Part shown: positions 1-48,004 of the stretch, in pieces
How positions within the stretch are numbered: position 1 is the stretch's first letter
Layout: the number at the start of each line of letters is the position of its first letter
DNA from: an uncultured Bacteroidota bacterium
GTDB taxonomy: Bacteria > Bacteroidota > Bacteroidia > Flavobacteriales > BACL11
Direction of reading: 5' to 3'
DNA: 48,004 nt
Assembly (NCBI GenBank): GCA_902579065.1
Contig: CACHFI010000004.1
Location: forward strand, 1 to 48,004
Position numbers and translations under genes: made by a program
Notes under the pieces: model-generated
What the model saw: the letters and a program-made list of their open reading frames with translations, nothing else
Told to the model about the DNA's origin: nothing
The model's database searches: none

Positions 1-1082
1 ATAATGGTATCCAATTAACAGTTGCTCCATACTTTTCTGAGGAATTTTTTATTTCTTCAAAATTTAAATCAATATTAGGCTTGCGAGTTGAGTATTATAA
101 TCAGTATTATACTGGTGAGAATCAAGAGAATGAGGTGTATAATAATGTAAGGGTTATTGATGATTTAGGCTTTTATCCTAATTTTAATTTAATTTATGAA
201 CTAAGTAAGCAACAAAAATTTAGAACAGCAATTTTTAAAACAACTGCAAGACCATCTTTCAAAGAAAAATCTTTAGCTCAAATTTATGATGCAATCACTG
301 GAACTACATTTAATGGTAATATAAATCTAGTTCCAACAGATATAAATAATTTTGATTTTCGATATGAAATATATGGTGAAAAAACAAACTCTGCTACTAT
401 TAGTTTATTTTATAAAGATTTGAAGAATGCAATAGAGTTAGCTAAATTTAAGTCTGATGAAGACAACATACAACCAGTAAATGCTGAATCTTCTAACATA
501 AAGGGAATAGAATTTGAGTTTAAATCAGAAATTAAATTTATTTCTGATCTTGTTAATTCTTTTAATTTAAATTTTAACACCTCTTTTATTTCTTCTAGAA
601 CTTACATATTTGGAGATGAATTATCATCAAAACTTGATAATTTAAGAGATGGTGAAAGTCTAAATGATAATACTGATTTTCAGGAAAGATTTTTTAATCT
701 TTTAGGAATTCAAGATAATTCAGAATACTATAGAGTTATGCAGGGTCAAGCTCCGTATTTAGTTAATGTTGGTCTGAGTTATACAAACAATGAAAATTAT
801 TTGCAATGTGGAATGTATTATAATGTTCAAGGTAAAACATTATCAGTTGTTTCTATAAACAGAGAACCAGATATATATTCTTCACCTTTTCACAGTTTAA
901 ATCTTAATTTAAGTAAAAAGTTTGGAAATAAGAACCAGATAAAAGTTAATTTAGGTGCTAAAAATATTTTGAATTCAAGAAAAGAAATGCTTACTGATTC
1001 ATTTAAAGCAATTGATGAAATCTATAGCAGTTATGACCCAGGAAGAGAATTTTTTATAAAATTATCTTATAATTTAAAATAA
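1..1082 (+). CDS. TonB-dependent receptor, C-terminal part (5'-truncated by window edge)
   Basis: The reading frame is open from the first complete codon at base 3, so the track's TTG at 81 is an internal codon and the gene begins before the window. The visible ~360 residues have alternating hydrophobic and polar strands typical of an outer-membrane beta-barrel. It ends in a terminal strand with an aromatic-rich finish (PGREFFIKLSYNLK), and 'NLGAKNILNSRKE' is the usual penultimate-strand motif of TonB-dependent receptors. The plug domain and any TonB box lie outside the window, so the substrate cannot be judged. It converges on the PhoR-like kinase gene with a 7-bp gap. Proximity to a phosphate-type regulator hints at a nutrient-uptake role, but that is inference. 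Confidence 0.85.
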   Translation, partial: NGIQLTVAPYFSEEFFISSKFKSILGLRVEYYNQYYTGENQENEVYNNVRVIDDLGFYPNFNLIYELSKQQKFRTAIFKTTARPSFKEKSLAQIYDAITGTTFNGNINLVPTDINNFDFRYEIYGEKTNSATISLFYKDLKNAIELAKFKSDEDNIQPVNAESSNIKGIEFEFKSEIKFISDLVNSFNLNFNTSFISSRTYIFGDELSSKLDNLRDGESLNDNTDFQERFFNLLGIQDNSEYYRVMQGQAPYLVNVGLSYTNNENYLQCGMYYNVQGKTLSVVSINREPDIYSSPFHSLNLNLSKKFGNKNQIKVNLGAKNILNSRKEMLTDSFKAIDEIYSSYDPGREFFIKLSYNLK

Positions 1083-1089
1083 AGATAGA

Positions 1090-2094
1090 TTAATTTTTTG
1101 CCTTTTCTAAAATAAAGGAAAATGTTGATCCTATATCTTGAGTGCTTCTCACATTTATAGTTTGTTGATGAGCTTCGATTATATGCTTAACAATTGCTAA
1201 TCCTAAACCAGTTCCCCCAATTTCTCTTGATCTATTTTTATCTACTCTATAAAATCTTTCAAATAATCTTTCAAGAGCTTCTTCACTAATTCCGATACCA
1301 TCATCAGAAACTTCTATCAACATTTTATCAGACATATCAAAAAGCCTGACATCAGTTTTCCCATTTTCTTTTCCATATTTAATAGAATTACTAATCAGAT
1401 TCATAAATACTTGCTGGATTTTATTTCTATCAGCATAAATAATTTCAGAATTAGAATTATTATTAAGTACTAATGAGATATTTCTTAAATTTGATTTCAT
1501 TTCTAATTGATCAAAAACTTCATTAATAAGGTTACAAATATTAAAATTCTCATAATCCAATTCGTCAACTTCTGTCTCTAGTCTTGAAATGACTTCCAAA
1601 TCATCAACAATATTTATCATTCTTTCAACACTTACATTTGCTCTTTTTAGATATTTTAAATTAATATTTTCATCTTTTAAACCTCCATCAATTAACGTTT
1701 GAATATATCCTTGAATATTAAATATTGGAGTCTTTAACTCATGAGATACATTTCCAATAAACTCTCTTCTGAAATTCTCATTTTTTTTCATTTCTAAAAG
1801 TTCTTCTTCTTTTTGGTTAGCCCAATCTTCCGCCTCTATATCAGCATTTTCCAGATTTAAATCAGAAATATTAGACGTCCCTTTAAACTTATATATGTTT
1901 TTGTAAATAATTTGGATTTTTTCATAAAACTGTTTTTTTAAAATAAAATATAATAAAAACATAAAAAATATTAATAAGATAAAGGCCAATAAGTAATCGT
2001 TAAAATAAGTGTTAACAATAAAGAAAATGCAGATTAATAGTGATGTTATTAAACAAATGAAAAATGTAAATTTAGCAGGTGTATTTAATTTCAT
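1090..2094 (-). CDS. phoR: PhoR-like sensor histidine kinase
   Basis: A 334-residue membrane histidine kinase that would autophosphorylate and pass phosphate to the adjacent regulator. Two membrane segments (about 8-29 and 33-52) are joined by only a few residues, so there is essentially no periplasmic sensor domain, as in the PhoR family. The dimerisation/phosphoacceptor box is FIGNVSHELKTP, with His118. It is followed by the N box (MNLISNSIKYG), the G1 box (SDDGIGIS) and the F/G2 region (RFYRVDKN, GGTGLGLAIV). The start codon shares one base with the stop of the regulator gene, so the two are translationally coupled. The assignment as PhoR rests on architecture and the neighbouring permease; signal specificity is not proven. 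Confidence 0.85.
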   Translation of the reverse strand: MKLNTPAKFTFFICLITSLLICIFFIVNTYFNDYLLAFILLIFFMFLLYFILKKQFYEKIQIIYKNIYKFKGTSNISDLNLENADIEAEDWANQKEEELLEMKKNENFRREFIGNVSHELKTPIFNIQGYIQTLIDGGLKDENINLKYLKRANVSVERMINIVDDLEVISRLETEVDELDYENFNICNLINEVFDQLEMKSNLRNISLVLNNNSNSEIIYADRNKIQQVFMNLISNSIKYGKENGKTDVRLFDMSDKMLIEVSDDGIGISEEALERLFERFYRVDKNRSREIGGTGLGLAIVKHIIEAHQQTINVRSTQDIGSTFSFILEKAKN

Positions 2095-2747
2095 TATAAA
2101 TCAAATTTATATCCAATTCCTTTAATTGTTTTAATATGTTTATTTTTTAATTTTTCTTTTATTCGTTTAATATTCATATTAATAAACTTACTGTCTCTTG
2201 GTTCTTCCCTCCACAATTTATAAATAATATCTTCATCTGAAAAGATTTTTCCTGGAATTGACATTAATAAATGTAATAAATTAAATTCATCGTTTCTGAG
2301 AATAATATTTTTTCCATTATAAAATAGTTTTTTATGAACTAGATCCAGATATATATCACCAATATTTATTACATCTTGTTTAATTTTACTTTTTAACAAA
2401 AAATTAACTCTGGAAATTAATAATTTTGGATTAATTGGTTTAAAAATATAGTCATCTGCTCCAGCAGTATATCCTGCACTTTCTGAATAATCCTCAGATC
2501 TTGCAGAAAGAAATGTGACTATACTATTATCTAATTCTTTTATTTCTCTAATTTCTTTGCATACTTCAAAACCATCTTTTTCTGGCATCATAACATCAAG
2601 AATAATTAGGTTGGGCTTATGTTTTTTTGCAAGAATTAGCCCTTGACCTCCATTATTTGCAGTAATAACGGTAAATCCTTCTTTTCTTAATGCATATGAT
2701 AAGAATTCTAAAATATCTAATTCATCATCTACAATTAATATTTTCAT
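2094..2747 (-). CDS. phoB: PhoB-like response regulator (OmpR/PhoB family)
   Basis: A 217-residue two-domain regulator. The receiver domain (1 to about 120) has the acidic pair in VDDE, phosphoacceptor Asp51 in LIILDVMMPEKDGF, and the conserved Lys in IFKPINP. The C-terminal winged helix (about 125-217) has the OmpR-type core NDEFNLLHLLM and ends in IKTIKGIGYKFDL, the usual beta-hairpin of this family. It is the first gene of the phoB-phoR operon and reads away from the PiT-like permease. The spacer between them holds two sets of three TTAA words at 11-bp steps. OmpR-family dimers bind tandem repeats with this spacing, so autoregulation and control of the permease are likely. I found no clear TAnnTTTG box for this gene. 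Confidence 0.88.
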   Translation of the reverse strand: MKILIVDDELDILEFLSYALRKEGFTVITANNGGQGLILAKKHKPNLIILDVMMPEKDGFEVCKEIREIKELDNSIVTFLSARSEDYSESAGYTAGADDYIFKPINPKLLISRVNFLLKSKIKQDVINIGDIYLDLVHKKLFYNGKNIILRNDEFNLLHLLMSIPGKIFSDEDIIYKLWREEPRDSKFINMNIKRIKEKLKNKHIKTIKGIGYKFDL

Positions 2748-2757
2748 TTGAGTTAAA

Positions 2758-2785
2758 TTAACTTTTAATTAACATACGATTAAAC
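2758..2785 (+). promoter_or_regulatory. Candidate Pho box, phoB-proximal: three TTAA words 11 bp apart
   Basis: TTAAC at 2758, TTAAC at 2769 and TTAAA(C) at 2780 begin exactly 11 bp apart. The array lies 11-38 bp upstream of the phoB start codon. Direct repeats of TTAAC-like words at 11-bp period are the known form of cyanobacterial and Firmicute PhoB/PhoP-type sites. Assignment here is inference from spacing and context. Confidence 0.5.
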
Positions 2786-2855
2786 TTAAATATATATTAA
2801 AATAAGTATGTAAAATTAAATTTGTTAAGTTTTAAAAATAATAAACTCTTTTTTA

Positions 2856-2888
2856 TTTTTTTAATATTTTTTTAATAGTTTTTTAATA
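2856..2888 (+). promoter_or_regulatory. Candidate Pho box of the PiT-like gene: 11-bp unit repeated three times
   Basis: The unit TTTTTTTAATA (2856-2866) is repeated exactly at 2867-2877 and once more with a single change (GTTTTTTAATA) at 2878-2888. TTAATA therefore recurs at 2861, 2872 and 2883. If TAACTTTA at 2900-2907 is the -7 box, the array is centred near -40, where an OmpR-family activator would contact RNA polymerase. T-rich sequence is common here, but an exact 11-bp period is not expected from a simple T run. Confidence 0.55.
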
Positions 2889-2942
2889 CATATAATTGTT
2901 AACTTTAGACCCTATTTACTTAAAAAATAAAAGTATAATTAC

Positions 2943-4085
2943 ATGAAAAAAATTTTTCGAGCTTTTGGGTATCCTGATGTAGTTTGGTTTCCAAAGAGTG
3001 AGCATTCATTTTTAACATTTATTTGTATTTCCTTTATTTTAGTAATGTTTATTACTCCTTATCCACATCTCGCTATGTGGGCTGGTTTTTTGTTTGCTGC
3101 TTATGCTGCTATAGCTAACGATAGTATTCAAACAATTGGAACCTTTATTGCTTCAAATCAAGACAAAAAGTGGTGGGTTCTATGGATTTTTATTGGAGGT
3201 ATTTTCTTTTTTACTATGCTTTATAGTTGGATTACTCTTGATGGAGATGTTAGTCATGGAAGATTAACCTCTAAAGGATTTGAAATTGCCCCTACTGAGT
3301 TTCATTTTCTTCAGGTTGCTGCACCTATTTTCTTACTTATTCTTACTAGGTTAAGAATGCCTGTTTCCACTACTTTTATTTTATTAACTTCTTTTGCTGC
3401 AACTCCGGCAGCTGTAGGTGGTGTTCTTGCAAAGAGTATGAGTGGCTATATTTTGTCTTTTTTATTAGGCCTTATATTTTTTCTAATTGTTGCTAAATCT
3501 GCAAAAAAATATTTTGTTGGAAAAGCCAAGTTTGGTTGGACTATTGCTCAATGGATTACCTCTGGAACATTATGGTCTGTTTGGTTAATGCAAGATGCTG
3601 CAAATATTGCAGTTTATTTACCTAGAAGTTTACATATATTTGAATTTATTGCTTTTACTTCAATAGTAATAATTGGTTTGGGGTTATTATTATTTTATAA
3701 AGGAGGTAGAATTCAAAAAATTGTAACTGAAAAATCTGTTGTTACTGACGTTCGCTTTGCTACATTAATAGATTTTATTTATTGCATAATTCTATTTTAT
3801 TTTAAGTTACACAGTAAAGTACCAATGAGTACTACTTGGGTATTTATTGGTTTATTAGCAGGAAGAGAGTTAGGAATGGCACTTATGAATACTGGCGATA
3901 ATTCTATTTCCAAAAGTTTAAAATTAGGTTTAAAAGATATGACATTCGCGCTTTTAGGTCTAATTATTTCTATTGCTATTGCTATAGGTGTAAACGATGA
4001 GCTCTCATTTAATTCTATGATTACAACAATGCCAGAAGAATTTTTGGCTGGATTAGTGAAATTTTTCTCTAGTATTGGATTATAA
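2943..4085 (+). CDS. PiT-like (PHO4 family) inorganic phosphate permease, divergent
   Basis: A 380-residue polytopic membrane protein with about nine to ten hydrophobic segments. It shows the internal duplication of PiT permeases. IANDSIQTIGT (about 57-67) and QDAANIAVYLP (about 217-227) sit where the family's GANDVANA motifs occur. RMPVSTTF (about 138-145) and KVPMSTTW (about 292-299) correspond to the P-[VM]-S-T-T motifs. The motifs are degenerate, so this is a divergent subgroup, and a substrate other than phosphate (such as sulfate) cannot be excluded. It is divergent from phoB across a spacer with Pho-box-like repeats and is followed 26 bp later by a porin-like gene. Together these suggest outer- and inner-membrane steps of phosphate uptake. 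No Pst ABC genes are present in the window. Confidence 0.72.
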   Translation: MKKIFRAFGYPDVVWFPKSEHSFLTFICISFILVMFITPYPHLAMWAGFLFAAYAAIANDSIQTIGTFIASNQDKKWWVLWIFIGGIFFFTMLYSWITLDGDVSHGRLTSKGFEIAPTEFHFLQVAAPIFLLILTRLRMPVSTTFILLTSFAATPAAVGGVLAKSMSGYILSFLLGLIFFLIVAKSAKKYFVGKAKFGWTIAQWITSGTLWSVWLMQDAANIAVYLPRSLHIFEFIAFTSIVIIGLGLLLFYKGGRIQKIVTEKSVVTDVRFATLIDFIYCIILFYFKLHSKVPMSTTWVFIGLLAGRELGMALMNTGDNSISKSLKLGLKDMTFALLGLIISIAIAIGVNDELSFNSMITTMPEEFLAGLVKFFSSIGL

Positions 4086-4094
4086 AAAATTAAT

Positions 4095-4102
4095 TAAATT
4101 TG
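4095..4102 (+). promoter_or_regulatory. TAnnTTTG (-7) promoter box for the porin-like gene
   Basis: TAAATTTG ends 9 nt before the ATG at 4112. It matches the Bacteroidota -7 consensus TAnnTTTG. The porin-like gene could therefore be transcribed on its own as well as from the permease promoter. No clear -33 TTG is visible. Confidence 0.5.
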
Positions 4103-4111
4103 TAAAAAAAA

Positions 4112-5095
4112 ATGAAAAATTATATTTTAATACTTATAGTATCTATCATAACTTTTGATAGTTATTCTCAGGGAACTACATATGCTAAAATATTTTCTGA
4201 TTTTAATTATAGTCTTGCAGACGTATCAAATCCATACAAAGAGTTTAAAGTTTCAAATGCAATTTTCGGACATAAGCATACTCTTAATAATAAATTTTCT
4301 GCAAATATAACATTCGATGTTGGTAACAATAGTTCTGGAAGTTCATATACTGCTTTTTTAAAATTAGCCTCATTAAAATGGAGTCCAACTGATAGAGTTT
4401 TTGTAGATTTTGGTATCATAAAAGCAAGTAATTTTACTTTTATGGAAAATTCCTGGGGTAAAAGATATATATACAAATCTTTTCAAGATGTAAATAAATG
4501 GTCTCACTTTTCTGATGCTGGAGTCGGTTTGACATATATTTTATCAGACAACTTAATAATAGATGCTCAAATTCTTAATGGAGATGGTTATAAAAACTTA
4601 CAAGGATCTGATGCATACATGAGAGGAGGTGCTGGAATTATCTTTAAGTCAGATGATATATCATTTAGAGTAGCTAGAGATGTAATGCCTAGAACTATGT
4701 ACAGTGATGATTATGAGTCACAATATATAAATACTTTGGCAGTAGCATACAGTGGATCAAACATGACTCTTGGTGGTGAATACAACCTAAGAGAAAACAC
4801 TTCTAATGTTGTTGACAATACTAGTTCTGCTTTTTCAGTATATGGAAATTTAGATATTGGAAATGATGTTTCTGTTTTTGGAAGATATGACATGTCTGAT
4901 TCTGAAGATGCTAATGAAAATCAATGGAATATTGAAAATGAAGGAGAACTAACTATTTTTGGCATTGAAAAGCAAATGACAAAAGGAGTTAAGGTAGCTG
5001 TAAATGTTAAATCTTTTAAGGCTGCAACATTAGATGGTGAAGAAGAAGCTGAGGCTAACAATATGCTATATTTAAACCTTGAATATAAATTCTAA
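4112..5095 (+). CDS. Porin-like outer-membrane beta-barrel protein
   Basis: A 327-residue protein with an N-terminal signal peptide (MKNYILILIVSIITFDSYSQ, cleavage probably after SYS). The rest is amphipathic beta-strands with an aromatic C-terminal strand (MLYLNLEYKF), the usual barrel ending. The strand layout and length resemble small porins of the phosphate-selective porin O/P type, but I see no diagnostic substrate motif. It follows the PiT-like permease by 26 bp, has its own TAAATTTG box and is closed by a strong terminator. An anion channel feeding phosphate to the permease is a reasonable inference. The two ORFs on the opposite strand inside it are shadows. Confidence 0.65.
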   Translation: MKNYILILIVSIITFDSYSQGTTYAKIFSDFNYSLADVSNPYKEFKVSNAIFGHKHTLNNKFSANITFDVGNNSSGSSYTAFLKLASLKWSPTDRVFVDFGIIKASNFTFMENSWGKRYIYKSFQDVNKWSHFSDAGVGLTYILSDNLIIDAQILNGDGYKNLQGSDAYMRGGAGIIFKSDDISFRVARDVMPRTMYSDDYESQYINTLAVAYSGSNMTLGGEYNLRENTSNVVDNTSSAFSVYGNLDIGNDVSVFGRYDMSDSEDANENQWNIENEGELTIFGIEKQMTKGVKVAVNVKSFKAATLDGEEEAEANNMLYLNLEYKF

Positions 5096-5117
5096 AGTTT
5101 AATCACTGTTAAAATTT

Positions 5118-5146
5118 AAGAGCCTCTTAATGAGGCTCTTTTTTTT
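5118..5146 (+). terminator. Intrinsic terminator after the porin-like gene
   Basis: A 9-bp stem AAGAGCCTC / GAGGCTCTT closes a 5-nt loop (TTAAT) and runs directly into an unbroken T tract. It is the only G+C-containing stem with a T tract that I found in the window. It separates the phosphate-type cluster from the next co-directional gene. Confidence 0.9.
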
Positions 5147-5160
5147 ATTTAAAAATCAAG

Positions 5161-5168
5161 TAAATTTG
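5161..5168 (+). promoter_or_regulatory. TAnnTTTG (-7) box only 4 nt from the start codon
   Basis: TAAATTTG is followed by TAAT and then the ATG at 5173. With a transcription start about 5-7 nt after the box, the transcript would begin at or within the start codon and have essentially no leader. Confidence 0.55.
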
Positions 5169-5172
5169 TAAT

Positions 5173-7425
5173 ATGAGATTTTTACTTCTTTTTTGTCTTT
5201 TTCCATTTTTATCATTCTCTCAAGATAGTTTAAATATGAGTGTTTTAGGTTATGTTGATTATCCTAATACAAAAGGGATTGACATATGGGGGTGGGTGGA
5301 TTCCTCTGGAAGTGAATTTGCTATTGTTGGTCTTAGGGATGGTGTATCCGTTGTTGATGTAACAGATCCTATTAATCCGGATGAGAAATTTTTTATCCCT
5401 GATATTTATTCAACTTGGAGAGATATCAAAACTTGGGGTAATTATGCATATGTAACAACAGAATCAGATACAGGTCTTTTAATTATTGATCTATCTGATA
5501 TGAGTGGTAACACCTATTGGCATGTAAAAGATTTTATAAGCGATAATTTAAATGACACTATTCATTTCGAAGCTGCACACAATCTTTTTATAGATGAAAA
5601 TGGTATTGCTTATATTTTTGGAGCTAGCAATCCTCCTGGAATGTCAGCACCACCAAATGGAGCAATTTTTCTTGATCTTAATTCAGATCCTATCAATCCT
5701 ACATACTTAGGTAATTGGAATGAGCATTATATTCATGATGGTATGGTCAGAAATGATACATTATGGGCTGCTTGTGTGTATTATGGTAGTGCTTTTTGTA
5801 TTGATGTTTTAGATAAATCTTTTCCAAATACTATTACTAGTGTTAACACTCCAAATTCATTTACACATAATGTATGGTTATCTGATGATGGAGATTATAT
5901 TTTTACTACTGATGAACAAGGAAATGCATACATAACTGCTTATAATATTGATGATATCTATAATATTTATGAAATCGATAGAATACAATCTAATCCTGGG
6001 TCAAATTCAATTCCTCATAATTCTCATGTTGATGGTAATTTCTTAGTTACTTCATACTATACTAATGGAACAGTAGTTCATGATATAACTTACCCAGAAA
6101 ATATGGTAGAAGTAGCATATTATGATTCTTATCCAGGATCAGGTTGGGGATTTGATGGTTGTTGGGGAACTTATCCATTTCTACCTTCAGGAAATATTAT
6201 CTCTTCTGATATTAATAGTGGACCTAATGGAACTGGTAAATTATTAATTTATTCTAGAGGATTTCAGCAAGCATGTCATCTTGAAGGAAACATTACTGAT
6301 CAAACTAATGGTAATCCTATTTCAAATGCTAATGTATCTTTATTAAATACATCTTTTTCATCTACATCTAATCTAAATGGATTTTATCAAATTTCATCAT
6401 TAGATTCTGGCTTATATAATCTCATTGTATCTGCTTTTGGATATGAAAATGATACAATTAGTGTTTTATTAGATAATGGTGTAGTTTCAAATTTGAATAT
6501 TAGCTTAGATCCTACATGTACCTTTCCTAAACCAGATAGCTTGTATGTATTTGATATAATTGATACTAGAGTAAAAATAGGATGGAGAAATATGAATTCT
6601 ACTGATTGTAGAGTTCTTAAATATTTTGTAAGATTTAGAGAAGTTGGTAGTCCTACATGGATTACGAGATCTGCAGGTGCTAGTAGTGGATTATGCAATT
6701 TTGGGTTAAATAATACAGTTAAGCAATTAAATAATTTATCTCCAAGTACAACATATGAATTTAAAATGAAGGCTTTTTATTGTGGAGGAGGAGCTTCAGG
6801 TTATTCTCTACCTATTCAATTTTCTACTGCTGATGTATGTCCATCTATGTCAGGATTAACAGTATCTACCTTTAATTTTCAGCCTGGCAAGGTTAGGTTT
6901 GATTGGGATATCTTTGATCCTTATACTTTTGCTAGAATTAAGTATAGAATTGATACAACAAACTCATTATGGCAAAATGTAGGTGGATTTGGAATATTTT
7001 ACCCAACATCATCTGTAAATGCATTTGGATTAATTCCTGGAACTATTTACAGAGCCCATGGTAGATTATTTTGTGATTCTAATATAACTGCTTATAGATC
7101 TCCCTCTTGGACAAATCCTCCTATATATTGGTCACAACCTAATTCACCCATTAGAAATGGAATAGAAGCATCTAGTGATGATATTAGCATCTTTCCAAAT
7201 CCCTCTAAAGGTATTTTTAATTTGTCACATAACTTAGAATTTAAATCTGATTTAGTTATTCAGATTCATAATTCAATAGGAGAGTTGGTTTATGAAAAAT
7301 TATTTGAAGAATATATTGGAGAAATCAAATTACGATTTAATCTAACAGAATTTAGTTCTTCAATTTATTTTATAAGTGTAAATGATAATATTTCAATTTA
7401 CAAGAGAAAATTAATAGTCGAATAA
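5173..7425 (+). CDS. Choice-of-anchor B family secreted protein with T9SS type A signal
   Basis: A 750-residue exported protein. Domains in order: signal peptide (about 1-16, ending LSFSQ); a repeated beta-propeller-like region of the LVIVD/choice-of-anchor B type (about 20-370, with repeats such as VSVVDVTDP and LLIIDLSDM); a carboxypeptidase regulatory-like domain (about 375-445); fibronectin type III-like stretches (about 450-650); and a T9SS type A sorting domain (about 670-750) opening with ISIFPNPSKGIF. It should be secreted through type IX secretion and retained on the cell surface or released. It is a paralogue of the gene at 40.6 kb, which has a different tail. It converges on the next gene with a 3-bp gap. 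Its substrate or partner is unknown. Confidence 0.85.
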   Translation: MRFLLLFCLFPFLSFSQDSLNMSVLGYVDYPNTKGIDIWGWVDSSGSEFAIVGLRDGVSVVDVTDPINPDEKFFIPDIYSTWRDIKTWGNYAYVTTESDTGLLIIDLSDMSGNTYWHVKDFISDNLNDTIHFEAAHNLFIDENGIAYIFGASNPPGMSAPPNGAIFLDLNSDPINPTYLGNWNEHYIHDGMVRNDTLWAACVYYGSAFCIDVLDKSFPNTITSVNTPNSFTHNVWLSDDGDYIFTTDEQGNAYITAYNIDDIYNIYEIDRIQSNPGSNSIPHNSHVDGNFLVTSYYTNGTVVHDITYPENMVEVAYYDSYPGSGWGFDGCWGTYPFLPSGNIISSDINSGPNGTGKLLIYSRGFQQACHLEGNITDQTNGNPISNANVSLLNTSFSSTSNLNGFYQISSLDSGLYNLIVSAFGYENDTISVLLDNGVVSNLNISLDPTCTFPKPDSLYVFDIIDTRVKIGWRNMNSTDCRVLKYFVRFREVGSPTWITRSAGASSGLCNFGLNNTVKQLNNLSPSTTYEFKMKAFYCGGGASGYSLPIQFSTADVCPSMSGLTVSTFNFQPGKVRFDWDIFDPYTFARIKYRIDTTNSLWQNVGGFGIFYPTSSVNAFGLIPGTIYRAHGRLFCDSNITAYRSPSWTNPPIYWSQPNSPIRNGIEASSDDISIFPNPSKGIFNLSHNLEFKSDLVIQIHNSIGELVYEKLFEEYIGEIKLRFNLTEFSSSIYFISVNDNISIYKRKLIVE

Positions 7426-7428
7426 AAA

Positions 7429-9888
7429 TTAGTATTCTGTATTTGATTCTTCAGAGACATCATCGTTATTAATTTTAGATCTTTTAGAATTTGATTTGAA
7501 ATTTAATTTTCCAAAAGTATATTTAAAACTAATTCCTATTGATGTGAACATACTTGTTCTAACAGATGTTTGATTAAAATTATCACCGCTTAATTCTGTT
7601 GTCCATACCTTTTCACCATTTTTTGCAAAAGGCTCAACTATTCTTAATCCAATAGATCCTCTTTGATTTTTAAATTCTTTTTTAATTCCAAAACTCATCA
7701 TAGAAAAGCTAGTGGAAGTTCCTTGTAGAGTTTGCGAAGGCGATCTGGCAAATCCAAATCCTTCAGCCTTCCAATTATTAGCTAATTTTAATGTGATTCC
7801 AAAGTTGTAGTTATATAATAGCGCAGATCTATTTTCACTGGCAAATCTATTATCTTCAGCCTCATAGGAATATAAATTAAATCCACCTCTTAGTGTAAGC
7901 TTATCAAATCTTATAGATCCATAGTAATTAAAACCATATCTAGTACTACTACCTATATTTTCATAGGTTGTTATAGATGTATCATTTTGAATTCTCAAAA
8001 ATGATTCAATTAAATCATTACTTTCTTTAAAGTAAACATAATAGCTGCCTTGATACTTTCTTCCAAAACTATTATAGCCAAGTTCAATTTGTTTTGTAGT
8101 TGATGGAGTTAATTCTGGATTACCAATAGTAATATTTTTATTATCAGTAATATTAGTATTAGTATTTATATAGCTACTACTTGGTCTTGAAATTCTCGAG
8201 TTATAACTAAGCTTTAGACTTTTACCCATATCAATTTTTTTGGAGAATGTTAGATTAGGTAAAATGTTATCATAGTTTTCAGAAAATGGAGTATTAGTTC
8301 CATTTTTCCAATCACCTTCTATTTTGGTGTGTTCATATCTAGTACCAGCCTTAAGACTATAGTCATTAGGAAGACTTATATTAGAAGAAAGGTATAAAGC
8401 ATTAACTGTTTGAGTGTAGTTAAAAATTTCATTATTAAAAACATAATCTATATTTTCTGATTGTGTTTCATAATCCATTTCTTGATCTCTAATAATCATT
8501 TTACCTCCAATTTCAATTAAGTGATCTTTAATTGGCTGTGTATAATCAATTTGAAAGGTATGTTCAAAATTTTGTTCGTCATTTATATTTTTCAGATTTA
8601 TTAGACCATTATTTTCTGAAATATCAGTCTCATTATCTCTAATTCTATTTCCTAATTGATAAGAAATACTCAGTTCTCTATCTTCATTATCTTCAAATGT
8701 TCTAGTATAGTCGGTATTCCAGCTTATATTATTTCTAACATTTGTTGATTCTAGATATGAATTATAATTGTAAGATGTATCTACACCATTATAATTTATG
8801 GTGGTTGTATTGTCAGATGGTGTGTTTCTTCCTCTAAAGTTAATATCAGATGAAATAGAATTATAAGCATTTATATCATAATACATGTTAATTCCTGAAC
8901 CATATCCAATCCATTGACTCTCACTAACACCATTATTGGTTAAAATATTAGTGTCTCCATTTTCATTCCAATCTTCTCTTTCATAAGTTGTATTTCCCTC
9001 TCTTGGCCAACTATACCAAGCATTACCTCTAGCAGAGAGACTAAACCTTCCTTTTCCTAAGGTTAAATTAAATCCATTTTTATTATTTCTTGTTCCAAAA
9101 GAACCATCTACAGAAGCTTTATATCCATCTATAACTTTTTTCTGAGTAATGATGTTTACAATTCCTGCCTCACCTTCACCATCATACTTTGCACCAGGAG
9201 ATGTGATAATTTCAACACTTTTTATTTCATCTGCTGGAATCATCTGTAGGGCAGAAGCTAAATCACCTGAAAGAAAAGAAGAAGCTTTACCATTTAAAAG
9301 GAATTTTATTTGCTTAGAACCCCTTAATTCAACGTTACCGTCAAAGTCAACAGATAATAGTGGAGCTTTTCTTAAAACATCAGTAGCATCATCTGATGCT
9401 CCAGCATCATCACTTTCAGCATTATATATAATTTTATCTAGCTTAGATTCATAAATTGGTTTTTGTTCATCAATAGTTATTTCAGATAACATTTCAGAAC
9501 TTACTTCTAGGCTTATTTCTTTTAAATTAACATCAGGATTTCTTTTGGTTATTTTAAACTCTACTTCTTTTGGTTTGTATCCTAAATAATTAATTTTTAA
9601 GATATAATCCCCAGTTAATATTTCGGTCATTGAGAATTTACCATTGGCACCAGAAATAGTTCCCTCTATAACTTTATTCCATTTAACATTTGTAATACTA
9701 ATATTAGCATATTCTAATCCTTCTCCAGTATTAGAATCTACTATTTTACCACTAACGTTTCCTCTGAAATATGATGATTTCTTTTTTGAACCAAATCCGG
9801 AAAAATCACCTCCGTATCCTCCTTTTCCACCACGCTGAGCAATAGTTAATAAAGGAAGTAACAATAAAATTAAAATAAATTTTCTCAA
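7429..9888 (-). CDS. TonB-dependent receptor-like outer-membrane beta-barrel (OMP_b-brl_3 type) with carboxypeptidase-regulatory domain
   Basis: An 819-residue outer-membrane protein. It has a signal peptide (ending LLTIAQ) and a short Gly/Lys-rich mature N-terminus (RGGKGGYGGDFSGFGSKKK). A carboxypeptidase regulatory-like domain follows (about 42-125, VSGKIVDSNTGEGLEYANI), then a plug domain (about 140-260, with ATDVLRKAPLLSVDFDG and GEAGIVNIITQKK), then a long barrel. This architecture matches the Bacteroidota barrel family often annotated as TonB-dependent receptor or outer-membrane beta-barrel family protein. It lacks an obvious TonB box. It is the second gene of a leftward pair, 4 bp after the uncharacterised 470-residue gene. 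Its substrate is unknown, and there is no SusD partner. Confidence 0.85.
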   Translation of the reverse strand: MRKFILILLLLPLLTIAQRGGKGGYGGDFSGFGSKKKSSYFRGNVSGKIVDSNTGEGLEYANISITNVKWNKVIEGTISGANGKFSMTEILTGDYILKINYLGYKPKEVEFKITKRNPDVNLKEISLEVSSEMLSEITIDEQKPIYESKLDKIIYNAESDDAGASDDATDVLRKAPLLSVDFDGNVELRGSKQIKFLLNGKASSFLSGDLASALQMIPADEIKSVEIITSPGAKYDGEGEAGIVNIITQKKVIDGYKASVDGSFGTRNNKNGFNLTLGKGRFSLSARGNAWYSWPREGNTTYEREDWNENGDTNILTNNGVSESQWIGYGSGINMYYDINAYNSISSDINFRGRNTPSDNTTTINYNGVDTSYNYNSYLESTNVRNNISWNTDYTRTFEDNEDRELSISYQLGNRIRDNETDISENNGLINLKNINDEQNFEHTFQIDYTQPIKDHLIEIGGKMIIRDQEMDYETQSENIDYVFNNEIFNYTQTVNALYLSSNISLPNDYSLKAGTRYEHTKIEGDWKNGTNTPFSENYDNILPNLTFSKKIDMGKSLKLSYNSRISRPSSSYINTNTNITDNKNITIGNPELTPSTTKQIELGYNSFGRKYQGSYYVYFKESNDLIESFLRIQNDTSITTYENIGSSTRYGFNYYGSIRFDKLTLRGGFNLYSYEAEDNRFASENRSALLYNYNFGITLKLANNWKAEGFGFARSPSQTLQGTSTSFSMMSFGIKKEFKNQRGSIGLRIVEPFAKNGEKVWTTELSGDNFNQTSVRTSMFTSIGISFKYTFGKLNFKSNSKRSKINNDDVSEESNTEY

Positions 9889-9892
9889 AATA

Positions 9893-11305
9893 TTATATTT
9901 TACAGCTCATACCAAAAAGGGATTTATCTTTGATAATTTGATCAACACCATCTGGTACCATATGTTCCCAAGTACCAGTTTCACATAATTTAATTTTCTT
10001 TAAAACATCTTTGGAATATATTCCTAAAATATCTTGATCAAAATTTAAATCTTCTATTCTTTTATTACTGAGTAAATACTTATAAATGTCTTTTGCTCTA
10101 GGGTGTACCTTAATATTTTTGCTATTTATAATTGAATCTTCATTATCCCCTTGAGTTGGATATAGATATAATTTAACATCTCTTGTTAATATAACTCCAA
10201 ATGCTTCCATTATACCACCATTTAAGTTTCTGTAGTATTTTTCTTCAAACATTTCTACAAGATTATCAACTCCAATTATAAAACCAATCCTCTTATCACT
10301 ATATCTAGAAAAATACTCACATAATTTATAATATTTTTGATAATTGGAAATCATTACTGTATATCCCAAGGAACATAAAATATCGGCTCTATCAAGAAAA
10401 TCTCTTTCATCTAATTGTCCGTTAGACATCAAATTAGAAAGCGTTATTTCAAATAATAACTGTATATTTTCTTCTTTAACTTTTGAATTTTCTTTAAATT
10501 TTTCTAGACCCTTGGTTAACATGTCAATATTAACTTTAGTTACAGGTCTGAAGCTTCCCCTAAGGGCTAAAATATTTTTTTGAAATAAAACATCTGATGG
10601 ATATTTATTTTCACCAGCAGGAGTGAAAATAACGGCATTAGTCATTTTTTCTTTAACAAGTGTCAAACTCAATAATCTATTATCTATATCAGAAAAATTT
10701 GGACCTAACACTTCAACCATATCAATTTCGAAATTATCTCTGGAGAGATTGTCATAAAGTTGATTTAAGATTTCTTTTGGATCAGATTCATTAAAGCATG
10801 CATACATTAAATTAGTTCCTATTATTCCAATTGTTTCTTGTTGTATTCTTGCTTCTTGATCATGTAATCTGACATGAATTCTAAAATCATTAGGGTCTTT
10901 TGTAGGGTCAAGTTGAAACCTTAATCCAATCCATCCATGACCTTGTGCGGTTTTATCATAATTGATTGTAGTAACTGTATCAGCAAAAACAAAATATCTA
11001 GTGTCTTTATGATCTTTTCTATTTAATCTTTCTTCTAGTAAACCGTACTCTTGATCAAGCATCTTATTTAGCCTTGATTTGCATACATATCTACCATCAG
11101 ATTCTTTGCCATAAATTGCATCAGAAAAGTCTCTATCATAAGCTGACATTGTTTTGGCTATTGTTTTTGATGCACTACCAACTCTAAAAAATTGTCTAGC
11201 AACTTCTTGTCCAGCTCCAATTTCAACAAAAGAGCCGTATATGCTTTTATCTTTATTTATTCTTCTGGCTTTTTGACCAGCAGTAAGGATAATTTGTTTA
11301 TTCAT
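9893..11305 (-). CDS. Conserved cytosolic protein of unknown function (470 aa)
   Basis: A soluble protein with no signal peptide or membrane segment. I recognise it as resembling a widespread flavobacterial protein whose N-terminal half carries motifs such as GSFVEIGAGQEVARQFF and KTMSAYDRDFSDAIYG, but I know no established activity. Homologues may carry transferred names such as nicotinate-nucleotide adenylyltransferase. I do not see the HxGH nucleotidyltransferase motif, so I do not adopt that name. It starts at ATG 20 nt after a TAATTTTG box and lies 4 bp upstream of a TonB-receptor gene. The tight spacing suggests co-transcription but not necessarily shared function. Confidence 0.6.
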   Translation of the reverse strand: MNKQIILTAGQKARRINKDKSIYGSFVEIGAGQEVARQFFRVGSASKTIAKTMSAYDRDFSDAIYGKESDGRYVCKSRLNKMLDQEYGLLEERLNRKDHKDTRYFVFADTVTTINYDKTAQGHGWIGLRFQLDPTKDPNDFRIHVRLHDQEARIQQETIGIIGTNLMYACFNESDPKEILNQLYDNLSRDNFEIDMVEVLGPNFSDIDNRLLSLTLVKEKMTNAVIFTPAGENKYPSDVLFQKNILALRGSFRPVTKVNIDMLTKGLEKFKENSKVKEENIQLLFEITLSNLMSNGQLDERDFLDRADILCSLGYTVMISNYQKYYKLCEYFSRYSDKRIGFIIGVDNLVEMFEEKYYRNLNGGIMEAFGVILTRDVKLYLYPTQGDNEDSIINSKNIKVHPRAKDIYKYLLSNKRIEDLNFDQDILGIYSKDVLKKIKLCETGTWEHMVPDGVDQIIKDKSLFGMSCKI

Positions 11306-11325
11306 TATCGAATATTGATATTTAA

Positions 11326-11333
11326 CAAAATTA
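11326..11333 (-). promoter_or_regulatory. TAnnTTTG (-7) box for the 470-aa gene
   Basis: On the minus strand this reads TAATTTTG, 20 nt before the ATG at 11305. It would drive the two-gene leftward operon of the 470-residue protein and the TonB-type receptor. Confidence 0.5.
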
Positions 11334-11371
11334 AGTAGATATTTTAATTAAAGCATAATTTATAACCAATA

Positions 11372-11401
11372 ATTGTAAATTATAATATATAATTTTACAA
11401 T
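11372..11401. repeat. Near-perfect inverted repeat in the divergent spacer
   Basis: ATTGTAAATTAT and ATAATTTTACAAT are inverted copies apart from one bulged base, separated by a 5-nt loop (AATAT). The repeat ends 13 bp before the ATG of the metallo-hydrolase gene. It could be an operator or a leader hairpin. No TAnnTTTG box is evident for the rightward gene. Confidence 0.5.
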
Positions 11402-11414
11402 ATAATTAAACATA

Positions 11415-12176
11415 ATGGAAATTACTTTTTTAGGAACTGGTACATCCCAAGGAGTACCTGTAATTACTTGTAAATGTGATGTTTGTTTATCTACAAATAA
11501 AGAGGATAAGAGACTAAGAACATCGATTCTTATTAAAGATAATAATACTAATATAGTAATTGATACAGGTCCAGATTTTAGACAACAGATGCTTAGGGAA
11601 AAAGTTGAAAAATTAGATGCTGTTTTATTCACTCATTCGCATAAAGATCACACTGCTGGTTTAGACGATATTAGATCATATAATTTTAAAGCCAAAAAGC
11701 CTATGGAAATATACTGCTCTAAAGATGTTCTTTCAGCTTTAAAAATGGAATTTTCTTATATTTTTTCAGAGTTTAAGTATCCAGGAGTGCCAAAAGTTAA
11801 TGTAAATCTATTTAGTAGTGATGAGTTTTATATTGAAAATACTAAAGTAATACCAATCAAAGCTATGCATTACAAATTACCAGTTCATGGTTTTAGGATC
11901 AAAAATTTTGTTTATTTAACTGATTTAAGTAAGATTTCTGAAAATGAGAAAAATAAGATGCTCAATGCAGATGTAATTGTTTTAGATTCCCTTAGAAAAG
12001 AACCTCATTTATCTCACCTTTGTTTAGAAGAATCTATAGATTTATTAAATGAATTGAAACCTAAACAAGCTTACTTAATACATATAAGTCATTTAATGGG
12101 TTTGCATCATGAAGTTAATGAAACTTTACCTGATTATATTTCTTTGTCTTATGATGGTTTAAAAATCACTATATAA
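11415..12176 (+). CDS. Metallo-beta-lactamase-fold hydrolase (PhnP-like)
   Basis: A 253-residue cytosolic enzyme of the metallo-beta-lactamase superfamily. It opens with ITFLGTGTSQGVPV, followed by a CKCDVC cysteine cluster seen in PhnP-like members. The main metal-binding motif is THSHKDHTAGLDD (about 75-87). TDLSKI and the C-terminal LIHISHLMGLHHEV supply further ligands. PhnP hydrolyses phosphoribosyl 1,2-cyclic phosphate, and flavobacterial homologues are usually left as MBL-fold hydrolases, so the substrate is not assigned. It stands alone, divergent from the 470-residue gene. Confidence 0.8.
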   Translation: MEITFLGTGTSQGVPVITCKCDVCLSTNKEDKRLRTSILIKDNNTNIVIDTGPDFRQQMLREKVEKLDAVLFTHSHKDHTAGLDDIRSYNFKAKKPMEIYCSKDVLSALKMEFSYIFSEFKYPGVPKVNVNLFSSDEFYIENTKVIPIKAMHYKLPVHGFRIKNFVYLTDLSKISENEKNKMLNADVIVLDSLRKEPHLSHLCLEESIDLLNELKPKQAYLIHISHLMGLHHEVNETLPDYISLSYDGLKITI

Positions 12177-12182
12177 AGGATT

Positions 12183-12214
12183 TTGCATAATTTTTTTATT
12201 AAAAAACTATGCAA
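12183..12214 (+). terminator. Possible stem-loop terminator after the MBL-fold gene
   Basis: TTGCATA (12183-12189) pairs with TATGCAA (12208-12214). Inside, a T run pairs with an A run around a short ATT loop. The downstream T tract is weak (TATTTATTTTATTC), so termination efficiency is uncertain. Confidence 0.4.
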
Positions 12215-12248
12215 TATTTATTTTATTCATTATTTTTGATATAAATTA

Positions 12249-12256
12249 TATATTTG
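12249..12256 (+). promoter_or_regulatory. TAnnTTTG (-7) box for the M36 peptidase
   Basis: TATATTTG ends 19 nt before the ATG at 12276. It gives the peptidase its own promoter, downstream of the hairpin that follows the MBL-fold gene. Confidence 0.55.
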
Positions 12257-12275
12257 TTAAACAATAATTATACTC

Positions 12276-15071
12276 ATGAAAAATATTCTTTCACTTTCCT
12301 TTTTTATTTTAATAACAACTAATGTTTTTGCTACAAAATGTGATCATCATGATGATTACGAAATAAGGTATATAACTGAAAATATGCAGCTTATTAATCA
12401 AATTCAAGAAAATTTACGTAATCAAGTACCGTGGCAAGAATTTTTATCAAATCACCCAAATTGGTTTACCTATTTTAATGAATATAATTATAAACCTCAC
12501 AGAGCATTTGGTTCACCAATAAATTTAAATCAAGGTTCATCACTTGAAGAAAAATTTGAGAATTTTATTTTATCTGATTTATCTGTTTTCAATATCCCTT
12601 CACATATAATTTTAAATAGAAAATCTGAAAATGACAAGTATATAAATTTAGATTACAAACAAATATATAATTCATTAGAAGTTATTGATAGTAGACTATA
12701 CGCAAAATTTAATCTTAAAAATCAATTAGTTGCATTTGGTTTAGATTTATTTTCTGATATATCAATTAGTACTATCCCAACAATAACACAAACTGATGCC
12801 ATTCAATCAGCATCACAAAATATTACATCTAATATTTTTAATGATATTGTTGAAGAAGATTTAAAAATTCTTCCAATTCCAAAGAATGGAAAGTATAATT
12901 ATCATCTAGTATATACAGTTAAGATTTCAACTAAATTAACACACGGTCCAGCAAATTACATATGTTATGTTGATGCAAATAGTGGTGAATTATTAATGAG
13001 AATAAATACTGTACATTACGAAGCACCTTCTATTGCAACAGTAAATGTTGAAGGAGAAGTTTACACTACAAACCCTTACAATCCATCTACTGTAGAAAAT
13101 TTGGTTAATCTTAGAGTTCAAAAAAGTGGAAACAATTACTATACTGATAATTTTGGTAATGTAACTATTCCTGGCAGTGGTAATGCTATTTTTAATTTAG
13201 ATGGTTTATTTACTGAAGTCCAAACAAATAATAATATTCCAGCTTTTTCCTCTCAACTTTCAAATACCAATGTTGCTTTTGACAATTCAAACTCAACTAT
13301 TCAAGAAAGAACAGCTTTTTGGGCAGTTAATCAAATTCACGATCACTTAAAGTCTGTTTTTCCAACATTCACAGGACTTGATTACGCTATTGAAACAAAT
13401 ATTGATGTACAAGGTAGTTGTAATGCATACTACGATGGAACTATTAATTTTTATGCAGAAGGAAATGGATGTAATGCTACAGCAAAAATTCCTGATGTTG
13501 TATATCATGAGTATGGTCATGGAATAAATAATTACAGATATGGTTCTGGAATGTGGAATGGAGGTCTAAATGAGGGATATGCTGATATTTGGGCAATATC
13601 TTTAACTCAAAGTCCAGTTCTAGGTTTTGGATGGGATTTAGTTGATCCAACAGTATATGTAAGAAGATATGATCAAAATAGAAAAGTATATCCTCAAGAT
13701 TTAGTTGGTCAAGTTCATGCTGATGGTGAAATTATTGCTGGAGCTTTTTGGGATACATATTTAAATTTAGGAAGTATGCAGCAGATGTTGGATTTATTTA
13801 AATATACATTTGATGGTGCACCAGACGGTCCAAATGGTACAGAAGGTATAATTTACACAGATGTTTTAGTAGAAGTATTATTTGCAGATGATAACGATGC
13901 GGATTTAACAAATGGTACTCCTAATGATTTAGATATTATTCAAGCTTTTGCCCTTCATGGCATTACTCTTCTGTCAAATGCTGTTATAGCTCACTCTCCT
14001 GTCTCTTTAGCTCCTGGAAATATAGATATCTCCATAAGTGCTAATATATCAGCAACGTATTCATGGGCACTTTCTAGTGCAAATTGTTTTTACAGATTAA
14101 ACGATGATCAAAATTGGAATAATATTACTATGACTGCAAATGGAAATAATTATACTGCAACTATTCCTGCTCAATCTAATGGTAATATTGTAGCATATTA
14201 TATTTCAATGACTGACAATTATGGATTTGAATCAGGAATTAACCCTCAAGAGTCAAATGTTGTTCCACTAAAAGATGCTAACCTTCCATTCTTTATTATG
14301 GTTGGATATGAACTCTATGAAGAAGAAGATTTTGATTTTAATGTAGGTTTTTGGCAAACTGGTGATCCAATTGATAATGCTACTACTGGAATGTGGGAAA
14401 TTGGCTCTCCAATAGGATCTTATGATGATCCAAATAGTTTATCCGGAATGGTTCAACCTGCTTATCAGCATACCCCTAATGGTTACGCTTGTGCATTTAC
14501 TCAAAATGCATCATCTATAAACGATGGGATAGGAGCTAATGATGTAGATGGTGGACATACAACATTATTTTCTCCATATTATAATTTAACAAACTACATA
14601 AATCCTGCATTTACATATTGGAGATGGTATACAAATAACCCTTCTAGTGGTGCCAATCCTGGAGCTGATTGGTGGCAAGTAATGATCACTGATGATGGTG
14701 TTAATTGGGTTTATGTTGAAAATACATTGAGTTCTGATTTAAGCTGGAGAAGAAATGCCTTTAGGGTTAAAGATTATGTCAATTTAACATCGTCAGTTCA
14801 ATTAAAATTCATTGCATCTGATAGTATAAGACCTGGTCAATATTTGGATGGTGGAAGTTTGATTGAAGCTGCTGTTGATGATCTTTATCTTTATGAAAGT
14901 TTAAGTTCAGGGACTTCTACTAATTTTGATGTTAATGCTGTTGAACCAAAATTAATTAGAATTACTGATTATTTAGGCAGAGAAATTAATCCAAACAATA
15001 TTAATTCTCTTAATAATTTAATTTATTATTTTGAGGATGGAACAGTCAAAAAGAAATTAAAATTTAACTAA
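12276..15071 (+). CDS. Secreted M36 (fungalysin-like) zinc metallopeptidase with short T9SS-like tail
   Basis: A 931-residue exported protease. Signal peptide (about 1-19, ending TNVFA); FTP/propeptide-like region (about 100-250); M36 catalytic domain with VVYHEYGHGIN (HExxH near residue 411) and downstream GGLNEGYADIW (third zinc ligand Glu near 432). A beta-rich C-terminal region (about 570-880) with an MAM-like or jelly-roll appearance follows. The last ~40 residues (KLIRITDYLGREI ... YYFEDGTVKKKLK) look like a short type IX sorting tail without the usual YPNP opening. The role is probably extracellular protein degradation. Its 3' end overlaps the convergent dihydroorotase-like gene by 4 bp. 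Confidence 0.9.
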   Translation: MKNILSLSFFILITTNVFATKCDHHDDYEIRYITENMQLINQIQENLRNQVPWQEFLSNHPNWFTYFNEYNYKPHRAFGSPINLNQGSSLEEKFENFILSDLSVFNIPSHIILNRKSENDKYINLDYKQIYNSLEVIDSRLYAKFNLKNQLVAFGLDLFSDISISTIPTITQTDAIQSASQNITSNIFNDIVEEDLKILPIPKNGKYNYHLVYTVKISTKLTHGPANYICYVDANSGELLMRINTVHYEAPSIATVNVEGEVYTTNPYNPSTVENLVNLRVQKSGNNYYTDNFGNVTIPGSGNAIFNLDGLFTEVQTNNNIPAFSSQLSNTNVAFDNSNSTIQERTAFWAVNQIHDHLKSVFPTFTGLDYAIETNIDVQGSCNAYYDGTINFYAEGNGCNATAKIPDVVYHEYGHGINNYRYGSGMWNGGLNEGYADIWAISLTQSPVLGFGWDLVDPTVYVRRYDQNRKVYPQDLVGQVHADGEIIAGAFWDTYLNLGSMQQMLDLFKYTFDGAPDGPNGTEGIIYTDVLVEVLFADDNDADLTNGTPNDLDIIQAFALHGITLLSNAVIAHSPVSLAPGNIDISISANISATYSWALSSANCFYRLNDDQNWNNITMTANGNNYTATIPAQSNGNIVAYYISMTDNYGFESGINPQESNVVPLKDANLPFFIMVGYELYEEEDFDFNVGFWQTGDPIDNATTGMWEIGSPIGSYDDPNSLSGMVQPAYQHTPNGYACAFTQNASSINDGIGANDVDGGHTTLFSPYYNLTNYINPAFTYWRWYTNNPSSGANPGADWWQVMITDDGVNWVYVENTLSSDLSWRRNAFRVKDYVNLTSSVQLKFIASDSIRPGQYLDGGSLIEAAVDDLYLYESLSSGTSTNFDVNAVEPKLIRITDYLGREINPNNINSLNNLIYYFEDGTVKKKLKFN

Positions 15072-16339
15072 TTTATTTCTTTGAATTTATTGTTATTGTA
15101 AATCCCTAGTGCTTTTCCTTTTAACTTTTTCCCAAAAAATGGGCTGTTTTTAGATTTTGATAAAGTATCATTTTCTTCTAATGACCATTCTATTTCTGGA
15201 TTGAAAATAGTAAGATTTGCTTTATTACCTTCTTCAATAGTGTAATTATCAAGACCAAGAATCTTTCTTGGATTATTAGCAATTTTTTCAATTATTTGAT
15301 TAATTGACAAATGTTTTTCTAGGTTTTTATTTATTAAACCAAATGCAGTTTCTAAACCAATTATTCCGAACTCGGCATTATCAAATTCAATTTTTTTAGT
15401 CTCTACTTCAAATGGACTATGATCTGTTGTTATTACATCTATAGTGCCATTTTTTAAACCCTTTACAATTGCTTTGTTATCAGAATTTGACCTTAAAGGA
15501 GGTAGAACCTTAAATCTTGTATCAAAATTATTTACTGATTCATCAGTTAAAAATATATTATGTAAAGCAACATCAGCTGAAATATTAATTCCATCTTCTT
15601 TAGCTTGTTTAATTTTATCAACACTTTTTTCAGTACTAATGTAAGATTCATGAATTCTTCCATCAGTATATTTACATAAACTAATATCTCTGTCAAGCAT
15701 CATTTCTTCAGCTATATTTGGAATGCCTTTTAAGCCTAATTGAGTACTAATTTTTCCTTCATTAATTACTCCTTTATTTTGCATCTTTATATCATTTGGG
15801 TAATTCATCAATAGAGCATCAGAATTTTTCATATAAAGCAAAGCAATTTTCATTAATTCATTGTTTTGAATAGATTTTTTATCATCGGTGAATGCTATAC
15901 ATCCATTTTTAGTCATATCATGTATTTCAACTATGTTTTTTCCTTCTTGATTCATAGTTAAATTTCCAGCTACTTGAATATTTACAATATGTTTTTTACT
16001 AAAGCTTTTAATAAAATCTATCATTGAACTATTGTCAATTGATGGATTAGTATTTGGCATTAATAGCACCTCAGTATATCCTCCCTTTGCTGCTACATTC
16101 AATCCATTTTCAATTGTTTCCCTTTGCTCAAAACCAGGTTGACCAAAGTTTACATGCATATCTAACCAACCTTGAGAAATATGTAAGTTATCACTTTTAA
16201 AAATCTTTGTTTCAGAATCTATTTGAATCTTTTTAGCAATCTTTTCAATTTTATTATTATTAATAAGAATATCACAAATTTTACCGTTGTGTTTAGATGA
16301 ACTATCAATAATTTTAGCTTCTTTAATTAGTATTTTCAT
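15068..16339 (-). CDS. pyrC: Dihydroorotase-like amidohydrolase with degenerate metal site
   Basis: A 423-residue protein of the class I dihydroorotase family by overall layout (LDMHVNFGQPG, PNTNPSIDNSS, STEKSVDKI, TTDHSPF). Dihydroorotase closes carbamoyl-aspartate to dihydroorotate in pyrimidine synthesis. The metal-binding HxH reads His62-Val-Asn64. The usual second His after GRIHES is Tyr, and the family HH pair reads HN in ALHNIFLTD, while the late TDHSP motif is intact. Flavobacteria commonly carry such a PyrC-like protein lacking the full metal site, which may be catalytically weak or a partner subunit. It overlaps the BatA-domain gene by 4 bp (ATGA) and is translated with it. Confidence 0.75.
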   Translation of the reverse strand: MKILIKEAKIIDSSSKHNGKICDILINNNKIEKIAKKIQIDSETKIFKSDNLHISQGWLDMHVNFGQPGFEQRETIENGLNVAAKGGYTEVLLMPNTNPSIDNSSMIDFIKSFSKKHIVNIQVAGNLTMNQEGKNIVEIHDMTKNGCIAFTDDKKSIQNNELMKIALLYMKNSDALLMNYPNDIKMQNKGVINEGKISTQLGLKGIPNIAEEMMLDRDISLCKYTDGRIHESYISTEKSVDKIKQAKEDGINISADVALHNIFLTDESVNNFDTRFKVLPPLRSNSDNKAIVKGLKNGTIDVITTDHSPFEVETKKIEFDNAEFGIIGLETAFGLINKNLEKHLSINQIIEKIANNPRKILGLDNYTIEEGNKANLTIFNPEIEWSLEENDTLSKSKNSPFFGKKLKGKALGIYNNNKFKEIN

Positions 16340-18315
16340 GTTTTGATTAGTTTTAGAAGAAGTATTTCAATTCCAAAAAATAATAGTGACAATATTATGC
16401 AAGTTTTCCAAAAGTGTTTGTCTTTAAAAGATTCACTAATATAACCACTTATATTTTTTTTGTCTATTGTTGAACCGGATGATTTTAATAATTTATTATC
16501 ATCATTTAAATAAGTTAACTTACTTTCTTTAGAGCTGTAATTATATGCAATATGATCAACTGTTATGTTTTTATTGAATAATTTATAATGCCCAGCTTCT
16601 TGTAATTGACTATTTGTATAATATCTATTTTGACCATTTACAAATCTAGTAGTTGGAATAATATCAAAATTTTCCTTTTTCAGATTATAGATTTGATTTT
16701 TATGATCTACTGACACAAAATAATCATCTAAAGAAATTACATTATAAATTTCTTTAGATGTTAATAATGTATTTGCCATATTTAAAAATACAGGTACGAA
16801 TAATGCATTTTTATGAAAATTTGTAGTCGAATCGTGTAAACAAGTATTAAACACATATATATTCGACTTTTTGTAATTATAATGAGAGAGGAAATCTTCA
16901 TTATTTTCTAGTGTTAGAATTGCTTTTTTATTATTTGAAGTTAATTTTTTTGTTTTATAATATTTTGAGATTGTTGGTAGTGATGAGTTTCTAATTTCAC
17001 CTTCAAAAACATTATTAAATAATGGGTGTTTTTCTGCAAGTTTATTTATTGAAAATGTTTCCTTTATTTTATCTCCAAAATTTTCTATAGAAAACATGTT
17101 AAATAGATAGTTGTAATTTTCAATATCAATATTCCTTGATGGTATTACGATAAGGGTAGATCCATTTTCAATACATTTTTTAATAGTTTCAATTAATCCG
17201 GATGAGAATTTATTTATTTCATTTAATATGACAATTTCTTGATCTAATAAATTTTGGTAATTAATATTACTAAGATTTTGATTTTTAAATATGTAATTAG
17301 TTGTATCATTTAAGAAAAGTCTCTCAATATAATTATGCTTGTTTTCACCATTGATTGAAAGAATTTTTATTTTATCATTTTTAATAAGATTGAAATAGAT
17401 CTGATTATCAAATGTAATTGGATAATCTTCTATACTAAGTTTACATATGTTAATGTTACTATCTAATCTAACTTCAATATTGAACTCTTGATTCTTATCT
17501 TTATCAATTTCTAAAAGCTGATTTATTTTGAGTTTATTGTTAATTTCAAGTGAAATAGGAACATCTTTACTAACATTTTGATTGTTGAGAGTAAAATTGA
17601 TACGTTGATTAGTGTTTTTTAATAGAATTGGCCCATCTATCCATACACTATCGATACTTAGATTAGAGATGTTTTTTCCTATAACTGGAACATATATTAT
17701 TTTGTTCTTATTTTCTGAATTTAATTTATCAATTTTGATTGAATTTTCTTGAAGATCAGAAATAATATAAATAATTTCACTTTCATTAGATAGACTTTGT
17801 TTTTTATCTAAAATTTGACTGATTGTTTTACTATTTCCACTTGATTCAATTTTTGAAATTTCTTCTATAATTTTCTCTTGATTAAATGATTTATTATTGC
17901 TTAAAATAAAATCATTTGTAAGTAAATAGAATTTAGTTGTTTTTGGAAATGTATTAATAATATCATTTGAAGTGTTTTTTGCAATATCTAGTAAACGACC
18001 ATCTTCAGAAATTGCATTCATGCTAAAAGAATTATCTAAGTAAATGAAAATGTTGTTTGTAGCATTTTCATTATTATGTGGAATATATGGTTTGGCAAAT
18101 GCAAGAATTAAGAATAATAGTGCTAAAATTCTACTTAAAAGAATTAATATGTTTCTTAAATTTTTTTTCTTTCTATTTTTTGTTTTTATTTCTTCTAAGA
18201 AACGAATACTACTAAAGTAGATCTTTTCGTGTTTTCTAAAGTTAAATAAGTGAATGATAATTGGGATTGCTAATGCAAAAAGAGCGTATAGAATCTGAGG
18301 GTTTTGATATATCAT
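16336..18315 (-). CDS. BatA-domain membrane protein with vWA-like region
   Basis: About 659 residues. The N-terminal BatA domain (about 1-80) contains ALAIPIIIHLFNFRKHEKI and the second membrane segment ILLSRILALLFLILAFAKPY. A von Willebrand A-like segment follows, with IFIYLDNSFSM near residue 90. A last membrane helix closes the protein (CIILSLLFFGIEILLLKLI). The track begins at a TTG at 18318. The next codon is ATG, and a TAACTTTG box lies 7 nt upstream of it, so I place the start at 18315. Such proteins belong to the Bat/aerotolerance or MoxR-associated group with an uncharacterised envelope role. It is coupled to the dihydroorotase-like gene. Confidence 0.8.
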   Translation of the reverse strand: MIYQNPQILYALFALAIPIIIHLFNFRKHEKIYFSSIRFLEEIKTKNRKKKNLRNILILLSRILALLFLILAFAKPYIPHNNENATNNIFIYLDNSFSMNAISEDGRLLDIAKNTSNDIINTFPKTTKFYLLTNDFILSNNKSFNQEKIIEEISKIESSGNSKTISQILDKKQSLSNESEIIYIISDLQENSIKIDKLNSENKNKIIYVPVIGKNISNLSIDSVWIDGPILLKNTNQRINFTLNNQNVSKDVPISLEINNKLKINQLLEIDKDKNQEFNIEVRLDSNINICKLSIEDYPITFDNQIYFNLIKNDKIKILSINGENKHNYIERLFLNDTTNYIFKNQNLSNINYQNLLDQEIVILNEINKFSSGLIETIKKCIENGSTLIVIPSRNIDIENYNYLFNMFSIENFGDKIKETFSINKLAEKHPLFNNVFEGEIRNSSLPTISKYYKTKKLTSNNKKAILTLENNEDFLSHYNYKKSNIYVFNTCLHDSTTNFHKNALFVPVFLNMANTLLTSKEIYNVISLDDYFVSVDHKNQIYNLKKENFDIIPTTRFVNGQNRYYTNSQLQEAGHYKLFNKNITVDHIAYNYSSKESKLTYLNDDNKLLKSSGSTIDKKNISGYISESFKDKHFWKTCIILSLLFFGIEILLLKLIKT

Positions 18316-18322
18316 CAAAGTG

Positions 18323-18330
18323 CAAAGTTA
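18323..18330 (-). promoter_or_regulatory. TAnnTTTG (-7) box for the BatA-domain gene
   Basis: The minus strand reads TAACTTTG, 7 nt from the ATG at 18315, so the leader would be almost absent. It separates this operon from the upstream lolD-like gene. Confidence 0.5.
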
Positions 18331-18359
18331 CACAATTTGATATAATTTACTTTTTTTAA

Positions 18360-19010
18360 TTAGATAAATTTTCCATCAACCATTTTTAAAGATCTATCAG
18401 TCATTGCAGCGAGTTCTTTGTTATGAGTGACAATTATAAAGGTTTGTTTTAACTCTTTATTTAATTTTAAAATTAGGTTATGGAGGTTATTTGCATTTTT
18501 AGAATCTAGATTTCCAGATGGTTCATCTGCTAAAACAATTGATGGAGAGTTAATTAAAGCTCTTGCAATAGCTACTCTTTGTTGTTCTCCACCAGATAAT
18601 TCATTAGGCTTATTATTTTTTTTATCACTGATTCCAAGAATATCTAATAATTCTAATGCTCTTTTTTCTATATCAACTTTGTTTACATTTGATATGTATC
18701 CAGGAAGACAAATATTTTCAAAAGCTGAAAATTCAGGTAATAGATTGTGAAATTGAAAAATAAACCCAACTTCTAAATTTCTAAATTTAGAGAGTTCATT
18801 TGTACTAAGATCAACAATTGATTTGTCATTGATAGAATAATCTCCAGTTTCAACTTTTTCTAAAGTTCCTAAGATATGTAATAGAGTTGTTTTACCAACT
18901 CCTGAAGATCCAACAATGGAAACAATTTCGCCCTTTTTAACATCAAGATCTATTCCGTTAAGTACTTTGGTTTCTCCGTATGAAAAATGAATGTTACTTA
19001 GTTTTAACAT
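18360..19010 (-). CDS. LolD-like ABC transporter ATP-binding protein
   Basis: A 216-residue ATPase. Walker A GSSGVGKTT (about 33-41), Q-loop region FIFQFHNLLPE, signature LSGGEQQRVA (about 138-147), Walker B IVLADEPSGNLDS and the switch His in IIVTHNKEL. Sequence and length fit the LolD/MacB-type subfamily, which powers lipoprotein release or similar mechanotransmission at the inner membrane. No permease (LolC/LolE) gene is adjacent, so its partner is encoded elsewhere. It starts 3 bp after the stop of the DUF5916 gene and is probably in its operon. Confidence 0.85.
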   Translation of the reverse strand: MLKLSNIHFSYGETKVLNGIDLDVKKGEIVSIVGSSGVGKTTLLHILGTLEKVETGDYSINDKSIVDLSTNELSKFRNLEVGFIFQFHNLLPEFSAFENICLPGYISNVNKVDIEKRALELLDILGISDKKNNKPNELSGGEQQRVAIARALINSPSIVLADEPSGNLDSKNANNLHNLILKLNKELKQTFIIVTHNKELAAMTDRSLKMVDGKFI

Positions 19011-19013
19011 TTA

Positions 19014-21332
19014 TTATATTCCTTTTTTTAAGTAAAGATAATCCAAATAATACACAATCTTTAACGACAAACTATTTTGTTGTGCCAGATTAAATGATTC
19101 TTCAATATTATCAAGCCAATTATTTTCGATGTTTGATGTTTGATTATCCACTCCATTTTTCCAAACTAGACTTAACTGACTTCCAGGAGCAAACCACCAA
19201 TTTAATCCAACATCAGCTGTCCATGTCGAATAATTAATATTATAATCCTCGGTTTCATTATTTTCAATATCTGTTTGGACAAGATACCCTTGATTATCTA
19301 ATCTGTTGAAATCTAATATTTCAACTTGATCAATGTGATATCTTAACTTTAATGATAAATCTATTTTGTTACTTATTATATAACTACTAGAAAGTACGTT
19401 GGTTATCATGTAAGTATTTCTTAAAGAAATAATAGGTTGTGGGTTCTGCATATTTGAAATAGAAAGATCATCAAGATATCCTATTTCATTGTATCTATTT
19501 CTTAATGAAAGTACATAATTTATAGATGCCCTATCATTAAATCTAATTCTTGGAGAAATCCTTCCTCTGTATTCTTTTCCGGAATATAATGGTTTAATGG
19601 TAGCTCCACATCCAAAATCCAAAGCAAATCTATTTCGATAGTCGCTTGACATGTATATGCCATAACGAATAGATTTTGATCTTTTCAAAGGACTATCAAA
19701 ATCACCTGTTCTTGCTTCATAATAATCATCTTGTTCATAAGGATTTGTAACAATTTTTCCCATTATAAATAAATAGTTTTTAAGCATATATTTTGCTTCT
19801 GCTTCTATTTCTAAGTTTACAAACTTATTTTCCGTAAATAATGTATTATGCTTGATAAAAAGATAGTGCTTTGAAAAAATAAAATTTTTGTTTTCATTTA
19901 ATTGCTCATATCCAATATTTAATCCATTAGTTATTTCATTATTTGAATATAAAAATCCTAAATCATTGGGATTGTATTTTTCATCTTCAAAAAGTGAATA
20001 CAATTCATATCTATAATTTCCACTGTTTTTAGAAGCTTTTAACATACCTGAAAAACCAATATTAGTACTGTCTGTAAAAAACTCTTGACTCATTTTAAGA
20101 TTTGCATCATAAACATGTGTGTTCTTTTTGTTATTGAATCTTGTAAATATTCCTGTAACATTTGCGTCTTTATCATTATTTGTTTTTGTCACATTTGTAT
20201 TCATTAAACTTATTGATGAGCTGTTGTCTAAAGCTTTATCAATAATAAATACATTATAGTTTGTTAATGGATCGTCATCGGTTTTATTTGTTATGGCATT
20301 TAATGCTGCAACACCTATGCCATTTTTAGTTCTTCCAGTAACTTTGGTAGCATTTAATAGATCATCTTGTAATCTTCTACTATAAAATATTTCTCCTCCT
20401 TTATTAAATAACTCTATTCCCTCATTAAAAAATTGTCTATTTTCTTCATACTTAACTTCAAAAGGAGAGAGGTTTAATACCATTGCATCGGAGGAAACTT
20501 GTCCAAAATCAGGAATCAATGTCATATCTAATGTGAAACTCTCATTTAAGCCATATTTTAAATCCATACCATAGTTATATGGGAAATTAGTTTCACTATC
20601 GTAAGAATCCATATAAATTGATGCATATGGCATAAATGATAATCTAATTGGACTTTCAACATCTATAATTCCATCTAAAAGACCAGATTGTAAGGCATAA
20701 TTTTCAAACTTAATATCAATTGGGTTCCAGGAATATTCTTCTCTATATCTTCTAATATTTCTGTACATATTTATAGCCCAAGGATCATCAATATCTGGAA
20801 ATCTTATTTGAGAAAATGGTATTGCAATTTCTGCTGACCAACCTTTATCAAAAATATCAACAGCAGATTTCCAAACAGCATTCCATGATTTGTCTCCACC
20901 ATTTTTTGACATTTTTTTATCTATTTGTACTCCAGATGCAGTAATAGTAAAATTATACTCAACTTGAGTATTATTAAAAGGGTCAATTACAATAGTAAAT
21001 CTATCGTTATTTTTATTATCATCATCTCTTTTACATAGTTCTTTTAAAATACTATCAGGGGCATTGTCATACATTACAGCAGCGAAATATAAGTTTTGGT
21101 CATCATAACATATTTTGACTTCTGTTTTTTGACTAGAACGTTCTAATAAGACATTATTTGGCTTAAATTGAGTGAAGTTTTTTGCTACACTCTTGTTTTT
21201 CCAAACCAAATCATTTATAACACCATCAATTTTTGGCTTTTCAGATACCTTTAAAATGTTATAAACTTTTTTTTCTACAAATTGAGAAAATGATAAAAAA
21301 GGAATTAAAAGAAGGAAAAGTATGATTCTCAT
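19014..21332 (-). CDS. DUF5916 outer-membrane protein with CBM9-like N-terminal domain
   Basis: About 772 residues. The track start (21386) adds 18 residues, but the internal ATG at 21332 begins a normal signal peptide (MRIILFLLLIPFLSFSQ) and follows a TATTTTTG box by 18 nt, so I prefer it. The N-terminal region (about 25-210) resembles the carbohydrate-binding family 9 domain found in DUF5916 proteins (KPKIDGVINDLVWKN, NNTQVEYNFTITASG, WSAEIAIPFSQIRF). The rest is a predicted beta-barrel ending in a strand-like KIVYYLDYLYLKKGI. Such proteins are widespread in Bacteroidota and uncharacterised; a role in binding or importing a glycan or other ligand is speculative. The lolD-like gene follows at 3 bp. 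Confidence 0.82.
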   Translation of the reverse strand: MRIILFLLLIPFLSFSQFVEKKVYNILKVSEKPKIDGVINDLVWKNKSVAKNFTQFKPNNVLLERSSQKTEVKICYDDQNLYFAAVMYDNAPDSILKELCKRDDDNKNNDRFTIVIDPFNNTQVEYNFTITASGVQIDKKMSKNGGDKSWNAVWKSAVDIFDKGWSAEIAIPFSQIRFPDIDDPWAINMYRNIRRYREEYSWNPIDIKFENYALQSGLLDGIIDVESPIRLSFMPYASIYMDSYDSETNFPYNYGMDLKYGLNESFTLDMTLIPDFGQVSSDAMVLNLSPFEVKYEENRQFFNEGIELFNKGGEIFYSRRLQDDLLNATKVTGRTKNGIGVAALNAITNKTDDDPLTNYNVFIIDKALDNSSSISLMNTNVTKTNNDKDANVTGIFTRFNNKKNTHVYDANLKMSQEFFTDSTNIGFSGMLKASKNSGNYRYELYSLFEDEKYNPNDLGFLYSNNEITNGLNIGYEQLNENKNFIFSKHYLFIKHNTLFTENKFVNLEIEAEAKYMLKNYLFIMGKIVTNPYEQDDYYEARTGDFDSPLKRSKSIRYGIYMSSDYRNRFALDFGCGATIKPLYSGKEYRGRISPRIRFNDRASINYVLSLRNRYNEIGYLDDLSISNMQNPQPIISLRNTYMITNVLSSSYIISNKIDLSLKLRYHIDQVEILDFNRLDNQGYLVQTDIENNETEDYNINYSTWTADVGLNWWFAPGSQLSLVWKNGVDNQTSNIENNWLDNIEESFNLAQQNSLSLKIVYYLDYLYLKKGI

Positions 21333-21350
21333 ATTTGAAAAAAATATTTG

Positions 21351-21358
21351 CAAAAATA
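21351..21358 (-). promoter_or_regulatory. TAnnTTTG (-7) box for the DUF5916 gene
   Basis: The minus strand reads TATTTTTG, 18 nt before the ATG at 21332. It lies inside the track's longer ORF, which argues against the 21386 start. Confidence 0.5.
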
Positions 21359-21417
21359 GACAATAGATTATTGTAATTAAAATCAATCCTATATTTTTAC
21401 ATCCTAAAAATTTACAT

Positions 21418-22608
21418 ATGAATTTACATGAATATCAAGGAAAAGATTTGTTATCAAGTTTTGGAGTAAGAATTCAAAGAGGTATAGTTGCCTCAACAGC
21501 TGATGAAGCTGTTAAAGCTGCAGAAAAACTTAATCAGGAAACTGGTACATCATGGTGGGTTGTTAAAGCTCAGATTCATGCAGGAGGTAGAGGTAAAGGA
21601 GGTGGCGTTAAACTAGCAAAATCAATTGAAGAGGTTAAATCTATATCAGAGAAAATTTTAGGTATGCATTTAATTACTCCTCAAACAACATCCGAGGGTA
21701 AACTAGTAAACCAAGTGTTAATTGCCGAGGACGTTTATTACCCTGGTGAGAGTGAAACGGATGAATTTTATATGTCTGTTTTACTTAATCGATCAACCGG
21801 AAGAAATATGATTATGTATTCAACTGAAGGAGGTATGGATATTGAAACAGTTGCAGAAGAAACACCTCATTTAATTTTTACTGAAGAAATTGATCCAAGT
21901 TTAGGATTACAATCTTTTCAATGTAGGAAAATAGCATTTAATTTACGCTTATCTGGAAATGCATTTAAAGAAATGACCAAATTTGTATATTCATTATATA
22001 ATGCATATGTAAATACTGATTCATCATTATTTGAGATCAACCCTGTATTAAAGACATCAGATAATAAAATAATGGCTGTAGATTCTAAAGTTACTCTAGA
22101 TGACAATGCTCTTTTTAGACATAAGGATTATGCTGAATTAAGAGATAAAAGAGAAGAGGATCCAACTGAAGTTGAAGCTGGCGAATATGGGTTAAATTTT
22201 GTTAAACTTGATGGTAATGTTGGATGTATGGTAAATGGAGCAGGCCTAGCTATGGCAACTATGGATATTATTAAAATGGCTGGCGGTAATCCTGCAAATT
22301 TTCTAGATGTTGGTGGTACTGCAGATGCTAAAAGGGTTGAACAAGCTTTTAGAATAATTCTTAAAGATAAAGCTGTAAAGGCAATTTTGGTTAATATTTT
22401 TGGAGGTATTGTTAGATGTGATAGGGTGGCACAAGGAATTGTTGATGCCTATAAAAATATAGGTAAAATTGATATTCCGTTAATAGTTAGATTACAAGGA
22501 ACAAATGCTACTGAAGCAAAGAAATTGATTGATGATAGTGGTTTAGAAGTAGAATCTGTTATCCTTTTACAAGAAGCTGCTGATAAAGTTGCAGAAGTTG
22601 TTTCTTAA
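21418..22608 (+). CDS. sucC: Succinyl-CoA synthetase (ADP-forming) subunit beta
   Basis: A 396-residue TCA-cycle enzyme subunit that, with SucD, interconverts succinyl-CoA and succinate with ATP formation. It begins MNLHEYQGKDLLSSFGV, as in the family. The ATP-grasp domain has AQIHAGGRGKGGGVKL (about 51-66), metal-binding FEINPV and VDSKVTLDDNA. The C-terminal ligase domain shows GAGLAMATMDII, GGNPANFLDVGG and NIFGGIVRCD. Length is normal. No sucD is nearby, which is common in Bacteroidota. It is divergent from the DUF5916 gene and overlaps the convergent oxidoreductase gene by 4 bp. Confidence 0.96.
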   Translation: MNLHEYQGKDLLSSFGVRIQRGIVASTADEAVKAAEKLNQETGTSWWVVKAQIHAGGRGKGGGVKLAKSIEEVKSISEKILGMHLITPQTTSEGKLVNQVLIAEDVYYPGESETDEFYMSVLLNRSTGRNMIMYSTEGGMDIETVAEETPHLIFTEEIDPSLGLQSFQCRKIAFNLRLSGNAFKEMTKFVYSLYNAYVNTDSSLFEINPVLKTSDNKIMAVDSKVTLDDNALFRHKDYAELRDKREEDPTEVEAGEYGLNFVKLDGNVGCMVNGAGLAMATMDIIKMAGGNPANFLDVGGTADAKRVEQAFRIILKDKAVKAILVNIFGGIVRCDRVAQGIVDAYKNIGKIDIPLIVRLQGTNATEAKKLIDDSGLEVESVILLQEAADKVAEVVS

Positions 22609-24146
22609 GAGCACATCTCAGCACACTTTTGACCATCAATTGCAGCTGAAATTATTCCACCTGCATAACCAGCGCCTTCTCCACAAGGATATAATCCTTT
22701 AATTTTAATATGTTCTAATGTTTGTGGATTTCTTGGTATTCTAACTGGTGATGATGTTCTTGATTCAGGAGCATGTACTATAGCTTCATTTGTTAAATAT
22801 CCATTCATTTGTTTTCCAAATTCAATAAATCCTTGTTGTAGGTTTTTATAAATAAATTTTGGAAATAAATCTTTTAGATTAGAAGATACTGTACCTGGAA
22901 GATATGATGTTTTTGGAATATCAATTGAGGTTTTTCCATTTATAAAATCTACAAGTCTTTGTGCAGGAACTTTTTGAGTTTTACCTGCCATTTCCCACGC
23001 ACTTTTTTCTATGTTTTTTTGAAATTCTAATCCTGCAAATACATTATGTTTATAGAATTCATTAAAATCATTGTTTTTTAGTTCAACTACAATTCCTGAA
23101 TTTGAAGACGGATAATCTCTTTTTGATGGTGACCAACCATTTGTTACTACTTCATTTTGAGAAGTTGCACATGGTGCAATAATGCCTCCAGGGCACATGC
23201 AAAATGAATATACTCCTCTTCCATTAATTTGCTTAGAAATTGAATAGGGTGCTGGTGGTAAATATTCTCCTCTTGAATTGCATTTGTATTGAATTTGATC
23301 AATTAAATCTTGACTGTGTTCAACTCTTATTCCTAAAGCAAATGATTTTTTTTCAAGAAAAACACCTTTGTTTTTTAGTAATTCAAAAATATCTCTTGCT
23401 GAATGGCCTGTAGCTAAAATTATTTTAGAACAATTAATTTCAGTTTTATCCATTAATGTAACAGAAGAAACTCTATTATTTTGAATTTTTATATCAACTA
23501 ATCTTGAATTGAATAGAATTTCACCTCCATATTCAATAATTCTTTCTCTTATGTTTTCAATAATTTTTGGCAGTTTATTAGTTCCAATATGCGGATGAGC
23601 ATCAATTTTAATTTGAGGAGTTGCTCCATGTTCAACTAATATATTTAAAATATTATCAACATCGCCTCTTTTTTTTGACCTTGTATATAGTTTTCCATCA
23701 GAAAAAGTTCCGGCACCACCTTCTCCAAAACAATAATTTGAATCAGTATTAACGATATGTTCCTTAGTTAATTTTGCTAAATCTCTTCTTCTGTTTCTTA
23801 CTTTTTTTCCTCTTTCAATAATAATTGGTTTAATTCCATTTTCAATCAGTTTTAATGCAGCAAAAAGACCAGCTGGACCTGCTCCAATAATCAAAACTTC
23901 TCTAGAATTTTTAACATTTTGATAATTTGATAGTATTTTTTTTGGAATAAATTTTTCATTAATGTATACATCAATTTTTAGATTGATCAATATTTTTTTT
24001 TGTCTTGCATCTATTGATTTTTTTACTATTTCTATGTGAGAAACAGTTTTTTTTTGAATATTAAAATCATTTGATATTTTATTGAAAAGTAAGTGCTTTT
24101 TTTCAGCAATTTCAGGATCAACTCTTATTTGTACTGATTTTATCAT
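22605..24146 (-). CDS. FAD-dependent oxidoreductase (NAD(P)/FAD-dependent, HI0933-like/uncharacterised)
   Basis: A 513-residue flavoprotein. An N-terminal ~90-residue domain (IKSVQIRVDPEIAEKK, KKSIDARQKKI) precedes the Rossmann dinucleotide motif VLIIGAGPAGLFAALKL. Further FAD motifs are CFGEGGAGTFSDGKLYTR, IILATGHSARDIF, and the late IKGLYPCGEGAGYAGGIISAA. The pattern fits the widely conserved FAD-dependent protein of about 520 residues that is annotated only generically. Substrate is unknown. It stands alone on the minus strand with 4 bp of overlap at its 3' end with sucC. Confidence 0.88.
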   Translation of the reverse strand: MIKSVQIRVDPEIAEKKHLLFNKISNDFNIQKKTVSHIEIVKKSIDARQKKILINLKIDVYINEKFIPKKILSNYQNVKNSREVLIIGAGPAGLFAALKLIENGIKPIIIERGKKVRNRRRDLAKLTKEHIVNTDSNYCFGEGGAGTFSDGKLYTRSKKRGDVDNILNILVEHGATPQIKIDAHPHIGTNKLPKIIENIRERIIEYGGEILFNSRLVDIKIQNNRVSSVTLMDKTEINCSKIILATGHSARDIFELLKNKGVFLEKKSFALGIRVEHSQDLIDQIQYKCNSRGEYLPPAPYSISKQINGRGVYSFCMCPGGIIAPCATSQNEVVTNGWSPSKRDYPSSNSGIVVELKNNDFNEFYKHNVFAGLEFQKNIEKSAWEMAGKTQKVPAQRLVDFINGKTSIDIPKTSYLPGTVSSNLKDLFPKFIYKNLQQGFIEFGKQMNGYLTNEAIVHAPESRTSSPVRIPRNPQTLEHIKIKGLYPCGEGAGYAGGIISAAIDGQKCAEMCS

Positions 24147-24225
24147 TATTGTAAAATTACATAATGAAAAGTTTATTATAAATAAAATAAGTTATTTATC
24201 GTTTTAAAATTAATTTACAAAATTT

Positions 24226-24233
24226 TAATTTTG
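24226..24233 (+). promoter_or_regulatory. TAnnTTTG (-7) box 4 nt from the DUF4294 start codon
   Basis: TAATTTTG, then ATAT, then ATG at 24238. This has the same 4-nt spacing as at 5161-5175 and again predicts a leaderless transcript. Confidence 0.5.
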
Positions 24234-24237
24234 ATAT

Positions 24238-24819
24238 ATGTCAAGAATTTTAATCATCTTTATTTTACAATTTAGCTATATTTTATGTTTTTCTCAGGAA
24301 AATGTTACTGTATCTCCTTTTATTACAGTAGACGGAGAGAAAATACTTACTTCTAATATTCCTCAGCTTGACATAATTGATTTTAAAAGTAATGAAGAGA
24401 GAAAAAGTTTTTTTAAGCTCAAGAAAAGAGTTTTAAAGGTCTATCCATATGCATTAGAAACAAGAGTAAAAGTTGATTCATTAAATATTGCCTTAGAAAG
24501 TATTAATAAAAAGAGAAAAAAAAGAAGGTACCTCAAAGAAGTAACTAAAATTATTAAAAGTCAGTATACAAGTGCATTAAAAAAACTAACTATGAAAGAG
24601 GGGAGGATTTTAATTAAATTAATTTACCGAGAAACAGGAATAAGTACCTACAATCATTTAAGAAAATATAGAGGCTGGTGGAATACTACAATGTGGCAAA
24701 CTTTCGCAAGAATGTATGACATGAATTTAAAAACAACCTTTGATCCAGAAAACGTTAGAGAAGACATGTTTATAGAAAAAATAATTGATCAAGCTAAAAG
24801 AGAAGGGCGATTTAATTAG
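24238..24819 (+). CDS. DUF4294 exported protein
   Basis: A 193-residue protein with a signal peptide (ending ILCFSQE). The DUF4294 region covers about residues 45-190, with VLKVYPYALETRVKVDSLN, MKEGRILIKLIYRETGIS and RGWWNTTMWQTFARMYDMNLK. The family is almost confined to Bacteroidota and is of unknown function. The mature part is basic, helical and likely periplasmic. It is monocistronic, and its 3' end overlaps the convergent FG-GAP gene by 8 bp. Confidence 0.88.
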   Translation: MSRILIIFILQFSYILCFSQENVTVSPFITVDGEKILTSNIPQLDIIDFKSNEERKSFFKLKKRVLKVYPYALETRVKVDSLNIALESINKKRKKRRYLKEVTKIIKSQYTSALKKLTMKEGRILIKLIYRETGISTYNHLRKYRGWWNTTMWQTFARMYDMNLKTTFDPENVREDMFIEKIIDQAKREGRFN

Positions 24820-26299
24820 ATTTAGTAAATCTTTTAATAATTTTTTTATTTCCAGTATATATATAAAAACTATAGGTTCCACTTTTTAATTCACTAATAA
24901 TGAGTTTATTACAACCTTCTTTTTCCATGATTAATCTCCCCATATTATCTACAATTTCAATAGAATTTATATTATAATTACTTTCAATATTTATAATATC
25001 AGTAGCAGGATTTGGGTATATTTTAATTTTATCACTAAAATAATTGGAAGAATTAGTAGAACTAGAGTTATTTTCAAAAAACAAGAAGTTATTTCCATAG
25101 AAACCAGATGTAATTATATCTAAATCTCCATCTCCATCTAGATCAGCTAATTCTGAATGAATAATAATTCCTGCATAGCTAGTATCTGGAGATAATCCAA
25201 ATGGATTTTGAGCCTGTAGAGACATAATTGCATTTGTTGAAGATCCTTTATTTTGCTGATAAAGAAATTTGTACTGTGAAATACCCATATCTTCATATGG
25301 TGTTGTAATAAGGTCATAATCACCATCATTATCAATATCTCCAAAAGAGGGCATAACAGGATAATATGATGTTGGGAAAGTAATACCAAACAAATTTACT
25401 TGAGAAGATGAAAATTGAGGATTAGAAGGACTACCTAAATTTTCTATAAATCCCATATCTTGATTTTGAATATACCCTTGATTTCCTATAGTTGCAATTG
25501 ATGGAATAATATCATAATCACCGTCACCATCTATATCCACAACTTCAGAAATTCCAATAACTGAGTCAAGTTCTAGACCAAATGGGTTTGATTGTTGTGC
25601 CGCAAATAGAGGAAAAGTAGGATTTCCTATATTTTCATAATACTTAAAAACTGTATGAGCACTTCTGTCATAACTATATGTACCATAACTGTATGTTTCA
25701 TATAGTCCCACATATGATGCTAATAAGTCAAGATCTCCATCATCATCCAAATCAATTAAATTATGAGATAGTAAAGATCCATACAAAGAAAAATTTTGAG
25801 GGGATGTTAGATTAAATGGATTTTTAACTCCAATTGAAAATTGAGGATTATTACTAGTTCCAATATTTTCATGATAAACAAAAACATTATTAGAATAATA
25901 AGAATAATAGCTAGTATCTATATCTAACGTTTCATATAATAAATCTAAATCTCCATCATCATCTAAATCAATAAATTGGGCTTTACCGGTATAATAATTA
26001 TACCCACTAATATTACTATTAAGAGTTAAACCAAATGGATTAATTACAGGAGATACAAATGATTGTGCCTTTACATTATTTGCGTTTATCCCAAATAAAA
26101 AAGCAAATGATCCTAGAATATATTTTAATTTTTTAAATGATAAAACTTCTTTTAAAATATTAACAAGCTCTTTAATTTTAAAAATTAAATTTTGAATTTT
26201 ACTATTACGGAAACCATTATTAATATTTAAAAGTTTCTCAAGTTTAAGAATATGATTCTTAAGTTGTCTTTCTTTTCTAGAAAAATTATTATTTGGCAT
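24812..26299 (-). CDS. FG-GAP/VCBS-repeat surface protein with T9SS type A signal and long N-terminal extension
   Basis: A 495-residue exported protein. Residues 1-55 form a basic, heptad-like stretch (RKERQLKNHILKLEKLL) before the hydrophobic segment YILGSFAFLFGINANNVKAQS (about 60-80). No in-frame Met precedes that segment, so the extension looks real. Five calcium-binding-type FG-GAP repeats follow (DLDDDGDLDLL twice, DIDGDGDYDII, DIDNDGDYDLI, DLDGDGDLDII). The T9SS type A domain opens KIYPNPATDIINIES (about 425-495). It is probably a secreted or surface-anchored adhesin-like protein. It lies 26 bp downstream of the TIGR03032 gene. Confidence 0.85.
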   Translation of the reverse strand: MPNNNFSRKERQLKNHILKLEKLLNINNGFRNSKIQNLIFKIKELVNILKEVLSFKKLKYILGSFAFLFGINANNVKAQSFVSPVINPFGLTLNSNISGYNYYTGKAQFIDLDDDGDLDLLYETLDIDTSYYSYYSNNVFVYHENIGTSNNPQFSIGVKNPFNLTSPQNFSLYGSLLSHNLIDLDDDGDLDLLASYVGLYETYSYGTYSYDRSAHTVFKYYENIGNPTFPLFAAQQSNPFGLELDSVIGISEVVDIDGDGDYDIIPSIATIGNQGYIQNQDMGFIENLGSPSNPQFSSSQVNLFGITFPTSYYPVMPSFGDIDNDGDYDLITTPYEDMGISQYKFLYQQNKGSSTNAIMSLQAQNPFGLSPDTSYAGIIIHSELADLDGDGDLDIITSGFYGNNFLFFENNSSSTNSSNYFSDKIKIYPNPATDIINIESNYNINSIEIVDNMGRLIMEKEGCNKLIISELKSGTYSFYIYTGNKKIIKRFTKSN

Positions 26300-26325
26300 A
26301 AATTAAAAGTATACTACAATATTAA

Positions 26326-27411
26326 TTATTCTTTTTTTCTTTTCCAAAATGTAGTTTGAGGTAACGTTAAACCATCTTTATAATCATCATTTAACGTATT
26401 TAAAATATTTGGTCTCTTTTTGTCTTTGAGAACATGAATATCATATATTTCATCCAATGAGTTGAGGTAATTGATTTTTCCTGCTATACTTTTAGTTGGA
26501 AGATGAACAATTACAATACCTGCTTGATTTGCATGTTTAGCAAAATCTAATTTTCCAAATGTAGATGAGTTTTTTCTGAGCTTTGAAAGGCCAATAAAGA
26601 GATAATCTTTATGAAGACTCATTCCTCTAACAAATCCACCAACTTTAACTATTACATCATATGTTCCCTTATCTGTGTCTATTTTAACTAGTTCACCTGT
26701 TGCTGACAATAAAACATATAATTCATCATTAAATATCCTTGGAGTATGTGGCATTGGTAATCCACTACAAATGATTTTATTCTTTTCAATATCGTAAATA
26801 ACTCCTGAACTAGTAATACTATCTCTCCAACTTTGAGGAGTATTTCCATTATTAAATGCAGTAGCATATTTAGGTTTTCCATTTAGCATTGCCATACCAT
26901 TTAAATGACATCTATCTTCAGAAGTAATCTTATCAATTTGTGGTGGTGTCCAAACAGGGGTAAAGCTATAATTTTCATCTAGTTTTATGATACTTGAAAA
27001 TAAGGTGTTAACGGCGTATATGTCACCATTAGAACCAAAGCTTAAATCATGAATATCTACTGCTCCAGTATGATATGTAATTCTTGGCATATAAAGAGCA
27101 TCATATTTATTTGGAGCTTTAGGATAGTAATTAGCAAGTTCTGAGGAATTTTTAAATAATATAACCTCATCTTTACAAGCAACTGCTAATTTTTGATTTT
27201 CAAAATCTTCAGCTATTCCCATTGCTTTATTAAAATTTCTAGGAAGTTGAATTAAAGAATCTTCATCTTTAGAGGAAATAAATACTAATTTTCCTGCTTG
27301 ATAGGTGGAAATGGCAATAGTACAATTAAGTTTTGAAAGTAATTCTGGTACTTGAGGACTAAATTGACAACTAAATGGCGCTAAGGCTTTATTTTCGTTG
27401 TTAACTTCCAT
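26326..27411 (-). CDS. TIGR03032 family protein
   Basis: A 361-residue soluble protein matching the TIGR03032 pattern: N-terminal FSPQVPELLSKLNCTIAISTYQAGKL, central DIHDLSFGSNGDIYAVNT, CHLNGMAMLNGKPKYATA, and SGLPMPHTPRIFNDELYVL. The repeated strands suggest a beta-propeller-like fold. No signal peptide is visible, so it is probably cytosolic. Its function is not established. It directly abuts the 3-hydroxybutyryl-CoA dehydrogenase gene (0-bp gap). Confidence 0.85.
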   Translation of the reverse strand: MEVNNENKALAPFSCQFSPQVPELLSKLNCTIAISTYQAGKLVFISSKDEDSLIQLPRNFNKAMGIAEDFENQKLAVACKDEVILFKNSSELANYYPKAPNKYDALYMPRITYHTGAVDIHDLSFGSNGDIYAVNTLFSSIIKLDENYSFTPVWTPPQIDKITSEDRCHLNGMAMLNGKPKYATAFNNGNTPQSWRDSITSSGVIYDIEKNKIICSGLPMPHTPRIFNDELYVLLSATGELVKIDTDKGTYDVIVKVGGFVRGMSLHKDYLFIGLSKLRKNSSTFGKLDFAKHANQAGIVIVHLPTKSIAGKINYLNSLDEIYDIHVLKDKKRPNILNTLNDDYKDGLTLPQTTFWKRKKE

Positions 27412-28302
27412 TTATTTTTGAAACTGTGAAGCAACTTTTTTATTTCTTGGTCCTTCTGAGTAATCATAGAACCCTTGACCAGTTTTAATACCAAGATTAT
27501 TATTTTTTACCATTTCAGTTAGTAGGGGGCAAGGTTTATATTTTTCGTCATTAAATCCTTCATACATAACTTCTAATATTGATAAACAAACATCTAATCC
27601 TATAAAATCAGCTAAATGTAGTGGTCCCATAGGGTGAGACATACCTAAAATCATAACAGTATCAATTCCTTCAACATCACTTACATTTTCATGTAATGTA
27701 TAAATAGCTTCATTAATCATTGGCATAAGTATTCTATTAGCAACAAATCCAGGAGCATCATTTACTTCAACGGGAATTTTATCTAATTTTTTACTTAAAT
27801 CCATAATAAGATTTGTTACTTCATTTGAAGTTTCTTTTCCCCTTATTACTTCAACAAGTTTCATTATAGGAACAGGGTTCATAAAATGCATTCCAATTAC
27901 TTTATCTTTCCTATTTGTAACATTTGCAATTTGAGTTATTGAAATAGATGATGTATTTGTAGCTAAGATTGTATCTGACTTACATAGATTATCAAGATCT
28001 TTAAATATTTTTAACTTTAAGTCAACATTTTCTGTTGCAGCCTCTACTACTAAATCACTATCTTTTACACCAGAACTAAATTCAGTTGTTGTTGTAATAT
28101 TTTCAAGAGTTTTAAGCTTATCATCGTTAGATATTTTTTCTTTAGCAACCATTCTATCTAAATTTTTAGATATTGTAGATATCGCTCTTTCTAAATTTTC
28201 CTCAGAAATATCTACTATTGTTACATTAAAATTTTTTTGAGCAAAGGCATGAGCAATTCCATTTCCCATTGTGCCTGCTCCAATAATTGTTATGTTTTTC
28301 AT
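27412..28302 (-). CDS. hbd: 3-hydroxybutyryl-CoA dehydrogenase
   Basis: A 296-residue NAD(P)-dependent dehydrogenase that interconverts 3-hydroxybutyryl-CoA and acetoacetyl-CoA in short-chain fatty acid metabolism. The N-terminal Rossmann motif is ITIIGAGTMGNGIAHAFA. LATNTSSISIT and IGMHFMNPVPIMKLVEVI contain the catalytic His-containing motif. VNDAPGFVANRILMPMINEA and MSHPMGPLHLADFIGLD belong to the C-terminal dimerisation domain. Length is normal. It lies between a lipoprotein gene (10 bp upstream) and the TIGR03032 gene (0 bp downstream). Confidence 0.95.
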   Translation of the reverse strand: MKNITIIGAGTMGNGIAHAFAQKNFNVTIVDISEENLERAISTISKNLDRMVAKEKISNDDKLKTLENITTTTEFSSGVKDSDLVVEAATENVDLKLKIFKDLDNLCKSDTILATNTSSISITQIANVTNRKDKVIGMHFMNPVPIMKLVEVIRGKETSNEVTNLIMDLSKKLDKIPVEVNDAPGFVANRILMPMINEAIYTLHENVSDVEGIDTVMILGMSHPMGPLHLADFIGLDVCLSILEVMYEGFNDEKYKPCPLLTEMVKNNNLGIKTGQGFYDYSEGPRNKKVASQFQK

Positions 28303-28312
28303 AATTTAATTT

Positions 28313-29140
28313 TTAATAAAGTACTTTAATATTATCTAAACTTATTTCTTCATTTGAGCTCGGATCATTTCTTCGCATATTAATAAATACTTTAAATGAT
28401 TGTGCTCCAATACTTTCACTAACAGTTTGAGTTAAATTTATATAAATTTTATTCCAATCTTGTTTTGAAGTAACCCAAACTAATTCACTTTTAACTACAT
28501 CCTGAGGGTAATTTATATACATACCAACCAAAAATTCTGTGCTTGATTTGTAATCTAATTCTAGATATACTGGAGAACCTTGTTGTGGTAATGTTAAATC
28601 TTGAGTAGCTATTTCAAAGTTTATAAGTGGAGAAATGATCTCAGCAAAAGCATATTTGTTTTCATCTTCATTAACTATTGTAAAATCTATTTCACTTGAA
28701 ATAGTTGAATCAACAGTTGTACCTGAATTTTCAAAATCTTCTATTATTGCATTAAATGCATCATTATATGAAAAAGTTGGAAATATTTCAATTGTTTCGT
28801 CTTTTACAAGATTAATTGTATCAAGAAAGCTAGAATAAAACGGATATTGAATTCTTGTTGATGCTATTCCATTTGCTTTTATTCCTGCCTTTACTCTAAT
28901 ATTTTTAATTCCTTCTTCAAGTACAGGAAATTCTACTGGTATTTCATAAACTCCTTGTAAATTATCTTCAATATATACCCATACATCTGTTATGTTTTCA
29001 GTAATTGATCCAAAATTTTGATTGTAATTTAGATTAACATTATTTACTTTTAAATAAGAAGGAATCTTATCGTCTTTTTCACAGGAAATAAAAATGAAAA
29101 GAAATACAAATATTTTATATATTATTCTTGAATTTAACAA
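28313..29140 (-). CDS. Lipoprotein of unknown function
   Basis: A 275-residue protein with a lipoprotein signal peptide: hydrophobic IFVFLFIFIS followed by Cys20 and the acidic EKDDK, which in Bacteroidota favours surface or outer-membrane sorting. The start is TTG at 29140; no ATG gives a proper signal peptide. The mature part is beta-rich, with a possible Ig-like region (about 40-110) and a jelly-roll-like C-terminal half (about 140-275). I recognise no named domain. It is the first gene of a likely operon with hbd, driven from a TATTTTTG box 74 nt upstream. Confidence 0.7.
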   Translation of the reverse strand: MLNSRIIYKIFVFLFIFISCEKDDKIPSYLKVNNVNLNYNQNFGSITENITDVWVYIEDNLQGVYEIPVEFPVLEEGIKNIRVKAGIKANGIASTRIQYPFYSSFLDTINLVKDETIEIFPTFSYNDAFNAIIEDFENSGTTVDSTISSEIDFTIVNEDENKYAFAEIISPLINFEIATQDLTLPQQGSPVYLELDYKSSTEFLVGMYINYPQDVVKSELVWVTSKQDWNKIYINLTQTVSESIGAQSFKVFINMRRNDPSSNEEISLDNIKVLY

Positions 29141-29172
29141 AACTGTGTGTATTATATTTTAAAAAAATTAAA

Positions 29173-29186
29173 AATTACTAGTAATT
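29173..29186. repeat. 14-bp perfect palindrome in a divergent spacer
   Basis: AATTACTAGTAATT lies between the lipoprotein gene and pcm, downstream of the leftward promoter box and upstream of the lipoprotein start. It could be an operator; in AT-rich DNA a chance origin is also plausible. Confidence 0.35.
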
Positions 29187-29214
29187 ATATATTTCTTTTG
29201 TAAATAATGTTTTT

Positions 29215-29222
29215 CAAAAATA
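29215..29222 (-). promoter_or_regulatory. TAnnTTTG (-7) box for the lipoprotein-hbd operon
   Basis: The minus strand reads TATTTTTG, 74 nt before the TTG start at 29140. It would give the longest leader of the boxes found here, with the 14-bp palindrome inside it. Confidence 0.4.
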
Positions 29223-29250
29223 CACTTTAAACATATATTATTATAATTCT

Positions 29251-29895
29251 ATGAAAGATAGTTTTTTACATAAAGGACTAAGGAAAAAATTAGTTGATGA
29301 TTTAGTAAAAAAAGAAATTAAAAATGATAAGGTTCTTAATGCTATAATGCAAATTCCAAGACATCTTTTTTTAGATAATGCATTTGTAAATTTTGCTTAT
29401 CAAGATAAAGCATTTCCAATAGGATCTGGACAAACAATTTCTCAGCCCTACACAGTTGCTTTTCAAACGGAATTACTAGATGTTAAGCCTTTTCATAAAG
29501 TATTAGAAATTGGAACAGGTTCTGGGTATCAAGCTGCAGTCTTAGATATTTTAGAAGCACAAGTATTTACAATTGAAAGACAAAGAGATTTGTTTAAAAA
29601 AACTAAAGAATTTTTGCCTTCAATTGGATATCACTGCATGTTTATTTACGGTGATGGATATAAAGGATTGCCAAAATTTGCACCATTTGATCGAGTTATT
29701 ATTACATGTGGTGCCCCATTTATACCAGATGAATTGATAAATCAATTAAAAATTGGAGGTAAAATGGTTGTTCCAGTTGGTGATGGAGATAATCAAATTA
29801 TGCATTTAGTTGAAAAAATTTCAGAAACAGAAACATCAATAACTACTCATGGTAATTTTTCTTTTGTTCCAATGTTAGATAACAAAGAAAACTAA
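29251..29895 (+). CDS. pcm: Protein-L-isoaspartate O-methyltransferase
   Basis: A 214-residue SAM-dependent enzyme that methylates isoaspartyl residues for repair of aged proteins. Family motifs are IGSGQTISQPYTVAFQTELL (about 56-75), SAM-binding VLEIGTGSGYQAAVL (about 82-96), ERQRDLF, GDGYKGLPKFAPFDRVIITCGA and GGKMVVPVGDG. Length is typical. It is monocistronic, divergent from the lipoprotein operon, and ends 4 bp from the convergent aminotransferase gene. Confidence 0.95.
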   Translation: MKDSFLHKGLRKKLVDDLVKKEIKNDKVLNAIMQIPRHLFLDNAFVNFAYQDKAFPIGSGQTISQPYTVAFQTELLDVKPFHKVLEIGTGSGYQAAVLDILEAQVFTIERQRDLFKKTKEFLPSIGYHCMFIYGDGYKGLPKFAPFDRVIITCGAPFIPDELINQLKIGGKMVVPVGDGDNQIMHLVEKISETETSITTHGNFSFVPMLDNKEN

Positions 29896-29899
29896 TTTT

Positions 29900-31078
29900 T
29901 TAATTGAGATTTTTTAAAATTATATTACAGCCTTTTTCAATTTCATCAAAACTGATTGTAAGTGGAGGAGATATTCTAACTGAAGAATTATTAAACAGAA
30001 AAAAGAAAAGCAATAATCCATCTTGCATGCATTTTTCAACTAATTTATTAGCCTCTTCTTCATCATTTAAATCTATTGAAAGCATTAATCCTTTTCCAGT
30101 AATACTTTTAATTTTATGATGTACAAGAAGTTTTCTAAATAAATTTTCTTTTTTGTTTATTACTTCAATAATTTCATTTTTAAGAATATATTTTAGAGTA
30201 GCGTAACTAGCTGCACAATTTACAGGGTGACCTCCAAATGTTGTTATATGGCCAAGTTTTGGATTAAATGTTAATTTATTCATATTATCCCAAGATGAAA
30301 TAAAAGCTCCAATAGGAAATCCACCACCCATTCCTTTAGCAATGCAAAGAATGTCAGGAATAATAGAAGTGTTTTCAAATCCAAAAAGTTTACCTGTTCT
30401 TCCAAAACAAGTTTGAATTTCATCCATTATAATAAGCACATCAAATTCTTTACATTTTTTTTCTAGTTCAATTAAAAAATTATCGTTAGCAACTTTAAAT
30501 CCACTTGCCCCCTGAATTGTTTCAACTATAACTGCAGATGTTTTTTTTGAAATATTATTTATTGAACTGGTGTTATTAAACTCAATTTGTTTACAGTTTG
30601 GAAGTAATGGTCTGTATTTAGCTTTATAAAACTCATTTCCCATAACGCTAAGAGAACCTTGAGTAGAGCCATGATAAGAATCCTTAAAATAAATAATTTC
30701 AGACCTTCCATTAATTCTTTTGGCTAATTTCATAGCTCCTTCTATTGCTTCAGTTCCTGAGTTTGTAAAATATGTTGTTGATAGTGAATTTGGTAAATTG
30801 TCTGATAATAATTTTGCAAGTTTATATTGTGGTTTTTGCACATATTCCCCATATACCATAACATGTGTGTATTTGTCTATTTGTGATTTTACAGCTTCAA
30901 TTACTTCTTGATTTGAGTGACCAATTGATGTAGCTGATACTCCAGCTATAAAATCTAAATATCTTTTGTTGTTAGTATCAAAAATATATGATCCTTCTGC
31001 TTTTTCTACTTCAAGAAGAGATGGGTAAGGAAATGTTTGCGCTTGATATTTTTTATAAATATCTACTGCTGATATCAT
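29900..31078 (-). CDS. Class III PLP-dependent aminotransferase (acetylornithine/ornithine aminotransferase-like)
   Basis: A 392-residue fold-type I aminotransferase. It shows FIAGVSATSIGHSN, TYFTNSGTEAIEGAMKLAK, the PLP-ring region VIMDEIQTCFGRTGKLF, the Schiff-base lysine in ILCIAKGMGGGFPIGAF, and THFGG-like ITTFGGHPVNCAAS. The group covers acetylornithine, ornithine and related aminotransferases. The exact substrate is not evident because no arginine-pathway genes are nearby. It is the last gene of the transketolase operon, 4 bp after the transketolase C half. Confidence 0.88.
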   Translation of the reverse strand: MISAVDIYKKYQAQTFPYPSLLEVEKAEGSYIFDTNNKRYLDFIAGVSATSIGHSNQEVIEAVKSQIDKYTHVMVYGEYVQKPQYKLAKLLSDNLPNSLSTTYFTNSGTEAIEGAMKLAKRINGRSEIIYFKDSYHGSTQGSLSVMGNEFYKAKYRPLLPNCKQIEFNNTSSINNISKKTSAVIVETIQGASGFKVANDNFLIELEKKCKEFDVLIIMDEIQTCFGRTGKLFGFENTSIIPDILCIAKGMGGGFPIGAFISSWDNMNKLTFNPKLGHITTFGGHPVNCAASYATLKYILKNEIIEVINKKENLFRKLLVHHKIKSITGKGLMLSIDLNDEEEANKLVEKCMQDGLLLFFFLFNNSSVRISPPLTISFDEIEKGCNIILKNLN

Positions 31079-31082
31079 ATAT

Positions 31083-32018
31083 TTATTTTCTTAGAATTAC
31101 TTTTTTGACAGCATTTACAATATCATTTGATGTTAATCCATATTTTTCCATTAACTGTCTTGGAGTACCGCTTTCACCAAAAGTATCATTAACACCTACC
31201 ATTTCTAATGGTAATGGCATCTCTCTTGAAAGTAATTGCGCAATACTATCACCTAAACCACCATTAAGCATATGTTCTTCAGCTGTAACAACACATCTAG
31301 TTTTTGATACTGATTTAATAACAGCATCTTTATCAAGGGGTTTAATTGTATGAATATTAATAATTTCAGCATTTATATTTAATTCATTAAGAATTTTTGC
31401 TGCTTCTAAGGCTTCCCAAACTAAATGTCCAGTAGCTAAGATTGAAACATCATTTCCATCTTTTAAATTTATAGCTTTACCTATTTCAAATATTTGATTT
31501 GCATCCGTAAAATTTGGAACCTTCGGTCTACCAAACCTTAGATATACGGGACCCATATGTTCAGCTATTGCAAGTGTTGCAGCTTTGGTCTGATTAAAAT
31601 CACATGGGTTAATAACTGTCATATGTGGAAGCATCTTCATCATTCCAATATCCTCCAAAACCTGATGTGTTGCACCATCTTCACCTAAAGTAACACCAGC
31701 ATGCGAAGCACAAATCTTAACATTCTTATTTGAATAAGCAATAGATTGTCTAATTTGATCATAAACTCTTGAAGTTGAAAAATTAGCAAAAGTTCCTGTA
31801 AAAGGAATTTTTCCACCAATTGTCATTCCAGCTGCAATTCCCATCATATTAGCCTCTGCTATACCTACTTGAAAAAATCTTTCTGGATGATTGTTTTGAA
31901 ATTCATTCATTTTTAATGAACCTGTTAAATCGGCACATAAGGCTACAACTTTTGAATTAGTTTTTCCTAACTCTGTTAAACCTGCACCAAAACCAGATCT
32001 TGTATCTTTCATTTCCAT
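31083..32018 (-). CDS. Transketolase C-terminal half (Pyr and C-terminal domains)
   Basis: A 311-residue protein corresponding to the pyrimidine-binding and C-terminal domains of transketolase. The TPP-activating Glu is in FQVGIAEANMMGIAAGM. VTLGEDGATHQVLEDIGMM and GPVYLRFGRPK are the usual signatures, and the C-terminal domain begins around residue 185. It should pair with the N half encoded upstream to move two-carbon units in the pentose phosphate pathway. Split transketolases are common in Bacteroidota, but here the two halves are separated by a vWA gene. The upstream stop is 2 bp away. Confidence 0.93.
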   Translation of the reverse strand: MEMKDTRSGFGAGLTELGKTNSKVVALCADLTGSLKMNEFQNNHPERFFQVGIAEANMMGIAAGMTIGGKIPFTGTFANFSTSRVYDQIRQSIAYSNKNVKICASHAGVTLGEDGATHQVLEDIGMMKMLPHMTVINPCDFNQTKAATLAIAEHMGPVYLRFGRPKVPNFTDANQIFEIGKAINLKDGNDVSILATGHLVWEALEAAKILNELNINAEIINIHTIKPLDKDAVIKSVSKTRCVVTAEEHMLNGGLGDSIAQLLSREMPLPLEMVGVNDTFGESGTPRQLMEKYGLTSNDIVNAVKKVILRK

Positions 32019-32020
32019 GA

Positions 32021-33394
32021 TTAGTAAATTTTAATTAATTGTGATTTTCCAGATTTTATAACAAATGTTTTTTCGTCAGTATAAATATATTTTTTTGAGG
32101 ATTTGGCCCTATACACTACAGTATATTTTCCTGGTAATAAAGTTAATTTGTACTGATTAGATTCTCCATTAAATTTATATATTTCAACAAGTTCATCTCC
32201 ATCATTTAAAAAAACACCTCCATATCCATTAGCAGGAAGTAAAATGTTTGCCAAACCAGTGCTAGGAAGTTGTAATTTAGTCAGTTGATTTTGATTAATT
32301 CTAATATTATTAAAATATTGTCTTGGAAGAGTTAAAAGTTCAATGTCATAATTTCCTGTTATATATTTTTGAGTGGAATTAATTGTCTGAACATTTATTG
32401 TTTCTTTTTGGTTTGTTTTTCTAATAATGAATTGATAGTTTTCCTTAGTATTTATCATAATTTTTAATTTTCCCTGAGGAGTTTTTAAAGGGATGATAGT
32501 GTGTTTTCCAGGGCTAATAGTAATAATTTCAGACTCTACTGGTGGTATTGTATGAGCAATAACCTTATATTTTAATACTGGATCAATTATCATAGTATCG
32601 GGGTTACCCATGCTATTCATTGTATGTATGTAGTTATATTTAACAATATCAGTGAAATTATCATAGAAAGTTAATGGAATATCTGTTTCTGTTGGATTTC
32701 CAAGAGAATCAAGTAAATTTACTTGAGTAGTAGTATTGTCTACAACATGAGATATAACAACATTTAAAATATTTGAAAAATCTCTTTCATTAGCTGCATC
32801 AAAAAAAGTACCTACACAATCTAAGTTATCTTGCCAAGATTTATCTAAACCAATTCCTATTACAAATGGTTTTAGTATTATTCCTTTCTTAGCAAAAAGC
32901 CTTGATACAGCACACGGATCCATTCCACATTCTTCTTTACCATCAGTTATGAGAATTACAATATTTCTAGAATTATCAACAGGGAAGTCAGCAGCAGCTT
33001 CTTCAAGTGATTTAGCAATAGGGGTTGTTCCTTTTGCTTTAATCATACTTAGTTTTCCTCGAATTCTTTCAGAAAAAATATTAGAGGAAATAAAATTTAT
33101 TTCAAGCTTGGTGTCATCACAATCTTGAGGTGGAAAACTTCTTTGATGTCCATAAACTCTTAAACCTAGTTCTAAATTTTTTACATCTTTAAGCGAATCA
33201 GTTATATTAGTAAGTAATTGTTTTGCAATATCAATTTTTCTACCGCTTTGCCATCTTCCTAACATGGATTGAGAAGCGTCAAAAACAAATAAAATCCTAT
33301 TTACTGGTTCTTCTTTTTTTTGTGGATATAAATCTATACTGAGTAAGAGACTCAATAAAATATAAATTATTATAGAACTTTTTTTAGTAATCAC
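32021..33394 (-). CDS. Exported von Willebrand factor A domain protein
   Basis: A 457-residue protein with an N-terminal signal peptide (IIIYILLSLLLSIDLYPQ). The vWA domain (about 32-225) has a complete MIDAS site: FDASQSM (DxSxS), Thr in GTTPIAKSLEEA, and Asp in VILITDGKEECG. The C-terminal half (about 230-457) is beta-rich with PEGA-like repeats (PGKHTIIPLKTPQGKLKI, PGKYTVVYRAKS). It starts with GTG, and its first 11 bases overlap the end of the transketolase N-half gene, so it is translationally coupled. The role is unknown; it is probably periplasmic or surface protein binding. Its place between transketolase halves is unusual. Confidence 0.85.
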   Translation of the reverse strand: MITKKSSIIIYILLSLLLSIDLYPQKKEEPVNRILFVFDASQSMLGRWQSGRKIDIAKQLLTNITDSLKDVKNLELGLRVYGHQRSFPPQDCDDTKLEINFISSNIFSERIRGKLSMIKAKGTTPIAKSLEEAAADFPVDNSRNIVILITDGKEECGMDPCAVSRLFAKKGIILKPFVIGIGLDKSWQDNLDCVGTFFDAANERDFSNILNVVISHVVDNTTTQVNLLDSLGNPTETDIPLTFYDNFTDIVKYNYIHTMNSMGNPDTMIIDPVLKYKVIAHTIPPVESEIITISPGKHTIIPLKTPQGKLKIMINTKENYQFIIRKTNQKETINVQTINSTQKYITGNYDIELLTLPRQYFNNIRINQNQLTKLQLPSTGLANILLPANGYGGVFLNDGDELVEIYKFNGESNQYKLTLLPGKYTVVYRAKSSKKYIYTDEKTFVIKSGKSQLIKIY

Positions 33395-34229
33395 CTAATG
33401 TTTCAGTATTTTGGGATAAAGCTATTTCTAGTTGCTCATCATTTGGAGCATTTCCATGCCATTTATGAGTTCCCATCATAAAGTCAACACCATTACCCAT
33501 CTCAGTGTGCAAAAGAATAACAATCGGTTTATTATTTCTGGATTGTTTTTTTGCTTCGGATAAAATATTAGAAACAGATTCTAAATCATTACCATTTTTT
33601 TCTTCTAAAACTAACCAATCAAATGCTTCAAACTTTGCTCTTAGATTACCCATTGGAAGTACATCATCAATTTCTCCATCTATCTGTTTTTTATTATAGT
33701 CAACTGTGGCTATTAAATTATCTACCTTATTTGCAGATGCATACATAACTGCTTCCCAAATTTGGCCTTCTTGTAATTCGCCATCACCATGTAATGAATA
33801 TATTAATTGTTTATCATTATTTAGTTTCTTTGTTAATGCTGCTCCAATAGCAACAGATAACCCTTGTCCAAGTGAACCTGTTGCAACTCTAATTCCCTCT
33901 AATTTTTCGTGTGTAGTTGGGTGTCCCTGTAATCTGCTATCAATTTTCCTAAATGTTGCTAATTCTTTAATATCAAAATAGCCTGATCTTGCCAGAACAG
34001 AATATAAGACAGGTGAAATATGTCCGTTAGATAAAAAAAATAAATCTTCATTAATACCATCCATATCAAATTTTGTATTATGATTAAGGTGGTTGAAATA
34101 TAATGTAGTAAGAAATTCAGTACAACCTAGTGATCCGCCTGGATGACCAGAATTATTGGTATGTACCATTCTTAAAATATCTCTTCTTATTTGAGTACAC
34201 AAACTTTCTAACTCTTGAATTGTTTTCAT
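33384..34229 (-). CDS. Transketolase N-terminal half (TPP-binding domain)
   Basis: A 281-residue protein equal to the thiamine-diphosphate-binding domain of transketolase. It contains SGHPGGSLGCTEFL (His for substrate phosphate), FFLSNGHISPVLYS, ATGSLGQGLSVAIGAAL, the TPP/Mg motif HGDGELQEGQIWEA continuing to DYNKKQIDG, and GTHKWHGNAP near the end. It is the first gene of the leftward operon, with a TAAATTTG box 18 nt upstream. Together with the C half it should form one functional enzyme. Confidence 0.94.
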   Translation of the reverse strand: MKTIQELESLCTQIRRDILRMVHTNNSGHPGGSLGCTEFLTTLYFNHLNHNTKFDMDGINEDLFFLSNGHISPVLYSVLARSGYFDIKELATFRKIDSRLQGHPTTHEKLEGIRVATGSLGQGLSVAIGAALTKKLNNDKQLIYSLHGDGELQEGQIWEAVMYASANKVDNLIATVDYNKKQIDGEIDDVLPMGNLRAKFEAFDWLVLEEKNGNDLESVSNILSEAKKQSRNNKPIVILLHTEMGNGVDFMMGTHKWHGNAPNDEQLEIALSQNTETLGDY

Positions 34230-34247
34230 TTAGTATTTTAATTTTTT

Positions 34248-34255
34248 CAAATTTA
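34248..34255 (-). promoter_or_regulatory. TAnnTTTG (-7) box for the transketolase operon
   Basis: The minus strand reads TAAATTTG, 18 nt before the ATG at 34229. The rest of the 156-bp spacer up to YchF is AT-rich and holds nothing else I can assign. Confidence 0.55.
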
Positions 34256-34385
34256 AAATTTACCATTAAAAATTTCTTTCTTTAAAAAAATATATCAGTT
34301 TATTTATTAACGTATTATTGACAATCTATATTTTAAGTGATATTTAAATTTTGAAATTATTAATATTGCAAACTAAAATTTAATT

Positions 34386-35483
34386 ATGGCTTTAAAATGC
34401 GGTATTGTTGGTTTGCCAAATGTTGGGAAATCGTCCTTATTTAATTGTCTTTCAAAAGCAAAAGCACAATCTGAAAATTTTCCTTTTTGTACTATTGAAC
34501 CTAATGTTGGAGTTATTTCTGTTCCAGATAAAAGATTAGATGAAATATCTAAATTAGTTAAGCCGCAAAAAATTATACCTACTACAGTTGAAATAGTTGA
34601 TATTGCAGGTCTTGTTAAAGGAGCTAGTAAAGGTGAGGGTTTAGGAAATAAATTTTTGGCTAACATAAGAGAGACAAATGCTATTATTCATGTTATTAGA
34701 TGCTTTGATGATGAAAATGTAGTGCATGTAGATGGTTCGGTAAATCCAATCAGAGACAAAGAGACAATAGATATGGAGTTACAAATTAAAGATCTTGAAA
34801 CTCTTGATAATTTTAAACAAAAAAATATTAAAATTTCTCAATCAGGAGATAAGATAGCTTTAAAAAACATTCAAATTGTTGATAGATTTATTAATCATAT
34901 TGAATCTGGTAAACCAGCAAGGACATTAGAAATTAATGATGAAGAATTTTCTTTAATATCTTCATTTAATCTTCTTACAATGAAGCCAGTTTTATATGTT
35001 TGTAATGTAGATGAAGGTTCTGTTAAAGATGGAAATGAATATGTTGATTCAATTAAAGATATATCAAAAGATGAAAATGCCGAAGTACTTGTTATTGCAA
35101 CAGCTATTGAAGCCGAAATAGCTGATCTTGACAGTATTGAAGAGCAGCTTTTATTTTTAGAAGAAATGGGGTTAGATCAACCTGGAGTAAATCATCTAAT
35201 TAAATCTACATACAAACTATTAAATTTACAAACCTATTTTACAGCTGGTGAAAAAGAAGTTAGAGCGTGGACTATTGTAAAAGGTACTAAAGCTCCCAAA
35301 GCTGCCGCTGTTATTCATACAGATTTTGAAAAAGGTTTTATTAGAGCAGAGGTAATATCATACAATAATTTTATAAAATTTGGTTCCGAGCATAGTTGTA
35401 GAGAAAATGGAAAACTCTCTATAGAAGGAAAAGATTATATTGTAAATGACGGAGATATTATGCATTTTAGATTTAACGTTTAG
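34386..35483 (+). CDS. ychF: Redox-regulated ATPase YchF (Obg family)
   Basis: A 365-residue P-loop protein that hydrolyses ATP rather than GTP and associates with ribosomes. It has the G1 motif GLPNVGKSSLFN (about 8-19), NFPFCTIEPNVG (switch I), VDIAGLVKGASKGEGLGNKFL (G3), and CNVDE in place of the NKxD guanine motif, which is diagnostic for YchF. A helical insertion and a C-terminal TGS domain (RAWTIVKGTKAPKAAAVIHTDFEKGF) follow. Length is normal. It is monocistronic, with no exact TAnnTTTG box upstream. Confidence 0.96.
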   Translation: MALKCGIVGLPNVGKSSLFNCLSKAKAQSENFPFCTIEPNVGVISVPDKRLDEISKLVKPQKIIPTTVEIVDIAGLVKGASKGEGLGNKFLANIRETNAIIHVIRCFDDENVVHVDGSVNPIRDKETIDMELQIKDLETLDNFKQKNIKISQSGDKIALKNIQIVDRFINHIESGKPARTLEINDEEFSLISSFNLLTMKPVLYVCNVDEGSVKDGNEYVDSIKDISKDENAEVLVIATAIEAEIADLDSIEEQLLFLEEMGLDQPGVNHLIKSTYKLLNLQTYFTAGEKEVRAWTIVKGTKAPKAAAVIHTDFEKGFIRAEVISYNNFIKFGSEHSCRENGKLSIEGKDYIVNDGDIMHFRFNV

Positions 35484-35547
35484 TTAAAAGTTGAAAAGTT
35501 TGTTGATAATAGGTCTTTTAATATTTAAGTTATTAAATCAATAAATT

Positions 35548-35555
35548 TAATTTTG
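35548..35555 (+). promoter_or_regulatory. TAnnTTTG (-7) box for the parE operon
   Basis: TAATTTTG lies 34 nt before the TTG start at 35590. It would drive parE, the small membrane protein gene and parC. Confidence 0.45.
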
Positions 35556-35589
35556 TAACCTGTTTTAATCCATTAAAAACCTATTTGTT

Positions 35590-37452
35590 TTGAAAAACCA
35601 GTATACTGAAGATAGTATTCGCTCACTAGATTGGAAAGAGCATATTAGATTACGTCCTGGAATGTATATTGGTAAGATGGGAAATGGATCTTCTCCCGAT
35701 GATGGTATTTATGTTTTACTAAAAGAGGTCATAGATAATTCTATTGACGAATATGTTATGGGAAATGGAAAAACTATCGAAATATCTATTAAAAATGATA
35801 GTGTGTCAGTAAGAGATTATGGTAGGGGAATTCCTTTGGGTAAGGTTGTTGATGTTGTATCCAAAATAAATACAGGAGCTAAATATGATTCTAAAGTATT
35901 TAAAAAATCTGTTGGATTAAATGGTGTTGGTTCCAAAGCTGTTAATGCTCTTTCTTCATATTTTAAAATTAAATCAATAAGAGAAGGAAAAAGTAAATTG
36001 GTAGAATTCTCTAAAGGAGCAATCACAAATGAAGAAGATATCCAAGAAAATAGTGGTAGAAAAGGGACATCAGTAAGTTTTATACCTGATAAGGAAATGT
36101 TTGGTAATTATAGATTTATTGACACTTTTGTTGAAAAGATGTTATGGAATTATTGTTTTCTAAATACTGGTTTAACAATACTTTACAATAACAATAAATT
36201 TTATTCTGAAGATGGCTTGTTTGACTTGCTTACAAAAAATACTGAAGCAGAATTATTATATCCTATTATTCATCTTAAAGATAACGATATAGAAGTAGCA
36301 ATTACTCATTGTAAAAACCAACATTCTGAACAATATTATTCATTTGTAAATGGTCAGCATACAGTTCAGGGAGGTACACATCAAGGCGCATTTAGACAAG
36401 CCGTGGTAAAGGTTATTAGAGAATTTTATAATAAAAATTATGAAGCTGCTGATATTAGACAGGCAATAAATGCTGCAATTAGTGTTAAGGTTATAGAACC
36501 AATTTTTGAATCACAAACAAAAACTAAATTAGGATCAACAGAGATTGAACCTGATGGAATAACATTACAAACTTTTGTTCATGATTTTTTAAAGAAAAAT
36601 CTAGATAATTATCTTCATAAAAATCCTGAAACTGCTGAAATTTTACAGAAGAAAATACAACAAGCAGAACATGAACGTAAGGCAATGGCTGGTGTTAAAA
36701 AATTAGCAAGAGAGAGAGCTAAAAAAGCTAGTCTACATAATAAAAAATTAAGAGATTGTAGAGTTCATTATAATGATGAAAAGAAACAAGAAAGGTTTGA
36801 TTCAACTTTATTTATAACAGAAGGAGATTCAGCTTCAGGATCTATTACAAAAACAAGAAATATTAATACACAAGCTGTTTTTAGTTTAAGAGGTAAACCA
36901 TTGAACTCTTATGGTTTAACTAAAAAGGTTGTATATGAAAATGAGGAATTCAATTTATTACAAGCTGCTTTAAATATTGAACAAGGAATTGATGATTTAA
37001 GATATAATAAAATTGTTATTGCCACTGATGCAGATGTTGATGGTATGCATATTAGATTACTTTTAATAACATTTTTTCTTCAATTTTTTCCTGAACTAGT
37101 AAAAGAAGGTCATGTTTACATTCTTGAGACCCCACTTTTTAGAGTGCGAAACAAGAAACAAACTTTATATTGCTATAATAACAAAGAAAGAATTAAAGCA
37201 ATTGAAAAATTGGGCAAATCTGCAGAAATAACTAGATTCAAAGGTCTTGGTGAAATTTCTCCAAATGAATTTAAATATTTTATTGGTGATAATATGAGAT
37301 TAGATCCTGTTATTATAGGAAGTGATACTAAGATTGAAGAAATTTTAAAATACTTTATGGGTAAAAACACCCCAGAAAGACAAGAATTTATTATAGATAA
37401 TTTAAAAGTTGAAGAGGATTTAGAGAAAGAGCATGAAGAAATTATCAGTTAA
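35590..37452 (+). CDS. parE: DNA topoisomerase IV subunit B
   Basis: A 620-residue type IIA topoisomerase ATPase subunit that works with ParC to decatenate chromosomes. GHKL ATPase motifs are [17 protein letters not shown] and [14 protein letters not shown]. The transducer lysine region is QTKTKLG. TOPRIM motifs are [10 protein letters not shown] and the metal-binding [10 protein letters not shown]. It starts with TTG: family members begin a few residues before [20 protein letters not shown], and the first ATG falls inside that conserved block. It overlaps the next gene by 20 bp. The short length and partner ParC (not GyrA) support ParE. Confidence 0.94.
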
Positions 37453-37909
37453 AAATTATAATAAAGCAAAACTTCTAAATATTTTTATTTACTCTTTTTT
37501 AATGATATCTTTTTTTATACCGCTTTTGATTATTTTATTTTTAGAAAGTTCAGAAATAGCTCAGTTTTTGATTAACAACCCATTTATATTAATTTTTCTT
37601 ATTTCCCTTCAAATATATTTTTTTTATTTGGGGTCCTATTTTTCTAAGATTAAAATTGATCAATATATAATTAATATTTTTTCATCTAGATCTAATTCTC
37701 AAGATAATATGTTAGATATAAAGCATGATATGTTAAAGAGTTATCATATAAAAAAATCAATGTTTTCTTGGAATACAATTGTTTATATTAATTTTATTAA
37801 AAAAAATAATAATTATGTTACAAGAAAGTTTTACTTTTCATTAATGAATGATAATGATCAAAAGAAAGTCATTTTATTTCTAGACAACATATTAAAAAAT
37901 AATGAGTGA
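37433..37909 (+). CDS. Small membrane protein of unknown function between parE and parC
   Basis: A 158-residue protein with two hydrophobic segments (about 14-36 and 45-70) followed by a soluble ~85-residue tail rich in Lys/Asn ([19 protein letters not shown]). The layout resembles small PH-like membrane proteins, but I see no recognisable motif. It overlaps parE by 20 bp and parC by 8 bp, so it is embedded in the topoisomerase IV operon and translationally coupled on both sides. Expression with parE and parC is expected; a functional link is unproven. Confidence 0.65.
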
Positions 37910-40496
37910 TATTGATAATATAGAAAATGATGGTTTAAAGGAAATTGTGCATGTTTCTGGTATGTATGAAGATTGGTTTTTGGACTATGCTTCATATGTA
38001 ATACTCGAGAGGGCAGTTCCTCATATTTATGATGGTTTTAAGCCTGTACAAAGAAGAATACTCCATTCCTTAAAAGAATTGGATGACGGAAGATATCATA
38101 AAGTGGCAAATATTATTGGTCATACTATGAAATACCATCCTCATGGAGATGCATCAATTGGAGATGCAATGGTTCAATTAGGACAAAAAAATCTTCTTCT
38201 TGATATGCAAGGTAACTGGGGTAATACAGCAACTGGAGATAGAGCTGCTGCTCCAAGATACATAGAAGTAAGACTTACTCCTTTTGCTTTAGATGTTGCT
38301 TTTAATAAAAAAATTACTAGTTGGAATTCTTCATATGATGGAAGAGGAAGAGAACCTGAAACATTACCCGTAAAATTTCCATTATTATTAGCTCATGGGG
38401 TAGAAGGAATAGCGGTTGGTTTGTCTACTAAAATACTTCCACATAATTTTAATGAACTTATTGATGCATCAGTCAAAGTACTAAAAGGAATAAAACCTAG
38501 AATTTTTCCTGATTTTTCGTCTGGTGGTATGGCAGATTTTTCAAATTATAATGATGGTAAAAGAGGAGGTAAAATAAGAGTCCGTGCAAAAATCAAAGCA
38601 ATAGATAAAAGTACTCTTCATATAACTGAATTACCATTTACTACTAATACTTCATCATTAATAAATTCAATAATTAAAGCAAATGATAAAGGAAAAATTA
38701 AAATTAAAAGAATCGAAGATAATACTGCAGAAGAAGTAGAAATTGCAATTTATTTGCCAAGTGGTATCTCTCCTGATAAAACTATTGATGCCTTATATAG
38801 ATTTACAGATTGTGAATTGTCAATATCACCACTTGCCTGTGTAATTGATAATAATAAACCTGTATTTATTGGAGTTTCTGAAATACTTCAAAAGTCAACC
38901 AATCATACTGTAGACTTACTTACGCAAGAATTAGAAGTTACATTAAAAGAGTTAAAGGATAAATGGCATTTCTCTTCACTTGAAAGAATTTTTATAGAGA
39001 ATAGAATATACCATGCAATAGAAGAATTGGAATCATGGGAGGAAATTATATCTACCATACATCATGAAATAAAGCCATTCTGTAACAATTTAATTAGAGA
39101 AGTTACCGATGATGATGTTGAAAGGCTTACAGAGATAAAGATTAAGCGCATTACTAAGTTTGATTTAGATAAAGCTATTAATGATATACAGATTTTAGAA
39201 AAGAAAATTAAAGAGGTAGAATATAATTTAGATAATATTATTCAATATGCTATTAATTATTTTAAAGATTTAAAAAAGAAATATGGGATTAATAAAGAAA
39301 GAAAAACTGAAATAAAAGAGTTTGAAAGCATTGATGCTACTAAAGTTGTTGTTGCGAATAAAAAACTATATTTTAATAAGGAGGAAGGTTTTATTGGAAC
39401 AGCAATGCGAAAGGATGAATATGTATGTGAATGTTCTGATATTGATGATATCATTGTTTTTAAACAAGATGGTTCAATGAAAGTGGTAAAAGTTGATTCT
39501 AAAGTATTTGTTGGTAAAGGTATCATTCATGCAGCAGTATTTAAAAAGAAAGATACTCGTACTATTTATAATATGATATACAGTGATGGTAAATCAGGTT
39601 ATTCTATGATGAAGAGATTTAATGTTAGTAGTATTACCAGAAATAAGGATTATTACCTAACAAAATCTGAAAAAGGATCTAAAGTTATTTATTTTACTGC
39701 AAATCCTAATGGAGAAGCTGAGACAGTCACTGTTCATTTAAGAAAACTTCAAAAATTAAAAATTTTAAAATTTGATTATGATTTTGCTCAACTAGCTATT
39801 AAGGGTAAAGGATCTGTAGGTAATATACTTACTAAGAATAAAGTTAAAAAGATAGAATTAAAATCAGAAGGTGTTTCAACTTTATCTGCAAGAAAGATTT
39901 GGTTTGATCCTAATGTAAGACGGCTAAATACTGAAGAAAGAGGAAATCTTTTAGGGGATTTTGCTGCTAATGATAAGATATTAACTATTAATGATGATGG
40001 GTCATTAGAACTTAAAAGTTTTGATATTTCTACTCATTTTGAAGATAATATGATCATAATTGAAAAGCACAATCCAAAAAAACCTATTTCTGCTGTTTAT
40101 TTTGATGGAAATAAAGAAAATTTCTTTGTAAAAAGATTTTTAATTGAGAATTTAAGTCAAAAATTTACTTTTATTAGTGATCATAAAAAATCTTTTTTAG
40201 AAAAAGTTTCAACAGATTGGCGACCACAAATAGAAGTTTTATACAAAAAGGAAAAAGGTAAAGAAAGAAAAAAAGACATTATTGATTTAGAAAATTTTAT
40301 TGCTATTAAAGGTCCAAAATCAATTGGAAATAGACTGTCATCAAATAAAATTAATTCTGTTAATTTACTAGATCCCTTAGAATACAAAGAGCTTTTAGAA
40401 TCGAAAATTGACGAAGATTCTAACAATATTAATTTAGATATTCCTTTAACAATAACTAATGATGATGATAATAATCAAACTTCACTTGAATTATAA
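37902..40496 (+). CDS. parC: DNA topoisomerase IV subunit A
   Basis: An 864-residue DNA-cleaving subunit. The 5Y-CAP domain includes KPVQRRILHSL, HPHGDASIGDAM and the catalytic Tyr120 in AAAPRYIEVRL. A tower/coiled-coil region lies at about 350-480, and the C-terminal region (about 500-830) carries degenerate DNA-wrapping beta-pinwheel repeats. The acidic tail (DEDSNNINLDIP, TNDDDNN) is typical of the group. The position equal to E. coli GyrA Ser83 is Ala84, a residue I recall as usual for Bacteroidota ParC rather than a sign of selected resistance. It overlaps the small membrane protein gene by 8 bp and is followed by an A/T-only hairpin terminator. Confidence 0.94.
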   Translation: MSDIDNIENDGLKEIVHVSGMYEDWFLDYASYVILERAVPHIYDGFKPVQRRILHSLKELDDGRYHKVANIIGHTMKYHPHGDASIGDAMVQLGQKNLLLDMQGNWGNTATGDRAAAPRYIEVRLTPFALDVAFNKKITSWNSSYDGRGREPETLPVKFPLLLAHGVEGIAVGLSTKILPHNFNELIDASVKVLKGIKPRIFPDFSSGGMADFSNYNDGKRGGKIRVRAKIKAIDKSTLHITELPFTTNTSSLINSIIKANDKGKIKIKRIEDNTAEEVEIAIYLPSGISPDKTIDALYRFTDCELSISPLACVIDNNKPVFIGVSEILQKSTNHTVDLLTQELEVTLKELKDKWHFSSLERIFIENRIYHAIEELESWEEIISTIHHEIKPFCNNLIREVTDDDVERLTEIKIKRITKFDLDKAINDIQILEKKIKEVEYNLDNIIQYAINYFKDLKKKYGINKERKTEIKEFESIDATKVVVANKKLYFNKEEGFIGTAMRKDEYVCECSDIDDIIVFKQDGSMKVVKVDSKVFVGKGIIHAAVFKKKDTRTIYNMIYSDGKSGYSMMKRFNVSSITRNKDYYLTKSEKGSKVIYFTANPNGEAETVTVHLRKLQKLKILKFDYDFAQLAIKGKGSVGNILTKNKVKKIELKSEGVSTLSARKIWFDPNVRRLNTEERGNLLGDFAANDKILTINDDGSLELKSFDISTHFEDNMIIIEKHNPKKPISAVYFDGNKENFFVKRFLIENLSQKFTFISDHKKSFLEKVSTDWRPQIEVLYKKEKGKERKKDIIDLENFIAIKGPKSIGNRLSSNKINSVNLLDPLEYKELLESKIDEDSNNINLDIPLTITNDDDNNQTSLEL

Positions 40497-40511
40497 TAAG
40501 TTTGAATAAAT

Positions 40512-40536
40512 AAAATTATTTGTATAATTTTTTTTT
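40512..40536 (+). terminator. A/T-only intrinsic terminator after parC
   Basis: AAAATTAT pairs with ATAATTTT around a TTGT loop, and the 3' arm merges into a run of nine T. The stem has no G-C pair, so it is weaker than the one at 5118-5146, but position and T run fit. Confidence 0.5.
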
Positions 40537-40546
40537 ATTAAAGTTA

Positions 40547-40554
40547 TATATTTG
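40547..40554 (+). promoter_or_regulatory. TAnnTTTG (-7) box for the second choice-of-anchor B gene
   Basis: TATATTTG ends 14 nt before the ATG at 40569. A TTTG at 40519-40522 lies 24 nt upstream of the box, slightly far for a -33 element. Confidence 0.55.
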
Positions 40555-40568
40555 TAAAAAACACAATT

Positions 40569-42893
40569 ATGAGATTACTTTTTTTAATACTTTTTCTTCC
40601 ATTTACTCTTCTAAGTCAATCAAATTATAACCTATCTTTATTAGGAACATATGATAATTATAATTCAGAGGGGAATGATATTTGGGGATGGGTCGCTCCA
40701 GATGGAAGCGAATATGCCCTAGTTGGATTAAATGATGGGTTTTCTGTTGTAAATGTATCTAATCCTTCTAACCCAATAGAAGAATTTTTTATTAATGATT
40801 TAACATCAACATGGAGAGATGTAAAGACATGGGGAAATTATGCTTATGTAACAACTGAAGCTGATGCTGGTTTATTAATAGTTGATCTATCAGACATGAC
40901 TGGTAATACATATTTTCATAGAACTCTTTTTCCAGCTGCATCATCTGGTGCAGATACAGAATTTACCGCGGCACACAATATATATATTGATGAAAATGGT
41001 GTAGCTTATATTTTTGGTGCTTCCTCAAATAATGGAAGTTCTCCTTCAGATGGAGTTATATTTTTAGATGTTGACACTGATCCAATTAATCCTCTATTTC
41101 TTGGAGAATGGAATGATTTTTATGTTCATGATGGAATGGCTAGAGGAGATACTATGTATGTAGGTTGTATTTATGAAGGAGATTTATATGTTGTAGATGT
41201 TTCTGACAAAGCCAATCCAGTCAATCTAGGTAATGTAGCCACACCTAGTGATTTTACTCACAATGCATGGGTCTCAGATAACGGAAATTATGTTTTTACT
41301 ACAGATGAAGTATCTGATGCATATCTCGGTTCTTATGATATTTCTGATTTAAATAATATCCAGGAAATTGATAGAATTCAATCAAATCCTGGCTCTAACT
41401 CTATCCCTCACAATACTCATGTTGATGGTAATTTTATTATTACTTCATATTATAGAGATGGAACTGTAGTACATGATATAACAAATCCGCACAACCTTAT
41501 TGAAGTAGCTCATTATGATTCTTCTCCATTATCTGGAGATGGTTTTGATGGTTGTTGGGGAACTTATCCTTTTTTACCTTCTGGAAATATTATCTCTTCA
41601 GATATTAATAGCGGAAATAATAATAATGGTAGATTATTGGTTTACAGTAGAGATTTTTTACAAGCATGTTATCTTGAAGGAAATGTTTCTGATATTACAA
41701 ATTCAAATCCAATTACTAATGCAACAGTAGAGATACTAAATTCTGTATTAACCGTACAAACTTCGACTGATTTGTCAGGAAATTATATGACTGGTATTGC
41801 AAACTCTTCTTCTTATGATATTGTTTTTTCTGCTCCTGGATATCTTTCAGATACAATTAATGCTACTTTTTCTAATGGAAATACAACTATTGTAAATTCT
41901 CAATTACAACCATTACAATCTTTTAATACTAGTGGAAGTGTAATTGACGTTAACGGAATTGGCATACCCAATTCAGATGTTTTAATTTTTAATTCATCAT
42001 TTTCTCTAAACACAATTACTGATGCTAACGGTAATTTTAACATAAATGGTATTTATGAAGGAAACTATAATGTTATTGCTGGATCATGGGGTTATATAAC
42101 TTCTTGTACAAACGAGTTTATATCATCAACTACAAATAATCAAATTACTCTACAGACAGGTTATTATGATGATTTTACATTTGATTTTGGTTGGACAGTT
42201 ACCGGTGGAGTATCAGCCCCTAACGAGGGTATATGGCAAAGAGGTAATCCCGAAGGAACTGATTATAATGGATCTAATTTTAATCCAGATAATGATGTAA
42301 CTAATGATTGTTATGAATATGCATATGTAACAGGTTTAGCTGCTGGAAGTCAAGTTGGTGATAATGATGTAGATGATTTTAATACAATTCTAACTTCTCC
42401 AGTTTTTGATCTATCTAATCCTTTAAGTAATGATGAATCTTATTTTTTAAATTACAATTTATGGTTTAATAACGATTTTCCTAGTTGGGGTGGAGGTTCG
42501 AATCCAAATGATTCATTAACAGTAAAAATCACAAATGGTGTTTTTACTACAACATTAGAAACATTAACATCAAATTCTTCTAATCTAGGGCAATGGAATT
42601 CTAAATCATTTGATTTGAGTCAGTATATTTCTTTAAATAACACTATGCAAATTATAATTGAAACAGCTGATTGGGATGCTTTAGGAGGACATTGGGTTGA
42701 AGGAGGTTTTGATAAGTTTGAAATAGTTGTTCAAAGTACCACATCTCAAGATGATATCAATCTAAATTCAAAAAAATTAATTGATGTAGTTGATTTAATT
42801 GGAAGACGATCTCTGCTACAAAATAATCATATACTTCTATATATTTATGATGATGGGTCAGTTGAGAAAAGGGTAATTATTGATAACAAGTGA
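40569..42893 (+). CDS. Choice-of-anchor B family secreted protein with short T9SS-like tail
   Basis: A 774-residue exported protein. Signal peptide (ending TLLSQS); choice-of-anchor B/LVIVD propeller-like region (about 20-370); two carboxypeptidase regulatory-like domains (about 375-440 and 450-520); a beta-sandwich region (about 525-735). The last ~40 residues (KKLIDVVDLIGRR ... LLYIYDDGSVEKRVI) resemble the tail of the M36 peptidase and lack the NP motif of type A signals. Its N-terminal half is clearly paralogous to the gene at 5.2 kb (for example STWRD-KTWGNYAYVTTE), but the C-terminal modules differ. The downstream hydrolase gene overlaps it by 4 bp. Confidence 0.85.
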   Translation: MRLLFLILFLPFTLLSQSNYNLSLLGTYDNYNSEGNDIWGWVAPDGSEYALVGLNDGFSVVNVSNPSNPIEEFFINDLTSTWRDVKTWGNYAYVTTEADAGLLIVDLSDMTGNTYFHRTLFPAASSGADTEFTAAHNIYIDENGVAYIFGASSNNGSSPSDGVIFLDVDTDPINPLFLGEWNDFYVHDGMARGDTMYVGCIYEGDLYVVDVSDKANPVNLGNVATPSDFTHNAWVSDNGNYVFTTDEVSDAYLGSYDISDLNNIQEIDRIQSNPGSNSIPHNTHVDGNFIITSYYRDGTVVHDITNPHNLIEVAHYDSSPLSGDGFDGCWGTYPFLPSGNIISSDINSGNNNNGRLLVYSRDFLQACYLEGNVSDITNSNPITNATVEILNSVLTVQTSTDLSGNYMTGIANSSSYDIVFSAPGYLSDTINATFSNGNTTIVNSQLQPLQSFNTSGSVIDVNGIGIPNSDVLIFNSSFSLNTITDANGNFNINGIYEGNYNVIAGSWGYITSCTNEFISSTTNNQITLQTGYYDDFTFDFGWTVTGGVSAPNEGIWQRGNPEGTDYNGSNFNPDNDVTNDCYEYAYVTGLAAGSQVGDNDVDDFNTILTSPVFDLSNPLSNDESYFLNYNLWFNNDFPSWGGGSNPNDSLTVKITNGVFTTTLETLTSNSSNLGQWNSKSFDLSQYISLNNTMQIIIETADWDALGGHWVEGGFDKFEIVVQSTTSQDDINLNSKKLIDVVDLIGRRSLLQNNHILLYIYDDGSVEKRVIIDNK

Positions 42894-43729
42894 TAAATAA
42901 AGATAGTTTTATAATATCTGGATCTCAAGAAAACAAAATCTTAATAGATGTTTATTTTAAAAATAATTCAACTAAAAAAGATGTTGTAATATTTTCTCAT
43001 GGTTTTAAAGGGTTTAAAGATTGGGGTCCATTCAACAATATGGCTAAATCTTTTGCTTTGGAGGGTTTCTTTTTTATAAAATTTAACTTTTCATATAATG
43101 GTACTTCTTTATCTAACCCAACTGAATTTGTTGATTTAAATTCATTTGGTAATAATAACTTTTCAATTGAGTTAGATGACCTAAATAATGTGTTAAATTG
43201 GATCATTTCTAATACTGATTTTAATCAACAGATAAATAAAAATAGAATTAATCTTTTCGGACACAGTAGAGGAGGAGGTATTAGTATTTTAAAGACTAAT
43301 GAAGACATAAGAATTAATAAAGTTGTTTCTTGGGCTTCTCCATCTAATTTTATTAAAAGAATGGATGAATCAAAATTAGATACATGGAAAAATGAAGGAG
43401 TTGCTTATATTTTCAATTCAAGAACTAATCAAAATATGCCACTTTTTTATCAATTTTATGAAGATTGTATCAAAAACAAATCAAGAATAGACATTGAAAA
43501 TGCTTCAAGAAATTTAAATATTCCCCATCTTGCAATTCATGGCTCTGATGACCCTACTGTTCATATAGATGAAGTTTATGATTTTCAAAAATGGAATTCA
43601 AAAACAATAGTTAAAGAAATTAAAGGAGCAAATCATGTATTTGGCGTTTCGCATCCATATGATGATAAGAAATATCCTATGCATTTTAATAAAGCATTAG
43701 AATTTACCTTTGATTTTCTAAAAAGTTAA
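42890..43729 (+). CDS. Alpha/beta-hydrolase
   Basis: A 279-residue cytosolic hydrolase. The oxyanion region is FSHGFKGFKDWGPFN, the nucleophile elbow GHSRGGG (Ser about 126), the acid in AIHGSDDPTVHIDE and the catalytic His in IKGANHVFG. The fold matches dienelactone-hydrolase-like or lysophospholipase-like esterases; the substrate is unknown. It starts with GTG, which overlaps the preceding stop (GTGA), so it is probably translated by coupling to the secreted protein gene. It overlaps the convergent tsaD gene by 12 bp. Confidence 0.82.
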   Translation: MINKDSFIISGSQENKILIDVYFKNNSTKKDVVIFSHGFKGFKDWGPFNNMAKSFALEGFFFIKFNFSYNGTSLSNPTEFVDLNSFGNNNFSIELDDLNNVLNWIISNTDFNQQINKNRINLFGHSRGGGISILKTNEDIRINKVVSWASPSNFIKRMDESKLDTWKNEGVAYIFNSRTNQNMPLFYQFYEDCIKNKSRIDIENASRNLNIPHLAIHGSDDPTVHIDEVYDFQKWNSKTIVKEIKGANHVFGVSHPYDDKKYPMHFNKALEFTFDFLKS

Positions 43730-44740
43730 TCTAGCTGATGCTGATTCAGAATAATCAGTAACAATATCATTGTACAAATATTTATATTTTCCAGCAATTG
43801 CAATCATAGCTGCATTATCTGTACAGTACTCAAAATTTGGTATATAAATATTGTAACTATTTTTCTTACCTAGTTCTAATAATTTTTTTCTTAGATATGA
43901 ATTAGCAGAAACTCCTCCTGCAATAGCAATATTATTAATATTTGTTAATTCACTCGCTTTTTCTAATTTATCAATCAAAATAGATACTATTGATTCTTGA
44001 ATTGAAGCACATAGATCATTCAAATTATTTTTGATAAAATTTTTATCCTTTTGCACAGCATTATTTATATTATTCATAATTGAAGTTTTTAAACCACTAA
44101 AACTAAAATTTAGTTTATCAATTTTAGGTTTTCCAAAAACAAATGCATTTATATCACCATTTTTTGCATATTTATCAATTAATGGCCCTCCAGGGTATTT
44201 TAATCCTAATACTTTAGCTGATTTGTCAAAAGCTTCTCCTGCAGCGTCATCTAATGTAGTTCCAATTATTTCCATTTCATTATAATTATCAACTTTTACA
44301 ATTTGAGTATGACCTCCAGAAACAGTTAGACATAAAAATGGAAATTCAGGAATTTTTTGTTCTTTATGTTCAATAAAATGAGCAAGTATATGAGCTTGCA
44401 TGTGATTTATTGATACAAGAGGTTTGTTTAGTGAAAAAGAAAATGATTTTGCAAAAGAGCTTCCTACAAGTAATGATCCTAATAAACCAGGTCCTTTAGT
44501 ATAAGCTATTACATCAATATCACTTTTATTAATTTTTGCGCTTTTAATTGCTACATCAACAACAGGAATGATATTTTGTTGGTGTGCTCTGGAAGCTAGT
44601 TCAGGTACTACACCACCATATTTTTCATGAATACTTTGATTTGCTATTATGTTAGATAATACTTTAGAACCCTTTAAAATAGCTGCAGAAGTTTCATCAC
44701 ATGAAGATTCAATTCCTAAAACTATTAATTCTTTATTCAT
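43718..44740 (-). CDS. tsaD: tRNA N6-adenosine threonylcarbamoyltransferase
   Basis: A 340-residue enzyme that, with TsaB and TsaE, transfers threonylcarbamoyl to A37 of ANN-decoding tRNAs. It begins [16 protein letters not shown] and shows the metal-binding [10 protein letters not shown] (HxxxH). [48 protein letters not shown] and the late CTDNAAMIA Asp are also present. Length is standard. Its start overlaps the end of ribBA by 8 bp, so it is the last gene of the START-like, lptF/G-like, ribBA, tsaD order. Confidence 0.96.
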
Positions 44741-45944
44741 CTAGTTTTTTAAGTGAATGACCCATTTTATCTCTTTTTGTTTGAAGATAAAATTTATTAT
44801 GTTCATTAGATTCTATTTCTATTGGTACACTATCAACTATTTCTATTCCATATCCAGATAAACCAACCCTTTTCTTTGGATTGTTTGATAGTAATTTAAT
44901 TTTTCTTACATCCATTGCTCTTAGGATTTGAGCTCCAATACCATAATCTCTGTGGTCGGGTAAGAATCCAAGCTCAATATTTGCTTCTACTGTATCACTA
45001 CCTTTTTCTTGTAACTCATATGCTTTTAACTTATTTAGTAATCCTATTCCTCTTCCTTCTTGATTCATGTAAACTAAAATACCTTTTTCAGCATTTTCAA
45101 TTTGTTTAAGAGCTGCATGTAATTGTGGACCGCAGTCACATCTACATGAACCAAAAATATCTCCAGTTACACAAGAAGAATGAACCCTAACAAGAATTTC
45201 ATCATTTGCATCCCATGTTCCTTTATATATTGCCATATGAATTTGATCATTAGTAATTTGCTTAAATGCTTTTAATTTAAAATTTCCAAATTCAGTAGGA
45301 AGTTTAACATCAACTTCTTCAGTTATCAAACTTTCATTTTGTAACCTATATTCAATCAAATCTTTAATTGTTATAAATTTTAAATTGAATTTTTGAGCTA
45401 TTAAATGTAATTCTGGAGTTCTAGCCATGGATCCATCTTCATTTAAAATTTCTACAATTACTCCTGCAGGTTCAAGCCCAGCAAGTCTTGCAAGATCAAT
45501 AGAAGCTTCAGTGTGTCCTGCACGTCTTAATACACCTCCTTCTCTAGCTTTTAATGGAAAAATATGACCAGGTTTACCAAGTTGATCTTTTTTAGTGTTA
45601 GGATTTACTAGAGCTTGAATAGTTTTAGATCTGTCAGATGCTGAGATCCCTGTTGTACATCCGTTACCAATTAAATCTACCGAAATTGTAAATGGAGTTT
45701 CATAGGCAGCAGTATTTTTTCCTATCATTAAGTCTAATCCTAATTCTTCACATCTTTTTTCTAAAAGGGGAGTACAAATAAGTCCCTTTCCATGGGTAGC
45801 CATAAAATTTATCATTTCAGGAGTAACTTTTTCCGCAGCTGCAACAAAATCACCCTCATTTTCTCTATTTTCATCATCTATAACAATAACTACTTTTCCA
45901 TCCTTAATGTCTGCTATTGCTTCTTCAATTGTGTTAAATTTCAT
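44733..45944 (-). CDS. ribBA: Bifunctional 3,4-dihydroxy-2-butanone-4-phosphate synthase / GTP cyclohydrolase II
   Basis: A 403-residue fusion supplying both precursors of riboflavin. The N-terminal RibB domain (about 1-200) has [25 protein letters not shown] and [24 protein letters not shown]. The C-terminal RibA domain (about 205-400) has the zinc cysteines in [19 protein letters not shown], the GTP-binding [14 protein letters not shown], and [10 protein letters not shown] plus LLSNNPKK. Both halves look catalytically complete. A TAATTTTG box 16 nt upstream provides its own promoter. I see no FMN riboswitch in the 33-bp spacer, which is too short for one. tsaD follows with an 8-bp overlap. 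Confidence 0.96.
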
Positions 45945-45960
45945 ACTTTAAATTATTTTG

Positions 45961-45968
45961 CAAAATTA
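45961..45968 (-). promoter_or_regulatory. TAnnTTTG (-7) box for ribBA-tsaD
   Basis: The minus strand reads TAATTTTG, 16 nt before the ATG at 45944. It is within the 33-bp gap after the LptF/G-like gene, and overlaps the small palindrome ATTTTGCAAAAT. Confidence 0.5.
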
Positions 45969-45977
45969 ATTATTATA

Positions 45978-47330
45978 CTAGATATTTATTTTAAAATAAT
46001 CAGATAATTTTGGAAATTTTGAATTATTTATTGCTAAATAAAATAGTAATATTGATATTGGAATAAAAATAAAATTAGCTATCCACATACCTTCAAGTGG
46101 AGATACTGATAAATCTTTTGCTGTTTTTTCACCAGAAATACTAATAACATAATAGACAACAAATAATATTATTGAAATTAATAGTGGAATACTAAAACCT
46201 CCTTTTCTAACAATAGATCCTACTGAAGCTCCAACAAAAAACATTATTAAGCAGGCAAAGGCTAAAGAAATTTTTCTATGCCATTCTATTTTATGTTTAG
46301 CAATTATTGCTCTTTTATATTTAATTTCATCTGAATTCGAATTTGAAACGGATTTAAGTATTCTTAGCTTATTTATTGCTGTTTCGTATATGCGATTAAT
46401 TTTTAATGAACTAATATTTACTAATGAATCAAGAGAATTATTGATATTGTATTTATAATTTTCAGATAATCTTTTAAATATTATTGTTTTCTTTTTTTCT
46501 AGAATGCTATTTAAAGAGTCTATAGAATATTTTAGTTGATTATTATTTAACATAGCATAATGTCCTTTGTAAAGCAATTCACTATTTTTCATGTCAAAAC
46601 CAGATAAATCAAACCTGATTAGGTTCTGTGTAAATGAAATTTTTCTATGATTATTTTTTTTATTTCTATTACTTTCTAATTCAATATATGAGTTGCCATT
46701 ATATAGTGTTAATTCCATATATTTTTCATCATCTGAAATTTCCATTTTACCAGATTTAGCAGATATTACTTTCCTATTTCCGTCGTTATCTGTATGATCA
46801 TATATTAAAATATCATTTAACAAATTATTAATTGAATTCTTTTTTTCAATTTTAATACTATATCCATCAATATCATTGTAAAATATTCCTTCTTTAATAT
46901 TAACTGATGGTTTTTTCTTTTTAATATCGTATAGTAAACTTCCTCCTTTATAATTTGCAATAGGCATAACGTAATTAGAAAATAAGTATGATGAAGTTGC
47001 AATAAAAAGGATAACAATAAATAATGGTTTAAATATTTTGAATAGTGATATTCCAGATGATTGCATTGCTGCTAATTCATAATTTTCTCCAAGTTTTCCA
47101 ACAACCATCACACTTGAAATTAAAACAGCAATCGGTAATGCAAGTGGTACAAATCTAGCAATTGAATACATCATAAGTTCACTTACTTGCATTATTGATA
47201 ATCCTTTTCCTATTAAATCATCAATATATTTCCAAAGAAATTGCATTAATAATATAAAAAGAACTATAAATAATGAAATTAGAAAAGGACCAATAAAAGA
47301 TCTAATTAGATATAAATTAATTTTTTTCAA
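45978..47330 (-). CDS. LptF/LptG (YjgP/YjgQ) family permease
   Basis: A 450-residue inner-membrane permease of the family that works with the LptB ATPase to extract lipopolysaccharide. N-terminal membrane segments include PFLISLFIVLFILLMQFLWKYIDDLIGKG and ALPIAVLISSVMVVGKLGENYELAAMQSSG (coupling-helix region). A large periplasmic domain spans about 125-330, and three C-terminal segments run from about 345. It starts with TTG: an in-frame stop lies three codons upstream, and TTG gives the family-typical MKKINLYLIRSFIGPF. It is 6 bp after the START-like gene. Whether it is LptF or LptG is not resolvable here. Confidence 0.9.
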   Translation of the reverse strand: MKKINLYLIRSFIGPFLISLFIVLFILLMQFLWKYIDDLIGKGLSIMQVSELMMYSIARFVPLALPIAVLISSVMVVGKLGENYELAAMQSSGISLFKIFKPLFIVILFIATSSYLFSNYVMPIANYKGGSLLYDIKKKKPSVNIKEGIFYNDIDGYSIKIEKKNSINNLLNDILIYDHTDNDGNRKVISAKSGKMEISDDEKYMELTLYNGNSYIELESNRNKKNNHRKISFTQNLIRFDLSGFDMKNSELLYKGHYAMLNNNQLKYSIDSLNSILEKKKTIIFKRLSENYKYNINNSLDSLVNISSLKINRIYETAINKLRILKSVSNSNSDEIKYKRAIIAKHKIEWHRKISLAFACLIMFFVGASVGSIVRKGGFSIPLLISIILFVVYYVISISGEKTAKDLSVSPLEGMWIANFIFIPISILLFYLAINNSKFPKLSDYFKINI

Positions 47331-47336
47331 AAATTT

Positions 47337-47723
47337 TTATGAGCCTATAGCTCTTTTTAAATTTTCAAATTGTTGTTTCCATAGCATTATTTGTTCCTCT
47401 TTTTCATCTGAATCTTCAGCAAAATCAGTTATTATTAGAGAAACATCAGAAGTCATTTCATCTACTTGAATTGAGAATTCAAAATAAGATTCTTTATATT
47501 CATCATCAATCCACTTGAACTGTATGAATTTATTAGATTTCTTTTTTAGGATCTTTGCAGATTGCTCACTATCATCCCAAAAAAAAGTATAGATATTGTT
47601 TTTTAGATTTACGTTGTCTGCAAACCATTCAGCTAACCCACTTGGCGTACTTAACCTTTTATATAAAACGTTTACAGATGAATTTATTGGTAACTCGATA
47701 GAGTATTTAATTAAATCTGACAT
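47337..47723 (-). CDS. START-like domain protein (SRPBCC/AHSA1-type)
   Basis: A 128-residue soluble protein with one START-like/AHSA1 fold. It opens with KYSIELPINSSVNVLYKRLSTPSGLAEWFADNV (helix-grip opening with the W-A motif) and ends with a long C-terminal helix (EEQIMLWKQQFENLKRAIG). It is a common Bacteroidota-specific single-domain member; its ligand is unknown. It is the first gene of the leftward START-like, lptF/G-like order, with a TATCTTTG box 29 nt upstream. Confidence 0.8.
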   Translation of the reverse strand: MSDLIKYSIELPINSSVNVLYKRLSTPSGLAEWFADNVNLKNNIYTFFWDDSEQSAKILKKKSNKFIQFKWIDDEYKESYFEFSIQVDEMTSDVSLIITDFAEDSDEKEEQIMLWKQQFENLKRAIGS

Positions 47724-47731
47724 ATCTTTTA

Positions 47732-47739
47732 TAAGTTTG
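47732..47739 (+). promoter_or_regulatory. TAnnTTTG (-7) box for the rightward methyltransferase-like gene
   Basis: TAAGTTTG ends 29 nt before the ATG at 47769. It faces the leftward box at 47753-47760 across 13 bp. Confidence 0.5.
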
Positions 47740-47752
47740 CAAATTCCTAATG

Positions 47753-47760
47753 CAAAGATA
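47753..47760 (-). promoter_or_regulatory. TAnnTTTG (-7) box for the START-like gene
   Basis: The minus strand reads TATCTTTG, 29 nt before the ATG at 47723. The two boxes in this 45-bp spacer are arranged face to face with identical spacing to their genes. Confidence 0.5.
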
Positions 47761-47768
47761 ATATTAAT

Positions 47769-48004
47769 ATGTCATTCGAACAATCATTAGAAGAACAAGG
47801 TAATTTTTTGTTTAAATACAGGGGGCAATTTCCAGTTATTTTATTTTTAATTGCAATTCCTTTCGTAAAATTTCCTAATCCTTATTTTGACAATAATTTA
47901 TTTATTTTTTTATCAATTTTATTTTTTGTTTTAGGGTATATTATTCGTTTTTATACTATTGCCACAACACCAAAAAATACTAGCGGAAGAAATACTAAAA
48001 AACA
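47769..48004 (+). CDS. Isoprenylcysteine methyltransferase-like membrane protein, N-terminal part (3'-truncated by window edge)
   Basis: An ATG at 47769 opens a frame that stays open for 78 codons to the window end; the track missed it because it lacks a stop. It begins MSFEQSLEEQGNFLFKYRGQFPV, followed by two membrane segments (about 21-30 and 44-64), then RFYTIATTPKNTSGRNTKK. The TPKNTSGRNT motif is typical of the Bacteroidota family of small membrane methyltransferases related to isoprenylcysteine carboxyl methyltransferase (ICMT/DUF1295-like). The catalytic part lies beyond the window. It is divergent from the START-like gene. Confidence 0.72.
   Translation, partial: MSFEQSLEEQGNFLFKYRGQFPVILFLIAIPFVKFPNPYFDNNLFIFLSILFFVLGYIIRFYTIATTPKNTSGRNTKK

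Follow-up and report, generated by a model that had tools for sequence, protein, structure and literature searches.

A probable PhoB-activated promoter, separate from an 11-bp tandem array, in the phoB-permease spacer of a marine flavobacterium

Introduction

The PhoP boxes of Bacillus subtilis are made of TTAACA-like repeats, with the same word and period as the promoter described here. The Pho boxes of cyanobacterial SphR consist of three or more CTTAACCT repeats with a 3-bp linker, and the E. coli Pho box consists of 8-bp direct repeats with 3-bp linkers (PMC1906773). A paper on the Pho regulon of Flavobacterium describes the regulon but gives no binding site, and the terms "Pho box" and "motif" appear nowhere in its main text (PMC8115612). 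The sigma-A -7 box of flavobacteria is TAnnTTTG, at -12 to -5 (PMC9723704).

The DNA analyzed here, a 48,004-bp stretch of a contig from an uncultured member of the Flavobacteriales (lineage BACL11), is referred to below as the window. In the spacer between its phoB-like and permease genes (Table 1), a first-pass annotation had noticed a three-copy 11-bp array and proposed that it could be a flavobacterial Pho box. Part of that proposal stands: the spacer upstream of the PiT-fold permease does contain TTAAYA-like direct repeats at 11-bp steps. However, the conserved box is P1, which lies about 100 bp upstream of the array, and not the array itself.

P1 resembles the E. coli Pho box in combining a regulator of the OmpR/PhoB family with 11-bp direct repeats upstream of a -10/-7 element. 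It differs in its word, which is TTAACA-like instead of CTGT-type, in its partner, the Bacteroidetes -7 box TAnnTTTG, and in the distance of about 20 bp from the fourth half-site to that box. The word of the SphR boxes (CTTAACA) is nearly identical to that of P1, and both have an 11-bp period; this likeness covers word and period, whereas phylum and sigma contacts are different.

Results

Genes flanking the spacer

Table 1. Coordinates of the features discussed, in the window unless a relative is named.
Feature	Position	Strand	Description	Basis
PhoR/PnpS-like sensor kinase	1090-2094	-		Pfam and NCBIfam profiles
PhoB-like OmpR-family response regulator	2094-2747	-	divergent from permease	Pfam Response_reg and Trans_reg_C
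phoB-permease spacer	2748-2942		between leftward PhoB-like regulator plus kinase and rightward permease	
Pho box P1	2758-2796	+	half-sites 2758 TTAACT, 2769 TTAACA, 2780 TTAAAC, weak fourth 2791 TATATA	
-7 box of P1	2817-2824	+	TAAATTTG; exactly 59 bp after start of first half-site; predicted start about 2829	
Array	2856-2888	+	TTTTTTTAATA 2856-2866, TTTTTTTAATA 2867-2877, GTTTTTTAATA 2878-2888	sequence, TRF, shuffles
TATAATTG	2891-2898	+	possible relic of permease-proximal P2 -7 box	
PiT-fold permease	2943-4085	+	380 aa, distant from Pfam PHO4	AlphaFold2 model, Foldseek
Putative outer-membrane porin	4112-5095	+	downstream of permease	by-eye likeness to L091 porin
Small ORF (examples in relatives)	L028:2544-2633, L029:3545-3628, L031:3757-3840, L041:3891-3974		34 further loci	

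The flanking genes are those named in the first-pass annotation, a PhoB-like regulator divergent from a PiT-like permease, the former by profiles and the latter by a fold match to 6L85. The best NCBIfam profile of the regulator is TIGR02154 (PhoB), with a score below the curated cut-off. The permease has no meaningful Pfam match, and none to PHO4, the PiT family, even at E<=10. A profile search retrieved no solved relative, and the family lies outside Pfam PHO4 and NCBIfam. Its AlphaFold2 model is of moderate quality (pLDDT 78.8). The top Foldseek matches of this model are chains B and A of the PiT transporter 6L85 (probability 1.00; TM 0.45 and 0.42), which alone reaches 1.00, the other matches listed having probabilities of at most 0.33. 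Judged from the model, the name PiT-like is right at the level of fold. The link of the permease to phosphate would come from its context, namely the Pho promoter and the adjoining phoBR genes.

Permease matches in L078, L064, L066, and L076 span more than 380 codons of DNA (for example 4001-5485 in L078), which suggests an extra inserted segment. The putative porin gene of the window has itself no Pfam match; the L091 porin matches BBP2 and, weakly, Porin_O_P, and adjoins the same composite Pho site as the one described below.

A promoter design conserved in relatives

Spacers of relatives were collected through the neighborhood of the permease and then aligned. In the great majority of them, TTAACA half-sites at 11-bp steps stand upstream of the permease and are followed, as a rule exactly 59 bp from the beginning of half-site 1, by TAnnTTTG or a one-base variant of it. 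The spacers align on TTAACA-N5-TTAACA-N5-(T)TAAxx ... TAnnTTTG. A weight matrix made from 28 sites, all from genomes other than that of the window, reads TTAACAATT.cTTAACATta...TAA..tttaatTAAc ... TAtaTTTG and contains four half-sites, at 0, 11, 22, and 33. At these sites the final G of the -7 box is invariant (28/28). In half-sites 1 and 2, 55 of the 56 bases at position 5 are C, a count that is partly biased because many matrix sites came from a search allowing <=1 mismatch; the trend is the same in the orthologous spacers gathered by way of the permease.

Scanning 52 genomes of the family for TTAACA-N5-TTAACA-N42-TAnnTTTG with <=1 mismatch gave 23 sites in 20 genomes versus a single control match. 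Sites away from the permease stand upstream of pstS-like genes, which encode periplasmic binding proteins with a PBP_like_2 domain (L093, L094, L100, and L108), and, in L091, upstream of a porin gene (weak Porin_O_P match) that follows pstB and phoU.

The window contains its own copy of this promoter, at the position orthologous to the box of relatives. P1 has 11-bp direct repeats of the relatives' word and their fixed distance to the -7 box, and the motif is the one found at phosphate genes of the clade. It is the single match with <=1 mismatch to the composite pattern in the genome of the window; at 3 mismatches the matches are noise (11 versus 15 in the control). With the matrix that excludes the window, no position on either strand of the 48 kb outscores the P1 box (17.1 bits versus 8.7 for the runner-up), and the full promoter reaches 25.7 bits versus 9.5.

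Across the order, the motif was found in 44 of 248 genomes versus one control match. It was rejected as an order-wide Pho marker, many of the sites outside the family standing upstream of DUF1573-like genes. Since TTAACA repeats at 11 bp also occur there, the motif by itself does not identify a PhoB site, and the assignment of the promoter to the Pho system rests on gene context. Perhaps the DUF1573-type sites belong to a different OmpR-type regulon in which word and period are the same.

Two further observations concern these arrangements. In other Flavobacteriales families (L140-L148, L156, L157, L159, and L160), the composite stands upstream of DUF1573-like genes, named by eye, with the site at locus position about 1500, and several such sites are divergent from a histidine-kinase-like gene. 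In some relatives of the window, a further half-site array in the same direction, which we call P0 (tandem Pho promoters), is located 315-326 bp before the permease (L036 and L037) or 277 bp before it (L028); P0 arrays are close to phoB in some relatives.

The tandem array

The three-copy array is real and was correctly described as two exact copies and one variant, head to tail. It is the top-scoring tandem repeat of the window (TRF: period 11, 3.2 copies, score 63) and the sole 33-bp self-match with <=1 mismatch in the 48 kb at any period from 5 to 15. Each copy contains an exact TTAATA (at 2861, 2872, and 2883), which gives the words the 11-bp period of a Pho box. No other exact run of three TTAAYA words at 11-bp steps occurs in the 1.09-Mb genome, in which the 22-mer of the array is also unique. 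A period-11 array of such quality appeared in 0 of 500 dinucleotide shuffles of the spacer, and three TTAAYA words at 11-bp steps in 2 of 20,000, figures that overstate the evidence for three selected binding words because slippage would make three copies one event. If the unit arose by slippage, the three words are a single event and not three independent matches.

Conservation of the 11-bp period in relatives had been named among the checks. The period is kept there, but the array itself was absent from all orthologous phoB-permease spacers of the relatives compared. Its scores with the matrix are -0.4 bits for the box and -29.2 bits for the full promoter, versus 17.1 bits for the P1 box. 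All three of its words carry T at position 5, where relatives have the nearly invariant C. The register is also different. Relative to TAACTTTA (2900) the words lie at -39/-28/-17, and relative to TATAATTG (2891) at -30/-19/-8, versus the expected -59/-48/-37/-26; no TAnnTTTG -7 box was found at 59, 48, 37, or 26 bp from the array words. TAACTTTA (2900-2907), previously suggested as the -7 box, ends in A and lacks the invariant G. Nor would the array occupy the place of an activator upstream of a polymerase contact, as had been supposed: it extends from about +28 to +60 of the predicted start, within the predicted 5' leader of the permease transcript. The array was therefore rejected as the main Pho box on grounds of conservation, matrix score, register, and the invariant C and G.

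A role of the array on the minus strand, for phoB, was set aside as well: its half-sites would then face the wrong way, and -7 boxes on the minus strand match 5/6 at best. Similarity between the leader of the window and those of relatives was undetectable, and the array was rejected as a relic of the small ORF described below or of the relatives' leader, because alignments were no better than those of shuffles. An Rfam search of the window for structured RNA gave no match, and no terminator was found in the phoB-permease spacer.

A small ORF in relatives

Between P1 and the permease, 38 loci carry an ORF of 25-33 codons that begins with ATG, and the array occupies the place where relatives encode this small protein. 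Single-base third-position differences are synonymous in 2631 versus 320 cases (pairwise counts from pairs that are not independent), and this synonymous excess indicates that the ORF is coding. The product has one hydrophobic segment, predicted as a single helix, and the core DLSxxxYLxIMxxVFxIAL; one Tyr is invariant and one Ser nearly so. It is unannotated, with no Pfam or NCBIfam family match. All 15 further genomes of the family that were checked and have a close permease contain the small ORF. None was found in the genome of the window, and no relic was detectable in 2825-2942.

In L031, L032, L034, L063, and L076, the gap after the small ORF is longer and contains a second promoter, P2. 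By eye, P2 is preceded by a terminator-like hairpin and a T-run in L032, L034, and L063.

Discussion

On the sequence comparisons presented here, we consider it probable that the spacer is a PhoB-activated promoter of conserved design and that the array results from lineage-specific slippage in its leader, with no role as a Pho box. When phosphate is scarce, PhoB-P would occupy 2758-2796 and bring sigma-A polymerase to the -7 box at 2817-2824. Transcription would start at about 2829 and reach the permease after roughly 114 nt of AT-rich leader. Once the small ORF had been lost, the leader DNA would have been released from coding constraint, and one T-rich 11-mer may then have expanded by slippage into the array. 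Such an array most likely has no function as a Pho box. Several points weigh against this interpretation. It is a striking coincidence that TTAATA occurs three times with the right period in this very spacer. Some relatives have a permease-proximal second Pho promoter near the position of the array, partly with TTAATA (L031 and L034). Finally, the C count of the matrix is biased, and the 11-bp TTAACA motif is shared with DUF1573-type sites.

The alternative that survives best, although we regard it as unlikely, is that the array is a second, degenerate Pho box (P2) that acts beside P1 and drives the permease from TATAATTG (2891) or TAACTTTA (2900). In the five genomes with P2, this promoter has a TAnnATTG box, located 27-38 bp ahead of the permease, and half-sites of the TTAACA type at -37/-26. 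The location of the array suits such a promoter, TATAATTG is similar to the -7 boxes of P2, some P2 boxes have TTAATA at single positions, and the array itself is beyond chance. However, by a rough estimate, chance alone would give about one TAnnATTG word per four spacers of such composition, and the array is in the wrong register for a promoter whose spacing is strict elsewhere. The P2 boxes of four of the five relatives score 12-16 bits, versus -0.4 for the array, and the closest relative by identity, L028 (89%), has no P2. Resolution of the permease tree around the window is poor, and the tree does not settle the window's place relative to the genomes with P2.

Phased A-tracts curve DNA, and the T-tracts at 2849-2884 (T6, T7, T7, T6) might modulate the promoter or the passage of polymerase in this way, with no specific binding of PhoB. 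We consider this very improbable. The tracts do have an 11-bp spacing, and their phased-tract vector was matched by 22 of 500 spacer shuffles, but phasing is stronger in 24 other tiles of the window. The predicted start, moreover, lies upstream of the array, which none of the relatives carries. It is just as improbable that the array is an assembly or sequencing error in a metagenome-assembled contig whose correct sequence would include the small ORF: the assembly consists of 71 contigs and is 61.6% complete, the repeat is homopolymer-rich, and the ORF is otherwise general among the family genomes checked, but P1 and the permease start are intact and the distance from the P1 -7 box to the permease ATG is natural (126 bp versus 132-141 in L028, L029, and L041).

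Returning to the reading of P1 as the Pho promoter, the small protein downstream of it in relatives has a known parallel. MgtS of E. coli is a 31-aa membrane protein that acts on the PiT transporter PitA (reviewed in PMC10710835). Like MgtS, the small protein would be a one-helix membrane protein tied to a PiT-family transporter, but here the link consists of position and co-occurrence, and the window lacks the protein. As a tentative idea, which we hold to be less likely than its opposite, this protein could, in this clade of marine Flavobacteriales, be Pho-induced and serve as a dedicated partner or regulator of the permease, an independent counterpart of MgtS-PitA. The lineage of the window would then have dispensed with it, and the T-tract array would fill its place.

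This study illustrates that a repeat may be conspicuous, and adjoin the expected gene, without being the regulatory site. The array itself is of modest interest. Somewhat greater is the interest of the promoter definition and of the small protein. The former provides a group of marine flavobacteria with a testable description of a Pho promoter in terms of its word, its period, and the spacing to the -7 box. The latter is a conserved small membrane protein, so far unannotated, that is linked to a phosphate permease, and it is a more interesting by-product of the analysis than the array with which it began.
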